Part shown: one piece after another, positions 1-64,000 of the stretch
Layout of the letters: each line of letters opens with the position of its first letter
Numbering within the stretch: the first letter of the stretch is position 1
From: Halorussus halophilus
Lineage (GTDB): Archaea; Halobacteriota; Halobacteria; Halobacteriales; Haladaptataceae
Length of the DNA stretch: 64,000 nucleotides
Direction of reading: 5' to 3'
NCBI RefSeq assembly: GCF_008831545.1
Contig: NZ_CP044523.1
Location: forward strand, 310,001-374,000
Translations under genes and position numbers: made by a program
Notes under the pieces: generated by a model
Databases searched by the model: none
The model's input: the letters and a program-made list of their open reading frames with translations, nothing else
What the model was told of the DNA's origin: nothing

Positions 1-2
1 GT

Positions 3-854
3 AGACACCTCTCGACCGTACTGGACGAGCGAGGCCACGACGTGACGGCCATGTCTCGACACCCCGACGAAGGAAACCTGCCGTCGAGCGTCGAGCGCGT
101 GCAGGGCGACGTAACCGACTACGACTCCATCGAAGGAGCGTTTGAGGACCAAGACGTAGTCGTCAACTTCGTTTCGCTGTCCCCGCTGTACAAGCCTACT
201 GGCGGCAAGTCTCACATGGAGGTCCACCTCGGCGGCACCCAGAACGTCGTCGAGGCCGCCGAAACCCACGACGTGCGAAAACTCGTCCAGATAAGCGCGC
301 TCGGCGCAGACCCGGAGGGTCCGACCGCGTACATCCGAGCGAAGGGGCAGGCCGAGCGAGTCGTGGAAGATTCGGACCTCGCGTACACCATCTTCCGGCC
401 CTCTGTCGTCTTCGGCGACGGCGGCGAGTTCGTCGGCTTCACGAAGAAACTCACGACGCCGTACGTCACCGGACTGCCGGGCGGCGGAAAGACCCGCTTC
501 CAACCGATTTGGGTCGAAGACTTCGCTCCCATCCTCGCCGACGGCTGTGGGGAAGAACACGACGGCGAGACCTACGAAATCGGCGGCCCACAAGTGTTGA
601 CGATGGCCGAAGTAGCGAAACTCGCCTATCGAGCGGACGGGAAGTCGTTGACGGTCGTTCCGGTGCCGATGCCGCTGGCGAAAATCGCGCTGAGTGCCGC
701 GGGCCCGGTTCCGTTCGTCCCGTTCGGGAGCGACCAATATCGTTCGCTCAAGTTCGACAACACCGTGTCACACAATGACTTGGACGCGTTCGGCGTCGAA
801 GCGTCGGAACTGACGACGCTGGCGGAGTATCTCGGCGTCAAAGGTCTCGCCTGA
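3..854 (+). CDS. NAD(P)-binding SDR, NDUFA9-like (5' partial)
   Basis: The reading frame is open to the left edge, so the true start and the Rossmann glycine motif lie outside the window; the first visible residues are RHLSTVLDERGHDV. The protein resembles the atypical short-chain dehydrogenase group that includes complex I subunit NDUFA9 and NmrA-like proteins: a GDVTD motif after the second strand, VQISALGAD, and then a YIRAKGQAE segment that supplies the usual Tyr-x3-Lys. It probably binds NAD(P) and acts on, or senses, a small or quinone-like substrate. No partner gene is visible. Family is fairly sure; substrate unknown. Confidence 0.8.
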   Translation, partial: RHLSTVLDERGHDVTAMSRHPDEGNLPSSVERVQGDVTDYDSIEGAFEDQDVVVNFVSLSPLYKPTGGKSHMEVHLGGTQNVVEAAETHDVRKLVQISALGADPEGPTAYIRAKGQAERVVEDSDLAYTIFRPSVVFGDGGEFVGFTKKLTTPYVTGLPGGGKTRFQPIWVEDFAPILADGCGEEHDGETYEIGGPQVLTMAEVAKLAYRADGKSLTVVPVPMPLAKIALSAAGPVPFVPFGSDQYRSLKFDNTVSHNDLDAFGVEASELTTLAEYLGVKGLA

Positions 855-1058
855 CTTTTAAATAAATAGATACATCGAATCACAGATAAACTTAAAGGGA
901 CATGTCCGATTTCTGGGTGTGGTTCGAAGCGGGTCGAAACGGTGGCTTACCCTACTGCGGTTCCCGGTAACGGCGTATTACGGGTCATCGGGTGTGGGAC
1001 CAAAAGTATTATCAACCCGTCGTGGTTGTGTTTCTCCCAACGGAGTACGGTACGGAAA

Positions 1059-2240
1059 ATGAAGCTCGCAATGATAGGGTTCGGGCAGGCCGGTGGGAAG
1101 ATTGTCGACAAATTCCTCGAGTACGACGAACGTACTGGCAGCGGTATCGTTCGTGAAGCCGTCGCGGTGAACTCCGCGAAGGCCGACTTGATGGGTCTCG
1201 ACAACGTTCCCCAGGACAATCGCGTCCTTATCGGTCAATCCCGGGTCAAAGGTCACGGTGTGGGGGCAGACAACGAACTCGGCGCGGAAATCGCCGAAGA
1301 AGACATCGACGAAATTCAGGGAGCGATAGACAACATCCCTGTCCACGAGGTAGACGCGTTCCTCATCGTCGCTGGGATGGGCGGTGGCACGGGGTCGGGC
1401 GGTGCGCCAGTCCTCGCAAAGCACGTCAAGCGAATCTACACCGAACCGGTGTACGGGCTTGGAATCCTCCCAGGCAGCGACGAGGGTGGCATCTACACGC
1501 TGAACGCGGCCCGCTCGTTCCAAACGTTCGTCCGCGAAGTGGACAACCTGATGGTGTTCGACAACGACTCGTGGAGACAGTCTGGGGAGTCTGTCGAAAG
1601 CGGTTACGCCGAAATCAACGAGGAAATCGTCCGCCGATTCGGTATCCTCTTCGGTGCTGGCGAAATCGACGGGAGCGACGAAGTCGCAGAGAGCGTCGTT
1701 GACTCCAGCGAAATCATCAACACGCTCGCTGGCGGTGGCGTTTCGACCATCGGCTACGCGGCCGAAGAAGTCGAGAACAGCAACTCCGGCGGCGGCCTCC
1801 TCTCCCGATTCACAGGCGGCGACGACGACGGTTCGATGGACTCTGCGAACACGACCAACCGAATCACGAGTCTGGTCCGCAAGGCCGCACTCGGTCGACT
1901 CACCTTGCCCTGCGAAATCGAGGGCACCGAGCGTGCCCTGCTCGTCATGAGCGGTCCGCCGCAGCACCTCAATCGGAAAGGGATAGAGCGCGGGCGGAAA
2001 TGGCTCGAAGAGCAGACCGGTTCGATGGAAGTCCGCGGTGGCGACTACCCCGTTCGGGACTCCCAGTTCGTCGCCAGCGTCATCCTGCTGTCGGGCGTGA
2101 ACAACGTCCCACGAGTCAAAGAACTGCAGGAAATCGCCATCGAGGCACAGGACAACATCGACGAAATTCAGCAAGAGAGCGAAGAGAACCTCGAAAGTCT
2201 CGTGGAGGACGACGACGATGAACTTGAACCGCTGTTCTAA
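1059..2240 (+). CDS. cetZ1: CetZ1, archaeal tubulin/FtsZ-family cell-shape GTPase
   Basis: A 393-residue tubulin-superfamily protein. It starts MKLAMIGFGQAGGK and has the GTP-binding signature GGGTGSGG around residues 108-115. The phrases GQSRVKGHGVGADNE and TLPCEIEG are typical of CetZ1 rather than of FtsZ1 or FtsZ2. CetZ proteins polymerise under the membrane and are needed in Haloferax for rod formation and motility. I chose ATG 1059 because homologues begin at MKLAMIGFG; the longer frame from 942 adds 39 non-conserved residues. An AT-rich box at 1002-1011 could be its promoter. The C-terminus is acidic and overlaps the next gene by 23 nt. Confidence 0.95.
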   Translation: MKLAMIGFGQAGGKIVDKFLEYDERTGSGIVREAVAVNSAKADLMGLDNVPQDNRVLIGQSRVKGHGVGADNELGAEIAEEDIDEIQGAIDNIPVHEVDAFLIVAGMGGGTGSGGAPVLAKHVKRIYTEPVYGLGILPGSDEGGIYTLNAARSFQTFVREVDNLMVFDNDSWRQSGESVESGYAEINEEIVRRFGILFGAGEIDGSDEVAESVVDSSEIINTLAGGGVSTIGYAAEEVENSNSGGGLLSRFTGGDDDGSMDSANTTNRITSLVRKAALGRLTLPCEIEGTERALLVMSGPPQHLNRKGIERGRKWLEEQTGSMEVRGGDYPVRDSQFVASVILLSGVNNVPRVKELQEIAIEAQDNIDEIQQESEENLESLVEDDDDELEPLF

Positions 2241-3009
2241 ACTGCTCACCCTGCTGCTCGCCACGACGCTGCTCGTCTCGGCGGTCGCCCCAGCGGCGGC
2301 CGTCTCCGTCTCGGCCAGCGACGCCCCGAGCAAGAAGCAAGTCGGCGACGAAGTGAACACGAAGTTCACGCTGACGGAACTCTACAGCGACTACGAGAAG
2401 TGGACGCTCAACGGTCAGACGAACCTCACGAAAGTCACGTGGACGGTCACCACGTTCGACCAAGCCGGTAATAGGGTCAACCAGAAGTCCTACGACGGCC
2501 AGTCGTTCAACCACTCCATCGACGTGAGCAACGACGTGAACGAAGTGAAGGTCACGCTCAAGGGCACCGTCGGCGAAGTCGGCAACTTCAGCTACGACGC
2601 GGCGGGCCAGAAGACGACCCTCGCAGAGTTCTCCCAGGTCCGGAAGGGCGGCAGCAGTCAGGAAATCGACGCCTGGCAGTTCCGACCGTACACCGAGGAG
2701 AGCCAAGAGGCGCGCAAGGCCATCGAGGACGCCGAGTCGGCTATCTCGGACGCCTCTTCGAACGGCGCGGGCGTCTCTGAAGCAAAGAGCTTCGTTGGCA
2801 ACGCGATTTCGGCGTTCAACGCCGAGAACTTCGGCAACGCGGTTGACCTCGCCGACAAGGCCAAAGAGAGCGCCAACTCCTCGCAGAAGTCCAGCCAGCA
2901 GACCCAGATGCTACTGTACGGTGGCGCTGGACTGCTCGCATTGGTCGTCGTGGTCGGCGGGTTCCTCTGGTACCGCTCCCAGCAGGACAGCTACGACAAA
3001 CTGCGCTAG
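2218..3009 (+). CDS. Secreted/membrane-anchored protein coupled to cetZ1
   Basis: A 263-residue protein with an N-terminal signal peptide (hydrophobic stretch about residues 8-28, ending near AAAVS), a Ser/Thr/Asn-rich extracellular domain, an Ala/Ser-rich helical segment (about 165-220) and one C-terminal transmembrane helix (about 232-251) followed by a short basic tail. The start lies inside the end of cetZ1 in another frame, a 23-nt overlap that suggests translational coupling. Because a CetZ would act at the membrane, this protein could be its membrane partner, but that is inference from position. No enzymatic motif seen. Confidence 0.8.
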   Translation: MNLNRCSKLLTLLLATTLLVSAVAPAAAVSVSASDAPSKKQVGDEVNTKFTLTELYSDYEKWTLNGQTNLTKVTWTVTTFDQAGNRVNQKSYDGQSFNHSIDVSNDVNEVKVTLKGTVGEVGNFSYDAAGQKTTLAEFSQVRKGGSSQEIDAWQFRPYTEESQEARKAIEDAESAISDASSNGAGVSEAKSFVGNAISAFNAENFGNAVDLADKAKESANSSQKSSQQTQMLLYGGAGLLALVVVVGGFLWYRSQQDSYDKLR

Positions 3010-3123
3010 GCGAATCGCGGTGTAACCGAGCTTCATTTTCCGACCGTTTTCTGTGTGTTCGTTCAGGAGTAGTCGATGGTGGCTTCTGACGAGTTTCTGC
3101 TTCGAATGATTTCGAGAACGTGT

Positions 3124-3214
3124 CGCTAACTACTCCCGAAACCAAGGAGAGACCGCACCACACCCTCCCCAACCTCCTCACTTCGCTCGTCCACCGGCAG
3201 AGCACGCTCTGCCG
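3124..3214 (+). repeat. Dispersed intergenic repeat, copy a (short form) with hairpin
   Basis: Contains the shared core words CTACTCCCG, GAGAGACCGCAC and ACCCTCCCCAACC, but lacks the middle GC-rich part found in copies d and g. It is followed at 3195-3203 and 3206-3214 by a perfect 9-bp inverted repeat (CGGCAGAGC with a 2-nt loop). It lies in the 3010-3688 gap and faces copy b. No gene is supported in this gap. Confidence 0.7.
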
Positions 3215-3304
3215 AGCCGTGGCTCACGTCCGTTCGCCACGATCTCGCGCGAGTCGCTCCTTTCAGTCGCTCCCGCGCGCCGATGAGTTTGGGGTCGTAT
3301 TTCG

Positions 3305-3582
3305 GATTTTCACTCACACTGGGCGCGCGCGGCGTGCGGTCGCGCGAAGCGCACGCCCGTCGAGCCATTCCGTGCGAGGTCCGCGCGAACGAAGTGAGTG
3401 CAGGCTCGAAAGACGAGCGGACGCGAGTCTTTCGGCGGATGAGAATCACAGCGCAGAAGACGCGACCCTACATGGTCGCGTCTTCTGACCCCGAGAATCG
3501 CAATCGGTTGGGGAGGACGTGGCTCTCGCGGGGCTGAGCGGGGCGGTGCGGTCTCTCCGTTGCACCGCGAGTAGCTAGCTTC
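3305..3582 (-). repeat. Dispersed intergenic repeat, copy b (long form) with two hairpins
   Basis: Long form of the family, with the core at 3497-3582 in reverse orientation ending at GTAGCTAGCTTCTC. Upstream of the core are an 8-bp hairpin (3331-3338 with 3350-3357) and a perfect 13-bp hairpin (3455-3467 with 3474-3486, 6-nt loop). The order of modules (TTTTCACTC, hairpin, GATGAG word, second hairpin, core) matches copy f at 21.9 kb. Open frames across it look accidental. Confidence 0.7.
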
Positions 3583-3688
3583 TCGGCTGTAGAGGTAGTC
3601 ACTCCGTTATCATTGCTTACTCCGCCAGTCTCCAACCAATTTTCCACAACCACTTAACCACGGCCAACAGAACCCACAAATACCACAA

Positions 3689-4306
3689 ATGAAGGTCGTC
3701 GTGCCGTACGCCGCTCACGAACCCAAAACCCGCCTCGCTGGCACCCTCTCGGAAGCGGAGCGTGCGGCGTTCGCAGAAGCAATGTTGGCCGACGTGCTGG
3801 ACGCGATTCGGGCGACTGGACACGACCCCAAGATCCTCTCCACGGCACCACTGGAGACCGACTTCGACGCCACAGTTCGAACAGACGACCGACCGCTCTC
3901 GCCCGCGATAAACGCTGTTCTCGCCGATGCAGACGAACCAGTGGCAATCGTCATGGCAGACCTCGCGCTGGCGACGCCCGACGCCCTCTCTCGACTATTC
4001 GACACCGACGCTGACGTAGCCGTCGCGCCGGGCCGTGGCGGCGGCACGAACGCGCTGGTCGTGCGCCACGACGAATTCCGCGTCGATTACCACGGCGCGT
4101 CGTACCTCGACCACCGGCAGGCCGCCCGCGACGTAGACGCGACCGTCGAGGTGGTCGATTCCCACCGACTGGCGACCGACGTAGACGAACGTGCTGACTT
4201 GGCGGAGGTGCTGTTGCACGGCGAGGGTCGTGCGGTAGACTGGTTGCGCGAGGCTGGTTTCTCGCTGTTGGTGGACGACGGCCGGGTCGAGGTCGCTCGG
4301 GAGTAG
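3689..4306 (+). CDS. cofC: 2-phospho-L-lactate guanylyltransferase CofC
   Basis: A 205-residue nucleotidyltransferase of the CofC family, which activates 2-phospholactate (or phosphoenolpyruvate) with GTP during coenzyme F420 synthesis. The N-terminus MKVVVPYAAHEPKTRLAG carries the phosphate-binding arginine of this fold, IVMADLALAT supplies the metal-binding Asp, and APGRGGGTNALVV is a family motif. Length is normal for the family. It is followed 36 nt later by cofG on the same strand, and cofH lies 3 kb away, which supports the assignment. Confidence 0.93.
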   Translation: MKVVVPYAAHEPKTRLAGTLSEAERAAFAEAMLADVLDAIRATGHDPKILSTAPLETDFDATVRTDDRPLSPAINAVLADADEPVAIVMADLALATPDALSRLFDTDADVAVAPGRGGGTNALVVRHDEFRVDYHGASYLDHRQAARDVDATVEVVDSHRLATDVDERADLAEVLLHGEGRAVDWLREAGFSLLVDDGRVEVARE

Positions 4307-4342
4307 CAACCGTTTTCCGCCCCGCGGGGGAAGGCACGGACG

Positions 4343-5470
4343 ATGATTCCGGGGGCCGAGAAGTACGACGTGACCGTCGCACCTGCCGACGAGGACATTG
4401 ACCAGTTACTCGAAGTTACCCCAGACGATGTCTCTGCCGCCGACGAACTCAGCTACGCGAAGAACGTCTTCGTTCCGCTCACCACCGCCTGCCGGTACAC
4501 CTGCACCTACTGCACCTACTTCGACCCGCCGGGCGAAGCTTCTCTCCTCTCACCCGAGGAGGTCCGCGACATCGTCCAGATGGGCGCAGACGCCGGATGT
4601 ACGGAAGCCCTCTTCACGTTCGGCGACGACCCGGACGACCGCTACGACCGAATTCACGAGCAGTTGGACTCGTGGGGCCACGACTCGATTCACGAGTACC
4701 TCCGGGAAGTCTGTGAACTCACCTTAGCAGAGGGTCTGCTCCCCCACAGCAACCCCGGCGACCAGACCCGCGAGCAGATGGCGTTGGTCGCTGACGTGAA
4801 CGCCTCGATGGGCGTGATGCTGGAGACGACGGCGGACGTGGACGCCCACGCTGGCCGCCGAGTCAAGTCGCCCGGCCAGCGACTCAACACGATTCGCACG
4901 GCGGGCGAACTCGGCGTGCCGTTCACGACCGGCATTCTCGTGGGCATCGGCGAAGACTGGCACGACCGAGCAGAGAGCCTGCTCGCGATTCGGGAACTCC
5001 ACGAGCGATACGGTCACATTCAGGAGGTCATCGTGCAGAACGTCGTCCCGAACGAGCGCTCGCAGTTCGAGAAACCGCCCGTCGAGACGATGCGCCGCGT
5101 CGTGGCGATGGCCCGGTACTGCCTGCCCGAGGAAATTTCGGTGCAGGTCCCGCCCAACCTCTCGCCGACGCGCGAACTGCTGGACTGCGGCGTGGACGAT
5201 TTGGGTGGCGTCTCGCCGGTCACGGACGACTACATCAACCCCGACTACGCGTGGCCCGCGCTCCGCGAGTTGACAGACATCGCCGAGGAGGCAGGAGTGC
5301 CGCTGCGCGAGCGACTCCCCGTCTACGAGCGGTTTCTGGACGCCACTCGCGGTGGAAACGACGACCGCAGGTGGGTCTCCGAGCGAATCCAGCGGGCAAT
5401 CGAAGCCGACGACGACGCAGGGGAGCGGTATCGTGCCGTGCTGGCCACGTCACGAGGACCGTCTGCGTAA
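4343..5470 (+). CDS. cofG: FO synthase subunit CofG (radical SAM)
   Basis: A 375-residue radical-SAM enzyme. The [4Fe-4S] motif CRYTCTYC uses Cys50, Cys54 and Cys57. CofG works with CofH to join a tyrosine-derived unit to 5-amino-6-ribitylaminouracil, forming the 7,8-didemethyl-8-hydroxy-5-deazariboflavin chromophore of F420. GILVGIGE and SPVTDDYINP are conserved family stretches. ATG 4343 gives the usual N-terminus. It is probably co-transcribed with cofC. Length and motif content match other haloarchaeal CofG proteins. Confidence 0.95.
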   Translation: MIPGAEKYDVTVAPADEDIDQLLEVTPDDVSAADELSYAKNVFVPLTTACRYTCTYCTYFDPPGEASLLSPEEVRDIVQMGADAGCTEALFTFGDDPDDRYDRIHEQLDSWGHDSIHEYLREVCELTLAEGLLPHSNPGDQTREQMALVADVNASMGVMLETTADVDAHAGRRVKSPGQRLNTIRTAGELGVPFTTGILVGIGEDWHDRAESLLAIRELHERYGHIQEVIVQNVVPNERSQFEKPPVETMRRVVAMARYCLPEEISVQVPPNLSPTRELLDCGVDDLGGVSPVTDDYINPDYAWPALRELTDIAEEAGVPLRERLPVYERFLDATRGGNDDRRWVSERIQRAIEADDDAGERYRAVLATSRGPSA

Positions 5471-5603
5471 CGCCTGCTTACTCGCCGGAAGTGGATGGAA
5501 GTGTACGTTTCGATACTGCAGACCCGACTCTCACGACAGTCGTTCGAATTCTGTCGGGAAAGCCCAGAGAAAGTTTAAACAGGGACCGTCCTTCCTGCAG
5601 AGC

Positions 5604-5798
5604 GTGAACTGGGATAGCAGCGATAGAAACGAAGTCGGCTACGGCGGTAGTCGCAGTGGTAACTCCAGAACCGGGAATTTCGTGATAGCGAACCGATATC
5701 AAAAAGACGGCGAGACGTGGTTCGTCCTCTCCAGCGTACCCGCACCACCAGTGGAACTACACGTCCGACAATCTGACCTTCAGTCGATAGACGGGTAA
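5604..5798 (+). CDS. Small leaderless hypothetical protein (GTG start)
   Basis: A 64-residue frame beginning at GTG 5604. I chose this start, rather than the long in-frame extension back into cofG, because a TTTAAA box at 5574-5579 sits about 27 nt upstream, the usual distance for a leaderless haloarchaeal transcript. The product is polar, with a Ser/Gly/Arg/Asn-rich N-terminal half and a C-terminal half (GETWFVLSSV, ELHVRQSDLQ) that looks like a small beta-rich domain. No family recognised. It ends 18 nt before the convergent gene at 5817. Confidence 0.5.
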   Translation: MNWDSSDRNEVGYGGSRSGNSRTGNFVIANRYQKDGETWFVLSSVPAPPVELHVRQSDLQSIDG

Positions 5799-5816
5799 CT
5801 CAGCTACGTCGTTCTT

Positions 5817-6380
5817 CTAACGCAGAATCGGCACGTCCCACTCGGGGAGCCGTTTCCTGAACGCGGTGTAGACGACCGAGACACCGAGTCCCAGCACCGT
5901 GAGCGTTCGAATCCGTTGGTCGAACAGCAACAGTCCCGGCACCGATAGTACGACCGCCAACAGCAAGTCTTCGGGTGCGCCGTCCCAGCGAATCCAGCGC
6001 CGCGGGGCGACCCACCGCTTCGCCGGATGCAGATAGACGCCCCGCTCGTCGCTCGGTTCCCACGGCCTGAGTTCGAGACCGCCGCCCGCCGCGTCGGTAA
6101 TCGAGTGGAGCGCGGCGGACAACAGGAAGAACGTGGCCGCGACACCTGTCGAGGTTGGTATCGGAGCGACGAAGACGGCCGCGCCCGCTACGACCGCGGC
6201 CAGCGAGTAGTAGACCGGAAAGTGGAGCGTTCGCCGATGCTCGCCGACCACCATGTCGAAGTCCGGGAAGACGCCACCGGCGAAGCCTGCGAGCGCCGCT
6301 ATCGGCGCGAGTTCCGGCGCGACGGCCACGAGCGGAGCGGCGAGCGTGACGCCCATCGCAGCGTGGGTGGTGTTCATCAT
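5817..6380 (-). CDS. YdjM-like membrane metal-dependent hydrolase
   Basis: A 187-residue membrane protein of the YdjM/LexA-regulated hydrolase group (COG1988 type). It begins MMNTTHAAMG and has GVFPDFDMVVGEHR near residue 37, an LLSAALHSITD motif near residue 87, and about four hydrophobic helices. The conserved His/Asp residues in the HAA, PDFD, HR and HSITD motifs are the likely metal ligands. The substrate is unknown. It is preceded on the same strand by cofH with a 26-nt gap, so it may be co-transcribed with it. Confidence 0.8.
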   Translation of the reverse strand: MMNTTHAAMGVTLAAPLVAVAPELAPIAALAGFAGGVFPDFDMVVGEHRRTLHFPVYYSLAAVVAGAAVFVAPIPTSTGVAATFFLLSAALHSITDAAGGGLELRPWEPSDERGVYLHPAKRWVAPRRWIRWDGAPEDLLLAVVLSVPGLLLFDQRIRTLTVLGLGVSVVYTAFRKRLPEWDVPILR

Positions 6381-6406
6381 GGTCGGAGGGGGGTTCGCGG
6401 CGAATC

Positions 6407-7801
6407 TCAGTCGTCGGCGACGGAGGGGTCGGGCGTCTCTGCGTTCGCCTCCGACTCGACGAGCGGCGTGCCGTCCGCGGCGGGGCCGAGTTCCGGCCCG
6501 AACGGTGGATTTTCGGGGTCTATTTCTCGCTGTTGTCGGTAGTCCGTCGAGCGCTCGATTGGCGTCCGCCCAATGGCCGAAATCATCTCGACGTATTCGG
6601 CAACCGAGCGGAACTCGCCGAACTCTCCGCCAGCGCGTTTCGTGATTTCTTCGGAGAGAATGGTGCCCATGAAGTCGTTCGCGCCGCAGGAGAGCATCTT
6701 CAGGCCCTGCTCGTCGCCGTACTTCACCCACGAGGATTGGATGTTCTCGACGTTGTCCAAGAAGAGTCGCGAGACGGCTATCATCAACTCGTCTTCGTGG
6801 GTGGTCGCGCCGCCATCGACCATGCCGCGCTCGTAGAGCGGTGTGGTCTGGTGGATAAAGGAGAGCGGCACGAACTCCGTGATGTTGCCGGTGCGGTCCT
6901 GCAAGTCTCGAATTTCTTTGAGGTGCATCACGCGGTGCATCTCGTTCTCGACGTGGCCGTACATGATAGTCGCCGTCGTGTCGAGGCCGACATCCGCGGC
7001 GGCCTCCATGGCTTCCAGCCACTCGCCGGAGCGAATCTTACCGGGGCAGATGACCCCCCGAACTTCGTCTACCAGAATCTCGGCGGCGGTGCCGGGGACG
7101 CTGTCGAGTCCGGCGTCCTTGAGTCGCTGGTACACCTCCTCGTAGCTCCAGTCGGTGCCTCGGCGCGCGTGGTAGGCCTCTTCGGGCGTCATCGAGTGCA
7201 GGTGCACGTCGCCGACGCTCATGGCCGCCATCTGCTCGACGTAGGTGCCGGGGTCGGTGTCGTAGGCACTGGGTGACTTGTAGTTCAGGTCGCCTCTGTC
7301 GCTGGTTTCGAGCATCTCCAGATGCTCGTCGTCGAGTGCGAGCGCGGGGTGGAGTCCGCTGACCGAGGTGACCTCGTAGATACCCATCTCGCGCGCGTCC
7401 GCGACGATTTCACGGGACTCGTCTGGGGTTTTGGTGAAGCCCGCGTGGTCCTCGTCGCTCTCGACTTCGAAGTTCTGGGCGGTGTCCTTGAAGTTGCAGA
7501 ACAGACACCCGGTGTTGCAGGCGGTCGTAACGTTATTGTTCAGGTTGGCGACGAAGGTGACGCCGTCGCCGACCACCTCGGCCCGGCGGCGGTCCGCGGC
7601 CTCTAAGACCTGCTCTTTGCGCGTCAGGTCGATTCCCGAGCAATCGGTGCCGGTGGTCAACAACTCGACGCCGTCAGCGACGCTCAACCGTTCGCCGCTG
7701 TCGGCCTTCGCCAGCGCGTTCTCGAACGACTGGTCGGTCTCGGGCACGTGCTCGAAGTCGAACCGGTCGCGCGGAACGTTCGTCCGGGCCTCGCCTGCCA
7801 T
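6407..7801 (-). CDS. cofH: FO synthase subunit CofH (radical SAM)
   Basis: A 464-residue radical-SAM protein, the partner of CofG in making the deazaflavin of F420. The cluster motif is CNTGCLFC (Cys95, Cys99, Cys102), and HSMTPEEA, IRSGEWLEAM and PLSFIHQTTPL are family stretches. ATG 7801 is preferred over GTG 7807 because a TATA-like element at 7827-7832 lies about 28 nt upstream of the ATG. cofG and cofH converge with two genes between them, rather than forming an operon. The last ~20 residues are a variable acidic tail. Confidence 0.95.
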   Translation of the reverse strand: MAGEARTNVPRDRFDFEHVPETDQSFENALAKADSGERLSVADGVELLTTGTDCSGIDLTRKEQVLEAADRRRAEVVGDGVTFVANLNNNVTTACNTGCLFCNFKDTAQNFEVESDEDHAGFTKTPDESREIVADAREMGIYEVTSVSGLHPALALDDEHLEMLETSDRGDLNYKSPSAYDTDPGTYVEQMAAMSVGDVHLHSMTPEEAYHARRGTDWSYEEVYQRLKDAGLDSVPGTAAEILVDEVRGVICPGKIRSGEWLEAMEAAADVGLDTTATIMYGHVENEMHRVMHLKEIRDLQDRTGNITEFVPLSFIHQTTPLYERGMVDGGATTHEDELMIAVSRLFLDNVENIQSSWVKYGDEQGLKMLSCGANDFMGTILSEEITKRAGGEFGEFRSVAEYVEMISAIGRTPIERSTDYRQQREIDPENPPFGPELGPAADGTPLVESEANAETPDPSVADD

Positions 7802-7930
7802 CGTCACTTGCGACGAGCGGGAAGGGTAAAAACCGCAGGGTTACGGCAGGGAGATGAAGGGAGGAGAGAACTCGCAGAACTACCAACTCGGCGCGCGCTG
7901 GCACAACTCCGGAGGATGTTGTCCCGAACT

Positions 7931-8040
7931 GCGCGAGGGATGAGCGAACGGACGTGAGCGAATCGGCTGGGGAGGGGTGTGGCTGAGGCGGGGAGGTACA
8001 GTGCTGTGCGGTTTTCATAGGTTTCGGGAGTAGCTGGCTT
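7931..8040 (-). repeat. Dispersed intergenic repeat, copy c
   Basis: Core at 7958-8040 in reverse orientation (AATCGGCTGGGGAGGGGTG, GTGCTGTGCGG, TTTCGGGAGTAGCTGGCTTC). It is preceded by the accessory words GCGCGAGGGATGAG (7931-7944), shared with copy f, and GCGAACG..GTGAGCG, shared with copies b and e. It occupies the divergent gap between cofH and purC. Confidence 0.65.
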
Positions 8041-8083
8041 CAATGATTTTCCCAGTACACCCGACTGGACTGCGACTTCTTCT

Positions 8084-8200
8084 TCGAAAGCCCTCGCCCG
8101 CTCGCGGTCGCTGACCGACATATCCGCAAACAGCGCGGATAGCGGTCGGTCAGGCGACTCAATTGTACGCGAGCGAGCGACCCCTTTCAGTCCCGCCCTC
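8084..8200. repeat. Second intergenic repeat type with long imperfect hairpin
   Basis: Starts with TCGAAAGCCCTCGCCC and ends with CCCCTTTCAGTCCCGCCC. Between them an imperfect stem pairs 8111-8127 with 8135-8153 (17 against 19 nt, 2-nt bulge, 7-nt loop). A collapsed copy without the stem lies at 16503-16537. No coding gene is supported here. Confidence 0.55.
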
Positions 8201-8357
8201 TCGAACGGTCGACGGTCACGAAACACCCTGAAGGTGAACATCACACTCGTTGCATCCAGGAAATGATACACGAACATGTACAACACCTCCCGCTCCCGAC
8301 CACAACATACGCACGGCAATGGAAACGCCTTAGTCCGGCCGCAGTGACCTCACGGGT

Positions 8358-8387
8358 ATGACCGACGACTGGAGGCGGTCGCGGTGA
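8358..8387 (+). CDS. Possible 9-residue leader mini-ORF overlapping purC start
   Basis: ATG 8358 opens a nine-codon frame (MTDDWRRSR) whose TGA overlaps the GTG start of purC by 4 nt (GTGA). The purC Shine-Dalgarno sequence GGAGG (8371-8375) lies inside it. The same layout recurs before purQ at 12445-12507. It may couple purC translation by termination and re-initiation, or the ATG may simply be the transcript start. No peptide function is claimed. Confidence 0.35.
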
Positions 8388-9451
8388 CGAGCGTCAAGGA
8401 GTTCCGCGTCGAGCGAGAGCCAACGGCGACCGAACTCGGCCGCGGCGCGTTCGTGTTCACCGACGACTACTCCGTGTTCGACTGGGGCAAGATGCCCGAC
8501 GAGATTCCCCAGAAAGGCGCGAGTCTCTGCTCGATGGGCGCGTTCAACTTCGAGTTGCTCGAATCCGAAGGCGTCCCAACCCACTACGAAGGAGTCGTCT
8601 CGGACAGCGAGGCGCGAAGCGCCTCGGACAGTCGAGCGGTAGAACCGCGAGACGGCGAGGTCGTCTCTCTCGCCGACGCCGACGAACCTCCAACCGAGAT
8701 GGCCATCGAGTTGACGCAGGTGCCGACCCTTCCCCACGAGGGCCGCGAGTACGACTACGAGGCCTACCACACCGCGGCGGGCGACAACTACCTGATTCCG
8801 CTGGAGGTCGTCTTCCGCAACAGCGTGCCGGTCGGGTCGAGTCTGCGCCACCGCACCGACCCCGTGGACCACGGACTGGACTTCGAATCGTGGCCCGAAG
8901 GCGTCGTCCAACTGGAAGAGCCAATCGTGGAGTTCTCCACGAAGTACGAGGAGGGCGACCGCTACCTCTCACGGAGCGAGGCCGACCACATCGCAGGAAC
9001 GGCCAGCATCGACCAGTTGGAGAACGTCGCCCGCACCGTCAACCGACTGCTGACCGAACAAGCCGCAAAAGCGGACCTCACGCACGAAGACGGGAAAATC
9101 GAGTGTCTCTACTTCGACGGGGAGATTCGGGTCGCCGACGTGGTCGGCACCTTCGACGAGAACCGCTTCAGCTTCCACGGCCAGCAGGTCAGCAAGGAGT
9201 TCCTCCGGCAGTACCACAAGCGAACCCAACCTGAGTGGGTGAACGCCGTGAACGACGCCAAAGAACAGGCGAAAGTCCAAGATATCGCCGACTGGAAGTC
9301 GCTCTGCGAGGAGTCCCCTGACCCGCTGGACGACGACATCGTCACCGCCGCACGCGACCTCTACGCCGCCGGAACGAACGCCTACGTCGGCCGCGAACTG
9401 TTCGACGCGCCGTCGCTCGAAGACGCGGTCGCGGTCGTTCGGGACCTCTGA
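8384..9451 (+). CDS. purC: SAICAR synthetase PurC
   Basis: A 355-residue phosphoribosylaminoimidazole-succinocarboxamide synthase, which joins CAIR and aspartate with ATP in purine synthesis. ADDED family features include [17 protein letters not shown] near the N-terminus, [17 protein letters not shown] in the middle (the central ERIVRN-like region) and [10 protein letters not shown] before the C-terminal helices. GTG 8384 is supported by a GGAGG element 8 nt upstream. The protein is longer than bacterial PurC but looks like the haloarchaeal form. purU, purS and purQ follow within 4 kb but are separate units. Confidence 0.9.
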
Positions 9452-9488
9452 GGCTGCGTTTTTCGCGCTGGCAAAAGCCGAGTTTCGC

Positions 9489-10895
9489 TCAGCGTCGTTT
9501 CGAGATGGACAGCGGCTTGTGGACCGTCGCGGTCCACGGCGACCAGTACAGTTCTGCACCGATCCACACAAGCACAGCGAGCAGAGCCCACGCCACCGCC
9601 AGCACTTCCGGGCCACCCATCCAGACCGGCGTGACGTACATCAGGCCGTTCGCCGTTCGGCCCGGTAGCGCGCCCTTGACGAACACCCAGACTTTGTCGA
9701 GGACGCCGCGGTTCGAACTGCTGGCGGCCGTTCCGTTCGCGGACCCCTCGCCGTTGCCCCCGCTACTGCCGCCAGACTTCGACTGCAACCCGGACTCCGC
9801 GGCGGCAGGCCCGCCCGTACTCTCGTCGCCGGTGTTCAGTCGCTCGACTTCGTAGGGGAACGCCACGTCTACGCTCCAGACGACGTTGCCTTGCTCGTTG
9901 ATTTCGAAGATGCGGTTCCCGTTCGAGTCGGCGATGAGCGTGTTGCCGTTCGGCAGTCGGTCGGCGTCGCGGGGCCACTGCATCCGGGCGTCGTGCCACT
10001 TCCACGAACGAGTCCAGTTGTCGCCCTCGCGCTGGTACTCGACCACGCGATTGTTCTCACTGTCGGCGACGAGAACCGCCGGGCCGCCGTTCGACTCGTT
10101 GATATAGTCGGGGTTGTGCTGTTCGTAGATGATATTACGCTGGTTCTCGGATCCGAGCGTTCGGTTCTCGACCAGTCCGGTCTCCCTATCGAGGAAGACG
10201 ACTTGGTCCTGATTGCGTAGACTCGCCATGATGGTGCCGTCTTCCAACACCTCCACGTCGTTGACGTGCGTCCAGTCGTGGGGGTACGGCCCGCCGCCGG
10301 AGAGCGGGAAGTCCCGCTGGGCGTCCCACTCCCACTCTACGAGTTGGTTGGTCGTGTTGAGGACGTACACCCTATCGCGGGCGATGTCGGCGACGACGAG
10401 GTTGCCGTTGTCGAGTCGGTCCACGTCGTGCCAGCGCGTCGAGTGCTTGCGCGGGGTCACGCGACTGTAGAGGACCTCGGTCTCGCCAGTAGTCAAATTC
10501 ACTTCTCGAACCGTGTTTCGGGTACAGACGGTCGTCGAGTGGCACTCGGACTTGTTGAGGTGGTCGGCGACGACCGACAACACCGTCGTCTTCGTGCCTT
10601 TCACTGGGTCCACGTCCCAGTAGCGGGTGTGGGAGTCGTCGTAGTACATCACGCTCCCATTCGGCGCGAATGCGACCAGTTCGGCCCGCGCTCTGGGTCC
10701 GTCACCCGACTCGCCGAGCCACGTGTTCGAGTCGGTCGCGACGACTGTGATTCCGTCTCTCGGTTCGGCGTCGAACGTCGGGCGTCCGTCGGTCGATTGG
10801 GCGGCCGACGCCGAGAGGTACCCCGTGGCGACGACGAACGCGGAAGCGACGACGAGTCCAGCGAACAACAACCTGACAGCATCGCGGGCACGCAT
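9489..10895 (-). CDS. Arylsulfotransferase-like membrane beta-propeller protein
   Basis: A 468-residue protein with an N-terminal membrane helix or signal (about residues 8-30), a repeated-blade ectodomain and a C-terminal transmembrane helix (about 430-450). The blades contain DNGNLVVADIARDRVYVL, WTHVNDVEVLEDG and LPNGNTLIADSNGNRIFEI, which is the pattern of the ASST (aryl-sulfate sulfotransferase) family. A Ser/Gly-rich linker (about 370-395) precedes the last helix. The family transfers sulfate between phenols, but catalysis here is unproven. A GGATAAC box near 10926 could be its promoter. Confidence 0.75.
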   Translation of the reverse strand: MRARDAVRLLFAGLVVASAFVVATGYLSASAAQSTDGRPTFDAEPRDGITVVATDSNTWLGESGDGPRARAELVAFAPNGSVMYYDDSHTRYWDVDPVKGTKTTVLSVVADHLNKSECHSTTVCTRNTVREVNLTTGETEVLYSRVTPRKHSTRWHDVDRLDNGNLVVADIARDRVYVLNTTNQLVEWEWDAQRDFPLSGGGPYPHDWTHVNDVEVLEDGTIMASLRNQDQVVFLDRETGLVENRTLGSENQRNIIYEQHNPDYINESNGGPAVLVADSENNRVVEYQREGDNWTRSWKWHDARMQWPRDADRLPNGNTLIADSNGNRIFEINEQGNVVWSVDVAFPYEVERLNTGDESTGGPAAAESGLQSKSGGSSGGNGEGSANGTAASSSNRGVLDKVWVFVKGALPGRTANGLMYVTPVWMGGPEVLAVAWALLAVLVWIGAELYWSPWTATVHKPLSISKRR

Positions 10896-11053
10896 TGGCC
10901 AGCGGTAGTTCGGGAACCGTCTTTGTTATCCACCGGCTAGACGCGGAATCGAGTCGTTACCCACTGCACAAGCACAGTTGCAGCCGGAAAACCGTGCTAG
11001 TGTCCCTCTGCCGTATTGCGGTTTGCTGACTTTTTGTCACTCGTCTGCGGGCA

Positions 11054-12010
11054 CTAATCGTCGGCGGAGTCGGCCGCAGGTAGGTGGTCGTCGGTCGGAC
11101 TGTTGGGGGTCACACCGTCGAGTTCTTCTGGCATCCCGAGCTGATACTCGCCCGCTTCGCCACGGAGTTCGGTACGGCCTCGATGCACGGCCACGTCGTC
11201 GTTGAGGTGGAGCCGAACGGCTTCGAGCAGGGCGTCGGCTTCCAGCGGTTGCCCCCGCTCTTTGATGTCGCGGACGCTCGCGTCGTCCGGTACGTTGAAC
11301 GTCCGCTGGGTGATGATTGGTCCTTGGTCGAGGTCGGTCGTCACGTAGTGGGCGGTGACGCCCGCGACGCGGACGCCTGCCTCCTTCGCCTGTCGGTAGG
11401 CCTTCGCGCCGGGGAACGCAGGGAGCAGACTCGGGTGGATGTTGACGATGCGACTCTCGTAGCGGAAGACGACGTTGGGGCTGAGAATCCGCATGTAGCG
11501 CGCCAGCGCGACGAGGTCGGCGTCGTACTCGTCTAGAAGAGAGAGAATCTCGTCTTCGTCTGGCGACCCTTTCTCGTCGCCCACGTCGTGGAACGGCACG
11601 TCGTACTCCTCGGCGACGGGTTCCAACTCCGAGTGGTTGCCGATGACGACCGCGATTTCTGCGTCGAGATTTCCGTTCTCGCGCGCCTCGCAGAGCCGTT
11701 CGAGACAGTGAGACTCCTTCGTGACGAGGACCGCGATGCGCTGGGTCTCACGGTCGGCCGGGAACCTGACGTGGGCGTCAACGCCGAGGTCCTGCCCGAG
11801 TTCGTACAGTTCCTCGCGGAGGGTCTCCTTCGTCGTCTCCATCTCGCTGGTATCGACGTGCATCGTCATCCGGAACAGGCCCTCGCGGACTGCTTGGTCC
11901 AAGTCCTCGATGTTGATGTCGTTCTCGAACAGCAGATTCGTCACTTGCGCGATGAGACCGGTGTCGTCGTCGCCGATGACGGTGATCTCGGTCAACTCGT
12001 TGCGGGTCAT
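11054..12010 (-). CDS. purU: Formyltetrahydrofolate deformylase PurU
   Basis: A 318-residue protein with an N-terminal ACT domain (about 1-80, ITVIGDDDTGLIAQVTNLL) and a formyltransferase-like domain. The catalytic triad motifs are visible: IGNHSELEP (Asn), VNIHPSLLPAFPG (His) and TTDLDQGPII (Asp). PurU releases formate from 10-formyltetrahydrofolate, supplying formate for PurT- or PurP-type steps and balancing folate pools. It has an acidic C-terminal tail beyond the usual bacterial length of about 280. It is divergent from purS, with about 180 nt between. Confidence 0.92.
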   Translation of the reverse strand: MTRNELTEITVIGDDDTGLIAQVTNLLFENDINIEDLDQAVREGLFRMTMHVDTSEMETTKETLREELYELGQDLGVDAHVRFPADRETQRIAVLVTKESHCLERLCEARENGNLDAEIAVVIGNHSELEPVAEEYDVPFHDVGDEKGSPDEDEILSLLDEYDADLVALARYMRILSPNVVFRYESRIVNIHPSLLPAFPGAKAYRQAKEAGVRVAGVTAHYVTTDLDQGPIITQRTFNVPDDASVRDIKERGQPLEADALLEAVRLHLNDDVAVHRGRTELRGEAGEYQLGMPEELDGVTPNSPTDDHLPAADSADD

Positions 12011-12193
12011 CGTACCACCCGACGACGGCGCGTGCTACAGAGCATGGTTGCCGTGCGTACGACGCGCCGAGGGAAAAGGTGACGCTTCTGTGCAAGAATT
12101 GGCCGGGGTTCGTCTCTCGTCTATAACTGCATATTCGTGCATAACCGTCGCGTTCCAAAAGAGCTTTTGAGCATGGACGACCACCTTCAGTCG

Positions 12194-12448
12194 ATGACTG
12201 GCTACACCGCCACGGTCACCGTGCGCCTGAAACAGGGGGTCCTCGACCCCGAGGCCGAAACGACCAAGCAGGCTCTCGAACGACTCGGATTCGAGCTACA
12301 GGGACTGCGCTCGGCCGACCGCTTCGAGCTAGATTTGGACGCGGAGTCGTCCGATAGCGCGGCCGAGCGCGCCGAGGAGATGACCGAGCGTCTGCTGGCG
12401 AACCCGACCATCCACGACTACGACGTCGAGGTCGAAGCGAGAGAATGA
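12194..12448 (+). CDS. purS: FGAM synthase subunit PurS
   Basis: An 84-residue PurS, the small structural subunit that bridges PurQ and PurL in the formylglycinamidine ribonucleotide synthase complex. It starts MTGYTATVTVRLKQGVLDPE and has the family stretch ALERLGFELQGLRSADRFEL. I chose ATG 12194 from family length and an AT-rich element about 27 nt upstream; in-frame starts at 12137 and 12173 would add unconserved residues. Its TGA overlaps the ATG of a mini-ORF that leads into purQ. Confidence 0.93.
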   Translation: MTGYTATVTVRLKQGVLDPEAETTKQALERLGFELQGLRSADRFELDLDAESSDSAAERAEEMTERLLANPTIHDYDVEVEARE

Positions 12449-12507
12449 CTGTCGCTATCTCGCCGATTACGACCGTCGTACGACACCACGGGAGGCGGTC
12501 GGCGTGA
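12445..12507 (+). CDS. Possible 20-residue mini-ORF coupling purS to purQ
   Basis: ATG 12445 overlaps the purS stop (ATGA), and the frame ends with a TGA that overlaps the purQ GTG start (GTGA). The 20 codons (starting MTVAISPITTVV) exactly bridge the two genes, so ribosomes could pass from purS to purQ by two 4-nt overlaps. It contains GGGAGGCGGTCG, nearly the same block as before purC. Coding is unproven; the exact double overlap is the evidence. Confidence 0.35.
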   Translation: MTVAISPITTVVRHHGRRSA

Positions 12508-13181
12508 CGGTCGCAATCGTTCAGTTCGGCGGTTCGAACTGCGACCGAGACGCAGAGCGTGCCCTCTCGCATCTGGACATCGACGCAGAGCGCGTCTGGC
12601 ACGAGGACGGCCTGCCGGAAGACGCAACTGGGGTCATGCTCCCCGGCGGGTTCTCCTACGGCGACTACCTCCGTGCGGGTGCCATCGCCGCCAACAGTCC
12701 AATTATGACGGACGTTCGTGCGGCCGCAGAAGACGGAGTGCCGGTGCTGGGTGTGTGTAATGGCGCGCAGATTGGGTCGGAGTCGCGACTGACTCCGGGT
12801 GCATTCACGACCAACCAGTCGGCGCGCTTCCAGTGCGAGCGCGTTCACGTCCGCATCGAGAACGCCGACACACCGTGGACGGCCCGATACGAGGAGGGCG
12901 AGGTCATTGAGTTGCCCATCGCGCACGGAGAAGGCCGCTTCGAGATTACCGACGAGAAGTTGGAGACGCTGAACGACGAGGACCGGATTCTGTTCCGCTA
13001 CTGCGATGCGGAGGGGAACGTGACCGAAGACGCGAATCCGAACGGGTCGAAAGAGAGCGTCGCGGGGGTCCTCGGAGAACGTGAGAACGTGGCCGTACTG
13101 ATGCCCCACCCGGAGCGAATTTCGCTTCCGGACATCGGCGGCACGGACGGACAGGGCATCCTGCGTGGCTTCTCTGGCTAG
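12504..13181 (+). CDS. purQ: FGAM synthase glutaminase subunit PurQ
   Basis: A 225-residue class I glutamine amidotransferase that supplies ammonia to PurL. The nucleophile is Cys85 in VLGVCNGAQIG, and the His/Glu pair is in MPHPERIS near the C-terminus. MLPGGFSYGDYLRAGA is the oxyanion-side motif. GTG 12504 is supported by GGGAGG 9-14 nt upstream and by homology of the N-terminus (VAIVQFGGSNCDRD). purL is not in the window, so the complex is encoded at more than one locus. Confidence 0.95.
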   Translation: MTVAIVQFGGSNCDRDAERALSHLDIDAERVWHEDGLPEDATGVMLPGGFSYGDYLRAGAIAANSPIMTDVRAAAEDGVPVLGVCNGAQIGSESRLTPGAFTTNQSARFQCERVHVRIENADTPWTARYEEGEVIELPIAHGEGRFEITDEKLETLNDEDRILFRYCDAEGNVTEDANPNGSKESVAGVLGERENVAVLMPHPERISLPDIGGTDGQGILRGFSG

Positions 13182-13242
13182 GAACCTCTAATTTTGCCGC
13201 TCTGATCATCGATTTCGCTACCTTTACGATTTCTGTCGAGTC

Positions 13243-13337
13243 GAAGCTAGTTACTCCCGGTGCCTAGAAGACCGCACAGCACCGCAACCGCACCGCTCCG
13301 CCTCAGCCACACGCCTCCCCAGCCGATTCGCTCCGTT
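13243..13337 (+). repeat. Dispersed intergenic repeat, copy d
   Basis: Forward copy with the full core: GAAGCTAGTTACTCCCGG, AGACCGCACAGCACCGCAAC, then CAGCCACACGCCTCCCCAGC. A short stem CTCCG/CGGAG follows. It lies just downstream of purQ. The rest of the 13182-13468 gap shows nothing else I can name. Confidence 0.65.
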
Positions 13338-13468
13338 CCTACCGTCGGAGATAAGCCCACTATCGGGATTCGACCGCGCGCCGAGTCGCCAGTAATTACT
13401 CGCGAAAACGCTGGCCACTTCAGAGACAAAAAGACCGCCCTCAGCCGCTTAAAACCCCAGAATCGGTT

Positions 13469-13588
13469 TCAGACCGGACTATCCCTGCCGTACGCGAACA
13501 GCAGTACCCACACCACCACAAGCACGCTCGCCCACCCGATTACGGCGACGAGCGACCAGACCGACAGCGGACCAGCAGGCACCGTCAT
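13469..13588 (-). CDS. 39-residue single-helix membrane micro-protein
   Basis: ATG 13588 to TGA 13469. The product begins MTVPAGPLSVWSLVAVIGWA and is one transmembrane helix (about residues 9-33) followed by a short tail with Arg and Asp. The ATG overlaps the stop of the upstream 41-residue gene (ATGA), the usual sign of an operon. Codon choice is GC-rich like its neighbours. Single-helix micro-proteins often act as accessory subunits of membrane complexes, but no partner can be named here. Confidence 0.5.
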   Translation of the reverse strand: MTVPAGPLSVWSLVAVIGWASVLVVVWVLLFAYGRDSPV

Positions 13589-13710
13589 CGCTCTACCTCG
13601 ACGGGTGTGTCGGTCGCTATCCACCGACCGTCGGTGTCGGCTTGGTCACGGATTTCTATCCACCCGTTCGAACAGAATACTGTTTGGTACTCGCCCCATT
13701 CTTGAGACAT
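13585..13710 (-). CDS. 41-residue micro-protein upstream of membrane micro-protein
   Basis: ATG 13710 to TGA 13585, beginning MSQEWGEYQTVFCSNGWIEI. It is compact and acidic, with one Cys and three Trp, and looks like a small folded strand-rich domain. It overlaps the following 39-residue membrane gene by 4 nt. A GGATAAC-type box near 13811 on this strand could be the promoter with a leader of about 75 nt. I do not recognise a family. The overlap is the main reason to call both genes. Confidence 0.5.
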   Translation of the reverse strand: MSQEWGEYQTVFCSNGWIEIRDQADTDGRWIATDTPVEVER

Positions 13711-13925
13711 TTTTACACACCGGGTAGGCGGCGTCCGGCGACTCCCCCGGTCTCCGGACGCGTCGCCCTCGGTGCGCCACCCCCAACACGGACAGTCGCT
13801 GTAACCAGACTTTGTTATCCGGCGCGTATCGCCCCAGTAGGAGCGTCCTACGACCGGAAACGACGGTTTGAACGGTACGTAACTTCGACAGAAGACACTT
13901 ATCTACTGACAATCTTCCTCCGAAT

Positions 13926-14567
13926 GTGTCCCCCTCCAGACGTGACGCGCTCCGTGCGTCCGGTGCCGCCTTGAGCCTCGCAGTCGCTGGCTGTCTCTCC
14001 GGTACCGGCGACTCCGGCGAGTCCAGCACAACCGGCGTGACGACGCACACGCAAACTCCCGAGTCGAGTAGCGAGAGGACGACCGAAGCACCGATTCAGA
14101 CGACGACCGAGACGCCGCCCGAGGTTCGAGAAGTATCGCCGAGCGAGGTCGAACGCAGTGTTCCACAGTCGCGCGAACTCCAACACGCGGAGCCGACTGA
14201 CCCGGAAATTGCCTTCGTCGTCGGCGAGCGGCCCGAGGACACGTTCGCGCACAAGCCCCACCTGTTCGCGGTGTGGAACGACACCGAGTCGTCGCTCTCG
14301 GTCGAACTCGCGCTCACGAGCAACGAGACGACCCTGCTAGAGCAGAGCGTCGAACTTGACTCCGGTCAGCAGGTCCCAATCGAATTGCGCGAACCCAGAC
14401 GGTACGAACTGGTCGTTCGCGCGGACGGCCGCGAGAAGACCGTCACCGTCCCGCGCTCGCAACTCGACTGCAACGACTCGGCGACGGACGTGCTGGTCCG
14501 CCCAGAGGAAGTCGTCGTCGGGTCCGTGACGACCGACATGGGTTGCGGGACGACGACGGAGGCCTGA
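13926..14567 (+). CDS. Tat-type lipoprotein, paralogue 1 of a tandem pair
   Basis: A 213-residue protein starting at GTG 13926. A twin-arginine motif (SRRDALRASG) and a lipobox (AVAGC) indicate export and lipid attachment to the outer membrane face. A Ser/Thr-rich linker (about 28-65) precedes a globular domain containing VWNDTESSLSV, YELVVRADGREKTV and SQLDCNDSATDVLV and ending near MGCG. The same domain recurs in the next gene, so they are tandem duplicates. A box near 13896 fits a leaderless start. Function unknown; the two conserved Cys may form a disulfide. Confidence 0.75.
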   Translation: MSPSRRDALRASGAALSLAVAGCLSGTGDSGESSTTGVTTHTQTPESSSERTTEAPIQTTTETPPEVREVSPSEVERSVPQSRELQHAEPTDPEIAFVVGERPEDTFAHKPHLFAVWNDTESSLSVELALTSNETTLLEQSVELDSGQQVPIELREPRRYELVVRADGREKTVTVPRSQLDCNDSATDVLVRPEEVVVGSVTTDMGCGTTTEA

Positions 14568-14569
14568 AG

Positions 14570-15082
14570 ATGGTTTCGAGACGCAACTTCCTCGCGCTCG
14601 GCGCGTCCTCGCTCTCGCTCGGACTCGCCGGATGTACCTCCTCGCTCCCCTTCGGTGGTCCGCCGGAGGTTCGAGAGCAATCGGACGACTCCATCGAGCG
14701 CAAAGTTCCCGCTCCGTTTTCGGAGCCAGCGAAACCGTTCGCGTCGCTCGTCGTCGGTGAAGGGTCCAACCAGACCCACCAAGTCTGGGTCTGGAATCGG
14801 ACGGATGGCGACCGCGAAATCGGGGTTCGAATCGGTCCCGAGGACGGTCCGTGGTTCGAACAGAGCTTCGACTTCGTCGCGGAGGACGCATTGGCTATCG
14901 ACTTGCGACCGGCGCGGGAGTACGAGCTAGGTGTGCAGGTCGAGGGCCGAGAAAAGGAAGTTACTGTCGAAAAGTCGCAGTTCGACTGTAACGAGTCGGC
15001 GACGGACGTACTCGTGAAGAAGACGGAGACGACGACGCAGACGATTTCGACGCAGATGGGCTGTGGGGGCGACTTCTTCTAA
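14570..15082 (+). CDS. Tat-type lipoprotein, paralogue 2 of a tandem pair
   Basis: A 170-residue protein that I start at ATG 14570, two nt after the previous stop and 7 nt after GGAGG (14558-14562); the longer frame from 14543 adds nine residues before the twin-arginine signal. Signal SRRNFLALGASS and lipobox GLAGC are clear. The domain matches the upstream gene: VWVWNRTDGDREIGV, YELGVQVEGREKEVTV, SQFDCNESATDVLVKK and a final QMGCGGDFF. It lacks the long Ser/Thr linker. The two are almost certainly co-translated. Function unknown. Confidence 0.75.
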   Translation: MVSRRNFLALGASSLSLGLAGCTSSLPFGGPPEVREQSDDSIERKVPAPFSEPAKPFASLVVGEGSNQTHQVWVWNRTDGDREIGVRIGPEDGPWFEQSFDFVAEDALAIDLRPAREYELGVQVEGREKEVTVEKSQFDCNESATDVLVKKTETTTQTISTQMGCGGDFF

Positions 15083-15106
15083 CGAGCGAGTGGCCGGTGC
15101 GTTCGG

Positions 15107-16192
15107 CTACCGCGCCAACGGCAGACTGAAGCTCTTCTCGCGCTCGACGACCGCTTCCCACGTCTTCTCGCACTCGCAGTTCACTTCCGAGAACACCGAG
15201 GGGTCTTGGCGCAGGTCGAAGTCCTTGATGGCCTTCTGCACCAAATCGTCGCACTCGCCGCAGTTGTGCGGGCCGCGGTCCGAGCCGTGGCCGACCGGAT
15301 CCGAGACGACGATAGCGTCGGCGTCTGCAGTGTCTTCCAGTACTTCGGCGACCGACCAGAGCCACGGCGGCCGGTAGCCGTCGCGGAAGTAGAGTTGGTC
15401 CACCATCGTGTACCGCTGGACGTTGGTCGGGTTCATCGAGACGGTGTGGGCGTACTCGGCGCACTTGCGCACGGAGTACTTCATGTCCTCGATGGCTTCT
15501 TGCTCGGAGAGGAACGGCGGCTTCATCAGCAGGTACGCCTTGATGCCTGCGCCCGCTTCTTCTGCGTGTTCGCTGGCTTCGATGTAATCTTCGAAGTCGA
15601 AGTACTTGTTCACGCAGTCGTGGCGAACCCGGTCGTTGGCGGTCTCCAGCCCGATTGCCACGTCGGTGTCGAGGTCGTGCTGGGTGAAGTCCTCTATTTT
15701 CTCGGCCTCCACGAAGTCCGGGAGGCTCTCGACGACGACGCGCTCGCGGTCCGAGAACGTCTCGGCGATGGCTTGGCGACTCTCCGCGCCGATTTCGCGC
15801 TCGTCCAAGAAGGACCCGGAGGTGTACATCTTGACGAGGCCGGATTTGCCGTCGGCTTCGCCCTCCTCGATTTGTTCCTGCTCGTGTTCGAGACAGGCGT
15901 CGATTTGGTCCATCAGTGCCTCGTGAGAGACGCTCCCGCCTTCGACGGATTCGGCGACGTAGCCGCACATCGTACAGCCACCGGCGCGTGCCCAGCGACA
16001 CCCGCCGGTGTTGAGGATGATGGTGAGACTCTGGTAGACCCCGCCCGGCGTCCGGTCCTCGTCTATCCAGACGCGCGTCGGTTCGTGGGGGTCGTACGTC
16101 TTGTCCTTCTGGGCGCGAATGTCGCGCATCACCTTGTTGTGCGCGTCCATCCCCCGGCCCTGCTCGTAGACCTCCGGCGTCGGCTTGCTCAT
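15107..16192 (-). CDS. raSEA: Archaeosine biosynthesis radical SAM protein RaSEA
   Basis: A 361-residue radical-SAM protein of the TIGR01210 type. The cluster cysteines are Cys65, Cys73 and Cys76 (C-x7-C-x2-C, in GGCRWARAGGCTMCGY). RaSEA works with ArcS to convert the lysine adduct of preQ0 in tRNA position 15 into archaeosine. A box GTAAAT centred at 16219 lies about 27 nt before ATG 16192. Further Cys pairs near the C-terminus (HNCGECDD, VNCECEK) may bind metal. Two other pathway enzymes, ArcS and TgtA, are also in this window. Confidence 0.88.
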   Translation of the reverse strand: MSKPTPEVYEQGRGMDAHNKVMRDIRAQKDKTYDPHEPTRVWIDEDRTPGGVYQSLTIILNTGGCRWARAGGCTMCGYVAESVEGGSVSHEALMDQIDACLEHEQEQIEEGEADGKSGLVKMYTSGSFLDEREIGAESRQAIAETFSDRERVVVESLPDFVEAEKIEDFTQHDLDTDVAIGLETANDRVRHDCVNKYFDFEDYIEASEHAEEAGAGIKAYLLMKPPFLSEQEAIEDMKYSVRKCAEYAHTVSMNPTNVQRYTMVDQLYFRDGYRPPWLWSVAEVLEDTADADAIVVSDPVGHGSDRGPHNCGECDDLVQKAIKDFDLRQDPSVFSEVNCECEKTWEAVVEREKSFSLPLAR

Positions 16193-16322
16193 TGGCGCGA
16201 CGTAGTTTCTGGGCGCGTAAATCGGCTTCGGGTCGGCTGTGGGAGTTCGATAGTTGGCTCTCAGACTGATTTCTCGGACAACTCGGCGAGCGCTGGCGGG
16301 ACCCTCGTGGTCGCGCCGACCT

Positions 16323-16436
16323 CGTGCGAGGTCTGGGCGAACGAAGTGAGGGTGGCCTCGAAAGACGCGTTTTGTCTGCCGGTGGTCGGGGTAGCGGTGC
16401 TGTGCGGTCTCTCATTGGTTTCGGGAATAGCTAGCG
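16323..16436 (-). repeat. Dispersed intergenic repeat, copy e
   Basis: Core remnant at 16380-16436 (GCGGTGCTGTGCGGTCTCTC then TTCGGGAATAGCTAGC), preceded at 16323-16367 by the accessory block GTGCGAGGTCTGGGCGAACG and CTCGAAAGACG, shared with copy b. The adjacent hairpin is decayed. It lies between RaSEA and the vanZ-like gene. Confidence 0.6.
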
Positions 16437-16502
16437 CCACTGCGTTCATCGTTGCTGTAGAGGTTCACCGTTGCTACGTCGCAGTCAGCACAACCGACGT
16501 TT

Positions 16503-16537
16503 CGTCCTCGAAAGCCCTCGCCCCTTTCAGTCCCACC
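16503..16537. repeat. Second intergenic repeat type, collapsed copy
   Basis: The flanking words of the element at 8084-8200 (TCGAAAGCCCTCGCCC and CCTTTCAGTCCCACCC) are here joined almost directly, as if the internal hairpin had been precisely lost. It lies in the 16193-16628 gap, which contains no supported gene. Confidence 0.45.
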
Positions 16538-16628
16538 CGGTGATTCGTGGCAGTGCCGAAACGTGGTGGTTTGTGAAAATATCGAAACCGCCGGTCACGG
16601 CGGTTGATTTACCGGTCGTCAGTCCAAT

Positions 16629-17033
16629 TTACGTACGTTCCACAGGCCACCCAAGACGTTCCAGCACGACGAAGAGACCCGCGAACACTACGACCCCCAG
16701 CGCGGCACCCACGGCGTCGGCGAGCATGTCAGCTACCGAGAAGTGCCGCTCTGGTATCGGTGCCTGCGCGAACTCGATGAAGACCCCGTACGCGACGGCG
16801 ACGACGAACGCGATGCCGACTGCTCGGGGTAGGTGCTTGTCTGCTTGAAGAGCGTAAGCCACGGCTGCCCCCAATCCGGCGTAGGCCAGTCCGTGGAGCC
16901 ATTTATCCAGTCCGAAAACCCCGAACGGACCAACCGAGGGACCGCCACCGGTCGGTGACGCGAGGACCGACGCGTAGAAGACGACGCCACAGACCAGCGC
17001 GACTGCCGACCAGCGAATCCATCGCGGAAGCAT
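16629..17033 (-). CDS. VanZ-family membrane protein
   Basis: A 134-residue protein with four predicted transmembrane helices, of the VanZ-like family. The motif GLDKWLHGLAYAGLG, then GVFIEFAQAPIPERHFSVADMLADAVGAALG, is diagnostic. I start at ATG 17033 because a TATA-like TAAT lies about 27 nt upstream and homologues begin near LPRWIRW; the frame is open further upstream without similarity. The role in archaea is unknown; in bacteria VanZ gives low-level teicoplanin resistance. It stands alone. Confidence 0.82.
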   Translation of the reverse strand: MLPRWIRWSAVALVCGVVFYASVLASPTGGGPSVGPFGVFGLDKWLHGLAYAGLGAAVAYALQADKHLPRAVGIAFVVAVAYGVFIEFAQAPIPERHFSVADMLADAVGAALGVVVFAGLFVVLERLGWPVERT

Positions 17034-17266
17034 CACTTCCGTCGTTCGACTCGTCGCAGTAATAGGTGCTGATGTGGACCTGCCAACTGCGGACGACCAC
17101 AACGTGACAAGTCCAGTCTGTTCCACTCCACCCTGATATGTCGAAGTTCCTATTTCGAACGTGCGGGTCGCTCGATACATTTAGTCGGCGCGTAAGGGCA
17201 AATGAACCCAGTGAAAATGGCTTGTCAGTCCGATAATAACGTTGGTTGATTCCGTAGAACTACCAG

Positions 17267-19717
17267 ATGGCACGGACACCGAACGCTGCCCGACGAAACT
17301 TCTTGAAGACGCTCGGTCTCTCGGTCGGCGGCACAGCCCTCCTCGGCACGGCCACCGGTTCGGACGACCCGCAGGCTATCGCGAAGACGCCCGACGACGC
17401 GACCTCGACGAGTACACTCGACCAGCGGCCGAACGATTGGCGCATGTTCCGCGGCGACCAGTCGAACTCGGGGTCGAGTTCCGCCGCAGGCGTCTCCGGC
17501 ACCCCGTGGGTCGAGTGGAGTACGAAGGTCTCCGCTGCACGGGACCCCAGTCTCACCTCACCGACCGTCGCAGACGGCACCGCGTACGCGGTAGACGACG
17601 AAGGTCTCGTCACGGCACTCGACGTAGAGACCGGCGAGACGCGCTGGCAGACGACCGTCGAAGTCGGACGCGTGGTCTCGCCCGCCACGGTCGGCGACGA
17701 GAACGTCTACGTCAGTTCCGGCGGAGAGGTCCACGCACTCGCCGTCAACGACGGAACGAAGCAGTGGACCTTCGCAGACCCGTCCAGCGGCAGCACCCAA
17801 GACAGCGACGAGTGTACGACTGCGACTCCGAGCGAAGGCGTTTCGGCAGTCACGGTCGCCGACGGTACGGCCTACGTGAAGTTCCTCGTCGGCAGTGGAG
17901 AAGACAGAGCAGTGTTCGCACTCGACGCCGCGAGCGGACAGACGGAGTGGCGACAGCGAATTGCCGGAGCCAAGTCCGACGACGACTACGCTGCAGACGA
18001 CATGCTCGGCGAGGCCCCGGCCGTGGTCGGAGGCTCGGTTTACGTCTCCGACGGCGGGTCGCTGTTCGCACTCGATGCCGACGCAGGCACCCAGACGTGG
18101 CGAACCGACGTGTTCGGAACGGACACCTACGACCAGACGCTATCGGGGACGGCCGTCGCCGACGGCACGGTTTACCTCACTGGCTACCGCTACCAATCGC
18201 GCGATTCGAACGGCAACAACGACGGCCTCGGCGCGCAACTCGTCGCTGTCGGTGCCGAGAGCGGCACCGTCTCGTGGCGGACCGACCTCGGGTCCGAGCG
18301 ACTCGCGCGACCACCCGCAGTCACGGACGGCACCGTCTACGTTCCAAGCCTGCTGTGGGCCGTGAACGCCGATAGTGGGAGCGTCCGCTGGAAAGGCGAC
18401 GAAGACCTCGACGCGTCAGTCTCGGTGGCCGAGGGCACGGTGTACGCGACGACCAAGACCTACAGTGACGACGACTTGAAGGACGTCGTCGCGCTCGACG
18501 CCACGAACGGCGACGAGGAGTGGCGCGTCCCGCTTCGGACCCCGCAGATGTACGCCACGCCGGGTACCGCCGCCGTCGTGGACGACACGGTGTACGCCGC
18601 CGACCGCGCAGGGTACGTCTACGCGCTCTCGGCCGACGACGCCTGCTGGCGCTCGTCGCTGACGACGGAGACGCACAACAGCACCGAACTCGGGTCGGGA
18701 ACCGCGTTGGTCCTCGACTTGGAGGCGAACCTGTACGCCTTCGACACGACGACCGAGGAACGCCGGTGGAAAGTGTCGGCCATCGACGGTCACGTCGGCG
18801 AGTTCCTCTACGGTCCGGTCGAAGCCGACGGCATGGTCTACGTCGGTCACGGCGAGTCGGGAAGCGAGTCGTGGACGCTGAAAGCGTTCGACGTGGCGTC
18901 CGGCACCGAGCAGTGGTCCTACGTGGCCGAGCGAGGCGTGGGCCGACCGCTGATTTCGGACGGCACGGTGTACTTCGCAGGCGAGGGCATCGACCACGGC
19001 GAACCGGGCGTCTACGCACTCGACGGGAAGACGGGCGACGAAGTGTGGACGTTCGCGCGAGACGAGTCGAGCGTCGAGACGTACGCCGACGTGACCGGCG
19101 AAGTCGCGCTCCTAGACGGCATCCTGTTCGTCCCGACGAGCGTCGGTCTGTGGGCGTTCGACGCCGAGGGCGACCGGAAGATTATCTTCGACAGTGCCGT
19201 CTCGACGGTCGCGGCGGCAGCTGGCGTCCTCTACGTCGGACGGACGAGCGACGATACCGCGCTGGTCGAGGCCGTGACGCCCGACGGCAACATGGCGTGG
19301 CGCACGACGTTCGGCGACGCAGTGAACGTCGTCGCGGACCTCACGATTCAGGGCGACACCGTCTACGCCGTCGGCGAGTACGACGCCGGGCCGTCCATCG
19401 GCGGCGCGCAACCCGGCCGCGACGGCAAACTGTACGCACTCTCGACGGCCGACGGAAGCGAGCAGTGGACCTTCGACCCGGAGGTCGATCTGGCCTACTT
19501 CGTCGAGCGCGACCAAGCGATTACCGCGCCAACGGTGACCGACGGGTCGGTCTTCGTCGGCAGTGACGACCGGCGCGTCTACGAACTCGACGCCGACGAC
19601 GGGCACAAACTCGACTGCTTCGAGACGTTCGGGTCGGTCTACGGCGCGCCGGCGACCGACGGCGCTGGCGTCTACGTCGGGTCGGCCGACGGCCAAGTCT
19701 ACGGCTTCGACCGGTAG
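17267..19717 (+). CDS. Large exported PQQ-type beta-propeller protein
   Basis: An 816-residue protein with a twin-arginine signal (ARRNFLKTLG at about 8-17) and many PQQ-like WD-type blades. Repeated units include GTAYAVDDEGLVTALDVETG, GEAPAVVGGSVYVSDGG and GVYVGSADGQVYGFD, each with the ALD..TG..W pattern of outer-membrane BamB and PQQ dehydrogenases. There are enough repeats for two propellers. No quinoprotein catalytic site was identified, so it is more likely a binding or scaffolding protein at the cell surface. A related protein is encoded at 26597-28207. It appears monocistronic. Confidence 0.85.
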   Translation: MARTPNAARRNFLKTLGLSVGGTALLGTATGSDDPQAIAKTPDDATSTSTLDQRPNDWRMFRGDQSNSGSSSAAGVSGTPWVEWSTKVSAARDPSLTSPTVADGTAYAVDDEGLVTALDVETGETRWQTTVEVGRVVSPATVGDENVYVSSGGEVHALAVNDGTKQWTFADPSSGSTQDSDECTTATPSEGVSAVTVADGTAYVKFLVGSGEDRAVFALDAASGQTEWRQRIAGAKSDDDYAADDMLGEAPAVVGGSVYVSDGGSLFALDADAGTQTWRTDVFGTDTYDQTLSGTAVADGTVYLTGYRYQSRDSNGNNDGLGAQLVAVGAESGTVSWRTDLGSERLARPPAVTDGTVYVPSLLWAVNADSGSVRWKGDEDLDASVSVAEGTVYATTKTYSDDDLKDVVALDATNGDEEWRVPLRTPQMYATPGTAAVVDDTVYAADRAGYVYALSADDACWRSSLTTETHNSTELGSGTALVLDLEANLYAFDTTTEERRWKVSAIDGHVGEFLYGPVEADGMVYVGHGESGSESWTLKAFDVASGTEQWSYVAERGVGRPLISDGTVYFAGEGIDHGEPGVYALDGKTGDEVWTFARDESSVETYADVTGEVALLDGILFVPTSVGLWAFDAEGDRKIIFDSAVSTVAAAAGVLYVGRTSDDTALVEAVTPDGNMAWRTTFGDAVNVVADLTIQGDTVYAVGEYDAGPSIGGAQPGRDGKLYALSTADGSEQWTFDPEVDLAYFVERDQAITAPTVTDGSVFVGSDDRRVYELDADDGHKLDCFETFGSVYGAPATDGAGVYVGSADGQVYGFDR

Positions 19718-19807
19718 ACGAAAGCAAGACTCCGAACCGTCGGTGTGACGGTCACTGTCGCGTATCTCCGAATCGTCCTGCGGTTTTCGTTTCTCCCTTC
19801 TCGCCCA

Positions 19808-19829
19808 ACGTAACTGGTTCTGGTTACGT
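19808..19829. promoter_or_regulatory. Perfect 7-bp inverted repeat upstream of AOR gene
   Basis: ACGTAAC at 19808-19814 and GTTACGT at 19823-19829 form a perfect inverted repeat with an 8-nt spacer. It lies about 32 nt upstream of the AT-rich box TAATATAA (19861-19868) that precedes the aldehyde ferredoxin oxidoreductase start, a position suited to an operator. No regulator is identified. Confidence 0.4.
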
Positions 19830-19884
19830 AGCTGTGACAACGACTAACAGCTTACCACCCTAATATAATGCTTGTACCTTACCC

Positions 19885-21807
19885 ATGACTCAACTAGGTG
19901 GCTTCCACGACCACGTCGCTCGGGTCGACCTCTCTGACGAGTCGGTCGGCTACGAGAGTGTAGACGACGAGGACGCCCGCAAATACATCGGCGCGCGGGG
20001 ACTCGGCGTCAAGTACGTCTTCGACCAAGGACCGGACGTAGACCCGCTCGGGCCTGACAACTTGCTCGCGTTCATGAACGGCCCGCTGACGGGTTCGCAG
20101 GCCGTCATGAGCGGCCGAATCGCCGTCGTCACGAAGTCGCCGCTGACGAACACCGTCACGGACAGCCACCACGGTGGCTGGTCGGGCGCACGCCTGAAGT
20201 GGGCCGGCTTCGACGGCCTGCTGTTCGAGGGCAAAGCCGACAACCCCGTCTACGCCGTCGTCGAGGACGGCGAAGTAGAGCTTCGTGACGCGTCGCACAT
20301 GTGGGGCTGGGGCGTCCACGACACGATGGACGAACTCGAAGACGAGTGCGACGGGTCGTTCGGCAAGAACCTCTCGGTGATGGCGACCGGTCCGGCGGGC
20401 GAGAACGAAGTGAAGTACGCCTGCATCATGAACGAGGACGACCGGGCGTCCGGTCGTGGTGGCACGGGCGCGGTCATGGGGTCGAAGAACCTCAAGGCCG
20501 TCGTCGTCAAAGCGACCACGGACATGCCGAAACCGGCCGACCAAGAGACGTTCCAAGAGGGCCACAAGCAGGCGATGCGCGTGATTCAGGAGTCGGACGT
20601 GACCGCGCCCAACGAGGGTGGACTGTCGCTGTACGGCACGAACGTCCTGATGAACGTCACGAACGAGATGGACGGCCTGCCGACGAAGAACGCCCAGTTC
20701 ACCTCCACGAGCAGTTTCTCCGAGGAGAACGACCCCGACATCGATGCAGAGCACGTCTCCGGCGAGAACGTCCGGGAGAACATCTTGGTGGACGAACCGA
20801 CGTGTCACTCCTGCCCGGTCGCCTGTAAGAAGGAAGTCGAAGTGGACGTACACCACAAAGGGCAGGACCACAACGTCCGGATGGAGTCCTACGAGTACGA
20901 GTCGGCGTGGGCGCTCGGTCCGAACTCCGCCACCGACGACCGCGACAAGGTGGCGATGATGATAGACCGCTGTAACGACATGGCCGTAGACACCATCGAG
21001 ATGGGCAACACGATGGCGATGGCGATGGAAGCCACCGAGGAAGGTCGTCTCGACGAGGGCCTCGACTGGGGCGACACCGAGACGATGATAGAGATGATAG
21101 AGCGCGTGGCCGAGCGCGAGGACGACCTCGCGGACCTCCTCGCCGAGGGTGCCGCCAACGCCGCCGAAGAACTCGGCGACGCCGACATGGCCATCGACGT
21201 GAAGGGTCAGACGATGGCCGCGTACGACCCGCGAGCGATGAAGGGCATGGCAATCGGCTACGCGACCAGCAACCGCGGCGCGTGCCACCTGCGGGGCTAC
21301 ACGCCCGCCGCAGAACTGCTCGGCATCCCCGAGAAGGTTGACCCTCGCGAGTGGGAGGGCAAGGGCGAACTCTGTGCCACCTTCCAGGACATGCACGCCA
21401 TCAGCGACTCCTTCGACATCTGCAAGTTCAACGCCTTCGCGGAGGGCGTCGAGGAGTACGTCTCCCAGTACAACGGCATGACCGGCCTCGACGTGAGCGA
21501 GGACGAACTGATGGAGGCGGGCGAACGCGTCTACAACCTCGAACGCTACTACAACAACCTCGTCGGCTTCGACGGCAGCGACGACGACCTGCCCGCGCGA
21601 TTCGTGGAAGGCGAGAAGGCCATCCCCGGCAAAGGTGGCTCCGAGGGTGCGCTCGCGGAACTGGACGAGATGAAAGCAGAGTACTACGAGGTCCGCGGTT
21701 GGGAAGACGGCGTGGTGCCCGACGAGAAACTCGACGAACTCGACATCGACGTCGGACCGGGCACTGGCGTCAGTTCCGGCGGCGCGGCAGCGTCTAGCGA
21801 CGACTGA
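19885..21807 (+). CDS. Aldehyde ferredoxin oxidoreductase (tungsten AOR family)
   Basis: A 640-residue AOR-family enzyme that oxidises aldehydes to acids with ferredoxin, using a tungsten- or molybdenum-bispyranopterin and a [4Fe-4S] cluster. The cluster ligands are visible as Cys307, Cys310, Cys314 (CHSCPVAC) and Cys513 (SFDICKF). Pterin-binding stretches include NGPLTGS, MSGRIAVVTKSPLT and ASGRGGTGAVMGSKNLKAVVV. The C-terminus has a Ser/Ala/Asp-rich tail. AT-rich DNA directly upstream and an inverted repeat at 19808 suggest regulated expression. A MoaD/SAMP-like gene 3.5 kb away may serve pterin synthesis. The substrate cannot be told. Confidence 0.92.
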   Translation: MTQLGGFHDHVARVDLSDESVGYESVDDEDARKYIGARGLGVKYVFDQGPDVDPLGPDNLLAFMNGPLTGSQAVMSGRIAVVTKSPLTNTVTDSHHGGWSGARLKWAGFDGLLFEGKADNPVYAVVEDGEVELRDASHMWGWGVHDTMDELEDECDGSFGKNLSVMATGPAGENEVKYACIMNEDDRASGRGGTGAVMGSKNLKAVVVKATTDMPKPADQETFQEGHKQAMRVIQESDVTAPNEGGLSLYGTNVLMNVTNEMDGLPTKNAQFTSTSSFSEENDPDIDAEHVSGENVRENILVDEPTCHSCPVACKKEVEVDVHHKGQDHNVRMESYEYESAWALGPNSATDDRDKVAMMIDRCNDMAVDTIEMGNTMAMAMEATEEGRLDEGLDWGDTETMIEMIERVAEREDDLADLLAEGAANAAEELGDADMAIDVKGQTMAAYDPRAMKGMAIGYATSNRGACHLRGYTPAAELLGIPEKVDPREWEGKGELCATFQDMHAISDSFDICKFNAFAEGVEEYVSQYNGMTGLDVSEDELMEAGERVYNLERYYNNLVGFDGSDDDLPARFVEGEKAIPGKGGSEGALAELDEMKAEYYEVRGWEDGVVPDEKLDELDIDVGPGTGVSSGGAAASSDD

Positions 21808-21844
21808 GGACGTAACAATCTACTGATTTTTCGAGGTGTGGTTT

Positions 21845-22060
21845 CGAATTTTCACTCCCGAACCGGCGCGTGCGTAGCAGGCGGTCACGCAAGACGCGTA
21901 ACCGCCTGCACAGACCGCGCGAGGGATGAGTATCGCAGCGCGAAAGACGCGCCTTGGCGCGTCTTTCGGACCCGAGAAACGCAGTCGGTTGGGGAGGGTG
22001 TGGCTCAGGCGGTTGCGGTGCTGTGCGGTCTCTCCGAGGTACCGGGAGTAGCTAGCTTCT
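21845..22060 (-). repeat. Dispersed intergenic repeat, copy f (long form) with two hairpins
   Basis: Best-preserved long copy. It has a 14-bp stem with one mismatch (21877-21890 with 21896-21909), the word GCGCGAGGGATGAG, a perfect 13-bp stem with a 2-nt loop (21941-21953 with 21956-21968) and the core at 21980-22060 ending GGGAGTAGCTAGCTTCT. The module order matches copy b. It occupies the gap after the AOR gene. The rest of 22061-22242 has no feature I can support. Confidence 0.7.
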
Positions 22061-22242
22061 CCGTATTTGCAGTGTTTCGTCTCCTGTTTACTCTTTTGCG
22101 ATTGTGATAGCAGTAACTAGCAACACGGTTCAAACCGAACCGGCATCCTCAAACATCACGCAATCCTCCACTTTCAGCCATTTCCTGCGAAGAAACCCAC
22201 CGCTACGGCTAATCACGTCCAACGCGTACTAGTCCCGAAATC

Positions 22243-22749
22243 ATGAACGTCCGACCAGCCACGCAGGACGACATCGACCACGTCCAGTCGGTCGCTCGCG
22301 CCGCGTGGAAGAAGACCTACGAGAACATCGTGCCCGAAAACGTCATCGAGGAAGCCGTTGCCGACTGGTACGGTACCGCCACGCTCTCGGGCATCGTGGA
22401 GAGCGACCAGCAAGTCATGCTGGTCGCGGAGGACGACGAGGAAATCGTCGGCTTTGCGCACGGCGTCACCGATGACGCCCGAGACGACCCCAGCAAAAAG
22501 GAGGGCGACATCCTTCGGTTGTACGTCCATCCCGACCACTGGAACGAGGGCGCTGGCACCGCTTTGCTCGACGCGATAGAGGACGAACTCGAAGCCCAAG
22601 GCAGTCAAGAACTCCACGCGATGGTGCTGGCCGACAACGAGATAGGCAACGACTTCTACGAAGACCACGGTTTCCGCAAAGAGCGCGAAGCGGACACGAA
22701 ACTCGGCCGGGAGACCCGAAAAGAGAACGTCTACGTGCGGGCGACGTGA
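22243..22749 (+). CDS. GNAT-family N-acetyltransferase
   Basis: A 168-residue GNAT enzyme. The acetyl-CoA-binding stretch is LYVHPDHWNEGAGTALLDAI (about 90-109), a variant of the Q/RxxGxG/A loop, and NEIGNDFYEDHGFRKERE follows as motif B. The N-terminus MNVRPATQDDIDHVQSVARAAW is typical of single-domain acetyltransferases of RimI type. The substrate is unknown. It stands between the AOR gene and the trans-sulfuration gene on the same strand, but gaps of 435 and 195 nt argue against one operon. Confidence 0.85.
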   Translation: MNVRPATQDDIDHVQSVARAAWKKTYENIVPENVIEEAVADWYGTATLSGIVESDQQVMLVAEDDEEIVGFAHGVTDDARDDPSKKEGDILRLYVHPDHWNEGAGTALLDAIEDELEAQGSQELHAMVLADNEIGNDFYEDHGFRKEREADTKLGRETRKENVYVRAT

Positions 22750-22944
22750 CATGTAACGGTTGGTCCGCGCGCGAGGTACGAGGGCGTTCTCACCGGGAGA
22801 CGGCGGCGATGAAATATCGTCATAGATTACAGCAACTTCTGCCGCTATTCTCCCCGGTAATTATTCACACGTTCAGATTCTTTCGATGCATTAGACAGTC
22901 GAAGGAATCAAATACGGGACTCTCGTGTTCCGAGTCGGTTGTGC

Positions 22945-24210
22945 ATGTCTCCCGAACGACTCTCTGAAGGCGACCGTTCACGGTTCGAAACGCTCTCTGT
23001 CACGTACGGCGAAGAACCAGACCTCTCGAACGGGATGGGAGACGTAACAGTTCCCATCCACCTGGCCTCCACGTACGCAGTCGAGGGTATCGACATGGAC
23101 ACTGGTCTCGACGACTTGGACCCGGACCAAGACCAGTTCCTCTACACCCGACTGTCGAACCCGACCCGTCACGCACTGGAAAAGCGACTCGCCGCGCTCG
23201 AAGACGGTGACCACGCAATGGCGTTCGCCTCCGGCACCAGCGCCATCGTCTCGACTGTCATGGCGGCGGTCGAACCGGGCGACCACATTGTCGCGTTCGA
23301 AGACCTCTACGGCGGGACGAACACGATGCTCAAGGAGTTGTTCCGCGACAAACTGAACGTCGGCGTCGATTTCGTGGACGCGGCGGACCCCGAGGAGGTC
23401 GCCGAGGCGATGACCGAAGACACCACCCTCCTCTGGATGGAGACGCCGACGAATCCGCTCTTGCGACTCTGCGACATCGAGGCCATGGCCGAAATCGCCG
23501 ACGAGTTCGGCGCGCTACTCGGCGTGGACAACACCTTCATGGGTCCGTACTTCCAGCGACCGCTCCAACTCGGCGCTGACGTGGTCGTCCACAGCACCAC
23601 GAAGTACCTCAACGGTCACAGCGACTCGCTCGGCGGCGCGGCGATTACGTCCGACGACGAGTTCGCCGAGGAAATCGGGTTCCTCCAGCAGGTCGGCATG
23701 GGGAACGTCCTCGCGCCGTTCGACGCCTACATGGTCCTCAGAGGCCTGAAGACGCTCCCGCTTCGGATGCGCCAGCACGCCCACAACGCCAGCGAGGTAG
23801 CCAGCTATCTCGAAGCCCACGACCGAGTGAAAACGGTTCACTTCCCGGGTCTCGAAAGCCACCCGCAGTACGAACTCGCTAGCCAACAGATGGACGATTA
23901 CGGCGGTGTCCTCTCGTTCGAACTCGACGGCGACTTAGCAGACGTCGAGCGATTCGTCGCCAACTTGGACGAGTTCACGCTCGCCGTGAGTCTCGGCGGG
24001 GTCGAGAGCCTCCTCGAACATCCTGCGAGCATGACCCACTCGCCGCTTCCGGAGGAAGAGCGCGAAGCACTCGGCATCACCGAAACCCTGCTCCGCGTCT
24101 CGGTCGGCATCGAACACCCAAAGGACCTGCTTGAAGACCTCGAAAGCGCGTTCGAAGCCATCGGCGCGGAGAGCGAAGACGCACCCGAAACGGCCGCCTC
24201 GATGGACTGA
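22945..24210 (+). CDS. Cystathionine gamma-synthase/lyase family PLP enzyme
   Basis: A 421-residue trans-sulfuration enzyme of the Cys/Met-metabolism PLP family. The PLP lysine is Lys220 in VVHSTTKYLNGHSD, with the aspartate in LLGVDNTF and FASGTSAI as the phosphate-binding loop. The family includes cystathionine gamma-synthase, gamma-lyase and O-acetylhomoserine sulfhydrylase, which sequence inspection alone does not separate. I use ATG 22945; TTG 22939 is two codons upstream. An AAATAC box lies near 22912. A GC-rich hairpin directly follows the stop. Confidence 0.9.
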   Translation: MSPERLSEGDRSRFETLSVTYGEEPDLSNGMGDVTVPIHLASTYAVEGIDMDTGLDDLDPDQDQFLYTRLSNPTRHALEKRLAALEDGDHAMAFASGTSAIVSTVMAAVEPGDHIVAFEDLYGGTNTMLKELFRDKLNVGVDFVDAADPEEVAEAMTEDTTLLWMETPTNPLLRLCDIEAMAEIADEFGALLGVDNTFMGPYFQRPLQLGADVVVHSTTKYLNGHSDSLGGAAITSDDEFAEEIGFLQQVGMGNVLAPFDAYMVLRGLKTLPLRMRQHAHNASEVASYLEAHDRVKTVHFPGLESHPQYELASQQMDDYGGVLSFELDGDLADVERFVANLDEFTLAVSLGGVESLLEHPASMTHSPLPEEEREALGITETLLRVSVGIEHPKDLLEDLESAFEAIGAESEDAPETAASMD

Positions 24211-24211
24211 C

Positions 24212-24228
24212 GGGGGTTCTGAACCCCC
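24212..24228. terminator. Short GC hairpin between convergent genes
   Basis: GGGGGTTC and GAACCCCC form a near-perfect palindrome two nt after the cystathionine gamma-synthase stop. The next gene converges from 24273. It could end transcription or stabilise the 3' end, but archaeal termination mostly depends on T-tracts, and only a weak one is seen here. Confidence 0.35.
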
Positions 24229-24272
24229 AAGAGACCTCGGGCGCTCTCGAACTCGAATCGAACTCGAACCGG

Positions 24273-24575
24273 TCAGCCCCCGTTCGCTCCGTCCTTCAGC
24301 AGTCGGAGTTTCGGTTCCACGGCCGTTCCGACTAGCAACACTGTGTAGTACGCTCCGCTTTCGAAGTCGATAGGTGTCGTCACTATCGTCTCCTCGCCGT
24401 CTGTCCGCCGTACGGACAGTTCGTACTCCGCGGCATCGTGTTCCGTGTAGTCGTTAATGTCGCCGAACGTCCGTTCGGTGAGTACTGGATTTCCATCGAC
24501 GAGAAAATCGACCGTCGGTGCGCCCGGAACGAAGTGTCCGATTCGAACGCCGAACGTCTCGCTACTCGTGGGCAT
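24273..24575 (-). CDS. DUF4397-like small protein
   Basis: A 100-residue protein starting MPTSSETFGVRIGHFVPGAP. The pattern VRIGHFVPGAPTVDFLVDG, then a mid strand YELSVRR and GAYYTVLLVGT, fits the DUF4397 beta-sandwich domain often found in extracellular proteins. No signal peptide is seen at this start, and the frame extends six residues upstream. A box near 24602 is about 27 nt before the chosen ATG 24575. It is convergent with the PLP enzyme gene. Confidence 0.65.
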   Translation of the reverse strand: MPTSSETFGVRIGHFVPGAPTVDFLVDGNPVLTERTFGDINDYTEHDAAEYELSVRRTDGEETIVTTPIDFESGAYYTVLLVGTAVEPKLRLLKDGANGG

Positions 24576-24614
24576 GGTACATAATTCGGACACGAACGAC
24601 TTGTACGTAACCCC

Positions 24615-25010
24615 TTACTGTCCGAGGACGACCACTTCTCGCAGTTCCAATGCGGTCTCGAACTCCTCGCCTCGGTTCTCTCTGCGACCGATTCGGCGCA
24701 GTTGCTCGGCGTGCGCTCGTTCGACGGCTTCGTACTCTCGGGGGCCGAGTTCTATCGCTTCGCCGACTTCCCGCCAGAACCCTTCGGGAACGAGATAGAC
24801 GGCACGCTCGTCGTCCTCGAAGACGCACTCGTTGGTTCGCCGAATTCCCTCTGTGCGTTCTTCGACCTCCTGCTGGGCCTTCGAAACGAGAACGGGAACC
24901 TGCTCCCCGGCGACACTCGCCTTCGCGGCAGTGAGGACCAGCACGTCGCCTTCGAGCGGGTCGCCGCTTGCACTCTCTTCGCCGATTCGACTGTCGTCGT
25001 CCCCCGTCAT
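24615..25010 (-). CDS. Conserved hypothetical acidic protein, third gene of samp3 cluster
   Basis: A 131-residue soluble acidic protein beginning MTGDDDSRIGEES and with a central LVLTAAKASVAGEQVPVLVS and AVYLVPEGFWREVGEAIELG. I do not recognise a catalytic motif. ATG 25010 lies 2 nt after the preceding stop, with GTG 25016 as an alternative that would overlap it (GTGA). It appears to be the last gene of a three-gene operon with the ubiquitin-like gene. Confidence 0.6.
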   Translation of the reverse strand: MTGDDDSRIGEESASGDPLEGDVLVLTAAKASVAGEQVPVLVSKAQQEVEERTEGIRRTNECVFEDDERAVYLVPEGFWREVGEAIELGPREYEAVERAHAEQLRRIGRRENRGEEFETALELREVVVLGQ

Positions 25011-25012
25011 GC

Positions 25013-25282
25013 TCACCCGCCCGCCCGCATCGCTTTCTGGGAGAAGTCTTCGATGAGTGGTTCGAGGGCATCTTCGTCGCCGTCGAAGACGACGGTCACC
25101 TCGGTCAACTCGACGGTCGGGCCGATTTCGACTTTCTCCGAAGAGATACTCGCTCGCCAGTCGTCGGCGACCACGTCGCCGTCGCCTTCGGTGTCGCCCG
25201 TCTCCATCTCGCCGCCGAGTTTACAGAGGTACTCGCGGGCGAGGCGTTCGCTGATGCCACGGTAGGATTTCTCCCGGCGCAT
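25013..25282 (-). CDS. Conserved hypothetical protein adjacent to SAMP/MoaD gene
   Basis: An 89-residue protein beginning MRREKSYRGISERLAREYL, a basic helix, followed by an acidic middle part and a strand-rich end (VELTEVTVVFDGDEDALE). Its ATG directly follows the stop of the ubiquitin-like gene (TAG then ATG), so the two are likely translated together. It contains one Cys (LCKLGGE). Function unknown; context suggests a role in cofactor sulfur transfer or protein modification, which is inference. Confidence 0.65.
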   Translation of the reverse strand: MRREKSYRGISERLAREYLCKLGGEMETGDTEGDGDVVADDWRASISSEKVEIGPTVELTEVTVVFDGDEDALEPLIEDFSQKAMRAGG

Positions 25283-25552
25283 CTATCCACCTGCGACCGG
25301 CGGGAAGACGCTGAGTTTGTCGCCGTCTTCGAGGTCGGTGTCCATTCCCTCTAAGTGGTGTACGTCGTCGCCGTTCTTCATCACGGAGACCATCGGCCGG
25401 ATGTCACCGTCTTCGAAGAGGTCCAAGTCGTACTCGGAGACGAGGTCGGTTAGCACGTCACCGACCGTGGCGTCGTCGGGATACGCCCGTTCGAGGACTT
25501 TCTGTCCGACCGCCTCGCGAAAGTTAGCGAAGAACCGCAGTTCGAGGTCCAT
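25283..25552 (-). CDS. samp3: Ubiquitin-fold SAMP3/MoaD-like sulfur carrier
   Basis: An 89-residue ubiquitin-fold protein ending in the diagnostic Gly-Gly (FPPVAGG). It begins MDLELRFFANFREAVGQK and contains DATVGDVL and VSVMKNGDDVHHLEGM, which closely resembles Haloferax SAMP3 and MoaD. Such proteins are activated by UbaA, carry sulfur for molybdopterin synthesis and can be attached to lysines of target proteins. I use ATG 25552; the frame starts nine residues earlier at 25579 without similarity. It leads a three-gene operon. Confidence 0.85.
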   Translation of the reverse strand: MDLELRFFANFREAVGQKVLERAYPDDATVGDVLTDLVSEYDLDLFEDGDIRPMVSVMKNGDDVHHLEGMDTDLEDGDKLSVFPPVAGG

Positions 25553-25618
25553 GTCTTCGAAGTCGGACGCGTCAGGCATAAAGTCGCCGCCGACGGGGTG
25601 GCTTGCCGCGATTGAGAG

Positions 25619-26137
25619 TTAGGCTTCTCGCTCCGCGCGAGCGCGGCGCTTTCCACCGACGTAGCCCGCGACGCCGCCGACGAGGGCACCGATAGCGACA
25701 GTGGGGAGCGTGACGAGCGCGAGCGCGACCCCGGTGCCGAACGCGGCCAAGAGACCGCCACTACCGAGGTAGGCGAAGGCTGTCCCAACAGCTAGTATCG
25801 ATGCGAACACTGCTGCGCCGCCGTGCATCGCGCCCCGGCGACTGCCGGGACCACCGAACCACCCCGCGACGTAGCCGCCGAGTGGGACAGCGAGCGCGGT
25901 CAGCGCGGCAGTCGCCGTAACGACCGCTCCGGGAAGACCCACTTCGAAGAGCGTAATGACCGCTCCGGGAAGACCCTCACCGAGGAGTATCGCGGGCACG
26001 AGCGGCGGGCCGAGCGTCCCCAGCATCCCGGCGGCGACTGCGCCACCGTCGAGGACGCGACGGTCCTCCTCGGCCTTCTGTTCGGTCTTCGCTCGTCGCG
26101 TGCGGTCGAGCGGACTTCGCCCGTTGCCCTCACTCAT
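25619..26137 (-). CDS. DUF5518-like four-helix membrane protein
   Basis: A 172-residue protein with a charged N-terminus (about 1-30, RTRRAKTEQKAEEDRR) and about four Gly/Ala-rich hydrophobic segments. GALVGGVAGYVGGKRR near the end is typical of the haloarchaeal DUF5518 group. A 19-bp DNA direct repeat (25922-25940 and 25958-25976) encodes two copies of GLPGAV in a 12-residue period. The ATG abuts the stop of the upstream gene (TAG then ATG). Function unknown. Confidence 0.65.
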   Translation of the reverse strand: MSEGNGRSPLDRTRRAKTEQKAEEDRRVLDGGAVAAGMLGTLGPPLVPAILLGEGLPGAVITLFEVGLPGAVVTATAALTALAVPLGGYVAGWFGGPGSRRGAMHGGAAVFASILAVGTAFAYLGSGGLLAAFGTGVALALVTLPTVAIGALVGGVAGYVGGKRRARAEREA

Positions 26138-26518
26138 CTACCCGAAGCGGATGCCGTCGCTCACGATGCGGGCGTTTCGCTCGCGGTCGATATGGGACGC
26201 CAGTTCCTCGTGGTCGTACAACTGCTGGACGAGCGCGGCCTGCAGGTCGCGCCACGCCATCGCGTAGATGGGCGATTGGCCCCACGCGCGTAGCTCTGCG
26301 ACGAAGTCGTCGTACTGCTCCCAGCGGTCCTCGAACCGTTCGAGCGCGTCTACGACCGCGCCGGCGGCCGCGTCGTCGTCTTCTGCGTCCTCGATTGCCT
26401 GATTCAGTCGCTGTTCCCAGCCAGCGACCGCCTTCTGCATGTCGTGGGCGGCGTCGTCGCCGTCACCGGGAAGCGACTGGACGATAGGTTCGGGAACTGA
26501 AAGCGAGATGTCCTGCAT
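26138..26518 (-). CDS. Conserved haloarchaeal hypothetical protein
   Basis: A 126-residue acidic, mostly helical protein starting MQDISLSVPEPIVQSLPGDG. It has alternating charged helices (KAVAGWEQRLNQAIEDAEDD, DALERFEDRWEQYDDFVAEL) and a C-terminal LYDHEELASHIDRERNARI. ATG 26518 is supported by a TATA-like GCTATTTGAA centred about 28 nt upstream, which marks it as the first, leaderless gene of a two-gene unit with the membrane protein that follows. No family name can be given. Confidence 0.65.
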   Translation of the reverse strand: MQDISLSVPEPIVQSLPGDGDDAAHDMQKAVAGWEQRLNQAIEDAEDDDAAAGAVVDALERFEDRWEQYDDFVAELRAWGQSPIYAMAWRDLQAALVQQLYDHEELASHIDRERNARIVSDGIRFG

Positions 26519-26596
26519 ACCACTCGCTTGTGCCCCATCGTTCAAATAGCTACGGCAGAACGGTGGTGAAAAATCAGTCGTCGGAAGGGCGAGGGC

Positions 26597-28207
26597 TCAG
26601 CAGTCGTCGTTCTCGTCGCCGTCGTTGTCGCCGTTCTCGTCGTTGCCGCCGCCGACTTCGACGGTGACGCTGTCGCTCGCCGTCCACCCCGAACGGTCCT
26701 CGATGGTCACGGACATCTCGTAAGTGCCAGCGTCGCCGTTCCGGAGTTCGACTTCGCCGGTGATTCCGGGCAGACCGTCCTCCTCAGTGCGGTCTCGCTC
26801 GACGTACTCCCAGTCACCTTCGAAGTTCCAGTCGAGCCACGTGTACTCGACTCCCTCTTGGTCGTGGTCGTGGTATCGTTCTTCGTCTTGGTTCAGATAA
26901 CCAGTGGCCGATAGGGTCACGGAGTCGCCAGTCTCGACCGACGTCGAACTCGCTTCGAGTTCGACCTTCGGCGGAGCGTTCCACGCCGACTCGTCTGCCA
27001 CGAGTCGGTGGACGCCACCGCCGACGCCTTCCACGTCGTACGCACTCAAGCCGAAGTAGAGCGCATCGTCCGTCGGAACCACCCCGGTACCGTTGCTCGT
27101 TCGCGTGCTGGCGAACTGCCCGACAAGCGACCCGTCTTCGGTATCGAGGACGACCAGCGTCTCCGCCCAGACGTAGACGTGACCGCCGGAGACGACCGGT
27201 GTCCCGCTGAACGTTCCCAGCGGTGCCACGGATTTCCAACGTTTCTCGCCCGTCTCCGCGTCGAACGCGAACAGCACGCGGGTACTCCCGGCATCGACTT
27301 GGTTAGCGGAACTGTAGACGACCCCGTCGTGGACCGCGACGGACTGGTTCGGCGATTGGGCGTCGCCTGCCTCGGGGTCTTGGTAGCCGCGCTGCCAGCG
27401 AACCGTTCCCGTCTCGGCGTCTAGTGCTTTGACCGTCCCGGACCCGACGTAGACGGTGCCGTCGGCGACGGTCGGTGCCGACATGCCTTCGACGCTGTCT
27501 CGCCACTGTACGTCGCCGCTCGCGGCGTCCAGTGCGAGGACCGTCCCGTCTCGGTTACAGACGTAGACCAGTCCGTCGGCGACTGCCGGTGCAGAAGCGA
27601 CGCTCTTTCCGTAGTCCACAGTCGGTCCCTCGTAGCCGTCCGTCTGCTTCCACTCGACGCTCCCGTCGGCGGCGTCGAGCGCGTAGACGCCGTCGTAGGC
27701 GCTGACGTAGAGCGTCCCATCTACGAGTGCGGGTGAAGCGGTCGCCCCCTTTTCGAAGGTCCACTCGACGCTCCCGTCTGCGGTGGCGAGCGCGTGAACT
27801 GCCGTCTTGTCGCCGAAGTAGACCGTCCCGTCGCCGACCGCGGGCGCGGTTTCGGACTTTCCGGCGAGGTCCGTCGTCCACTGTGACTCTCCCGTTTCGG
27901 CGTCGAGTGCTTGCGCGTACCCGGAACCGGGACCATAATTGCCCTCGGTCATCGCCACGTAAATCGTCCCATCGACGACCGCTGGAGTACCAAAGACGCC
28001 CCAGTAGGTGCCGGTGTCCCAATCGTGAGCTAGATACTTCTCCGGCGGCGAAGCATCGAGGTGGCCCGTGTTCCGTGCGCCGAACTGGAACTGTGCCAGT
28101 GCGTCCGCAGTCGAATCGGAGGGCGTTCCGGTAGTGAGACCCGCAGTGCCGAGCGCGAGCGCCGACGCGCTCGCTCCCAAAAACATCCGTCGATTTACGT
28201 TTCGCAT
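26597..28207 (-). CDS. Exported PQQ-type beta-propeller with C-terminal PKD-like domain
   Basis: A 536-residue protein with a twin-arginine signal (NRRMFLGASASALALG) and about seven PQQ-like blades (DGTIYVAMTEG, DGTVYFGDKTAVHAL, DGVVYSSANQ). After about residue 405 a beta-sandwich segment follows (KVELEASSTSVETGDSVTLS and GTYEMSVTIEDRSG), which looks like a PKD or Ig-like domain, and then a very acidic tail (NDGDENDDC). It is probably a surface-exposed binding protein. It is shorter than the relative at 17267 and is not next to it. Confidence 0.82.
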   Translation of the reverse strand: MRNVNRRMFLGASASALALGTAGLTTGTPSDSTADALAQFQFGARNTGHLDASPPEKYLAHDWDTGTYWGVFGTPAVVDGTIYVAMTEGNYGPGSGYAQALDAETGESQWTTDLAGKSETAPAVGDGTVYFGDKTAVHALATADGSVEWTFEKGATASPALVDGTLYVSAYDGVYALDAADGSVEWKQTDGYEGPTVDYGKSVASAPAVADGLVYVCNRDGTVLALDAASGDVQWRDSVEGMSAPTVADGTVYVGSGTVKALDAETGTVRWQRGYQDPEAGDAQSPNQSVAVHDGVVYSSANQVDAGSTRVLFAFDAETGEKRWKSVAPLGTFSGTPVVSGGHVYVWAETLVVLDTEDGSLVGQFASTRTSNGTGVVPTDDALYFGLSAYDVEGVGGGVHRLVADESAWNAPPKVELEASSTSVETGDSVTLSATGYLNQDEERYHDHDQEGVEYTWLDWNFEGDWEYVERDRTEEDGLPGITGEVELRNGDAGTYEMSVTIEDRSGWTASDSVTVEVGGGNDENGDNDGDENDDC

Positions 28208-28336
28208 GCAACTAGTCTGTGTACGAATTCACATTTTCCTATTCGGCGAGTAAGAGTACTGAAAAACGTCTATTCTGCGACTAAACGTTCTAGCCGATTC
28301 GAACGTCCAGAAAGAGAGTCTGTCTCGATTGAACGG

Positions 28337-29134
28337 CTACAGCCACTTCGCCAACTGCACTTCGTCTACGAACTCGCCGTCCACCCGGTAGTGGTCGGCG
28401 CGGGTCGCCTCCATCTCCCAGTCGTGGTCCGCGAGCAAGTCGAGCGCGTCGTCGTTGGTCGCGGGGAGGCTCTGGTAGACCTTCCGGTAACCCTGTTCGT
28501 CGGCCCACGCCATCCCGCGTTCGAGCAGGTTGCCGCCGATGCCCTGCTCGCGGTAGTCGGGTGCGACGCCGACGGTCAACTCGGCGGTGTGTCTCCGTGC
28601 CGGGAGTTCGGAACTCTGGAGGTGGACCCAGCCTAATACTTCCTCTTCGCCCTCCTCAGATTCACTCGTCGCCACGAAGAACATCCGTGACTCTTGGTCG
28701 TTCCGCCGAACGAGCGCGTCTTCGCGCTCGATTGCATCCGCTACCTGCTCGTCTACCACGATTGCGCCTTCCGCCGCTACCTCCCGGATGCGGTCGGCGA
28801 CCGCTTCGCGGTCGCTCTCTCGCGCAGGCCGAACGGTGTAGGAAAAGTCATCGGTTTCGTGGGTCTCCGGTTCTGCATCGGGTGAGACCTCCAACTGCCC
28901 TTCGCGCTGGTCGAGGTAGCCTGCCTCGGTCAGTGCCGACACTTCCTCGTTGAACTCGCCGACGGGGAGTCTGACCGTCGGTTCGGTCCCCGACCGAGCG
29001 GGCTTCGAGCCAGCGGCCTCCTCGATTCGTACCGCGTCTCGTACGTCTTCCGGCGAGGCGGCACCGCGTCGTTCGACGTACCGATAGATGCGACTCTGTA
29101 CGTCGGTCTCGAACTCGAAGTTGCGGGTTGCCAT
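28337..29134 (-). CDS. GNAT acetyltransferase with N-terminal winged-helix-like region
   Basis: A 265-residue two-part protein. Residues about 1-85 look like a small winged-helix or helical domain (VQSRIYRYVERRGAASPEDV, LTEAGYLDQREG). From about 97 onwards is a GNAT fold (YTVRPARESDREAVADRIRE) with the acetyl-CoA loop VAPDYREQGIGGNLLERGMA (about 205-224). The combination suggests a DNA- or protein-binding acetyltransferase, but the target is unknown. It lies between the propeller gene and arcS on the minus strand, with gaps over 120 nt. Confidence 0.8.
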   Translation of the reverse strand: MATRNFEFETDVQSRIYRYVERRGAASPEDVRDAVRIEEAAGSKPARSGTEPTVRLPVGEFNEEVSALTEAGYLDQREGQLEVSPDAEPETHETDDFSYTVRPARESDREAVADRIREVAAEGAIVVDEQVADAIEREDALVRRNDQESRMFFVATSESEEGEEEVLGWVHLQSSELPARRHTAELTVGVAPDYREQGIGGNLLERGMAWADEQGYRKVYQSLPATNDDALDLLADHDWEMEATRADHYRVDGEFVDEVQLAKWL

Positions 29135-29257
29135 ACTAGCGACACACGCGTCTCCGACAGAAGGTTATTACCCGGGTAAAGCGGAATTATGCGGTCGATA
29201 CCCGGTGAATTCTGCGTTTTACCGAAATTGGAATTCGGTCCAGAGTAACTTTCTACG

Positions 29258-31009
29258 CTACTTCTCTTCGACGTGACGCACGCTCGACGCGATGCCGCGC
29301 GTACTCTCGGCCATCTCCGGGCCGGTCATCTGCGCGCGGCCGACGGCGAACGCCTGCGGTCCCTCGATGACTACCTCGTCGCCGACGCGGATGTCGTCGT
29401 CTGCGTCCACCACGCCCGGCGCGAGGACGCTTCCGTGGGGCGCGAAGTTGTCGATTTCGACCCGCTTGGTCGGGGCGTCCGACTCGTCCCAGAGATGCGC
29501 ACCTTCGAGCGTAAAGGAGAGGACGCCGTACTGAGGCACCATCGCGGCGAGTTGCGTGTCGTCTTGGTCGCGCACGCGAAGCTTCGGGTATCGGCTCTCG
29601 GTCTGGACGTTCTCGAAGAGGGCATCGCCCGCACCGTCACCGAACTGGTAGTCGGCGATGGCTTTGACCGTGTTGTGTTCGCGCTCGCGCTTGCTGTACT
29701 TGAGTTCGTCGTCGAGCGTTCGCATGAGGTTGCCGAGCGATTCGGTGGTCGTCGGGTGGTCCTCGACGGTGTACTCGAACTCCATGTCGAGTGCGTCTTC
29801 GACGCGCTCGCAGACCTCTCGGTAGCCTTCGGGCGGGACGTGTGCGATGACTCTGGGGTAGTCGTTGCGTTCGAGATAGCGTTTGAGCACTTTGGCGACG
29901 AACTGCTTTTCGTCCTCGGACCAGCGACCAGTCACCACGGAGTCGTAGTGCTGTGCCGGATACGTCAGTTCGAGTTCTTGCGGAACGACGCCAATCGGTG
30001 AGGTCATCGACACGGTGTGACCCCGGAACTGGATGGCGTCGTGGTACTGGCCGTGGCTCTGGGACTCGCTGTAGGGCTTCTTCGCAGAGCAGGGCACCAG
30101 CACGAGCGGATTGTCGAAGCGATTCTGGTACCGAGTGGTCACGCGCTCGGCGAACCGCTGAATCTCGACGCGCCGGAGGGTGTCTTCGGTCGCGGCGGTC
30201 AACTCGGCGTCGCGGATGACCGGCGTGCGCTCTTCGACGTAGCTCCACTGCTGGTCGAACTCCCGGAACGCGGCGGTGAGCCACTGCTCGTGGCGCGCTT
30301 GGCCTTCGATGTAGTCGCGAAGTCGGCCCGAGCGGATTCGCTCGCGGACGACGCCAAGTTCGGCGCGCAGTGCGTTGGCGTTGTGTTCGGCGCAGTCCTC
30401 GCGGTCGAATTTCGAGAGCGGTTGCTGGCAGGCCGGGCAGGCACAGGGAAGTTCCGAGAGGTCGTCGAGGAAATGATGGCCCTCCGAAGTCAGATATCGG
30501 CCTTCTAATCCGGCGACGACCGCCTTGTCGGTGTCAACGAGGTCCACTCCGGCGGAAACGAGCGTGGCGACGTTCGCGGGCGTGGCGACCCCCGACAGGT
30601 AGAGCGCGCTGTCTGCGGGGATGGCGTCGCGCGTCTCGATAATCGCGTCCTTGAACGCCGCGCCGTGGCCCGTGAACCCCTGCGGACCGGAGAGGACGTA
30701 GGCGTCTGCGCCATAATCCACGGCCGTCTCTGGTGCGACAACTGCCGCGCTCGGGTAGTCCACGTCAGGATACTCGACGGCGAAGGAGTCCATCACTTCT
30801 TCGTCGGTGCCACTCGGGAACCCGCGGTGTGGGAGGATAGTGAGACTCGCTCCGTCGCCCTCCGGAACCTGTTGGTCGTCTACCCAGAGGCTCCCCGCAT
30901 CGGAAACGAAGTCGTCGGCGACGGTCGGCGTCGTCACCGACTCAGCGAGTCTGAGTTCGGCGATGCGCGCCGGGCCGTCGCGCTCGTGAACTTCGAAGTA
31001 GTCGGTCAT
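29258..31009 (-). CDS. arcS: Archaeosine synthase subunit ArcS (TgtA2)
   Basis: A 583-residue TGT paralogue. It has a degenerate TGT-like N-terminal part, a zinc-type CACPAC motif (Cys189, Cys191, Cys194), the ArcS core motif LVPCSAKKPYSESQSH and a C-terminal PUA RNA-binding domain (last ~75 residues, EVVIEGPQAFAVGRAQM). ArcS attaches lysine to preQ0 at tRNA position 15, and RaSEA then finishes archaeosine. It is preceded by no linked gene, and the pathway partners are 4.3 kb and 13 kb away. Confidence 0.92.
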   Translation of the reverse strand: MTDYFEVHERDGPARIAELRLAESVTTPTVADDFVSDAGSLWVDDQQVPEGDGASLTILPHRGFPSGTDEEVMDSFAVEYPDVDYPSAAVVAPETAVDYGADAYVLSGPQGFTGHGAAFKDAIIETRDAIPADSALYLSGVATPANVATLVSAGVDLVDTDKAVVAGLEGRYLTSEGHHFLDDLSELPCACPACQQPLSKFDREDCAEHNANALRAELGVVRERIRSGRLRDYIEGQARHEQWLTAAFREFDQQWSYVEERTPVIRDAELTAATEDTLRRVEIQRFAERVTTRYQNRFDNPLVLVPCSAKKPYSESQSHGQYHDAIQFRGHTVSMTSPIGVVPQELELTYPAQHYDSVVTGRWSEDEKQFVAKVLKRYLERNDYPRVIAHVPPEGYREVCERVEDALDMEFEYTVEDHPTTTESLGNLMRTLDDELKYSKREREHNTVKAIADYQFGDGAGDALFENVQTESRYPKLRVRDQDDTQLAAMVPQYGVLSFTLEGAHLWDESDAPTKRVEIDNFAPHGSVLAPGVVDADDDIRVGDEVVIEGPQAFAVGRAQMTGPEMAESTRGIASSVRHVEEK

Positions 31010-31123
31010 ACTGCGGAATCGGGTCGGGAGGGGGAACTATCTTGCGTAACGCCGTGACTGCGTGAGTCGTGAACTTCTACTCTGTAGTTCACGCTACCGC
31101 GACTACGAGTTCGTCGCTGTTGC

Positions 31124-31798
31124 TTACCTCTTTTGGTCGTCCTCGAAGTCCACAGTCAGTGCATTCTCGACCAAATTTTCGTGACCGCGGCGCAGTCGCT
31201 CCGAGACCGCCTGGTGAGAAATCGACAGTTCGTCGGCGAGGTCGCGGGCAGAGGCGTTTCGGGGGACGGTGTAGTACCCACTGTCGAGAGCAGACGTCAG
31301 CGCTTCGTACTGTTCTTCGGTCAGGCCGTACTGGCCGTAGCCTTTGGTGTGGTTCAGTTCGTGAACTTGCTCGACGTTCACGTCGAGGCCTTGGTCTTGA
31401 CAGAAATCGTAGGTTGCGGAGAACGCGTCGCGGTCCGGGAAGACGATGCGAAGGTGCCACCGGTTGTCTTGCCCCGCCGCTTTGAGGATGGCCGCGCCGT
31501 GTTCGGTCATCGAGTGGAAGAGGAGATCTACCGACTCCACCCACTCCATCTGGTAGAATCGACCGTCTACGAGTTTCGAAAGGCGTTCTTCGTTGTCGAC
31601 TGTTGGGTCTTCGGCCAACGCGTCCTCGAACGCGTCGAGTTCGTCGTCGCTGCCCGAAGCCCAGCAAAACGGCATCACGCGGTCCCGGCCGTGTGCGACG
31701 ACCCGCTCGGCTTCCACCTCCACCGCTGGTACATTCGGGAGCGTCTCTCTGAGTGCAAACTCTGACGTCGGCACACCCAACTGCGCGATAGTACTCAT
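31124..31798 (-). CDS. Bacterio-opsin-activator-type HTH-10 transcription regulator
   Basis: A 224-residue regulator with the C-terminal HTH_10 domain of the Bat/DmsR family: LTEEQYEALTSALDSGYYTVPRN, then RDLADELSISHQAVSERLRRGH (about 160-215). The N-terminal half is a ligand-type domain (WHLRIVFPDRDAFSATYDFC) with no PAS or GAF signature I can assign. A TATTACC box about 28 nt upstream fits ATG 31798. It is divergent from the DUF7504-like gene across a 199-nt gap and could control it, but there is no direct evidence. Confidence 0.85.
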   Translation of the reverse strand: MSTIAQLGVPTSEFALRETLPNVPAVEVEAERVVAHGRDRVMPFCWASGSDDELDAFEDALAEDPTVDNEERLSKLVDGRFYQMEWVESVDLLFHSMTEHGAAILKAAGQDNRWHLRIVFPDRDAFSATYDFCQDQGLDVNVEQVHELNHTKGYGQYGLTEEQYEALTSALDSGYYTVPRNASARDLADELSISHQAVSERLRRGHENLVENALTVDFEDDQKR

Positions 31799-31997
31799 GC
31801 ACTCACACTACGACGAGGACGGTAATATGAGTTGTAGCCGGACGTTGGGTGACTAACTCCTTGGCCGTCTTGCTCAGACTCGCACGACGAACGTTCCAGA
31901 CCTCCGTCTCACGCCCGAATCGACGATTCCGGCAATACCGTGGTTCTTTCAACCGTTACTAATCTGGATAAAAAACTATAAATAAGTATATTGTGAA

Positions 31998-32768
31998 ATG
32001 CAAACAATGCAGAAAATACGAGTGGAAGACACACTCTCCCGTAGTTCGGGAGACGTCCCACCAGACGACGCGATACAGGAGTTTCTCGACTTGCTGAACG
32101 AGTTGAAGGCGACTGGCTGTAACCTCCTAGTCGTCGGGGACGAACCGCGCTGTACGTTCACGCGAGCGAGCAAACGACTGTTCGGCGACGCCGAGGCGAT
32201 GCGGTACCGACTGCTCGCGGTCACCGACGCGACGCCGCAGTCGGTCGCCGACAGACTGCCAGACGCCGAATCGACGCCGCGACCGGTCGAGGAGACTACG
32301 CACGTCCTCACGCACGCTCAGACCCCACGGTGCGTGACTACGTCCGAAATTTCGGACTCCCAGCGCGAACTCGCGAGTGTCAGGGAGACCCGTATCGCCG
32401 ACCCCGAACTCTGTGGACTCCAATCGGCGCTCGTGGAGGGCATCGAAACGTTCGCCGACGCCACGCCCCGACTGAGACCCGGAGACCTGCGCGTCGGTAT
32501 CGACTCGCTGGGTTCGCTACTCGACGAGTACGACCAAGCGGTCGTTCGACGGTGTCTCGACACGGTCGGTCGGCACGTCTGCAAGTACGACGGGATGGCC
32601 CACTACGTCCTCCCAGAAGCCTACGACAGCGACCGAGTGCAGTCCCTCCTCGGCGCGTTCGACGCCGTCATCGAGGTCCGGCGAGTCTCCGACGAGTACG
32701 AACACGACGCCGAAGAACGCTGGCACGTGCCCGACGAGGGGTTGACTATCGGTTGGACGCCACTGTAG
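31998..32768 (+). CDS. DUF7504-like protein, first gene of CHAT locus
   Basis: A 256-residue soluble protein. GCNLLVVGDEPRCTFTRASK, then LFGDAEAMRYRLLAVTDATP (about 41-78), matches my memory of the haloarchaeal DUF7504 group, whose members lie near CHAT proteins. The fold may resemble a RecA- or DUF835-like alpha/beta domain, but no Walker A motif is present. Later parts (VGIDSLGSLLDEYDQAVVRRC) are alpha/beta. Very AT-rich promoter DNA at 31967-31984 is unusual for the region; the box TATAAATA at 31977 would favour a leaderless start at the second ATG, 32007. Confidence 0.65.
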   Translation: MQTMQKIRVEDTLSRSSGDVPPDDAIQEFLDLLNELKATGCNLLVVGDEPRCTFTRASKRLFGDAEAMRYRLLAVTDATPQSVADRLPDAESTPRPVEETTHVLTHAQTPRCVTTSEISDSQRELASVRETRIADPELCGLQSALVEGIETFADATPRLRPGDLRVGIDSLGSLLDEYDQAVVRRCLDTVGRHVCKYDGMAHYVLPEAYDSDRVQSLLGAFDAVIEVRRVSDEYEHDAEERWHVPDEGLTIGWTPL

Positions 32769-32770
32769 CC

Positions 32771-32831
32771 GACTCGGCTTCGTTCTCTGCGGACTCGGCT
32801 TCGTTCTCGCCGCTCGGCCTCGTTCTTCGAC
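32771..32831 (+). repeat. Short tandem repeat of about 21 nt
   Basis: Two nearly identical 21-nt units (32771-32791 and 32792-32812, both with GACTCGGCTTCGTTCTC) and a third diverged copy fill most of the gap between the DUF7504-like gene and the CHAT gene. No function is claimed. Confidence 0.6.
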
Positions 32832-32943
32832 CGCGTTCTCCGATTTCTTCCGCTGAGCAATCCTACCTTGAGTACGACGGGGAAGCTATTTTACGGTTGC
32901 ACTGACAGCAGTAACTAGACCTTTCGCCGTGTCGCCACTAGCC

Positions 32944-35115
32944 ATGTCTCCGGAGATAACCCGTCTGAACGACGCCCACGGCGTCGAAATCGTGGACCCG
33001 ATAGAGTCGCGTCGGTTCACGATACGGACCACGGGTGCGGTCTCGCCGACGCCAGGGACTACCGGAGCGTTCGCGTTTCCCGTCGAGACGGTCCGTCGAA
33101 TCGAAACCCGAGGACTCGTACTCCCGTACGCGATTCCGATGGACCTCCGGACAGCCGACGGCGACCACTGTGCCGACATCAGTCCACCAGTCTCCGAGCG
33201 GTTCCCCGACGACGAGTATCTGATCGAACTCCACGCACCCATCAAACTGTACTTCCGCGTGGACGGCGCGTTCGGCATCGAGGCTGGCACCGACGAAGTC
33301 CGGATTTGCTTCGACGATTCGACAGTCGTCTCGGTCGGTGCGCGGTCGTACCACAGTTCTCCGGCGACGACTATCACGGTCCCGGACGACCCGGCGGCGT
33401 TGTTGCAGGCCGTCGAGACGTTCTCCTCGACGCTGAAGACGACGAGTCCCGAGCGGAGTTTCCCGACGCTTCGTGGGCACCCGCCAGCACTCGAACGTGG
33501 CGACAGACTCTCTATTCCCGACGAACTGAGGAGACCCGACACCGGCGTGCAGCTGCATCTCCCGGCCGAATACGAGTACGTCTACCCTGCCGCGCCGTTG
33601 GCGTTCTACCTCGGCGCGGAACTGCTGGTTGACGAGAAGCCGGGCGTGACGACCGACAGCGGGTTCGTCCGTACGCTCCCGGAGGGCGTCGAGGAGTTCA
33701 ACGACGCTGTCGCCAGTCTCCTCAAGCGCGTCTTCCTGCTCGACTGCGTGACTCGGACCGAGGGATTCTACCCCGTAGACCTCGCCGAGCGGCGAGTCGT
33801 CGAGTCCCACGTCGAACTCGACTTTTCGACGCTGTACGAGGCGTCAATCGACGAGCGGCTCGAAGCCTACGCGTCGGTTCCCGACGACGTGATTTCGGAA
33901 GCCTTGCCGGAGTGGCACCGAGCGACCCACGTCCGGCCGAACGCCGACGGTATCGGATTGCTCCCGTATCTGGTCTACGACCTATCGCTCGTCTACGCCA
34001 AGCCGAAACGCGACGAATCGTGGGAGCCGACCGAAGCCCAGCGCAAGACGCAGGCAGCCATCGAGGAGTTCCACCGCTCTACCAGCGAGGCGGAACTCGT
34101 CCGCTCCGCGCGTGGTGGGACCAACACAGTGGGCGACGACCTCCGCTCGATTCGCAGTGGCGACGGTGACGAGGCCACGGCACCCGGTATTCCCGACCTC
34201 GACGAGTACATCTCGCTCCCCGAGGTGGACGCACTCGAACAAGCGTGGGTCGGCGACGGAACGCCGATTCACGGCGCGAAACTGCTCGAAGAAGCGTTCG
34301 AGCGCGACCCGCCGGAGGCCGCAGACGGCACCATCGACATCACCGTCGTCTGCAACGACGAGAAGATGCGCAAAGAGTGGGACACCGCCAGCGAGGTGTA
34401 CGCGAGCCGTGACGACATTCTGGTGGACGTAGATACGCGGTTCGACGTTTCGACAGCGGAGTTACGGGAGTTGCTAGAACGAGAGACCGACGTACTGCAC
34501 TTCATCGGCCACATCGACGGTGCCGGGTTCAAGTGTTCGGATGGAATTCTGAACGCCGAAGAATCGGACCTCTCCGTGGGCGTGACGACGTTATTGCTGA
34601 ACGGCTGTCGCTCGCACGACCAAGGTATCGCGCTGGTGAAACAGGGTGCGAGTGCAACTGTAGCGAGTCTCTGGGACTTGCCGAACAGTGCTGCGGTGGA
34701 AGTCGGCGAGACGTTTGCGAGATTGTTGAACTACGGATTCACAGTCGGTAGTGCTGTGAAGATAGTCGAAGATTTTCTGCTCATTGGCCGGGAGTACGTC
34801 GTTTTAGGAGACTGGATGGCCGCAATTTCGCAGTGTGAGTACGGGGTCCCAAGAGTTTACGAAATAACAAAATCAGATGGAAATAAAAGGGAAATAGAAT
34901 TCAAGAATATAGATTATCCCACGAGGATACATAACGTGGGTTCACTAACAATACCTTACGGAGATGAAAGAAACAAGGAATTCCTTGCTATAGGCGAAAG
35001 CTCTAAGCACACAGTCTCAGACGATTCATTTCATAATCTCCTTGTCTCAGACACGGAACCAGTCGTAATCGATAAGGAATTGAATTGGCTCTGTGGTTGG
35101 GAATTCAACAACTAA
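32944..35115 (+). CDS. CHAT-domain cysteine protease (caspase-like)
   Basis: A 723-residue protein with a C-terminal CHAT (caspase HetF associated with TPRs) domain. The catalytic His523 lies in VLHFIGHIDG and Cys555 in LLNGCRSHDQG, and ATVASLWDLPNSAAVEVGETFARLLNYG completes the fold. The first ~410 residues are a family-specific region with no TPR seen; SLPEVDALEQAWVGDG leads into the protease. The last ~80 residues are polar and encoded by AT-rich DNA (about 39% GC at 34861-35100 against about 68% at 34141-34200). ATG 32944 is used; GTG 32929 is possible. The target is unknown. Confidence 0.85.
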   Translation: MSPEITRLNDAHGVEIVDPIESRRFTIRTTGAVSPTPGTTGAFAFPVETVRRIETRGLVLPYAIPMDLRTADGDHCADISPPVSERFPDDEYLIELHAPIKLYFRVDGAFGIEAGTDEVRICFDDSTVVSVGARSYHSSPATTITVPDDPAALLQAVETFSSTLKTTSPERSFPTLRGHPPALERGDRLSIPDELRRPDTGVQLHLPAEYEYVYPAAPLAFYLGAELLVDEKPGVTTDSGFVRTLPEGVEEFNDAVASLLKRVFLLDCVTRTEGFYPVDLAERRVVESHVELDFSTLYEASIDERLEAYASVPDDVISEALPEWHRATHVRPNADGIGLLPYLVYDLSLVYAKPKRDESWEPTEAQRKTQAAIEEFHRSTSEAELVRSARGGTNTVGDDLRSIRSGDGDEATAPGIPDLDEYISLPEVDALEQAWVGDGTPIHGAKLLEEAFERDPPEAADGTIDITVVCNDEKMRKEWDTASEVYASRDDILVDVDTRFDVSTAELRELLERETDVLHFIGHIDGAGFKCSDGILNAEESDLSVGVTTLLLNGCRSHDQGIALVKQGASATVASLWDLPNSAAVEVGETFARLLNYGFTVGSAVKIVEDFLLIGREYVVLGDWMAAISQCEYGVPRVYEITKSDGNKREIEFKNIDYPTRIHNVGSLTIPYGDERNKEFLAIGESSKHTVSDDSFHNLLVSDTEPVVIDKELNWLCGWEFNN

Positions 35116-35243
35116 GGCCCCGTATTTACTCCATCAGCGACCACTGGCCCCGCCTGCGCGACCAACAACGTCGCCGCCCAGAGTGCGCCCATCAGTTTCG
35201 GGTTATCCATGACCTTCGCTTTGAGTTCGTTGGTTTGAACCAT
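35112..35243 (-). CDS. DUF7503-like 43-residue hydrophobic peptide facing the CHAT gene
   Basis: A 43-residue product that begins MVQTNELKAKVMDNPKLMGA, continues with one hydrophobic helix (GALWAATLLVAQAGPVVA) and ends NTGP. The NPK..GA...LL.QAG pattern and terminal Gly-Pro fit the haloarchaeal DUF7503 group. ATG 35243 has a strong GGAGGT site 4-9 nt upstream, which the longer frame start at 35315 lacks. Its stop codon overlaps that of the CHAT gene on the other strand. It could be a membrane-active or secreted peptide processed by the protease, but that is a hypothesis. Confidence 0.65.
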   Translation of the reverse strand: MVQTNELKAKVMDNPKLMGALWAATLLVAQAGPVVADGVNTGP

Positions 35244-35354
35244 TGTACCTCCAACTCGGACGCGAACCGTCGTCTGCCTTGCTAAATATTCCAAATATAA
35301 ACACTCAAGTAACAAGACTCCGGCCTGGCCGCCGGTTCAAAGACTCAGCACATT

Positions 35355-36827
35355 TTAATTGGAGCTCAAATCGACGCAGTCTACGACTTCTGGTACAAGT
35401 TCTAATGCAGCGTCGGGCCAACCGCGGTGACCTAAGGTAAACGCCGCGTCCGGATTTACCTCGACTAAACGCGCTACGCCCCGGGCAGCGGACTCGAAAC
35501 CGTCGGGATCCATCTGCTCGGGTACCTCGGCAGTCAGGGGGTAGCTCTCCGAGAGCGCGCGCGGGAACGGCCCGAACGGCGGCACGACGTTCCACGACTC
35601 GTCGTACTGGTCGCTCGGATTGCCCTCGGTGAGGAAGATGTCACCCTGCGCGTCCAGTCGTTCGAGTCGCTGGTGGTGCCGAAGGACTTCCGGGCGGTAC
35701 GCGCTTTCGCTAGAGAGGTAGAAGAAGGCGTCTTTCGACACCGAGTCTTCGCGCTCGATTTGCTCTGCGTGCTGGACGAGTCGGCGGTAGCCGTCCAGCA
35801 TGGCGGGGTGGGCGCGAGCACGATTTTCGACCAACTCCAGCAAGTTTCCTGTGCGTAAGGCCTGCTTGATGGTTCGAATCTCCTCGAAGGTAACGTGGAG
35901 GTTGTGTTCGGCCAGCAGTTCCTCGCGCTCGCGGTTCGAGTGACTCCGAATCTCGCTCGGCGTGTACTCCGCACAGACCGGACACGAGCAGGGGAAGTAG
36001 TCGAGGTCGTCCAACTGCTCCGTGCCACGTACGGTCAGATACCGGTCGTCGCGCGCGTAGAGTGCGTAGGCCGCCGAATCGAAGAGGTCACACCCCATCG
36101 CGACGGCGAGTGCGAACATCATCGGATGCCCCGCGCCGAAGAGGTGGACCGGCGCATCGACGCCCAAGCCTCGTTTCGCGCCCGCGACCACGTCCACCAT
36201 GTCGGCGTAGCGGTACTCGTTCATCAGCGGGACGACCGCACCCACCGGAAACACGTCGAGGTCTGTCGCGTCGGCGTGTCTTCCGGCTTCCTCCCGCAAA
36301 TCGGGATACGTCGAACCTTGCACTGGCGCGTTGACGAGCATGTCGTCCACGTCCACGCCCTCGGCGACTTCGAGTCGCTCTTGCGTGGTAGCGAGTTCTT
36401 CCTCTGCCTGCTCGCGCGGCACGTCCGGCGGCGTCGGAATGTCTACCGGCGTCCCGATGTCGCTCCCGATGTCGTGCTGGAACTGGAGAATCTCGGGCGT
36501 GTCAACGTCTATTTCGCCGTACTCCGCGAGTTGGAAGGAGCCAGAGTCGGTCATGATGGCCCCGTCGAAGTCGAGCACATCGTGGAGGCCGTCTTCGAGG
36601 GCCGCCTCGCGGTAGTCGTCGCTCCCGTAGAAGATGTAGGAGTTCGTGATGAGGATGTCCGCGCCGAACTCCGACTGGAGGCGCGACGGTTCGATGGTCC
36701 GCACGTGTGGGTTGATGACGGGAAGGAGCGCGGGCGTCTCGACGGTCACGCCTGCGCGGGGTACCGTCAACTCGCCGATGCGACCCATCGCGTCCTGGTC
36801 GCGTATCTCGAACTGCTCTCTGGTCAT
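35355..36827 (-). CDS. tgtA: tRNA-guanine(15) transglycosylase TgtA
   Basis: A 490-residue archaeal TGT, which swaps guanine 15 of tRNA for preQ0, the first step of archaeosine synthesis. Asp94 lies in [10 protein letters not shown], the nucleophile-type Asp250 in [10 protein letters not shown], and the zinc cysteines Cys280, Cys282 and Cys285 in FPCSCPVC. The start at ATG 36827 gives the conserved [18 protein letters not shown]; the frame extends 24 residues upstream without similarity. The PUA-containing part seen in longer archaeal enzymes is absent here, as ArcS carries it. Confidence 0.95.
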
Positions 36828-37027
36828 TGTGGCGGGATTGTGTGAGTGCGAGGGTAAGGGTTCCGTTATCGGTGTGTTTCGAGCAGTGAGTTCGTGCATT
36901 TCGCCTGATCGCCTCGTTTCTAAGACTGACCAACCGATAGGGGATGGCAGGTGAGACTAACACAGGTGGGACTTTCGAGGCTGAAACGTCGGTGGGGTTA
37001 GCTGTCACGGAGAAACGAAAGAAGCAG

Positions 37028-37152
37028 TGAAGCTAGCTACTCCCGATACAAAGGAGAGACCGCACCGCCACTGCAACCGCACCGCGACAGCCACGCCCTC
37101 CCCAACCGATTGCGCTTCTCGCTACGGAAAACACGGCAAGCCGCGTTTTCCG
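37028..37152 (+). repeat. Dispersed intergenic repeat, copy g with hairpin
   Basis: Forward copy: TGAAGCTAGCTACTCCCGAT, AAGGAGAGACCGCACCGCC, then CCCTCCCCAACCGATTGCG. It is followed by a 13-bp stem with one mismatch and a 2-nt loop (37125-37137 with 37140-37152). Beyond it are CCTCGCGCGAGG and an 8-bp stem (TGGTGCGA with TCGCACCA). It occupies the gap between tgtA and the NUDIX gene, where no gene is supported. Confidence 0.7.
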
Positions 37153-37259
37153 GGACTGCAATGCTCATCCCTCGCGCGAGGGTTGGTGCGAACGAGGTCG
37201 CACCAGCACGCGCCATGACCACGAACAAGATTTCGAAACTCGACAAAAATCTGGATTCC

Positions 37260-37820
37260 CTATTCCTCCCTAGTCCCGAACGTCTCGTAGTAGAGCAGAC
37301 CGAGCGTCGTCCGGCCGTCCCGAATCTCGCCGCTGGCTACGTGCTGATGCAATTCCTCCATCGAAGTCGTCTCCACGCGAATCGACTCGTCGAAGTCTAG
37401 TTCTTGCTCGGCGGTCGGCGTGCAGTCGCGCGCGACGAAGAAGTGGAGCAGGCTGTTCGCGATTCCGTTCGCGGGTTCGACGCTGGTCATGAACTCCACG
37501 CGGTCCGCTTCGTAGCCCGTCTCCTCGCGGAGTTCGCGGTGGGCCGCCGCGCTTCTGTCGTCGTCGTCCGGTTCCATCCCGCCGACTGGCAGGCCGCGGT
37601 TCACGCGCTTGACGGCCTGTCGCCACTCTTCGATGACGACCACGTCGCCGTCGGGCGTGAACGGCAGGACGACGACAGCGGGTCGCTCGGAGAGGTAGTC
37701 GAAGTCCGTCTCGGTGTCGTCGGGCAGGCGAACGTTCTCGTGTCGAATCTCGAACCCGGGACAGGTGTAGGCCGTCTCGGCGTCGAGCGTCTCCCACGCC
37801 AACTCGTCGGAATCGGTCAT
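37260..37820 (-). CDS. NUDIX hydrolase
   Basis: A 186-residue NUDIX enzyme, probably an ADP-ribose pyrophosphatase or related nucleotide-sugar hydrolase. The NUDIX box is at 81-103 (GMEPDDDDRSAAAHREL then REETGY), where the first Glu of the consensus is replaced by Asp87 while Arg95, Glu96, Glu99 and Glu100 are kept. VVIEEWRQAVKRVNRGLPVGG is the N-terminal strand leading into the box and matches ADPRase-type proteins. It is a single gene. Confidence 0.88.
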   Translation of the reverse strand: MTDSDELAWETLDAETAYTCPGFEIRHENVRLPDDTETDFDYLSERPAVVVLPFTPDGDVVVIEEWRQAVKRVNRGLPVGGMEPDDDDRSAAAHRELREETGYEADRVEFMTSVEPANGIANSLLHFFVARDCTPTAEQELDFDESIRVETTSMEELHQHVASGEIRDGRTTLGLLYYETFGTREE

Positions 37821-37868
37821 ACCTGAACGATGGAGGCGACCAGAAAAGGTGCTTCGCTAGAAGGCCGC

Positions 37869-39095
37869 TCACTCCGGGTCGATAGCCGCCAGCGCTTCGA
37901 ACTGTGCTTCGAGTTCGTCCGGCATGCCGTCGCTCATCACGTCCTGTGGCGTCACGGGGGAGTCCTCCGGTTCGGGCGGTTCCTCTCCGGTCAGGACCGC
38001 CAGTCGTTCCTTGTAGTCCTCCGTCGTTATCTCCCCGCGGGCGTACGTCTCTTTGAGTGTCTGGACGAGTTCGTCCGCCTCGTCGGTCTCGGTCTCGCCG
38101 GATTGAATCGCCGAAAGCTTCCCGCAGAGTCGCTCGAAGTCACGGGGGTGGTCTTCTGGTTCCAGTTCGAGTTCCGCGTCCTCGACTTCGAACGTCATCG
38201 AGTCGCCAGCGACTCCGAACTCGAACTCGACTTCCGCTTCGCCGTCGTCGCTCTCGAAGTCCGCTTCCAGCACGTAGTGAAGCGAAATCTCCGCGTCGTT
38301 CTCGCCGTCGTCGAACCAGAGTCGGTCTTCGAACAGGACGACTTCGAGGTCGTCTTCGACGGCGCGAAGTACCGCGCCGTCTGGCAAGTCGCTGGTCTGG
38401 CGTTCCGGAACGGTGTCGCGGTCGGCGTCTCCGCTGGTTTCTGCGTCTCCACTGACCTCGTCGTCCACATCGGCGTCGTCCTCACCGGGCCGCCAGATGG
38501 TCGCGTCCACCTCCAGATTCGAAATCTCGTACATCCGCCCTCGCTCTCGCTCGGTCTCGGGCGTTCGGTCGTCTTCGCCTTTGGCCTGTGCCTCGACGTA
38601 CTGGGCGGCAGTCCGAAGTTCGTCGTAGTCTACTCGCGACTCGACGAGGAAGCGACAGTGAACGCCGCCTGCATCGATAGCGAACTCGTAGGTCGTCGTT
38701 CCGACTTTGTCGAAGTACACGTCTGAGACGGCTTCGTACGGAATTACCTCTCCGCGGTCGCCAGCGTCGTCGCCGACCAGTACGAGCAGTCGTTGATTGG
38801 TGACGACGACTGCCTGCCAGAACTGTGGGCTAAACAAGACCTCTTCGCCGTCGAAGACGAACGACTTCGTCTCCGAGAAGAACACGTGATGTGGCTGTTC
38901 GTTCGGTCTGAGGTGGGCCACGAGTGGTGCGTCGGCGAGGGTCCCCGTCTTCAGCACCGCCGACCCGACTCGCGTCAGTTTCGTCTCGTTGACCGACTCG
39001 CCGTTGGCTCCGGCGAGTAGCTTCTCTACTCGCATCTCGCTCACGTCTCCGTTCGAGTCGGCACTCTCTTCGCCGTCCGAGTCCTGACCTATCAT
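37869..39095 (-). CDS. PH-like domain protein with SHOCT motif
   Basis: A 408-residue acidic protein. Residues about 85-160 look like a bacterial/archaeal PH domain (FFSETKSFVFDGEEVLFSPQ, VVTNQRLLVLVGDD, IPYEAVSDVYFDK). A second PH-like copy follows (VLFEDRLWFDDGENDAEISL). Near the C-terminus is a SHOCT motif (VQTLKETYARGEITTEDYKE), which often marks short C-terminal tails of membrane-associated or scaffolding proteins. No enzyme motif. It is alone on its strand, 48 nt before the NUDIX gene, so co-transcription is possible. Confidence 0.72.
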   Translation of the reverse strand: MIGQDSDGEESADSNGDVSEMRVEKLLAGANGESVNETKLTRVGSAVLKTGTLADAPLVAHLRPNEQPHHVFFSETKSFVFDGEEVLFSPQFWQAVVVTNQRLLVLVGDDAGDRGEVIPYEAVSDVYFDKVGTTTYEFAIDAGGVHCRFLVESRVDYDELRTAAQYVEAQAKGEDDRTPETERERGRMYEISNLEVDATIWRPGEDDADVDDEVSGDAETSGDADRDTVPERQTSDLPDGAVLRAVEDDLEVVLFEDRLWFDDGENDAEISLHYVLEADFESDDGEAEVEFEFGVAGDSMTFEVEDAELELEPEDHPRDFERLCGKLSAIQSGETETDEADELVQTLKETYARGEITTEDYKERLAVLTGEEPPEPEDSPVTPQDVMSDGMPDELEAQFEALAAIDPE

Positions 39096-39428
39096 TCTTG
39101 AGCCACTACTTCGACTCGAAGGTAATCAATCGTTCGCAGGAGTGCGTTCGACGTGTAGTTACTGTCGAAGAAAGCAGATATTTCCCGAAACTCTCTCGCG
39201 TAGACGAAGCCTACCGCACGACGTGACGGGGGAGTTTGTGGTTCGGTTCGTCGTTCGCCGGAGTATTAGCGGCGACTCGCCGAGTACCGGCCAGACAGTT
39301 GCGGCCGTCTTAGCCGAGTTGCGTCGGCTTCACCTCCGTTTTGCCCGACTCCACGAGTACAACCGAAACCTACGCGTTGGACGGTTTGGACCCTTTATTG
39401 AGCGTCTCGCCGTTCTCCCGATGGAGCC

Positions 39429-40388
39429 ATGACACAGACCGCACGCCGGGCGTTTCTGGCAGGCGTCGCCGGAGTACTGGGGAGTTCGACTATCGCAGCA
39501 GCACAGTCGCGGGACCACATCCTGTTCGCGGGTGGCGGTCCGAACCTGACCATCCAGTATCAGTTTGTCGTAGACGGAACTGTCGAGAAGACGAGTGACA
39601 ACGGCGGGGCCGCCATCGCCGACCGACACGTCACGATTGACCGCGACGACCGTATTCGGGAGGGAAAGTACGTCCGTGGGAACGTCGCTGGCGGCGGTGA
39701 CGGCTACAGGTACTCGGGCCGCCTACTCGACTTCGGCGTCTCCGTAACTGCCGACACGGCACACAAGGCGAAACTCTACCACAACGGCGAGCGCGTGGAC
39801 GTGCGCGAGTTCGGGCGAAGTCCACCCGCTGGCACGCCAGTCGAGTTCGTAGACAGCCGTACCGTCCACATTGAAGGTGATTGGGGGAGTACGCGCGGGT
39901 TTACGACGACGATGTACCGGGACGGCATCGGCACTGACCACTCCGGGTGGGGCGCGGTAGACGGCCCGGTGACACTGCAACCGACGTGGAACGAGGGGAT
40001 TCCGTACTCGCTCAACTCAGTTGCGCTCTACGAGACCGAGGACAGCGTCGAACCGGCCTACAGTCCCGCGAACCCCTACGCTGGCGCGTGGAACCTCGAA
40101 ACCGGTGGTGCCGACCTGCCGAACCACGTCGTCGTCTTCGGCGGCGGTGGCGGCAACGTCATCGAGTATTCGTTCGAGGTGTCCGGCGACATCGAGAAGA
40201 ACGGAAGCGGTGGTGACGCGCCCATCGCCGACCAGTACGTCACTCACGACTTCGACGACCGGATCGACGGGTCGTCGGTCAGCGGCACGGTCGCTGGCGG
40301 CGGGGACGCCTATCGGTTCTCCGGCGAACTTTCGAATTTGCAGGCGAACGGTGCGCGAGTGTACGTGAACGGCGAACGACGGGCATAG
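39429..40388 (+). CDS. Tat-exported protein with two related beta domains
   Basis: A 319-residue protein with a twin-arginine-type signal (TARRAFLAGVAGVLG) and cleavage near AAAQS. The N-terminal repeat (about 29-108: HILFAGGGPNLTIQYQF, then GNVAGGGDGYRYSG) is repeated near the C-terminus (about 232-319: HVVVFGGGGGNVIEYSF, then GTVAGGGDAYRFSG). The middle part (about 120-215) is different and has a GWG/Trp-rich stretch. Such domains occur in haloarchaeal exported proteins. No catalytic residues identified; it may bind a surface ligand. Confidence 0.75.
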   Translation: MTQTARRAFLAGVAGVLGSSTIAAAQSRDHILFAGGGPNLTIQYQFVVDGTVEKTSDNGGAAIADRHVTIDRDDRIREGKYVRGNVAGGGDGYRYSGRLLDFGVSVTADTAHKAKLYHNGERVDVREFGRSPPAGTPVEFVDSRTVHIEGDWGSTRGFTTTMYRDGIGTDHSGWGAVDGPVTLQPTWNEGIPYSLNSVALYETEDSVEPAYSPANPYAGAWNLETGGADLPNHVVVFGGGGGNVIEYSFEVSGDIEKNGSGGDAPIADQYVTHDFDDRIDGSSVSGTVAGGGDAYRFSGELSNLQANGARVYVNGERRA

Positions 40389-40502
40389 CTTCCCCAATCC
40401 GTAACGTCTCCGGTCCGTAGCGTCCCCAGTCCTCTCGCTGTCGCGCCTGAGTGAACGGTTTCGAACATATCTTCCTTCCATTGCCCGTTTTCGCTCGCAA
40501 AC

Positions 40503-40542
40503 ACGAACACAAACGACAAAACACCGTCTTCTTTGTGTTCGT
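40503..40542. promoter_or_regulatory. Perfect 11-bp inverted repeat upstream of sugar ABC operon
   Basis: ACGAACACAAA at 40503-40513 and TTTGTGTTCGT at 40532-40542 are exact reverse complements with an 18-nt spacer. The right arm lies about 29 nt upstream of the AATACTTAA box at 40571. This suits an operator for a repressor or activator of the sugar operon. The regulator is unknown; GlpR is encoded downstream. Confidence 0.5.
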
Positions 40543-40602
40543 TACTGCCTGAATTTGTGTGTTTATGCGCAATACTTAAGTGCCTACTCGTCACTGTTTG
40601 GA

Positions 40603-41955
40603 ATGTTCATGGCAGACAGGTACTCACACACGCGGCGTCGATTCATCACTGGTGCCGGGGCGACCGGTATCGCGGCACTGGCGGGCTGTAGCGGCGATAG
40701 CGGAGACGGTTCGACGGACGGAACGACCGATGGGTCGAACTCCGGCGGTGGCACGACGGTCGGAAACACCAAGTCGAGCGGCGAGATGGCGGACAAAATC
40801 GTCTTCTACAACGCTGGGAGTCTCAAATACGACCCCGGGACGAAGAAGAACATCCAGCGGTTCGAAGACGAGACCGGCATCAAAGTCGAGGTCAACGAAG
40901 TCCCGTGGAACAACCTCAAGACCAGTCTCACCACCATCTGGCGGAACAAGGGGAGCAAAGTAGACGCGTTCAACGGGCCGACGTGGTGGCTCGCGGACTT
41001 CGTCCGCTCGGGGTGGCTCGAACCGCTCGGGCTCGGAGACTCCCACATGAAGAAGTTCCCGGACAACCTCTCCACCCTCGTCGCCTTCGACGGTAAGACG
41101 TACATGGCACCGGAGTTCGGCAAGTGGGGAACGTACCTCTACGACCAGCAGTACCTCTCGGAGAACGGGTTCGACTCGCCGCCGGACACGTGGGACGACG
41201 TGCTCCAGATGGGCAAGAAACTGTCCGGCGAGGACAAGTCCGGCTTCGCGTTCACGTGGGGTAACAAGGACGTGTTCTCGTTCAAGCAGTTCCTCTACCA
41301 AGCGGGCGGCCAGATGTTCAACGACAGCTACGAACCGAAGTTCGTGGAGGGCGGCACGAAAGCACTCAACTTCTTCAGAGACCTCCAGAGCGCGGGCGTC
41401 TTGCCGAACGGCGTTTCGAGTCTGGGCGAAGGCGGCGTCGGTGACGCGTTCGTCGCCGGCCAGTACGCCACCGTCGAATCGTGGACGCCGTTGGCCGCGC
41501 GTGTTCTCGACGCAGATGGGTGGAGCAAGGACCGTCTCGCCAGTGCGAAACCGCCGAAAGGACCGGGCGGCTCGCGAGCCACCTTCCAAGACACCAACGG
41601 CATCGCCGTCTCCGCCTTCTCGAAACGCAAGAACGCGGCGAAGAAGTTCGCCAAGTTCATGACCACCCAAAAGTCCTCGAAGACGAACATGCTCGTTGAG
41701 GGGAACCCCGCAGTCGTCCCCGAAGTCTACGAGGACTCCGAGTTGCAGTCGAAGTACCCCTCGTGGCTCCTCGAAGACATGAAGTTCAACCTCGAACACG
41801 CCACGAGCGAGACGTACCTCGCGCAGCCGCAGGTCGATGACTACCTCTCCGAGCAGATTACGCCCGCACTCCTCGGGAACAAGAAGCCCGAAGCGGCGCT
41901 CACGAAGGCTCGTGACAACATCAAGCGTCTCTATCAGGACATCGGAGTGCTGTAG
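40603..41955 (+). CDS. Sugar ABC transporter substrate-binding lipoprotein
   Basis: A 450-residue family 1 solute-binding protein. A Tat motif (HTRRRFITGAG) and a lipobox (ALAGC) show export and membrane attachment; a Gly/Ser/Thr/Asp-rich linker follows. The body has FYNAGSLKYDPGTKKNIQRF and later SAFSKRKNAAKKFAKFM, common in binding proteins for oligosaccharides. Start ATG 40603 fits the TATA box at 40571-40577; ATG 40609 is also possible. It heads the operon with the two permeases and ATPase that follow. The sugar cannot be told. Confidence 0.9.
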   Translation: MFMADRYSHTRRRFITGAGATGIAALAGCSGDSGDGSTDGTTDGSNSGGGTTVGNTKSSGEMADKIVFYNAGSLKYDPGTKKNIQRFEDETGIKVEVNEVPWNNLKTSLTTIWRNKGSKVDAFNGPTWWLADFVRSGWLEPLGLGDSHMKKFPDNLSTLVAFDGKTYMAPEFGKWGTYLYDQQYLSENGFDSPPDTWDDVLQMGKKLSGEDKSGFAFTWGNKDVFSFKQFLYQAGGQMFNDSYEPKFVEGGTKALNFFRDLQSAGVLPNGVSSLGEGGVGDAFVAGQYATVESWTPLAARVLDADGWSKDRLASAKPPKGPGGSRATFQDTNGIAVSAFSKRKNAAKKFAKFMTTQKSSKTNMLVEGNPAVVPEVYEDSELQSKYPSWLLEDMKFNLEHATSETYLAQPQVDDYLSEQITPALLGNKKPEAALTKARDNIKRLYQDIGVL

Positions 41956-41997
41956 TCCGGACGCCGTACCGGTTTTTCGATAACACTCAGGTTACTA

Positions 41998-42924
41998 ATG
42001 ACACAGACCGAACAATCGACGCGACGGCTGTTGGACAGACTGTTCGTCCCGCTCACGGTGGGGCCGACGCTGCTCTGGATAGCGAGCATCATCGTCTATC
42101 CGACGGCGAAGCTGTTCTGGTCGAGCCTCTTCTTCCAGAACCCCATCACGGGTGCCAAGGAGTTCGTCGGCCTCCGGAACTTCGAGCGACTGCTGTTCCA
42201 GTCCGGCGGTTGGCTCGGTACGTTCAATCCCGACTTCGTGTCGTACACGTGGCACACCGTGGTGTACGTTGGATTCAGCGTCTCGATTTCGTTCGTCCTC
42301 GGACTCGGCATCGCCATCTTACTGAACAAGGACATGAAGGGACGCGGCTGGTTCCGGACGGCGGTCATCGTCCCGTGGATTCTCCCCTACGTGATGAGCG
42401 GTCTCATGTGGCGCTGGATGTTCCAGACCCAGTACGGTGCCATCAATGGCGTCCTCACCCAGGCCGGAATTATCGGCGAGAAAATCGCGTTCCTCTCGGA
42501 CCCGACGCTGGCGATGATAGCTCTCATCGTCGCGGACGTGTGGGTGTTCACGCCGTTCATCATCATCATCCTGCTCGCGGGACTCCAGAACGTCCCGGCG
42601 CAGTTGTACGACGCCGCGGAAGTCGATGGCGCGAGTCGTTGGGCGCGGTTCTGGAACGTCACGTATCCGTTCCTCAAACCGTCGATTCTGGTGGCGTTGA
42701 CCATCCGCATCATCTTCGACATCCGGGCGCTCGACATCGTCTGGGTGATGACCGAGGGCGGCCCCGGAAAGAGCACGGAAGTCTGGGCGTCGTGGCTCTA
42801 CCGGACCGCACAAGTCTTCTCTAAACCCGGAGAGGGCGCGGCACTCGGCGTCGTCATGCTGGCAGTAACGTTCGGCATCGTCACGGTGCTGTACAAACTC
42901 TTCGGTGACACTCCGTACGCATGA
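41998..42924 (+). CDS. Sugar ABC transporter permease (MalF type)
   Basis: A 308-residue permease with six predicted helices. The EAA loop that contacts the ATPase is YDAAEVDGASRWARFWNVTY (about 203-222). It follows the binding-protein gene by 42 nt and overlaps the second permease by 4 nt (ATGA). It belongs to the CUT1 family, which moves di- and oligosaccharides and glycerol phosphate. Confidence 0.92.
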   Translation: MTQTEQSTRRLLDRLFVPLTVGPTLLWIASIIVYPTAKLFWSSLFFQNPITGAKEFVGLRNFERLLFQSGGWLGTFNPDFVSYTWHTVVYVGFSVSISFVLGLGIAILLNKDMKGRGWFRTAVIVPWILPYVMSGLMWRWMFQTQYGAINGVLTQAGIIGEKIAFLSDPTLAMIALIVADVWVFTPFIIIILLAGLQNVPAQLYDAAEVDGASRWARFWNVTYPFLKPSILVALTIRIIFDIRALDIVWVMTEGGPGKSTEVWASWLYRTAQVFSKPGEGAALGVVMLAVTFGIVTVLYKLFGDTPYA

Positions 42925-43844
42925 GTACGAAACAATCTCCCCTCGACAAACTCGGTGAGGCGCTCGGTTTCGGTTCCGAGACGAACGAGTGGCCCGCCGT
43001 GCGCCGCGAGCGACTCGTCGCGTACGGACTGCTGACGCTGTACGTGTTCGTGGTGTGGTTCCCGATTTACTACATCTTCGTCACGAGCATCCAGCCGACC
43101 TCGGAGGTGCTTTCGCTCCCCATCAACTTCCTGCCACAACAGGCCACTGCACAGAACTACGTCGAAATCTTCTCGAACCGGCCGTTCGAGACGTACACGC
43201 TCAACAGCATCGTCGTGGCGACGACGACGACGGTCGTCTGCGTCGTTCTCGGCACGCTGTCGGGTTACACGTTCTCGCGGTACGAGTTCCTCGGGAACAA
43301 GGCGCTGTTGCTGTCCATCGTGGCGGCGCGGATGATTCCGCCTATCGCGCTCATCGTGCCGTTCTTCGAAATCATGAGCAACCCGCCACTCGTCGGTGGG
43401 CTAACCGGGAGTCTCTACGACACCCGAATCGCGCTCATCCTCACGTACACGTTCTTCAACCTCCCGTTCGCGGTCTGGATAATGAAGAACTACTTCGACG
43501 GCGTCCCCCGGAGTTTGGACGAACAGGCGAAAGTTGACGGCTGTTCGCGCTGGGAGGGGTTCTTCAAAATCGTCCTTCCGGTCGCCAAACCCGGCATCGC
43601 GGCCACCGCGATTCTGGCGTTCATCTTCTCGTGGAACGAGTTCGTCTTCGCGCTCGTTCTCACCTCGACGGAGCAAGCACAGACGCTCCCCATCGCGGTG
43701 TCGCTGTTCGTCGCAGACGACTTCGTGGACTGGGCGCATCTGGCTGCAGGCGGAATGATAGCCGCGCTCCCCGGCATCCTCTTCGGCCTGTTCTTCCAGC
43801 GGTACATCGTCAGCGGACTCACGCAGGGAGCGGTCAAAGAATGA
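42921..43844 (+). CDS. Sugar ABC transporter permease (MalG type)
   Basis: A 307-residue permease with six predicted helices; the first lies at about 33-55 (LLTLYVFVVWFPIYYIFV). The EAA motif is DEQAKVDGCSRWEGFFKIVL (about 200-219). It has the MalG-like start after a short cytoplasmic tail. The ATG overlaps the stop of the MalF-type gene. The next gene starts 33 nt later. Confidence 0.92.
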   Translation: MSTKQSPLDKLGEALGFGSETNEWPAVRRERLVAYGLLTLYVFVVWFPIYYIFVTSIQPTSEVLSLPINFLPQQATAQNYVEIFSNRPFETYTLNSIVVATTTTVVCVVLGTLSGYTFSRYEFLGNKALLLSIVAARMIPPIALIVPFFEIMSNPPLVGGLTGSLYDTRIALILTYTFFNLPFAVWIMKNYFDGVPRSLDEQAKVDGCSRWEGFFKIVLPVAKPGIAATAILAFIFSWNEFVFALVLTSTEQAQTLPIAVSLFVADDFVDWAHLAAGGMIAALPGILFGLFFQRYIVSGLTQGAVKE

Positions 43845-43877
43845 TTTCGGAACACACGCAGACGAACGGTGGTATCG

Positions 43878-45020
43878 ATGGCTGAAGTGACCCTGACCGA
43901 CCTCGTCAAGAAGTTCGACGACGTGGTCGCCGTAGACGGTATCTCGCTCGACGTGCCGGACGAGAGCTTCACCGTCCTCGTCGGGCCGTCTGGCTGTGGG
44001 AAGACGACGACGCTCCGACTGGTCGCCGGACTCGAACGGGCGACGGACGGCGACATCTCCATCGGCGACGAGCGAGTCAACGACCGGCGCGCCTACGAGC
44101 GCGACATCGCCATGGTGTTCCAGAACTACGCGCTCTACCCGCACAAGACGGTGCGAGAGAACATGCGCTTCGGACTCGAACAGCAAGGAGAGGCGGAGAG
44201 CGTCATCACCGAGCGCGTCGAAGACGCCGCGGACCTGCTCCAGATTACGGAGTTGCTCGACCGTCGGCCTTCCGAACTGTCTGGTGGCCAGCAACAGCGC
44301 GTTGCGCTCGGCCGGGCTATCGTCCGGGAGCCAGATGTGTTCCTGATGGACGAACCGTTGTCGAATCTGGACGCCAAACTCCGGATTCAGATGCGTGCGG
44401 AACTCAACAAACTCCACGACCAACTCAAGACGACGACGGTGTACGTCACCCACGACCAAATCGAGGCGATGACGCTCGCCGACCAAATCGCCGTGATGGA
44501 CGGCGGCGAGATACAGCAGGTCGGGCCGCCGACGTTCGTCTACAACAATCCGCGCAACATGTTCGTCGCCGACTTCCTCGGCAGTCCATCGATGAACTTC
44601 CTCGAAGGCGACCTCGAAGAGCGCGACGACAGACTCGTCCTCGACGCTGGTCCCATCGAACACGAAGTTTCGGCCGAGTATCGCCAAGACCTCACGGGCA
44701 AGGTGGGCGAACGCGTCGTTCTCGGTGTCCGCCCCGAAGACGTGACGCTCCGGCCAGATGGAGTTCCCGTGACCGTGAACGTGGTCGAACCGCAGGGAGA
44801 GAAGACCGTCCTCGAACTCGGACTCGGCGACCAGATCATCAAGGCGTCGGTAGACCCCGGCGTCCCGGTCGAGACTGACGACCACGTGAGCGTGGAGTTC
44901 GACCGCGAGTCGATTCACTACTTCGACGCGGCGACCAGCGAGTGTCTCACGTTCGCCGAGGAAGGCGAGTCGAAGGCACGCGCCGACGCCGAAGTCGTCG
45001 CAGACCAAAGTGAGGCGTGA
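43878..45020 (+). CDS. Sugar ABC transporter ATPase (MalK/UgpC type)
   Basis: A 380-residue ATPase. Walker A is GPSGCGKTTTL, the signature [14 protein letters not shown] and Walker B VFLMDEPLSNLD, followed by the switch His in YVTHDQIEAM. A C-terminal TOBE-type regulatory domain (about 240-360) with GVRPEDVTLR confirms the MalK class. I start at ATG 43878 (MAEVTLTDLVKKF); the frame extends three codons upstream. Its last codons overlap the next small gene (GTGA). Confidence 0.93.
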   Translation: MAEVTLTDLVKKFDDVVAVDGISLDVPDESFTVLVGPSGCGKTTTLRLVAGLERATDGDISIGDERVNDRRAYERDIAMVFQNYALYPHKTVRENMRFGLEQQGEAESVITERVEDAADLLQITELLDRRPSELSGGQQQRVALGRAIVREPDVFLMDEPLSNLDAKLRIQMRAELNKLHDQLKTTTVYVTHDQIEAMTLADQIAVMDGGEIQQVGPPTFVYNNPRNMFVADFLGSPSMNFLEGDLEERDDRLVLDAGPIEHEVSAEYRQDLTGKVGERVVLGVRPEDVTLRPDGVPVTVNVVEPQGEKTVLELGLGDQIIKASVDPGVPVETDDHVSVEFDRESIHYFDAATSECLTFAEEGESKARADAEVVADQSEA

Positions 45021-45205
45021 ACGTGGGACGAGACGTGAAACTAGGACGCGGTCTGGACGTGGAGACGTCGGATGCCGTCCTGTCCGTACTCGCCTTCGGC
45101 CTGACGTGCGTCGCCGCCTTCAACTACGTCACGTCGGTCTACGGCGGTGCGATAGTCGCGGGTATCGGTGCCGTGCTGACGTTCGCGTTCGTCCTCCTCC
45201 ACTGA
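45017..45205 (+). CDS. Small two-helix membrane protein in sugar ABC operon
   Basis: A 62-residue protein starting at GTG 45017, overlapping the ATPase stop by 4 nt (GTGA). It has two hydrophobic segments (SVLAFGLTCVAAFNYVTS and GGAIVAGIGAVLTFAFVLL). Charged residues sit only at the N-terminus. No such gene is part of a standard CUT1 operon. It may be an accessory subunit or regulator of the transporter, but that is only inferred from coupling. Confidence 0.65.
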   Translation: MNVGRDVKLGRGLDVETSDAVLSVLAFGLTCVAAFNYVTSVYGGAIVAGIGAVLTFAFVLLH

Positions 45206-45274
45206 ACGAACAACCGCGAGCGAAAACAAAAAGGTCCCCGAACCCTTCAACGAGGGTAGCGAACATACTCACGC

Positions 45275-46042
45275 ATGCTTCCAGCCGAACGCAAACGCGA
45301 CATCGTCGAAACCGTGACGGAGCAGGACGGTTGTTCCGTCGCCGAACTCGCGGAACTGCTCGACGTCTCGAAGGCGACGATTCGCCGCGACCTCCGCGAC
45401 CTCGAAGACGAAGGACTCCTCGAACGCTCCCACGGCGGCGCGCTTCCGGTGCGCACCGTGGCGAGCGAGCAGTCCTACAGCCAACGCGGCGTTCAGAGCC
45501 TCGACGCGAAGCGTGCAATCGCCGCTCGCGCCCGCGAAGAAATCCAGGACGACCAAGTGGTCTTCTTCGACTCCGGGACGACGACGATGGAAGTCGCCAA
45601 ACTCGCACCGAGCGACGTGCAGTTCATCGCGGCGACGAACTCGCCACAACTCGCGCTCGAACTCTCGGACAACGGCCAAGACGTGAAGTTGACCGGCGGG
45701 ACGCTCCGCGAGCAGACGCGGGCCCTCGTCGGCCCGACCGGCGAGGCGTTCATGGAACGGACGAACTTCGACCAAGTGTTCCTCGGCACCAACGCCGTCG
45801 CGCCCGACGCGGGACTCACGACGCCGAACGAGGACGAGGCGCGGATGAAGCAACTGATGTGCGGGAAGGCACAGCGAGTCGTGCTGGTGGCCGACGCGAC
45901 CAAGTTCGGTCGGAAGAGCTTCGTGCAGTTCGCCAGCCTCGACGAAATCGACCTCGTCATCACGGACGCGAGCCTCGACGGCCAACTACTGGAGGCGTTC
46001 GAGGCGGCGGGCGTCGACGTGGTGGACGAGGTTAGCGAATGA
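45275..46042 (+). CDS. glpR: DeoR-family sugar regulator GlpR
   Basis: A 255-residue DeoR-type repressor. The N-terminal helix-turn-helix is CSVAELAELLDVSKATIRRD (about 17-36), followed by LEDEGLLERSHGGAL. The C-terminal sugar-phosphate domain begins near KRAIAARAREEIQDDQVVFF and contains FDSGTTTMEVAKL. In Haloferax GlpR represses fructose and glucose enzymes, and its gene heads pfkB as here. Its stop overlaps the pfkB start by 4 nt, so the two form one operon. Confidence 0.9.
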   Translation: MLPAERKRDIVETVTEQDGCSVAELAELLDVSKATIRRDLRDLEDEGLLERSHGGALPVRTVASEQSYSQRGVQSLDAKRAIAARAREEIQDDQVVFFDSGTTTMEVAKLAPSDVQFIAATNSPQLALELSDNGQDVKLTGGTLREQTRALVGPTGEAFMERTNFDQVFLGTNAVAPDAGLTTPNEDEARMKQLMCGKAQRVVLVADATKFGRKSFVQFASLDEIDLVITDASLDGQLLEAFEAAGVDVVDEVSE

Positions 46043-46947
46043 TTCTGACGGTCACGCTGAACCCCGCGGTCGATCACACCATCAAACTCGACGGCCCGCT
46101 CGAAGCCGGGTCCGTGAATCGTGCAGGACTGGACCAGTACGACGCCGGAGGCAAGGGCATCAACGTCTCGAAGTACCTCGACGCGCTCGGCGTCGAGACG
46201 ACTTCGACCGGTCTCGTCGGCGGACTGTTCGGCGACTTCGTGGAGCGGCAACTCCGCCGGACGAAGATTCCCAACGACTTCGTAGAGATGTCCGGCTGTA
46301 CCCGACTGAACACGACGATACTCTCGACCGACGGCGAGTACAAGATAAACCAGTCGGGCCACCGCGTGAAACGCCGGACCGTCCAAGCTATCATCGAGAA
46401 AATTCGAACTTACGACCCCGAGACGGTCGTCGTCGCTGGGAGTCTGCCGCCGGGACTCGGCGCGACGACGGTGGACCGAATCGCAACTGCGGGCAACTGG
46501 AACACTGTCGTAGACTTGCAGGGAGCGCTCCTGAAGCGACTCCGGGTGCCCTACGCGCTCTGTAAACCGAACCGTAGCGAACTCGCAACTGCGACTGGGA
46601 TGCCGACCGGGAGCGTCGAAGAGTGCTGTGCGGCCGCGCGAGAACTGCGAGCGAGCGGTTTCGAGCGCGTGGTGGCGTCGCTCGGGTCCGACGGGGCCGT
46701 GTTGGCGACCCGAGACGACGTGTTGTACGTCCCCGCGCCCGACGCGGAGGTAGTCGATACTGCCGGAGCGGGTGACGCACTTCTGGCGAGCGTGCTGAAA
46801 GCGTCTGCGGAGGGGAATTCGCCGCGGGAGGTCGTCCAGTACGGCGTCGCAGTCGCCGCTCGCGCTGTCGAAGCACCGGGGACGACCGTGCCGTCGCTTT
46901 CGGACGTTTGCGAGGACGCGCGTCTGCTCTCGGTCGAACCCCAGTGA
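46039..46947 (+). CDS. pfkB: 1-phosphofructokinase PfkB
   Basis: A 302-residue ribokinase-family sugar kinase. Motif 1 is GGKGINVSKYLDALG (about 37-51), and motif 2 with the catalytic Asp is VDTAGAGDALLASVLK (about 241-256). It phosphorylates fructose 1-phosphate, the product of the PTS encoded next. Order and overlap with glpR, then ptfC, match the Haloferax fructose locus. A 73-nt gap follows, and the PTS genes may have their own promoter. Confidence 0.93.
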   Translation: MILTVTLNPAVDHTIKLDGPLEAGSVNRAGLDQYDAGGKGINVSKYLDALGVETTSTGLVGGLFGDFVERQLRRTKIPNDFVEMSGCTRLNTTILSTDGEYKINQSGHRVKRRTVQAIIEKIRTYDPETVVVAGSLPPGLGATTVDRIATAGNWNTVVDLQGALLKRLRVPYALCKPNRSELATATGMPTGSVEECCAAARELRASGFERVVASLGSDGAVLATRDDVLYVPAPDAEVVDTAGAGDALLASVLKASAEGNSPREVVQYGVAVAARAVEAPGTTVPSLSDVCEDARLLSVEPQ

Positions 46948-47020
46948 ACGAGTAACTCCAGTCAGAAACGAACAGTTTCGGAAAAGGTTTTACCGTGCTT
47001 CGTACATGAGATAGTATAGC

Positions 47021-48121
47021 ATGGGAGACGGACCGGCCGGAGCCAGTGGCACACTCCGTCGCGTGAGGACCGACCTCATGACGGGTGTCACGTACATGAT
47101 TCCGTTCGTCACCGTGGCTGGCGTCTTCCAAGCGGCAGGCTACACACTCGGTAACTCCACGACTATCGGCGGGAACCTCGGAACCCTACCGTGGTATCTC
47201 GTCACCATCGGCACCGTTGCGCTCAGCGCGATGGTCCCCATTCTCGGCGCGTTCGTCGCCTACGGCGTGGCAGACCGACCGGGACTCGCGCCCGGATTCG
47301 TCCTCGCTTCGCTCGTCCAAGACGCCCGCCTGTTGCAGGCGACGGCGACGCTGTTCGGAGTGAACACCGGCGACGCGCAAGCGGGGTATCTCGGCGCGCT
47401 CATCGTCGGCCTCCTCGCTGGCGTCACCGTGAACTGGGCGAAAGAACTCGACGTTCCGAACGCAATCGAACCGCTGTTGCCCGTCCTCGTGTTGCCGGTG
47501 ACGGTCACTGCCCTCCTCGCACCGGTCGTTTTGATACTCGGCGTTCCGTTGGCGCTGACGACGAACTACGTCGAATTCCTCCTTCGAGAAGCGTCACTAC
47601 CGGTGATGGTCGCGTTTGGCGGCGTCCTCGGGGCGATGATGGCCGCCGACATGGGCGGCCCGCTCAACAAGGTCGCGTACGTCTTCGCCGTCGGCCTGCT
47701 CCCCGAACTGCTGTTCAGACCGATGGCCGCAGTCATGGTCGCGGGAATGATTCCGCCGCTCGGACTGGCGGCCTCTCACGCACTCGCCCCGAAGCGCTAC
47801 CCGGACGCCGACCGGGACCAAGCGAAGACCGCGGTAGTCGGCGGCTTCTCGTTCGTCACCGAGGGCGCGCTCGCGTACACGACGACGGGGTCCAGCAGGA
47901 CAACGTTGTCGTGTGTCCTCGGTAGCGTCGTCGGTGGGGCGGCCTCGATGGGGTTCGGGGTCACGATGCCTGCACCCCACGGGGGCCTGCTCGTCGTCCC
48001 CCTTTCGAACCACCCCGGTGCGTTCCTCGGTTGCATCGCGCTCGGAGCGAGCGTCACGGCCGTCGTTGCGACGCTCCGAAGACCGAGGGTTGATACCGAT
48101 GGAACTGCCCAAGGAGAGTAA
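47021..48121 (+). CDS. ptfC: Fructose PTS membrane component EIIC
   Basis: A 366-residue multi-helix EIIC of the fructose family. It begins with the amphipathic MGDGPAGASGTLRRVRTDLM, then ten or so membrane segments, with AADMGGPLNKVAY (about 208-220) as the conserved sugar-binding loop. The usual fused EIIA and EIIB domains are encoded separately. A box GGTTTTACC near 46990 may be the promoter. In archaea fructose PTS systems are restricted to a minority of haloarchaea. Confidence 0.92.
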   Translation: MGDGPAGASGTLRRVRTDLMTGVTYMIPFVTVAGVFQAAGYTLGNSTTIGGNLGTLPWYLVTIGTVALSAMVPILGAFVAYGVADRPGLAPGFVLASLVQDARLLQATATLFGVNTGDAQAGYLGALIVGLLAGVTVNWAKELDVPNAIEPLLPVLVLPVTVTALLAPVVLILGVPLALTTNYVEFLLREASLPVMVAFGGVLGAMMAADMGGPLNKVAYVFAVGLLPELLFRPMAAVMVAGMIPPLGLAASHALAPKRYPDADRDQAKTAVVGGFSFVTEGALAYTTTGSSRTTLSCVLGSVVGGAASMGFGVTMPAPHGGLLVVPLSNHPGAFLGCIALGASVTAVVATLRRPRVDTDGTAQGE

Positions 48122-48125
48122 TTCG

Positions 48126-48581
48126 ATGCAGTCGGCACAACTCGTTACCCTCGACCTCGTCACGTTGGCCGAACCGCCCGCAGAACGTCGGGCCTGCATC
48201 GACTTCCTGCTCGACCTCGCGGTCGATGCCGGCCGCGTGACCGACCGGGACGCGGCCCGGTCTGCTCTTCTGGACAGGGAGTCGGACGCCCCGACGGGGA
48301 TGGGAAACGGCGTCGCCGTCCCCCACGCGATGACGGCGGCCGTCACGCGCCCGACGGTGACGTTCGCGCGCTCCTCGCACGGCGTCGATTTCGACGCGCC
48401 AGACGACGACCCTGCGACCCTCCTGTTCTGTCTGCTCGTTCCCGAAGACGGCGGCGGCGACCATCTCGCCGTGTTGAGTCAGCTTTCGCGTTCGCTCGTG
48501 GACCCGACGTTCCGCGACCGACTCGCGGCCGCAGACTCGGAGCAGGCCGTCGTAGAACTCCTCCGGGAGGCGGTCGCGTGA
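48126..48581 (+). CDS. ptfA: Fructose PTS component EIIA
   Basis: A 151-residue EIIA of the mannitol/fructose type. The phosphorylated histidine is His67 in NGVAVPHAMT. It starts at ATG 48126, 5 nt after ptfC stops and 8 nt after AAGGAGA. It receives phosphate from HPr and passes it to EIIB. It overlaps the next gene (ptsH) by 4 nt. Confidence 0.92.
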   Translation: MQSAQLVTLDLVTLAEPPAERRACIDFLLDLAVDAGRVTDRDAARSALLDRESDAPTGMGNGVAVPHAMTAAVTRPTVTFARSSHGVDFDAPDDDPATLLFCLLVPEDGGGDHLAVLSQLSRSLVDPTFRDRLAAADSEQAVVELLREAVA

Positions 48582-48838
48582 CCCGACACTGCGTTGTCGA
48601 ACGCGAAGCGGGACTCCACGCCCGGCCCGCCCGAATCGTCGTCAACACCGTCTCGGAGTACGAAGCGGACGTGACCGTCGAGTACGACTCGGAGACTGCA
48701 CGAGCGACTAGCTTACTCGAACTCACCGCGCTCGGAGTCGAGAGCGGTACGGAGATTGCAGTGAGCGCGACCGGTCCAGAGGCCGAAGCGGCCGTCGAAG
48801 CGGTCGTCGCCGTACTGTCCGGGAAGGGCGAGACGTGA
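48578..48838 (+). CDS. ptsH: PTS phosphocarrier HPr
   Basis: An 86-residue HPr. The active-site histidine is His14 in AGLHARPA. It starts at GTG 48578 and overlaps both neighbours by 4 nt. There is no regulatory Ser46 context (SLLELTAL has a Ser near 45, but no HPr kinase is seen here). It carries phosphate from EI to EIIA. Confidence 0.93.
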   Translation: MTRHCVVEREAGLHARPARIVVNTVSEYEADVTVEYDSETARATSLLELTALGVESGTEIAVSATGPEAEAAVEAVVAVLSGKGET

Positions 48839-50463
48839 CCGGTTTCCACGGCGAGGGCGTCGGTGCCGGTGGCGCAACGGGTCCCGCGTTCTGGGTCAGT
48901 CAGTCGGCGGTCCCAGAAACGACGGCCGACCGCTCGCCGGAGACCGAGCGCGCTCGGTTCGAACGGGCGCGCGAACGCGTCTTCGAGGTCGTTCGAACCG
49001 GGCGCGAGTTCGCCTCGACGCTGGGTGACGACGACGGAGCGGACGTGCTGGCGACCCACGAGACGCTGTTGTCTGACCCCGCGCTCGAAGAGCGAATCGA
49101 GGACGCTATCGAGGCGGGCGACTCCGCAGAGCGCGCAATCGGCGACGCGCTCGACGAGTGGATAGCGACCTTCGAAGAGCGCGGCGGCCGAACCGCGACG
49201 CGGGCAGACGACTTACGCGACGTTCGGGGCCGACTGCTGAGCGAACTCGACGGCGAGAACGAGCCATCGGTCGCAGACACCCCCGACGGTGCAGTGATAC
49301 TCGCCGAGCGATTGACGCCACAGCAGGCGGTTCGACTCGACGCCGAGCGCGTGGCAGGCGTGGCCACCGTCGCTGGGAGTCCAATCGCTCACGCCGCCAT
49401 CATCGCCCGGTCTCGCGGCGTGCCGTGCGTGGTCGGCGTCGGCGACGGACTGACTGCAGTCGAGAGCGGGACCGAAGTCGCAGTGGACGCCACCGACGGT
49501 CGAGTCGTCATCGGCCCGGATGCTGTGTCTCTCGGGGAGGACCCCACCGAAGCACCTTTGAGTCAGATAGAAATGTTAGACGGGAGCGACCTGACGGTGA
49601 CGGCGAACGTCGGGTCGGGTCTCGAAGCAGCGACTGCCAGCGACCGAGGTGCGGACGGGGTCGGTCTCTTTCGGAGCGAAGTCCTCGCGTTCCGAACTGG
49701 ACAGGTTCCTGGAGAGGACGAGCAGGTCGCGGCCTACACCGAGGCAGGCGATGCGTTCCCCGAAGGACACGTCGCAGTTCGCACGTTCGACTTCGGTGGT
49801 GACAAACCGCTCCTCGGGCAGGACGAAAACGGCCCGCGTGGCATCGCGTGGTCGCTCGCCAACCCGGACGTGCTCCGGACCCAACTGCGCGCAGTTTGTC
49901 GGGCCGCAAGCCAGAGCGCAGGCGAACTCTCTCTCGTCCTCCCGCACGTCACGCGCGTCGAGCAAGTGAGCAGCGTTCGAAGCGAGTTAGCGTCGGTCGT
50001 AGACGACCTCGCCGCGGCGGGAATTTCTCACGCGAAGCCGACTCTTGGAGCGATGGTCGAGACGCCTGCGGCCGTCGAACTCGCACCCGACATCGCCGCT
50101 CGGGTCTCGTCGCTGTCGCTGGGCACGAACGACCTCGCTAGGCACGTCCTCGGGACCGCACGCGACACCGACCCGTCGCCGACCGAACCGGCCGTCCTGC
50201 GGGCCATCGAACGGACGACTGCGGCGGCGGTTGAGGCCGACGTTCCGGTTCGATGTTGCGGGGAGATGGCGGCCGACCCAGACTTGGCGACGTTGCTCGT
50301 CAGGTTGGGCGTGACCGAACTGAGCGTCGCCCCGGACGCCATCCAGACAATTACGCGACGGTTGGACGGCCTCGACCGTGACGCGGCGACGGCACTCGCA
50401 GAACGCGTCGTTGCGGCGAGTACGAACGATGAAGTAGCCGCGTTACTCACGGAGGAACGATGA
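48835..50463 (+). CDS. ptsI: PTS enzyme I
   Basis: A 542-residue phosphoenolpyruvate-protein phosphotransferase, slightly shorter than bacterial EI (about 575). The phosphorylated histidine is His186 in AGSPIAHAAIIARSRG. The PEP-binding barrel has VGLFRSEVLAF, RTFDFGGDKPLLG and SLGTNDLARHVLG, and the catalytic Cys lies in VPVRCCGEMA. GTG 48835 overlaps ptsH by 4 nt, and the stop overlaps ptfB by 4 nt. It uses PEP to phosphorylate HPr. Confidence 0.95.
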   Translation: MTGFHGEGVGAGGATGPAFWVSQSAVPETTADRSPETERARFERARERVFEVVRTGREFASTLGDDDGADVLATHETLLSDPALEERIEDAIEAGDSAERAIGDALDEWIATFEERGGRTATRADDLRDVRGRLLSELDGENEPSVADTPDGAVILAERLTPQQAVRLDAERVAGVATVAGSPIAHAAIIARSRGVPCVVGVGDGLTAVESGTEVAVDATDGRVVIGPDAVSLGEDPTEAPLSQIEMLDGSDLTVTANVGSGLEAATASDRGADGVGLFRSEVLAFRTGQVPGEDEQVAAYTEAGDAFPEGHVAVRTFDFGGDKPLLGQDENGPRGIAWSLANPDVLRTQLRAVCRAASQSAGELSLVLPHVTRVEQVSSVRSELASVVDDLAAAGISHAKPTLGAMVETPAAVELAPDIAARVSSLSLGTNDLARHVLGTARDTDPSPTEPAVLRAIERTTAAAVEADVPVRCCGEMAADPDLATLLVRLGVTELSVAPDAIQTITRRLDGLDRDAATALAERVVAASTNDEVAALLTEER

Positions 50464-50849
50464 ATCTCGTCGCAGTCACTGCCTGTCCGACCGGCATCGC
50501 CCACAGCCAGATGGGTGCGGAGTCGCTAGAGCGGGCCGCGGCCGAGGCCGGACACGACATAGAAGTCGAAGTGCAGGGCGCGATGGGCACGGAGAACGAA
50601 CTCACGGCCGCCGACATCGAACGAGCGGACGTCGCCATCGTCGCCGCCGACGTTCGGGTCGAAGAGACTCGATTTTCGGACCTGCCGACCGTCGTGACGC
50701 CAGTTCGAAACGCCGTGACCGACCCCGACGGCCTCGTCGAGCGAGCGGTCGCCGTGGCGAAGGAGCAAGAGGCGAAAACCGTTCATTTGGGCGACGACAC
50801 GGCAGAAGACGGCGGAATATTGGGTCGTCTTCGCGGCCTGCTCGAATAA
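50460..50849 (+). CDS. ptfB: Fructose PTS component EIIB
   Basis: A 129-residue EIIB of the fructose family. The phosphorylated cysteine is Cys9 in VTACPTGIAHSQMGAESLE. It is the last of the tightly overlapping genes (4-nt overlap with ptsI). The extra C-terminal ~30 residues (about 100-129) are acidic and end LGRLRGLLE. It gives phosphate to fructose during EIIC transport. Confidence 0.92.
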   Translation: MNLVAVTACPTGIAHSQMGAESLERAAAEAGHDIEVEVQGAMGTENELTAADIERADVAIVAADVRVEETRFSDLPTVVTPVRNAVTDPDGLVERAVAVAKEQEAKTVHLGDDTAEDGGILGRLRGLLE

Positions 50850-50854
50850 GGTAG

Positions 50855-51646
50855 TTAGTCCGTCAACCCGTAACCGCGCTGGAACAGCACCACGTCGAGC
50901 GCGACGATTGCGGCCGTGAGTCCGGACAGCACCGCGAGCGAAATCGTGGGGTCAACCTCCGCGACTCCCAAGAAACCGTAGCGGACGCCGTTTACCATGT
51001 AGACCATCGGGTTCAGCAGGGAGAGTTCCTGATACGGCGACGGCAGTTCGCGAACGGCGTAGAAGACCCCTCCGAAGAACACCATCGGCCTGACGATGAA
51101 TTGGTTCATCATGGTCAGGTTGTCCCAGTCGTCCGCCCAGAGGCCGCCCACGACTCCGAAACTGGAGAAGAGGAGCGTGATGACGAGCGCGAACGCGACG
51201 AGGTAGAACGGTTGTGCAATGGCGACTTGCTCGACGAAGAACGCGCCGATGACCGCGATGAGAGACCCGACGAGCAATCCTCTCGTGGCTCCGGCGACGA
51301 TGTACGCCGCGACCATCCGGGAGTAGGGCATCGGCGATGTCAGCGTCTCCTCGATGTACTCGTTCCACCTGCCGTGGAAGATGGAAAAGGAGGCGTTCTC
51401 GAAGGCGTTCGAGATAGCTCCGAGAACGACGAGTCCGGGGAGGATGAACGCGATGTACTCGATTGGCTCACTTCCCGCGAGCGAGATGCTCCCGACGCGG
51501 TCTCCCAGAATCACCCCGAACACCGCGAAGTACAGCACGTTCGTGACGAACGGCGGGACGAAGGTGTTGCGGGGCCGTCGGATGAATCGCAGAATCTCGC
51601 GCTTGGCGAGGGTTCGAAAGCCCGTCCAGTTCGAGAGGACGTTCAT
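50855..51646 (-). CDS. ABC-2 type exporter permease
   Basis: A 263-residue membrane protein with about six helices, of the ABC-2 family. It begins with the cytoplasmic helix LAKREILRFIRRPRNTFVPP and has the conserved ELPSPYQELSLLNPMVYMVNGVRYGFLG segment (the LNP motif) near 200. The ATG overlaps the stop of the partner ATPase. It ends 5 nt from the convergent ptfB. The substrate is unknown; this type exports drugs, polysaccharides or lipids. Confidence 0.88.
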   Translation of the reverse strand: MNVLSNWTGFRTLAKREILRFIRRPRNTFVPPFVTNVLYFAVFGVILGDRVGSISLAGSEPIEYIAFILPGLVVLGAISNAFENASFSIFHGRWNEYIEETLTSPMPYSRMVAAYIVAGATRGLLVGSLIAVIGAFFVEQVAIAQPFYLVAFALVITLLFSSFGVVGGLWADDWDNLTMMNQFIVRPMVFFGGVFYAVRELPSPYQELSLLNPMVYMVNGVRYGFLGVAEVDPTISLAVLSGLTAAIVALDVVLFQRGYGLTD

Positions 51647-52650
51647 CGGTCGTCGCCTCCCTGTCGTCCCCCATCGGCCGCAACTGGTTCTGTCGCGCGT
51701 GCTTCTCCGTCTTCTTCACGAGTCATGTCTACGAACACCTCTTCGAGCGAAGTCCGCGAAATGTCGAGGTCCACGATTTCGTGGCCCAACTTGTCCAACT
51801 CCCGCACCAAGTCCGGTGCGACCAGACCACCCTTCGTCGCGGTGACGACTAACTGGTCGTCTTCGAGTTCGACCGACTGGACGCTGGCGTCCGAATCTTG
51901 GGCCAGCGAACCGCGCGACAGCGACGGCGCGCTCGCTGGCGGATTCCGGAGCGTGACCCGAATCTTGTCCGGGCCGCGGTCCATCAACTCTTCCGGGGTC
52001 GCCACCGTCACGACGTTGCCCGAGTCCAGAATCGCCACTTCGTCGCAGAGTCGCTCTGCCTCTTCGATGTAGTGGGTCGTCAACAGAATCGTCGTCCCCG
52101 ACTCGTTGAGTTTGGTGATGAGGTCCCACAGTTCGTGGCGTAGTTGCACGTCCACCCCCGCGGTGGGTTCGTCCAGAATCAGCAGGTCTGGCTCCGTGAT
52201 GAGCGCCCGTGCGAGGACGAACCGGCGTTTCATCCCGCCCGAGAGCCAGTTGAATCGGGTGTCGCGCTTCTCGTAGATGCCGACGCGTTTCAGCACTTCG
52301 TCCGCCTTCTCGCGCGCTTCTGATTTTGGAATTCCGTGGTAGCCCGCTTTGTGTTCTAATACTTCTCGAATCGGGAAGAATCGGTCCACGTTGAACTCTT
52401 GGGGGGCAAGCCCAATCGCGTCTCTGGCCTGCTGGTAGTCGTCCTCTACGTCGTGGCCGAACACCTCCGCTCGGCCGCCAGACCGGCGAACCAGTCCGAC
52501 GAGGATGTTGATGAACGTGGTCTTGCCCGCGCCGTTGGGGCCGAGCAGACCGAAGAAACTCCCCTCCGGGACGGTGAGGTCCACGCCGTCGAGCGCTTGC
52601 ACGTCCGCGTACTGCTTGCGGAGGTCCTCGACTTCGATAGCGGCAGTCAT
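51643..52650 (-). CDS. ABC-2 type exporter ATPase
   Basis: A 335-residue ATPase of the DrrA/CcmA class. Walker A is GPNGAGKTTF, the signature WLSGGMKRRFVLARAL, Walker B LLILDEPTAGVD and the H-loop LLTTHYIEEAERL. A C-terminal extension of about 110 residues follows, with an acidic and Ser-rich tail. The permease start overlaps its last codons, so both form one exporter. Confidence 0.92.
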   Translation of the reverse strand: MTAAIEVEDLRKQYADVQALDGVDLTVPEGSFFGLLGPNGAGKTTFINILVGLVRRSGGRAEVFGHDVEDDYQQARDAIGLAPQEFNVDRFFPIREVLEHKAGYHGIPKSEAREKADEVLKRVGIYEKRDTRFNWLSGGMKRRFVLARALITEPDLLILDEPTAGVDVQLRHELWDLITKLNESGTTILLTTHYIEEAERLCDEVAILDSGNVVTVATPEELMDRGPDKIRVTLRNPPASAPSLSRGSLAQDSDASVQSVELEDDQLVVTATKGGLVAPDLVRELDKLGHEIVDLDISRTSLEEVFVDMTREEDGEARATEPVAADGGRQGGDDR

Positions 52651-52731
52651 TGGGCGAACGTAGGAAAGTGGCCGCGAAAAGGGCGTTGGTGTCGGCAGAA
52701 GGGCGTGGTATCGCCAGCTTCCGGAATGTCG

Positions 52732-53547
52732 TCAGGCGAACCCCGGCAGGTCGTCGCTCGACTCGGCCATGTTGATGTTGACCTCGATGACGTTGGCCGC
52801 GTTCGTGACTTTCTCGACGATGCTGTCGTGGTAGTCGGGGTCGCTCATCCGCCGGACCGGCCCAGAGACGCTGAGCGCGCCGAGAACTCGTCCCGAGCGG
52901 TCACGAATCGGCGCGCCGATTGCCTGTAGGCCTTCGATTTCCTCCTCGTCGTTGTAGGCGTAGCCTCGCTCGCGTATCTCTTCGAGTTCGGCGAGCAACT
53001 CGTCGGAGTCGGTGATGGTGTTCTCGGTCTTGCGGGTCAGGCCGTAACGCTCGACGATGTCGGCGACTTCCTCTTCGGGCAGGTGCGCGAGCATCGACTT
53101 ACCGGTCGCCGAGAAGTGGAGGTAGTCGGGTCGCTGGAGTTTGCTGGTCTGGTAGTCGCTCCCGACCGCTTTGTCGCCTCGAACTTTGTAGAGGTTGACG
53201 CTGAGTCCGTGCTGGACGGTCGCGAGATGCGCGTACTCGCCGGTCTCCTCGGCGAGGCTCTCGATCTGTTCTTTGCCGGTCTCGTACAGCGTGTTCTTGT
53301 TGCGGACGTATTCGCCGAGCAGGAGGAACTGGAGTGACAGCGAGTAGGAACTGCCCTCTTTGACCACGAGTTTCTGGTCTTCGAGGGTCATCAGGTAGTT
53401 GTACGCCGCGCTCTTGGAGATGTCGAGGTGGTTCGCCAGTTCGGTCACGCCCGCGCCGTCCAACTCTTCCAGCGCGCGGATGACTTCGAGTGCGCGCGAG
53501 ACGGTCTTGAGTATGCGCGGTGATTCCCCGGTCGCCTCCTCTGTCAT
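52732..53547 (-). CDS. IclR-family transcription regulator
   Basis: A 271-residue IclR regulator. Its N-terminal winged helix is VTELANHLDISKSAAYNYLM (about 34-53) and the C-terminal IclR effector domain begins near FLLLGEYVRNKN, with YLHFSATGKSMLAHLPEEEV and IGAPIRDRSGRVLGALSVSG. ATG 53547 is supported by a CTATGA box about 27 nt upstream. It sits beside the M20 amidohydrolase and the peptide ABC operon, its probable targets. Confidence 0.9.
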   Translation of the reverse strand: MTEEATGESPRILKTVSRALEVIRALEELDGAGVTELANHLDISKSAAYNYLMTLEDQKLVVKEGSSYSLSLQFLLLGEYVRNKNTLYETGKEQIESLAEETGEYAHLATVQHGLSVNLYKVRGDKAVGSDYQTSKLQRPDYLHFSATGKSMLAHLPEEEVADIVERYGLTRKTENTITDSDELLAELEEIRERGYAYNDEEEIEGLQAIGAPIRDRSGRVLGALSVSGPVRRMSDPDYHDSIVEKVTNAANVIEVNINMAESSDDLPGFA

Positions 53548-53812
53548 GTGTGAACGTACCCATTGCAGGGTCATAGTTGTTCGCGTATCGTACATCCTCG
53601 AAACTGCCGAAAACGGTAGTTTGGTGGCATTTGAGGGACGCCGACGCGTCCGCCCGAACTACCAACGCTAGCCGAGACGGCTCGAAGATACAGATATCGC
53701 CACATTCGACGCTCGCCCGTAGTTTCGAATCTAGCGTTCGCATTTCGTGCAACTCTGAATTTGTGCGGTTCTCCCCCGACTACTGCCAATTACTCGAAAA
53801 ATCCCCGACGTC

Positions 53813-55072
53813 TCACCGCGAGGCCAATCTCGCCATCGCCCCGGCCAACACCTGCGTGGCGGCCGCACAGTTCGCCCAGTCAGTCCACTCCATCGGATTG
53901 TGCGAGATGCCGTCCCGAGAGGGAGCAAAGAGGAGCGCGGCGTCCGTCGCCTCCGCGACGTGCATCGTGTCGTGGGCCGCTCCAGAGTGCAGATTCAGCG
54001 TCTCGATGCCAGCAGACGCGCCCGACTCGTGGAGCGCGTCGCGGCACCGCTCGCTCATCGGCACCGGCGCGCGGTCCCAGGGATGCTCGATGGTCGTCTC
54101 GACGCCGCGGTCGGTCTCTAGACGCTGGAGGCTGGCGTGCGCTCGGTCGATGAGTCGGTGAATGGCGTCGTGGGACACGTCTCGCACGTCGATGGTCAAC
54201 TCTACTTTCCCGGCGATGACGTTCGGCGCGTTCGGCGTCACGTCCAGTTTCCCGACTGTCGCGACGGCACTCTCTGCGTCGCTGGCGACGACTTCGTTCG
54301 CGGCGCGCTCCACGTCACCGACGAACTCGCTGGCCGCCGCGAGCGCGTCCGTGCGCTCGTCCATCGACGTGGCTCCTGCGTGGTTCGCTTCGCCCTGTAT
54401 CTCGACGTGACAACGCGACAGGCCGGTAATCGTGGTCACGACGCCCGCGGGGACGGTCGCTCGTTCCAGTCGCTCTGCTTGCTCGATGTGGAGTTCGAAC
54501 CAGGCGTCCCACTCGCTGGCGTCGAGTCGTCCGTCGCCCAGAAAGCCGATGCTTTCGAGTGCCTCGTGGAGCGACTCGCCGTCGTCTTCGATTGCCAGCG
54601 CCTCCTCGACGCTCATGTCGCCCGCCGCGACGGCCGACCCGACGAGACCGCCGCCGAACCGTTGGCCCTCCTCTTCGGTGAACGAGACGACTTCGACGGG
54701 TCGAGTGGGTTCGAAATCGGCGTCCTGTTCGGCGTCCTGCATCGCCCGAACGGCCTCTAAGGCGGCGTAGACACCGAGCGGGCCGTCGAAGATTCCCCCT
54801 TCAGGTACAGAATCGAGGTGACTCCCGGCGGCCACGGGTGCCGCCTCGGGGTCTGCGGAGTCGGGCGTCCAGCGGCCGACGACGTTGCCGACGGCGTCGA
54901 TACGTACGTCCAGTTCTGCGTCCTCCAGTCGCTCCACGAAGTATCTACGTGCTCGTCTGTCCGCTTCGGTACCCGTCAAGACCGTCCGGCCGTGGCCGTC
55001 GTCTACTCCCACTGCCCCGAACTCCCCGTTCGTCTCGACGTCGTTTCGAAGTCGCGTCTGCTGTACCTCCAT
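53813..55072 (-). CDS. M20-family N-carbamoyl-amino-acid hydrolase / allantoate amidohydrolase
   Basis: A 419-residue zinc hydrolase of the M20 carbamoylase group. Metal ligands are seen in AGSHLDSVPEGGIFDGPLGV (His/Asp), FTEEEGQRFGG (Glu) and FELHIEQAERLE (His), with the C-terminal SRDGISHNPMEW that supplies the last His. The substrate class (N-carbamoyl amino acids, ureidoglycolate or allantoate) cannot be separated by eye. It is divergent from the Dpp operon across 292 nt that hold a palindrome, and next to an IclR regulator. Confidence 0.9.
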   Translation of the reverse strand: MEVQQTRLRNDVETNGEFGAVGVDDGHGRTVLTGTEADRRARRYFVERLEDAELDVRIDAVGNVVGRWTPDSADPEAAPVAAGSHLDSVPEGGIFDGPLGVYAALEAVRAMQDAEQDADFEPTRPVEVVSFTEEEGQRFGGGLVGSAVAAGDMSVEEALAIEDDGESLHEALESIGFLGDGRLDASEWDAWFELHIEQAERLERATVPAGVVTTITGLSRCHVEIQGEANHAGATSMDERTDALAAASEFVGDVERAANEVVASDAESAVATVGKLDVTPNAPNVIAGKVELTIDVRDVSHDAIHRLIDRAHASLQRLETDRGVETTIEHPWDRAPVPMSERCRDALHESGASAGIETLNLHSGAAHDTMHVAEATDAALLFAPSRDGISHNPMEWTDWANCAAATQVLAGAMARLASR

Positions 55073-55293
55073 GGTCGATACCCTCCGTTTCAGGGAGCGA
55101 CACTTGTTTGTTTCTCACTAGCACGGTTTTCATTCTCGACAAACGCTCGAAACTCCGCTCTGTAGCGGTTTCAGCTCGTTTCTGCACGTTAGTTATAAGT
55201 AATCATGCTCCTCGCGTCGCCGGTTGCCAGGCGTTCGGGCCGACCGCGTTCTCATTTCGTACATATGTTCGCCTTAGTTGCGATTTAGGAAAC

Positions 55294-55308
55294 GTTAATA
55301 GAATTAAC
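55294..55308. promoter_or_regulatory. 15-bp palindrome in the divergent carbamoylase/Dpp promoter region
   Basis: GTTAAT-AGA-ATTAAC is an exact palindrome with a 3-nt centre. It lies 71 nt before the dppA-type start and 222 nt before the carbamoylase start. IclR proteins often bind short palindromes of this size, and an iclR gene is next to the carbamoylase, but binding is not shown. A box GTTTTAT at 55333 is the likely dppA promoter. Confidence 0.45.
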
Positions 55309-55364
55309 ACGCAGATAGGTTCTGTTCCAGAAGTTTTATGCCGTGTAGCTCGAAACGACTTGCT

Positions 55365-57014
55365 ATGCCAAACGATAGCAATGGTGGTGACGGAAGTAAC
55401 CGCGGTAGCGGCCGTCCGCTGAATCGGCGGCAATTCGTCGGTGCGGTCGGCGCGTCGGTGCCACTCGCGCTGGCTGGCTGTACCAGCAACAACGATAGCG
55501 GTGGTAGCAACAACAACTCGGGCGGTTCCGGTGGCGGCGGAGGCGACGGGACGACCCAGAGCATGTCGGCGAAGGCGGGTGGCACGCTCCAGTGGGGCGG
55601 CGCAGTCCCCGTGCAGGGGCTCGACCCCCACCTCGACAGTGCGGCGGCGAGTCAGCGCGTGTTAGAGAACATCACCGAACCGCTCATCAGCCTCGACTTC
55701 GACTACTCGCTGAACCCGCATCTCGCGAAGGACTGGTCTACGTCCGAGGACAACACGAAACTGGAGTTCACCCTGCAAGAGGGCGTGAAGTTCCACGACG
55801 GGGGAGAAATGACTTCTGCGGACGTGAAAGCGTCGTTCGAGCGCGTCGCCAACGGCGAGTACCTCGCCACCGGCTTCTTCGACTTCGTGGACTCGATGGA
55901 AGCGCCCGGCGACTACCAGTTCAACATCCAGCTTACCGAACCGTTCGCGCCGTTCCTCGCGCGGATGGCGACGTCCGAGATGCACGTCATCCCGGAGAGC
56001 CAGACCAGCACGAAGAAGATAAAGGAACCAATCGGCACCGGCCCCTACAAGTTCGAGAGCCGGGAAATCGAGACGTCGTTCACGATGACGAAGTTCGAGG
56101 ACTACTGGAACGCGGGCGAGAACGGCCCCCACCTCGACAAGGTCGTCAAGAGCGAAATCGGCGACCCGAGCGTTCGCCTCCAGTCGTTCCGCGCTGGCGA
56201 GTACGACTTCATCAACGGCGTCCCGCCGAAGGACGTGAGTTCCATCGAGAACGACTCGTCGGTTCGCTTCGAGAAGAACTTCCCGAAGTCGCTGGTCTAC
56301 CTCGGGATGAACTGCAACCAGAAACCGTTCGACAACAAGGACGCCCGTCTGGCGCTCGACTACGCCTTCGACAAGCAACAGGTCGCGGAGGCCGCGCTGT
56401 ACGGCACTGGGCAAACGACTGCGTCACCAGCGGCACCTGGTAGCCCGTGGGTGAACAAGAACGTCCAGCCTCGCTCGCGCAACCTCGACAAGGCCCAAGA
56501 GCATCTCGACAAGGCGGGCATGTCGGACGGTTACTCCGTCTCGTTCAAGATTCCCCAGTCGTACCCATCGCAGGTGCAGGCCGCGAAGGTCATCTCCGAC
56601 CAAGCCGCGGAGGCTGGCATCGAACTGAACATCCAGAAGATTACGTGGAGTACGTGGCTCTCGGACGTGTACAGCAAGCAGAACTTCCAAGCGACCACGT
56701 CGAGCTACCTCGCGCTGTACTACCCCGACGTGTCGTTCTACAAGTTCCTACACCCGGACGGCGCGTTCTTCTTCACTGGCTGGACCAACGACGAGTACAA
56801 CACGCTCGTCGAAGAGGCACGCCACATGTACGACGAACAGCCGCGAGCCGAGAAGTACAAGAAGGCGACCGAAATTCTCCACAACGAACGGGCGGGACAC
56901 ATGTTCCTGTTCTGGCAGGCCAACCTCTACGCGGCCCAGCCGGAGTACAAGGGCAAAATCGGCGCACCGGACGGCTCCACGCTTCGATTCAGCGACAACT
57001 GGCTCGACAGCTAA
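55365..57014 (+). CDS. Dipeptide/oligopeptide ABC substrate-binding lipoprotein
   Basis: A 549-residue SBP family 5 protein. A Tat motif (NRRQFVGAVGAS) and a lipobox (ALAGC) precede a Ser/Asn/Gly linker. LDPHLDSAAASQRVLENITE and YTFDK-like ALDYAFDKQQVAEAALYGTG are typical of DppA/OppA. ATG 55365 is about 30 nt after the TTTTAT box, whereas the upstream in-frame start at 55338 overlaps that box. It heads a complete Dpp operon. Substrates are peptides or related amino compounds. Confidence 0.92.
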   Translation: MPNDSNGGDGSNRGSGRPLNRRQFVGAVGASVPLALAGCTSNNDSGGSNNNSGGSGGGGGDGTTQSMSAKAGGTLQWGGAVPVQGLDPHLDSAAASQRVLENITEPLISLDFDYSLNPHLAKDWSTSEDNTKLEFTLQEGVKFHDGGEMTSADVKASFERVANGEYLATGFFDFVDSMEAPGDYQFNIQLTEPFAPFLARMATSEMHVIPESQTSTKKIKEPIGTGPYKFESREIETSFTMTKFEDYWNAGENGPHLDKVVKSEIGDPSVRLQSFRAGEYDFINGVPPKDVSSIENDSSVRFEKNFPKSLVYLGMNCNQKPFDNKDARLALDYAFDKQQVAEAALYGTGQTTASPAAPGSPWVNKNVQPRSRNLDKAQEHLDKAGMSDGYSVSFKIPQSYPSQVQAAKVISDQAAEAGIELNIQKITWSTWLSDVYSKQNFQATTSSYLALYYPDVSFYKFLHPDGAFFFTGWTNDEYNTLVEEARHMYDEQPRAEKYKKATEILHNERAGHMFLFWQANLYAAQPEYKGKIGAPDGSTLRFSDNWLDS

Positions 57015-57029
57015 CGGGGTCACTACTAC

Positions 57030-57989
57030 ATGTCGCTCTCCAACTACATGCTCCGGCGACTGGGGTTCATGGTGGTGACGCTGTTCTTCGTCACCCTCAT
57101 CACGTTCGCGGTGACGAACGTCCTGCCGGGCAACGTCGCGTTGCTCATCCTCGGGCCGAACGCCAGCGAGTCGTCGATTCAAGCCTTGCAGGCTCAGATG
57201 GGGTTGGACAAGCCCCTGTACGTCCAGTACGTCGATTGGGTCTTCGGTCTCTTGCAGTTCGACATGGGCACCTCGCTCCGCTTCGAGGAGCCCGTGATGG
57301 GACTCATCGCCGAAAAGCTCCCGCGCTCGCTGTTGCTCGCGACGGCGGCCACGCTGGTCGCAGTCGTGCTGGCGATTCCGCTCGGCGTCATCTCCGCCGT
57401 GAAGCAGAACGAACCGCCAGACCTGCTGGCGTCGATGTTCGGCTTCGTCGGCATCTCGATTCCCATCTTCCTGTGGGGACTCGTCTTCATCCTCGTCTTC
57501 GCGGTGTGGATGAATCTCTTCCCGACGGGTGGCTACGTACCGATTTCGGAGGACCCAGTAGCGACGTTCACCCACCTCGTCCTCCCGGCCGCGTCGATGG
57601 GGTTCGCGCTGACGGCCTACATCATGCGGATGACGCGCTCGTCGATGCTGGAGGTTCTCGGTGAGGAGTACATCAACCTCGCTCGCGCGAAGGGGATGAC
57701 CCAGCGCGTCGTCGTGCTGAAACACGCGCTCCAGAACGCGATTATCCCGGTGATTACGGTCGTCGCCTTCCAGTTCAGCTACGCCTTCGGCGGCGTCGTC
57801 GTTCTCGAAGAGGTGTTCTTCTGGCCGGGCATCGGTCGGTTGACGCTGACTGCGATTCAGTCTCGGGACATCCCGCTGATTCAGGGCTGTGTCATCGTCG
57901 TCGCGCTCATCTACATGATTTCGAACCTCGCGGCCGACGTGGCGTACGCCTACTTCGACCCGCGAATTCGCTACGGAGGTGACGACTGA
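57030..57989 (+). CDS. Dpp-type ABC permease (DppB)
   Basis: A 319-residue permease with six predicted helices. It starts MSLSNYMLRRLGFMVVTLFF and includes the conserved LGLDKPL-type segment (MGLDKPLYVQYVDWVFGLLQ) after the first helix. The EAA loop is INLARAKGMTQRVVVLKHAL (about 212-231), and the C-terminal helix is followed by FDPRIRYG. Its TGA overlaps the ATG of dppC by 1 nt. Confidence 0.92.
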   Translation: MSLSNYMLRRLGFMVVTLFFVTLITFAVTNVLPGNVALLILGPNASESSIQALQAQMGLDKPLYVQYVDWVFGLLQFDMGTSLRFEEPVMGLIAEKLPRSLLLATAATLVAVVLAIPLGVISAVKQNEPPDLLASMFGFVGISIPIFLWGLVFILVFAVWMNLFPTGGYVPISEDPVATFTHLVLPAASMGFALTAYIMRMTRSSMLEVLGEEYINLARAKGMTQRVVVLKHALQNAIIPVITVVAFQFSYAFGGVVVLEEVFFWPGIGRLTLTAIQSRDIPLIQGCVIVVALIYMISNLAADVAYAYFDPRIRYGGDD

Positions 57990-58900
57990 TGGCTGCCGAA
58001 ACACAGACGAACGAGCAAGAACAGGACTCCAGGTTCATCTCGACTGCCCAGAAGCAACGCTACGCAAAATTCGCCCGCAAGTTCCGGCGCAACACGAAGG
58101 CGATGATCGGACTCGGCATCGTCCTCACGCTCGTCCTCGTCGCCATCTTCGCGCCGTTCATCGCGCCGTACTCCATCTCGGCGACGAGCGTCGAAGACCG
58201 AACGGAAGCGCCGTCGCTCGAACATCCGTTCGGCACGGACGACCTCGGACGGGACATCTTCAGTCGCGTCGTGATGGGCAGTCGCATCTCGCTCAAGGTG
58301 GGCTTCGGCGCGATTACCGCCGCGCTCGTCGTCGGCACCGTCATCGGCGTCGTCTCGGGCTACTTCGGCGGCCTCGTAGACGAGACGTTGATGCGATTCA
58401 TGGACGCGGCGATGTCGTTCCCGCCGGTCTTGCTCGCGCTGACCGTGATGGTCGTCCTCGGCCCGGAGCTACAGAACGTCATACTCGCACTGGCGTTCGT
58501 GTACACACCCTACATCGCTCGCGTCGGGCGCTCTGCGGCGCTCTCGGAGAGCAACGAGGCGTACGTCGAGACGGCCGTCTCGCGCGGGGAGGGCAACGGC
58601 TACATCGTCTTCCGCGAGGTGCTGCCCAACTGCATGGCTCCGCTGCTCGTGCAGGGGTCGCTTAACATCGCGTTCGCCATGCTGGCGGAGGCGAGCCTAT
58701 CCTTCCTCGGACTGGGCGCACAGCCACCCACGCCGTCGTGGGGGCTGATGATAAACGTCGGGAGAGGCTTCCTGCAGAGCGCGCCGTGGATGGTGCTGTT
58801 CCCCGGCGCGGCAATCGCAATCACCGTCATCGGCTTCAACATGCTCGGTGATGGCCTGCGCGACGTGCTGGACCCGAAGGTGGACACTATCGAATCATGA
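57989..58900 (+). CDS. Dpp-type ABC permease (DppC)
   Basis: A 303-residue permease. N-terminal RKFRRNTKAMIGLGIVLTLV, then a stretch with HPFGTDDLGRDIFSRVVMG (about 76-94) as the DppC hallmark. EAA motif: VETAVSRGEGNGYIVFREVL. It ends with the usual GDGLRDVLDPK. The start codon overlaps the dppB stop by 1 nt and its stop overlaps the ATPase start by 4 nt. Confidence 0.92.
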   Translation: MAAETQTNEQEQDSRFISTAQKQRYAKFARKFRRNTKAMIGLGIVLTLVLVAIFAPFIAPYSISATSVEDRTEAPSLEHPFGTDDLGRDIFSRVVMGSRISLKVGFGAITAALVVGTVIGVVSGYFGGLVDETLMRFMDAAMSFPPVLLALTVMVVLGPELQNVILALAFVYTPYIARVGRSAALSESNEAYVETAVSRGEGNGYIVFREVLPNCMAPLLVQGSLNIAFAMLAEASLSFLGLGAQPPTPSWGLMINVGRGFLQSAPWMVLFPGAAIAITVIGFNMLGDGLRDVLDPKVDTIES

Positions 58901-61047
58901 GTTGGAATACCAATCGAGACGACGAATCGGAACCACTGCTCGACGTGCGCGACCTCCGGACCGTCTTCCACGGCGAACACAGCGAAGTCGTCGCGTCGAA
59001 CGACGTGTCGTTCACGCTCCGCGCTGGCGAGACGATGGGACTGGTCGGTGAGTCTGGAGCGGGCAAGAGCGTGACTGCTCGCTCGCTCCTGCAACTCATC
59101 GACTGGCCGGGCGAAATTATCGGCGGGGAAGTCCTGTTCCGCGGCGAGAACTTGCTGGAGTACTCGGAGAAAGAAATCCAGCAGGTCCGGGGCAACGAAA
59201 TCGCGCTCATCCCGCAGGACCCGATGACCGCGCTGAACCCCGTGCTGAAAGTGGGCGAGCAAATCGTGGAGACGATTACCCACCACCAAGGCGTGGACCG
59301 CGAGGAGGCCAAACAGCGCGCCATCGAGGCGATGCGCGAAGTCGAGATTCCCGACGCCGAGGAACGCTTCGACGACTACCCCCACGAGTTCAGCGGGGGC
59401 ATGCGCCAGCGCGTCCTCATCGCCATCGGCCTCTCCTGCGAACCGGACCTTATCATCGCCGACGAACCGACGACGGCGCTGGACGTGACCACGCAAGCGA
59501 AGATTCTCGACCTGCTGAACGACTTGCAGGAGGAACTGGGCATGGGCGTGCTGATGATTACGCACAACCTCGGCGTCGTCGCCCAGACCTGCGACCGCGT
59601 GGGCGTCATGTACGCGGGCAACCTCGTCGAGACCGCAGACCTGCACGACCTGTTCGACAGGCCGCGACATCCGTACACGCGGGGCCTCATCGACGCGATT
59701 CCCCAAGGAACTGCGGCGGGCGGCGAACTGCCGACGCTCGACGGCGCGATGCCGGACCTCACGGAACTTCCTGAGGGCTGTAACTTCGCGCCTCGATGCG
59801 AGTACGCAACCGAAGACTGTCGCGTCGGCGGCGACCCCGAACTGCTCTCGGTCGCAGGGTCGGACTCGCAGGCGGCGTGCATCTACGCCGAGGAGTTGGA
59901 CCTGAGTGAGTCGCGCGCCGAGACGGAAGTTGCGTCACGAGCGGACGCCGAGAAACCGACGAAGCAGGTGGACCGACGCGGCGACCCACTGCTCGACGTA
60001 ACGAATCTGAAAAAGCACTTCTCGGCGGGCGACGGCTTCCTCGGCAACCTCACGCTCGCCCGCGCGGACGGCGGGATGCCGACGCTCGAACGCCAGTACG
60101 TCAAGGCAGTAGACGGCATCAGCTTCGACATCCACGAGGGCGAGACGGTCGGTCTCGTCGGCGAGTCTGGCTGTGGGAAATCGACGGTCGCCCGGACAGT
60201 ACTCAAACTCCTCGAACCGACCGACGGGGAGGTGTACTTCGACGGGCAACCGCTTCACGAACTCGGGAGTTCGGACGTTCGGAGTCTGCGCGAGGAGATG
60301 CAGATGATCTTCCAAGACCCCCAAAGTTCGCTCAACCCGCGCAAGACGGTGGGCCAAATCATCGGGCGCTCGATGGAGAAACACGACGTGGCGACCGGCG
60401 AGGAGAAACGCGAGCGCGTCGGTGAACTGCTCGAACGCGTCGGCCTGTCTGCGAACGCCGCCGAGAAGTACCCTCACGAGTTCTCCGGTGGCCAGCAACA
60501 GCGGGTCGCCATCGCGCACGCACTCGCGGCCGAACCGAAACTCATCGTCTGCGACGAACCCGTCTCGGCGCTCGACGTGTCGGTGCAGGCCCAGATTCTG
60601 AACCTGCTCGACCGGATTCAGGCCGAAGAGGGGCTGTCGTACCTGTTCATATCGCACAACATCGGCGTCGTCCAGCACATCTGCGACCGCGTGGCTGTGA
60701 TGTATCTCGGCAAAATCGCGGAGTTCGGGACGGTCGAGCAAGTGTTCGCGCCGCCGTACCACCCTTACACCGAGAGTCTGCTGTCGGCGGTTCCCCATCC
60801 CGACCCAGACAGAGACGCAGAGCGCATCTTCCTGGAAGGTGCGGTGCCGAGCCCGCTGAATCCGCCGTCTGGCTGTCCGTTTCAGACGCGCTGTCCGAAG
60901 AAAATCGGCGATGTCTGCGAAACGGACGAGCCGAAACTGGAGGAAAAACAGGCGGACACAGGCCACCACATCTCCTGTCACCTTTCGGTCGAGGAGATGA
61001 GCGAGCGCGACTTCGCGACAGAAGAGACGCAGGCGGCGGGCGACTGA
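58897..61047 (+). CDS. Fused DppD-DppF ABC ATPase
   Basis: A 716-residue protein with two complete ATPase modules. Module 1 (about 9-330) has GESGAGKS, then [15 protein letters not shown] and [11 protein letters not shown]; module 2 (about 365-700) has GESGCGKST, then [15 protein letters not shown] and [11 protein letters not shown]. Each has the Cys-rich tail of the Dpp/Opp class ([14 protein letters not shown] and [15 protein letters not shown]) that may bind an Fe-S cluster. A Ser/Asp-rich linker joins them. In most operons these are two genes. Confidence 0.93.
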
Positions 61048-61073
61048 AGAGGACTGAAGTTAGTCGGACTCCT

Positions 61074-62171
61074 TCACAACCACGGTTCCGTGGACTCCGT
61101 GGTTGGTGTTGGTCCCGTCGCAACGTCCTCTCGCTCGACGCCGTCGAACTCGGTGACGAAGTCGGCACCGAACGCCGACCCTGGCGTCTGGAAGCCGGAT
61201 TCGACTTCGTCCGCGAGGACGCGCCGCGTGGCCTCGACTGCAGTCTGTGCAGTCAGGTCGTAGCCGTCTGGCGTCTGGAGTCGCGCGACCTCGCGCTCGC
61301 CCGACTCGTCTCTGACCTCGCCCCAGATTCGAATCGTGTGCTTGGCGCGCTCCTTCTCGCTCGGCCCGGAGACGACTTTGTCCACGATTGCTTTCATCAT
61401 GGATTGGACGGGTCCGAACCCCCAAATCGGCGTGAGCGGTCGCGTCTTCCGCATCACTTTGGCGGCGTACTCCGGCACCGACGCGTACGTCTGGACGTTC
61501 TCGATGCCGGTCGTTCGATACGCCGTCGAAACGTCGCCCCACGGAATCGTGACGGCTGTCTTCGGTCCTTCTCCGAAGTCCAGTTGTCTGGTTTCGTAGG
61601 CCGCTGGGACCGTTTCGATGCGGCCACGCTCTCGGACTGCGCCCGGTCGTCCTAGTCCCTCGATAATCGACTTGAGGGTGCCCGGCGAGTAGGTGCTGAG
61701 GCCGTCGATAGCCAGCGTGAGGTGGGTCGGGGATTCGACCTGCTCGGCGAGGTGAAGAGCTAAACAGTCGGTCGGAACTACGTCGAATCCAACTGCGGGC
61801 AGGAGCGTCACGTCTTGGGCGTCGGCTTCGTCCTGCCTGCCCGCGATTGCTTCCAGTACGTCGATTTCGCCCGTGATGTCGAGGTAGTCGGTTCCGGCGT
61901 CGAGACACGCTGAGTAGAGCGGTCTGGCGGTCTTCGAGAACGGGCCAGCACAGTTGAGTACGGCGTCGAACTCACCGACCGCGCGCTCGATTACGTCGGG
62001 ATGTTCGAGACTGAACACGCGGTGGTCGAGGTCGTGGTCGGTCGCTTGCGCTTCGACTCGCTCGGCATCACGACCAGCGAGCGTGGGTTCGTGGCCTTCT
62101 TCGAGGGCGCGTTCGACGATTAGCTTCCCGGTGTAGCCGTACGAACCGTAGACGAGGAGGTCTCCGTGCAT
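61074..62171 (-). CDS. Saccharopine-dehydrogenase-like / trans-acting enoyl reductase family
   Basis: A 365-residue oxidoreductase with a Rossmann start (LLVYGSYGYTGKLIVERALE, about 5-24). CAGPFSKTARPLYSACLDAGTDYLDITGE (about 74-102) is typical of saccharopine-dehydrogenase-like proteins and trans-acting enoyl reductases, where it acts in lysine or lipid metabolism. The last ~150 residues are family-specific. It converges with the Dpp ATPase gene, 26 nt apart. Substrate unknown. Confidence 0.82.
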   Translation of the reverse strand: MHGDLLVYGSYGYTGKLIVERALEEGHEPTLAGRDAERVEAQATDHDLDHRVFSLEHPDVIERAVGEFDAVLNCAGPFSKTARPLYSACLDAGTDYLDITGEIDVLEAIAGRQDEADAQDVTLLPAVGFDVVPTDCLALHLAEQVESPTHLTLAIDGLSTYSPGTLKSIIEGLGRPGAVRERGRIETVPAAYETRQLDFGEGPKTAVTIPWGDVSTAYRTTGIENVQTYASVPEYAAKVMRKTRPLTPIWGFGPVQSMMKAIVDKVVSGPSEKERAKHTIRIWGEVRDESGEREVARLQTPDGYDLTAQTAVEATRRVLADEVESGFQTPGSAFGADFVTEFDGVEREDVATGPTPTTESTEPWL

Positions 62172-62220
62172 GACTGGTACGTTCTCTTTCGAACGGGAAA
62201 GGTTGATAGGCCGAATCGAT

Positions 62221-63423
62221 TCACCCTGTTTCGGGACGAACGGCGTCCGCGTCGGCGAGATGTACCAGTCGAATCGTCCGGTCGTCTCGCTCTACGACCA
62301 GCGTCTCGGTGCCGAGGAGTCGGTCGACGTGACTCGCTTCTCGCTCTGCCGCTGCGAGTTCTCGTTCCGAGACGCGCCACTGCGATTCGCCGAGCAGTCG
62401 GTCGTAGCCGACGACGTCACCTGCCAGGCGATACTCCATCGTCAGGTGGCGAATCGACTCGTCTGCGACTCCGGCGAGGGAGAAAACGCAGAAGACGATA
62501 GCGAAGGCAGTGGCGAAGAGCAGTGCGGCCTCCAGCGCTCCGAGCGCGACCATCGCCAGCGACCCGAGCAGGAATATCCCGAGAAAGAACGCCGGTGCGG
62601 GGCGCACGAGACCGTGGAACGGTCCGTTAGCGAGGACGGCGAGTACCTTCGGCCGCACTGTCTCGACCGGTTCGGACAGTTCGCTATCGACTTCTGGCCA
62701 CTCCGGCGGGTCGTACGCCCACCCGAACTCGATTGCGTCCCGCTCGTCGAACGCTCGCAGTCGGTCGCGGTAGACGTTCACGAGGTCGAAGAAGAACTTC
62801 ACCTCGACGATGGCGACGACCAACACGCCTCCAGTCACGCCAGCCGAGACGATGCCCACGGTGAAGAACAGCACGAGCGTGAGAACCATCATCGGCGACA
62901 TCACCGTCTTGAGCGCCATCTGTGCGTTGACTTCCTCGTATTCGCGGCCGAAGAAGTACTTCGAGACAGTCGAAAGACCGTTGCCGACGAAGATGCCGAC
63001 CGCTCCGAGGCCGAGCGTGAGGGTCGCTCGCTCCGTTTCGAGACCATTCGTGGCCGCGCTCGCATCGATTGCGCCGATGCTCAACGCCCCGGCGAACAGC
63101 CATATCAGCACCAGCACTGGGAGCGTGAGCGTGAGGATAGGCAGGTGCTGGACCTGTATCGTCAGGTTCGTCCGGGGAATGGACGGCCCGCCGCGCTTGT
63201 ACCGGGTCGCCCCGAGGAGGAGTTGGTCGCCGAAGTTCTCCGAGGGGCGCTGTGCGAACACCGCACGCACCGTGGACCACCAGAGCAAACTGCCGAGTTC
63301 GAGCCAGTAGAGCAACACGAGGGCGGCGATAGACCAGCCCCAGAAAGCGACGCCCACCAACGGGAGGAGATTCGTGGCGACGGCAGACGCGAGTTGGCGT
63401 CGTCGTCGCTTGGCGGAACTCAT
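62221..63423 (-). CDS. DUF6498-type multi-helix membrane protein
   Basis: A 400-residue protein with about eight hydrophobic helices. It begins with a basic MSSAKRRRRQLASAV, and its LLYWLELGSLLWWSTVRAVF (about 37-56) is typical of DUF6498 proteins. Helices are followed by an acidic loop (DPPEWPEVDSELSEPVE) and a cytoplasmic C-terminal domain (about 335-400) rich in Glu/Arg. No enzyme motif. It lies 49 nt upstream of the saccharopine-dehydrogenase-like gene on the same strand. Confidence 0.75.
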   Translation of the reverse strand: MSSAKRRRRQLASAVATNLLPLVGVAFWGWSIAALVLLYWLELGSLLWWSTVRAVFAQRPSENFGDQLLLGATRYKRGGPSIPRTNLTIQVQHLPILTLTLPVLVLIWLFAGALSIGAIDASAATNGLETERATLTLGLGAVGIFVGNGLSTVSKYFFGREYEEVNAQMALKTVMSPMMVLTLVLFFTVGIVSAGVTGGVLVVAIVEVKFFFDLVNVYRDRLRAFDERDAIEFGWAYDPPEWPEVDSELSEPVETVRPKVLAVLANGPFHGLVRPAPAFFLGIFLLGSLAMVALGALEAALLFATAFAIVFCVFSLAGVADESIRHLTMEYRLAGDVVGYDRLLGESQWRVSERELAAAEREASHVDRLLGTETLVVERDDRTIRLVHLADADAVRPETG

Positions 63424-63548
63424 TGTCTGGTGACTGGACTGTCAGTTTTTGTGGGTTGCGGTCCGTCGCGGCGGGGCGCGAGGACACTGAGTCCGAATCC
63501 GAGCGGGCCGTCACGGGGAGGCTTCGACTGTGGTGGTGACGACTACAC

Positions 63549-64000
63549 CTAAAAGTCGCTCAACTTCGCTTCCATCGAGCCTTTCGCGTCCGTCTCGAAC
63601 TCCGAGAGACCGACGAACTCCAAGCCGTTGTCGCGCAAGGCCCGCTTTACGCGTTCCGATGCAGAAGGCGCGACCAACATCCCGCGCACGTCGCTCGCGG
63701 CTTCGCCGTTCGCAATCGAGGCCCGCTCCACTTCCGTGTCGCGCACCTCGCCATTCGATTCCTCGTACAGCGACACGTACCGCTGGAGTTGGTCGAAGTG
63801 GTTCAGCGTCGCCTGAATCCGCTTGACCTCCACGACGACGGGAGTCCCCTCTTCGTCAACTGCGTAGAAGTCTACGAAGCCGTACTTCGTCTCGCGCTCG
63901 TGTTCCACGATGCGGAGTCCCTTCTCTAGCACGGCCGGGTTCGACTCGATGTACTCGTGCATCTCCGCTTCCGTGCCGGATTCTTCGTAGGTCGCGCCGT
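63549..64000 (-). CDS. nucS: Endonuclease NucS/EndoMS (5' partial)
   Basis: The frame runs off the right edge, so the N-terminal DNA-binding domain is missing. The visible 150 residues are the RecB-like nuclease domain: IESNPAVLEKGLRIVEHERE, then the catalytic KYGFVDFYAVDEEGTPVVVEVKR (Asp, Glu, Lys). The C-terminus (MEAKLSDF) lies where the PCNA-interacting tail is found in other NucS proteins. NucS/EndoMS cuts mismatched or branched DNA. In haloarchaea, which often also have bacterial-type MutS, its role may overlap. Confidence 0.9.
   Translation of the reverse strand, partial: GATYEESGTEAEMHEYIESNPAVLEKGLRIVEHERETKYGFVDFYAVDEEGTPVVVEVKRIQATLNHFDQLQRYVSLYEESNGEVRDTEVERASIANGEAASDVRGMLVAPSASERVKRALRDNGLEFVGLSEFETDAKGSMEAKLSDF

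Follow-up and report, generated by a model that had tools for sequence, protein, structure and literature searches.

Organization of the Locus

The window analyzed here, a stretch of 64,000 nucleotides from the genome of Halorussus halophilus, contains all three genes noted in a preliminary description of the locus, at the following positions.

Positions 31998 to 32768, plus strand: DUF7504 gene (PF24336), 256 amino acids, Pfam E = 1.5e-41
Positions 32944 to 35115, plus strand: gene of a predicted CHAT (separase/gingipain-like) protease, 723 amino acids from the ATG, assigned by its dyad, AlphaFold2 model, and Foldseek matches
Positions 35112 to 35243, minus strand: DUF7503 peptide gene (PF24335), 43 amino acids, convergent with the CHAT gene, Pfam E = 1.6e-10

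The upstream gene, earlier called DUF7504-like, is confirmed as a member of that family (143.3 bits against a cut-off of 27), and the facing 43-residue peptide on the other strand belongs to DUF7503 (40.9 bits, cut-off 27). The CHAT gene has an alternative GTG start at 32929, and its stop codon overlaps that of the peptide gene in a CTAA at 35112-35115. The neighbors are the DUF7504 gene, a BAT/HTH_10 gene, and archaeosine genes, with two archaeosine tRNA-modification genes flanking the locus. This setting does not bear out a defense island, a possibility raised earlier, nor do the PADLOC models, which give no match at the locus and, among 64 relatives, a single weak one (E = 0.006). As had been supposed, the unit has no described function: neither DUF7503 nor DUF7504 has an assigned function in Pfam, neither name occurs in the literature searched, and no paper retrieved treats the CHAT domain in haloarchaea or in Haloferax volcanii.

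A Divergent CHAT Protease and an Optional Neighbor

The 723-residue protein scores 20.7 bits with the Pfam CHAT model (PF12770), under the curated cut-off of 24. Its AlphaFold2 model (pLDDT 88.7) matches separase (8.8e-7), SAVED-CHAT (4.1e-6), and gingipain R (RgpB, 4.5e-5) in Foldseek, and by this predicted fold and its His/Cys dyad the protein is a divergent CHAT member of clan CD and a putative cysteine protease.

Positions 33424 to 33486, plus strand: CHAT residues 161-181, SSTLKTTSPERSFPTLRGHPP, the best-conserved stretch, outside the protease domain
Positions 34510 to 34512, plus strand: codon of catalytic His523
Positions 34606 to 34608, plus strand: codon of catalytic Cys555

The dyad is intact, as first described, and has not been lost across the family, both residues being invariant in 89/89 homologues. 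The lowest mean column entropy among all blocks (0.63) is found for residues 161-180, and the N-terminal ~410 residues, which include a SPERSxPTLRGHPP motif, are β-rich in the model; Pfam agrees with the earlier reading in finding no TPR in the protein. No segment of the CHAT protein matches the hydrophobicity of the DUF7503 peptide.

For the DUF7504 protein, the AlphaFold2 model (pLDDT 81.6), with KaiC as best Foldseek match (3.7e-8), suggests a KaiC/RecA-like fold; no Walker A motif is recognizable in the protein. The gene lies directly upstream of CHAT in 20 of 60 cross-genus loci and in 6 of the 13 loci of this genome, most of whose 17 DUF7504 genes are away from its 13 CHAT genes. DUF7504 is an optional neighbor, with no standing as a fixed third member; loci that lack it have no fixed upstream partner and show AAA/Cdc6-like proteins, unrelated enzymes, or unannotated genes in its place.

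A Recurrent Two-gene Unit

Among 145 haloarchaeal genomes sampled, 131 carry CHAT and 120 carry DUF7503, all of the latter within the former (Fisher p = 4e-13). The two genes are convergent in 59 of 60 cross-genus loci, with stop codons usually no more than 25 nucleotides apart, and in 30/30 loci of a second set. Because of this co-occurrence and arrangement, the pairing is far beyond chance, and CHAT and DUF7503 form a real two-gene unit. Of the recurring trio proposed at the outset, what stands is CHAT with a dedicated peptide partner; DUF7504 drops out as a required member. CHAT paralogues within one genome have peptides with different tails, and one genome (G012) has tandem duplicated propeptides. 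No peptide accompanies the intact CHAT of one genus (g43), the predicted-active CHAT genes of clade B, or catalytically dead CHAT paralogues. Viral carriage was considered and rejected, as no CHAT relatives were found in viral contigs or phage records.

Features of the DUF7503 peptide gene are listed below.

Positions 35136 to 35243, minus strand: conserved peptide leader MVQTNELKAKVMDNPKLMGALWAATLLVAQAGPVVA, defined by composition in 116 peptides
Positions 35115 to 35135, minus strand: predicted released peptide DGVNTGP, variable residues followed by a C-terminal Gly-Pro
Positions 35247 to 35252, minus strand: Shine-Dalgarno sequence GGAGGT
Positions 35293 to 35301, minus strand: TATA-like box of sequence TTTATATTT, upstream of the gene; 92/119 relatives have such an element

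The leader follows a common pattern of (N/H)P(K/R), hydrophobic core, Gly at -5 (94/116 peptides), and an (A/V)-x-A site. An (A/V)-x-(A/G) triplet immediately precedes the tail in 90 of 94 non-redundant peptides, compared with 22 (maximum 37) in shuffles, and the residue after (H/N)P is basic in 111 of 116 peptides and Gln or Glu in the other 5. A pN/pS of 0.08-0.23 denotes strong purifying selection on the leader. The tail, by contrast, is 7-10 residues of fixed length flanked by conserved parts, with 108 distinct versions of the last eight residues among 116 peptides and a terminal Gly-Pro in 111 (absent in 5). From these sequence features, the peptide is probably exported. The n-regions of the leaders are less positively charged than would be usual in a signal peptide, and SQAG and H/N-P-R/K are conserved beyond the needs of a generic signal. 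The strong ribosome site first remarked on is real here but is not conserved, occurring in only 16/119 relatives, and was dropped as support for the peptide gene.

Matched Variation at the Two Gene Ends

Comparison of species within each of five genus groups shows that the only strongly variable parts of the pair are the two abutting gene ends. CHAT residues 61-618 are 76-94% identical within a genus and the last ~93 residues only 42-64% (core/C-terminal identities 0.94/0.48, 0.81/0.42, 0.76/0.64, 0.88/0.57, and 0.88/0.59), while the peptide leader is 0.89-0.94 identical versus 0.49-0.66 for the last six residues before Gly-Pro. At the DNA level, identity drops from ~0.9 to ~0.5 and rises again within the leader; the variable parts of the two genes share a single segment of ~300 nucleotides with sharp boundaries.

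Positions 34831 to 35135, spanning both strands: hypervariable specificity cassette, the last ~93 CHAT codons, the overlapping stops, and the variable peptide tail, delimited by the identity drop in five genus groups and by GC3
Positions 34831 to 35112, plus strand: hypervariable β-rich CHAT C-terminal domain, residues 630-723, low in GC

GC3 is 0.40 in the cassette versus 0.78 in the core. Since the domain keeps its length (89-93 residues in most) and Gly666, Pro706, and Trp715, it is not decaying, and AlphaFold2 folds it with mostly good confidence. In each of the five groups, C-terminal identity correlates with tail identity once core identity is allowed for (partial r 0.38-0.80; p = 0.053, 0.004, 0.008, 0.019, and 0.097; Fisher-combined 2e-5), a correlation that could come from physical linkage alone. 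As a control, the C terminus is conserved in a CHAT paralogue that lacks a peptide and occurs in eight species of a single genus: from residue 561 onward its blocks diverge by 0-0.15, and GC3 there is a normal 0.78. That variation near convergent stops is mere drift or an annotation artifact, its divergence inflated by AT-rich intergenic DNA, is very improbable: the cassette is indeed low in GC and covers both gene ends, yet this reading is largely refuted because that paralogue, carried by eight of these genomes, conserves the domain, and the reading also sits poorly with the retained C-terminal length and structural residues, the retained tail length and Gly-Pro, and the predicted fold.

Synonymous sites in the variable part are saturated too, a pattern better matched by replaced alleles, or by alleles retained over long periods, than by positive selection acting one position at a time; positive selection on amino acids was therefore rejected as the only cause. 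C-terminal identity exceeds core identity in only 15 of 5605 cross-genus pairs, and best hits fall within the genus for 75/103 C termini and 79/103 cores; wholesale swapping of cassettes across genera is rejected on these figures, which place exchange or diversification mostly within genera. A diversity-generating retroelement was likewise rejected as the source: the genome has no reverse transcriptase (RVT_1), and protein and DNA searches alike revealed neither a template nor a silent second copy of the cassette.

Models for the Role of the Pair

The reading that we favor, with confidence somewhat short of even, is a two-gene polymorphic recognition system in which an exported peptide of 7-10 residues is read by the C-terminal domain of its cognate CHAT protein. 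The fuller proposal, held slightly more loosely, is an archaeal polymorphic peptide pheromone or self/non-self system with a caspase-like protease as receptor, whose ligand and receptor ends are exchanged together. The DUF7503 leader would act as a Sec-type signal peptide, with signal peptidase cutting past (A/V)-x-A to release a peptide with Gly-Pro at its end (DGVNTGP at this locus). The tail would then reach the cytosolic CHAT protein after re-import via an oligopeptide transporter or, less likely, be recognized as an unprocessed, membrane-anchored form; recognition by the variable domain of the peptide's own CHAT partner would either activate or shut down proteolysis by the His/Cys dyad. 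With the two genes convergent, a single recombination event could swap both specificities jointly. Pheromone or self/non-self (kin) signaling would be the most likely use, expanded genomes such as this one may run several insulated paralogous channels, and DUF7504, where present, may be a regulatory partner or substrate. Counting against the recognition model are the low n-region charge, the over-conserved leader, the five peptides without Gly-Pro, and the g43 CHAT without a peptide. Alternatively, the locus might control a process inside the cell and play no part between cells.

The likeliest of the alternatives, though itself unlikely, resembles toxin-antitoxin systems: at the membrane, the DUF7503 peptide would restrain its own suicidal CHAT protease, the variable tail docking in the variable CHAT C-terminal domain, and proteolysis would be set off once a virus or damage to the membrane removes or displaces the peptide. 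Obligate pairing, matched specificity, the insulated pairs that paralogues would need, a leader conserved far beyond signal-peptide needs, and the missing peptide beside catalytically dead paralogues all agree with this scheme. It is harder to square with the peptide-less clade-B (predicted active) and g43 CHAT genes, with the (A/V)-x-A right before the tail, which predicts that the tail exits the cell, and with diversification among single-copy orthologues, for which paralogue insulation cannot account.

The preliminary description had proposed the peptide as substrate or toxin. Such a role, in which CHAT would cut a membrane-active DUF7503 (compare gasdermin and Csx29/Csx30), for example past the Arg/Lys of (H/N)P(R/K), now has a low probability. 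The peptide is a hydrophobic helix, the nearest CHAT folds include the Arg-specific proteases separase and gingipain R, and the candidate site is usually basic. Its replacement by Gln or Glu in some peptides argues against cleavage there, a leader-proximal site leaves the variable distal tail and CHAT C terminus unexplained, and there is no gasdermin (Pfam) or defense-system (PADLOC) match. The conserved leader and the hypervariable tail matched by the CHAT C terminus fit a specificity-determining peptide-receptor pair better.

A shade less probable again is an immune sensor whose C terminus diversifies against viral inhibitors or invaders, the tail varying only by lying on exchanged DNA. CHAT is a common effector of conflict systems (PMC10907252), in which hypervariable C-terminal sensors are typical, and the cassette is AT-rich. 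However, the tail diverges as one block of fixed length between conserved flanks and keeps Gly-Pro, and neither the convergent pairing nor the conserved C terminus of the peptide-less paralogue is explained; the lack of viral relatives and of a PADLOC system match also weighs against it.

Relation to Known Systems

In RRNPPA quorum sensing of the Rap-Phr type, a small precursor is encoded beside a cytosolic receptor and its C-terminal oligopeptide is exported (PMC9765709, PMC11343458). The haloarchaeal pair similarly has a small precursor gene adjoining that of a candidate receptor and, in G012, tandem duplicated propeptides; its leader/tail sequence pattern would fit a propeptide whose C-terminal oligopeptide is exported. 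The RRNPPA receptor is a TPR protein, whereas here it would be a caspase-like protease with a β-rich N-terminal part and no Pfam TPR; RRNPPA genes are codirectional rather than convergent, and the CHAT/DUF7503 pair is archaeal with a peptide ending in Gly-Pro. The ComQXP pherotype locus of Bacillus shows sharply bounded polymorphism of ligand and receptor end that disagrees with the remainder of the genome (PMC4408185). Co-divergence is likewise bounded here, but between species, whereas pherotypes are polymorphisms among strains of one species; the isoprenyl transferase and histidine kinase of ComQXP are missing, and the candidate receptor is a cytosolic protease.

Among proteases, the SAVED-CHAT filament (8tl0), Craspase Csx29 (7y84), separase, and gingipain R share the fold and His/Cys dyad. 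Unlike these, the haloarchaeal CHAT has no SAVED domain, TPR match, or CRISPR partner, and it alone has the ~410-residue N-terminal part with its motif and the variable C-terminal domain. Bacterial gasdermin-protease pairs also place a caspase-like protease beside a hydrophobic partner, but that partner is a pore-forming gasdermin, whereas DUF7503 is signal-peptide-like with a variable tail. Conflict systems diversified by retroelements (PMC10907252) share the CHAT family and a targeted variable C-terminal region, but here the reverse transcriptase, template, and silent copy are lacking and variation includes synonymous changes.

Implications

Haloarchaea mate by cell fusion, in which self-recognition would have obvious use. 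To our knowledge, few of the signals and receptors by which archaeal cells communicate have been described; the signal behind disk formation in Haloferax volcanii, for instance, has been characterized no further than as a small molecule (PMC12240190). The variable, touching gene ends suggest that archaea have a system for self-recognition or pheromone signaling that the literature searched does not describe. In most haloarchaea the locus offers a concrete, testable candidate pair of ligand and receptor, and the predicted peptides can be synthesized. If the recognition model is correct, most haloarchaea would have such a system, with several parallel channels in some genomes, and a caspase-fold protease tied to hypervariable recognition in archaea would bear on the origins of allorecognition and regulated cell death.

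The locus and its distribution

The locus comprises three genes, for which the preliminary description gave the correct coordinates:

31998-32768, + strand, DUF7504 gene (PF24336), above the Pfam cut-off
32944-35115, + strand, divergent CHAT protease gene (723 aa), Pfam score under the cut-off
35112-35243, - strand, gene for the 43-aa DUF7503 peptide (PF24335), above the Pfam cut-off

The stop codons of the CHAT and peptide genes overlap (CTAA). Structural matches to the AlphaFold2 model of the CHAT protein (pLDDT 88.7) are separase, SAVED-CHAT, and gingipain R, and the dyad initially described as intact, His523 and Cys555, proves invariant in 89 of 89 homologues. Outside the protease domain lies the best-conserved stretch of the entire protein, SALKTTSPERSxPTLRGHPP (residues 161-181, window 33424-33486). 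The DUF7504 protein has a KaiC/RecA-like fold, with no P-loop visible in it.

The pairing of CHAT with DUF7503 is real and ancient. The Halorussus halophilus genome has 13 CHAT paralogues, along with 17 DUF7504 and 7 DUF7503 matches. Co-occurrence of the two families is borne out across 145 haloarchaeal genomes, where DUF7503 is present in 120 and CHAT in 131, with no DUF7503 genome lacking CHAT (Fisher p=4e-13). CHAT converges on the peptide gene in 30/30 of the best cross-genus DUF7503 loci and in 59 of 60 loci from ~50 genera, the stop codons of these 59 lying <=25 nt apart in 44 and <=261 nt apart in all. The fixed trio originally envisaged does not hold, as DUF7504 is directly upstream in just 20 of the 60 loci and is therefore an optional neighbor. 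One genome carries a tandem, same-strand DUF7503 pair adjoining its CHAT gene (G012:C1:486534-486796), recalling tandem pheromone propeptides.

A predicted exported peptide

In all but one of 116 DUF7503 peptides, 30-33 residues separate the (H/N)P(R/K) motif from the end. After the hydrophobic core come Gly at -5 (94/116), Ala/Val at -3, any residue at -2, and Ala/Gly at -1; Ala/Val at -3 with Ala/Gly at -1 is the textbook signal-peptidase I pattern. A strict form of this pattern occurs in 90 of 94 non-redundant peptides, versus 22 on average after c-region shuffling. The variable tail is thus predicted to be processed and exported as a peptide of 7-10 residues, DGVNTGP at the window locus. 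Strong purifying selection on the conserved leader (pN/pS 0.08-0.23) indicates a real protein gene, while the tail differs at nearly every locus (108 distinct last-8 sequences among the 116). Gly-Pro ends 111 of the 116 peptides; those without it include L083, L094, L117, and L118, ending KTID, GTVT, STIG, and TTIV.

Variation at the facing ends

In five within-genus groups of 5-14 loci apiece, mean CHAT identity is 76-94% in the core (residues 61-618) versus 42-64% in the last ~93 residues, and peptide identity is 89-94% in the leader versus 49-66% in the last 6 residues before Gly-Pro. DNA identity drops sharply from ~0.9 to ~0.5 about 270-300 nt upstream of the CHAT stop, returning to ~0.9 inside the peptide leader. 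Within the variable CHAT domain, length (mostly 89-93 aa) and the structural residues G666, P706, and W715 are preserved. The domain is AT-rich, with a mean GC3 of 0.60 versus 0.80 in the core (129 genes, p=2e-20); the window values are 0.40 and 0.78. Because synonymous divergence is saturated here too, the domain looks like the product of exchange or of long-kept divergent alleles. DGR machinery is absent.

In two groups, core identity is a poor guide to C-terminal identity (rho -0.28 for genus g10, 0.23 for genus g7). With core identity allowed for, C-terminal identity follows tail identity in 5/5 groups (partial r 0.38-0.80, Fisher-combined p=2e-5), a correlation that is supportive rather than proof, since physical linkage can also yield it. 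A control comes from one genus: eight g10 species carry a second, peptide-less CHAT gene in which the homologous C-terminal domain stays conserved, at 0-15% divergence per block, and lacks the AT-richness (GC3 0.78), whereas ~55% of C-terminal positions differ in their peptide-paired CHAT. In g10, therefore, hypervariability accompanies peptide pairing rather than being a property of the domain itself.

Ligand-receptor model and alternatives

The favored reading of this architecture is a cognate ligand-receptor pair that shares one exchangeable specificity segment, with conserved machinery and variable recognition ends. The tail would be exported, would re-enter by an oligopeptide transporter or be sensed before release, and might act through the variable C-terminal domain to control how active its own CHAT protease is; the outcome would be pheromone or self/non-self signaling. 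ComQXP pherotypes (PMC4408185) and RRNPPA pheromones (PMC9765709) show a similar pattern, but tests for the defining receptor family of each found neither here. Open-licence papers yielded no literature on DUF7503/7504 or haloarchaeal CHAT proteins.

A weak point of the ligand-receptor model is topology, an exported tail facing an apparently cytosolic CHAT, and its strongest rival makes DUF7503 a membrane-tethered self-inhibitor of CHAT. That DUF7503 is a toxin cleaved by CHAT, as first proposed, is less likely, and a gasdermin partner is absent at the locus. Also less likely is CHAT as an immune sensor. The locus is not in a defence island, a placement raised at the outset, its neighbors being archaeosine genes, with TGT-family proteins on each side, and an adjoining BAT/HTH_10 regulator; PADLOC and NCBIfam searches gave nothing useful.

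CHAT genes without a peptide

The examined CHAT genomes without the peptide include two with a separate active clade (GHC/GSY motif), one with a catalytically dead protein, one with a broken gene, and genus g43, in which CHAT is intact and the peptide absent. Two g43 genomes (G080, locus L166, and G135) carry high-scoring paired-clade CHAT; neither has a DUF7503 match, and none adjoins the L166 gene. In genome G048, which lacks DUF7503, the CHAT gene is apparently split into two overlapping reading frames next to DUF7504 (L173/L177), and protease and peptide seem to have been lost together. CHAT-family paralogues without DUF7503 (L176, L172, L178, L179, and further unpaired copies L180-L185) have lost the catalytic His/Cys and are pseudoenzymes. 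Large plasmids of Halorussus salilacus and Haladaptatus pallidirubidus bear CHAT genes with no peptide gene listed 3' (L200 and L201), a HalOD1-output-domain gene lying directly upstream in L201. In Halobacterium sp., an open reading frame of 1465 aa (L024:3592-7989) includes the CHAT-family N-terminal region.
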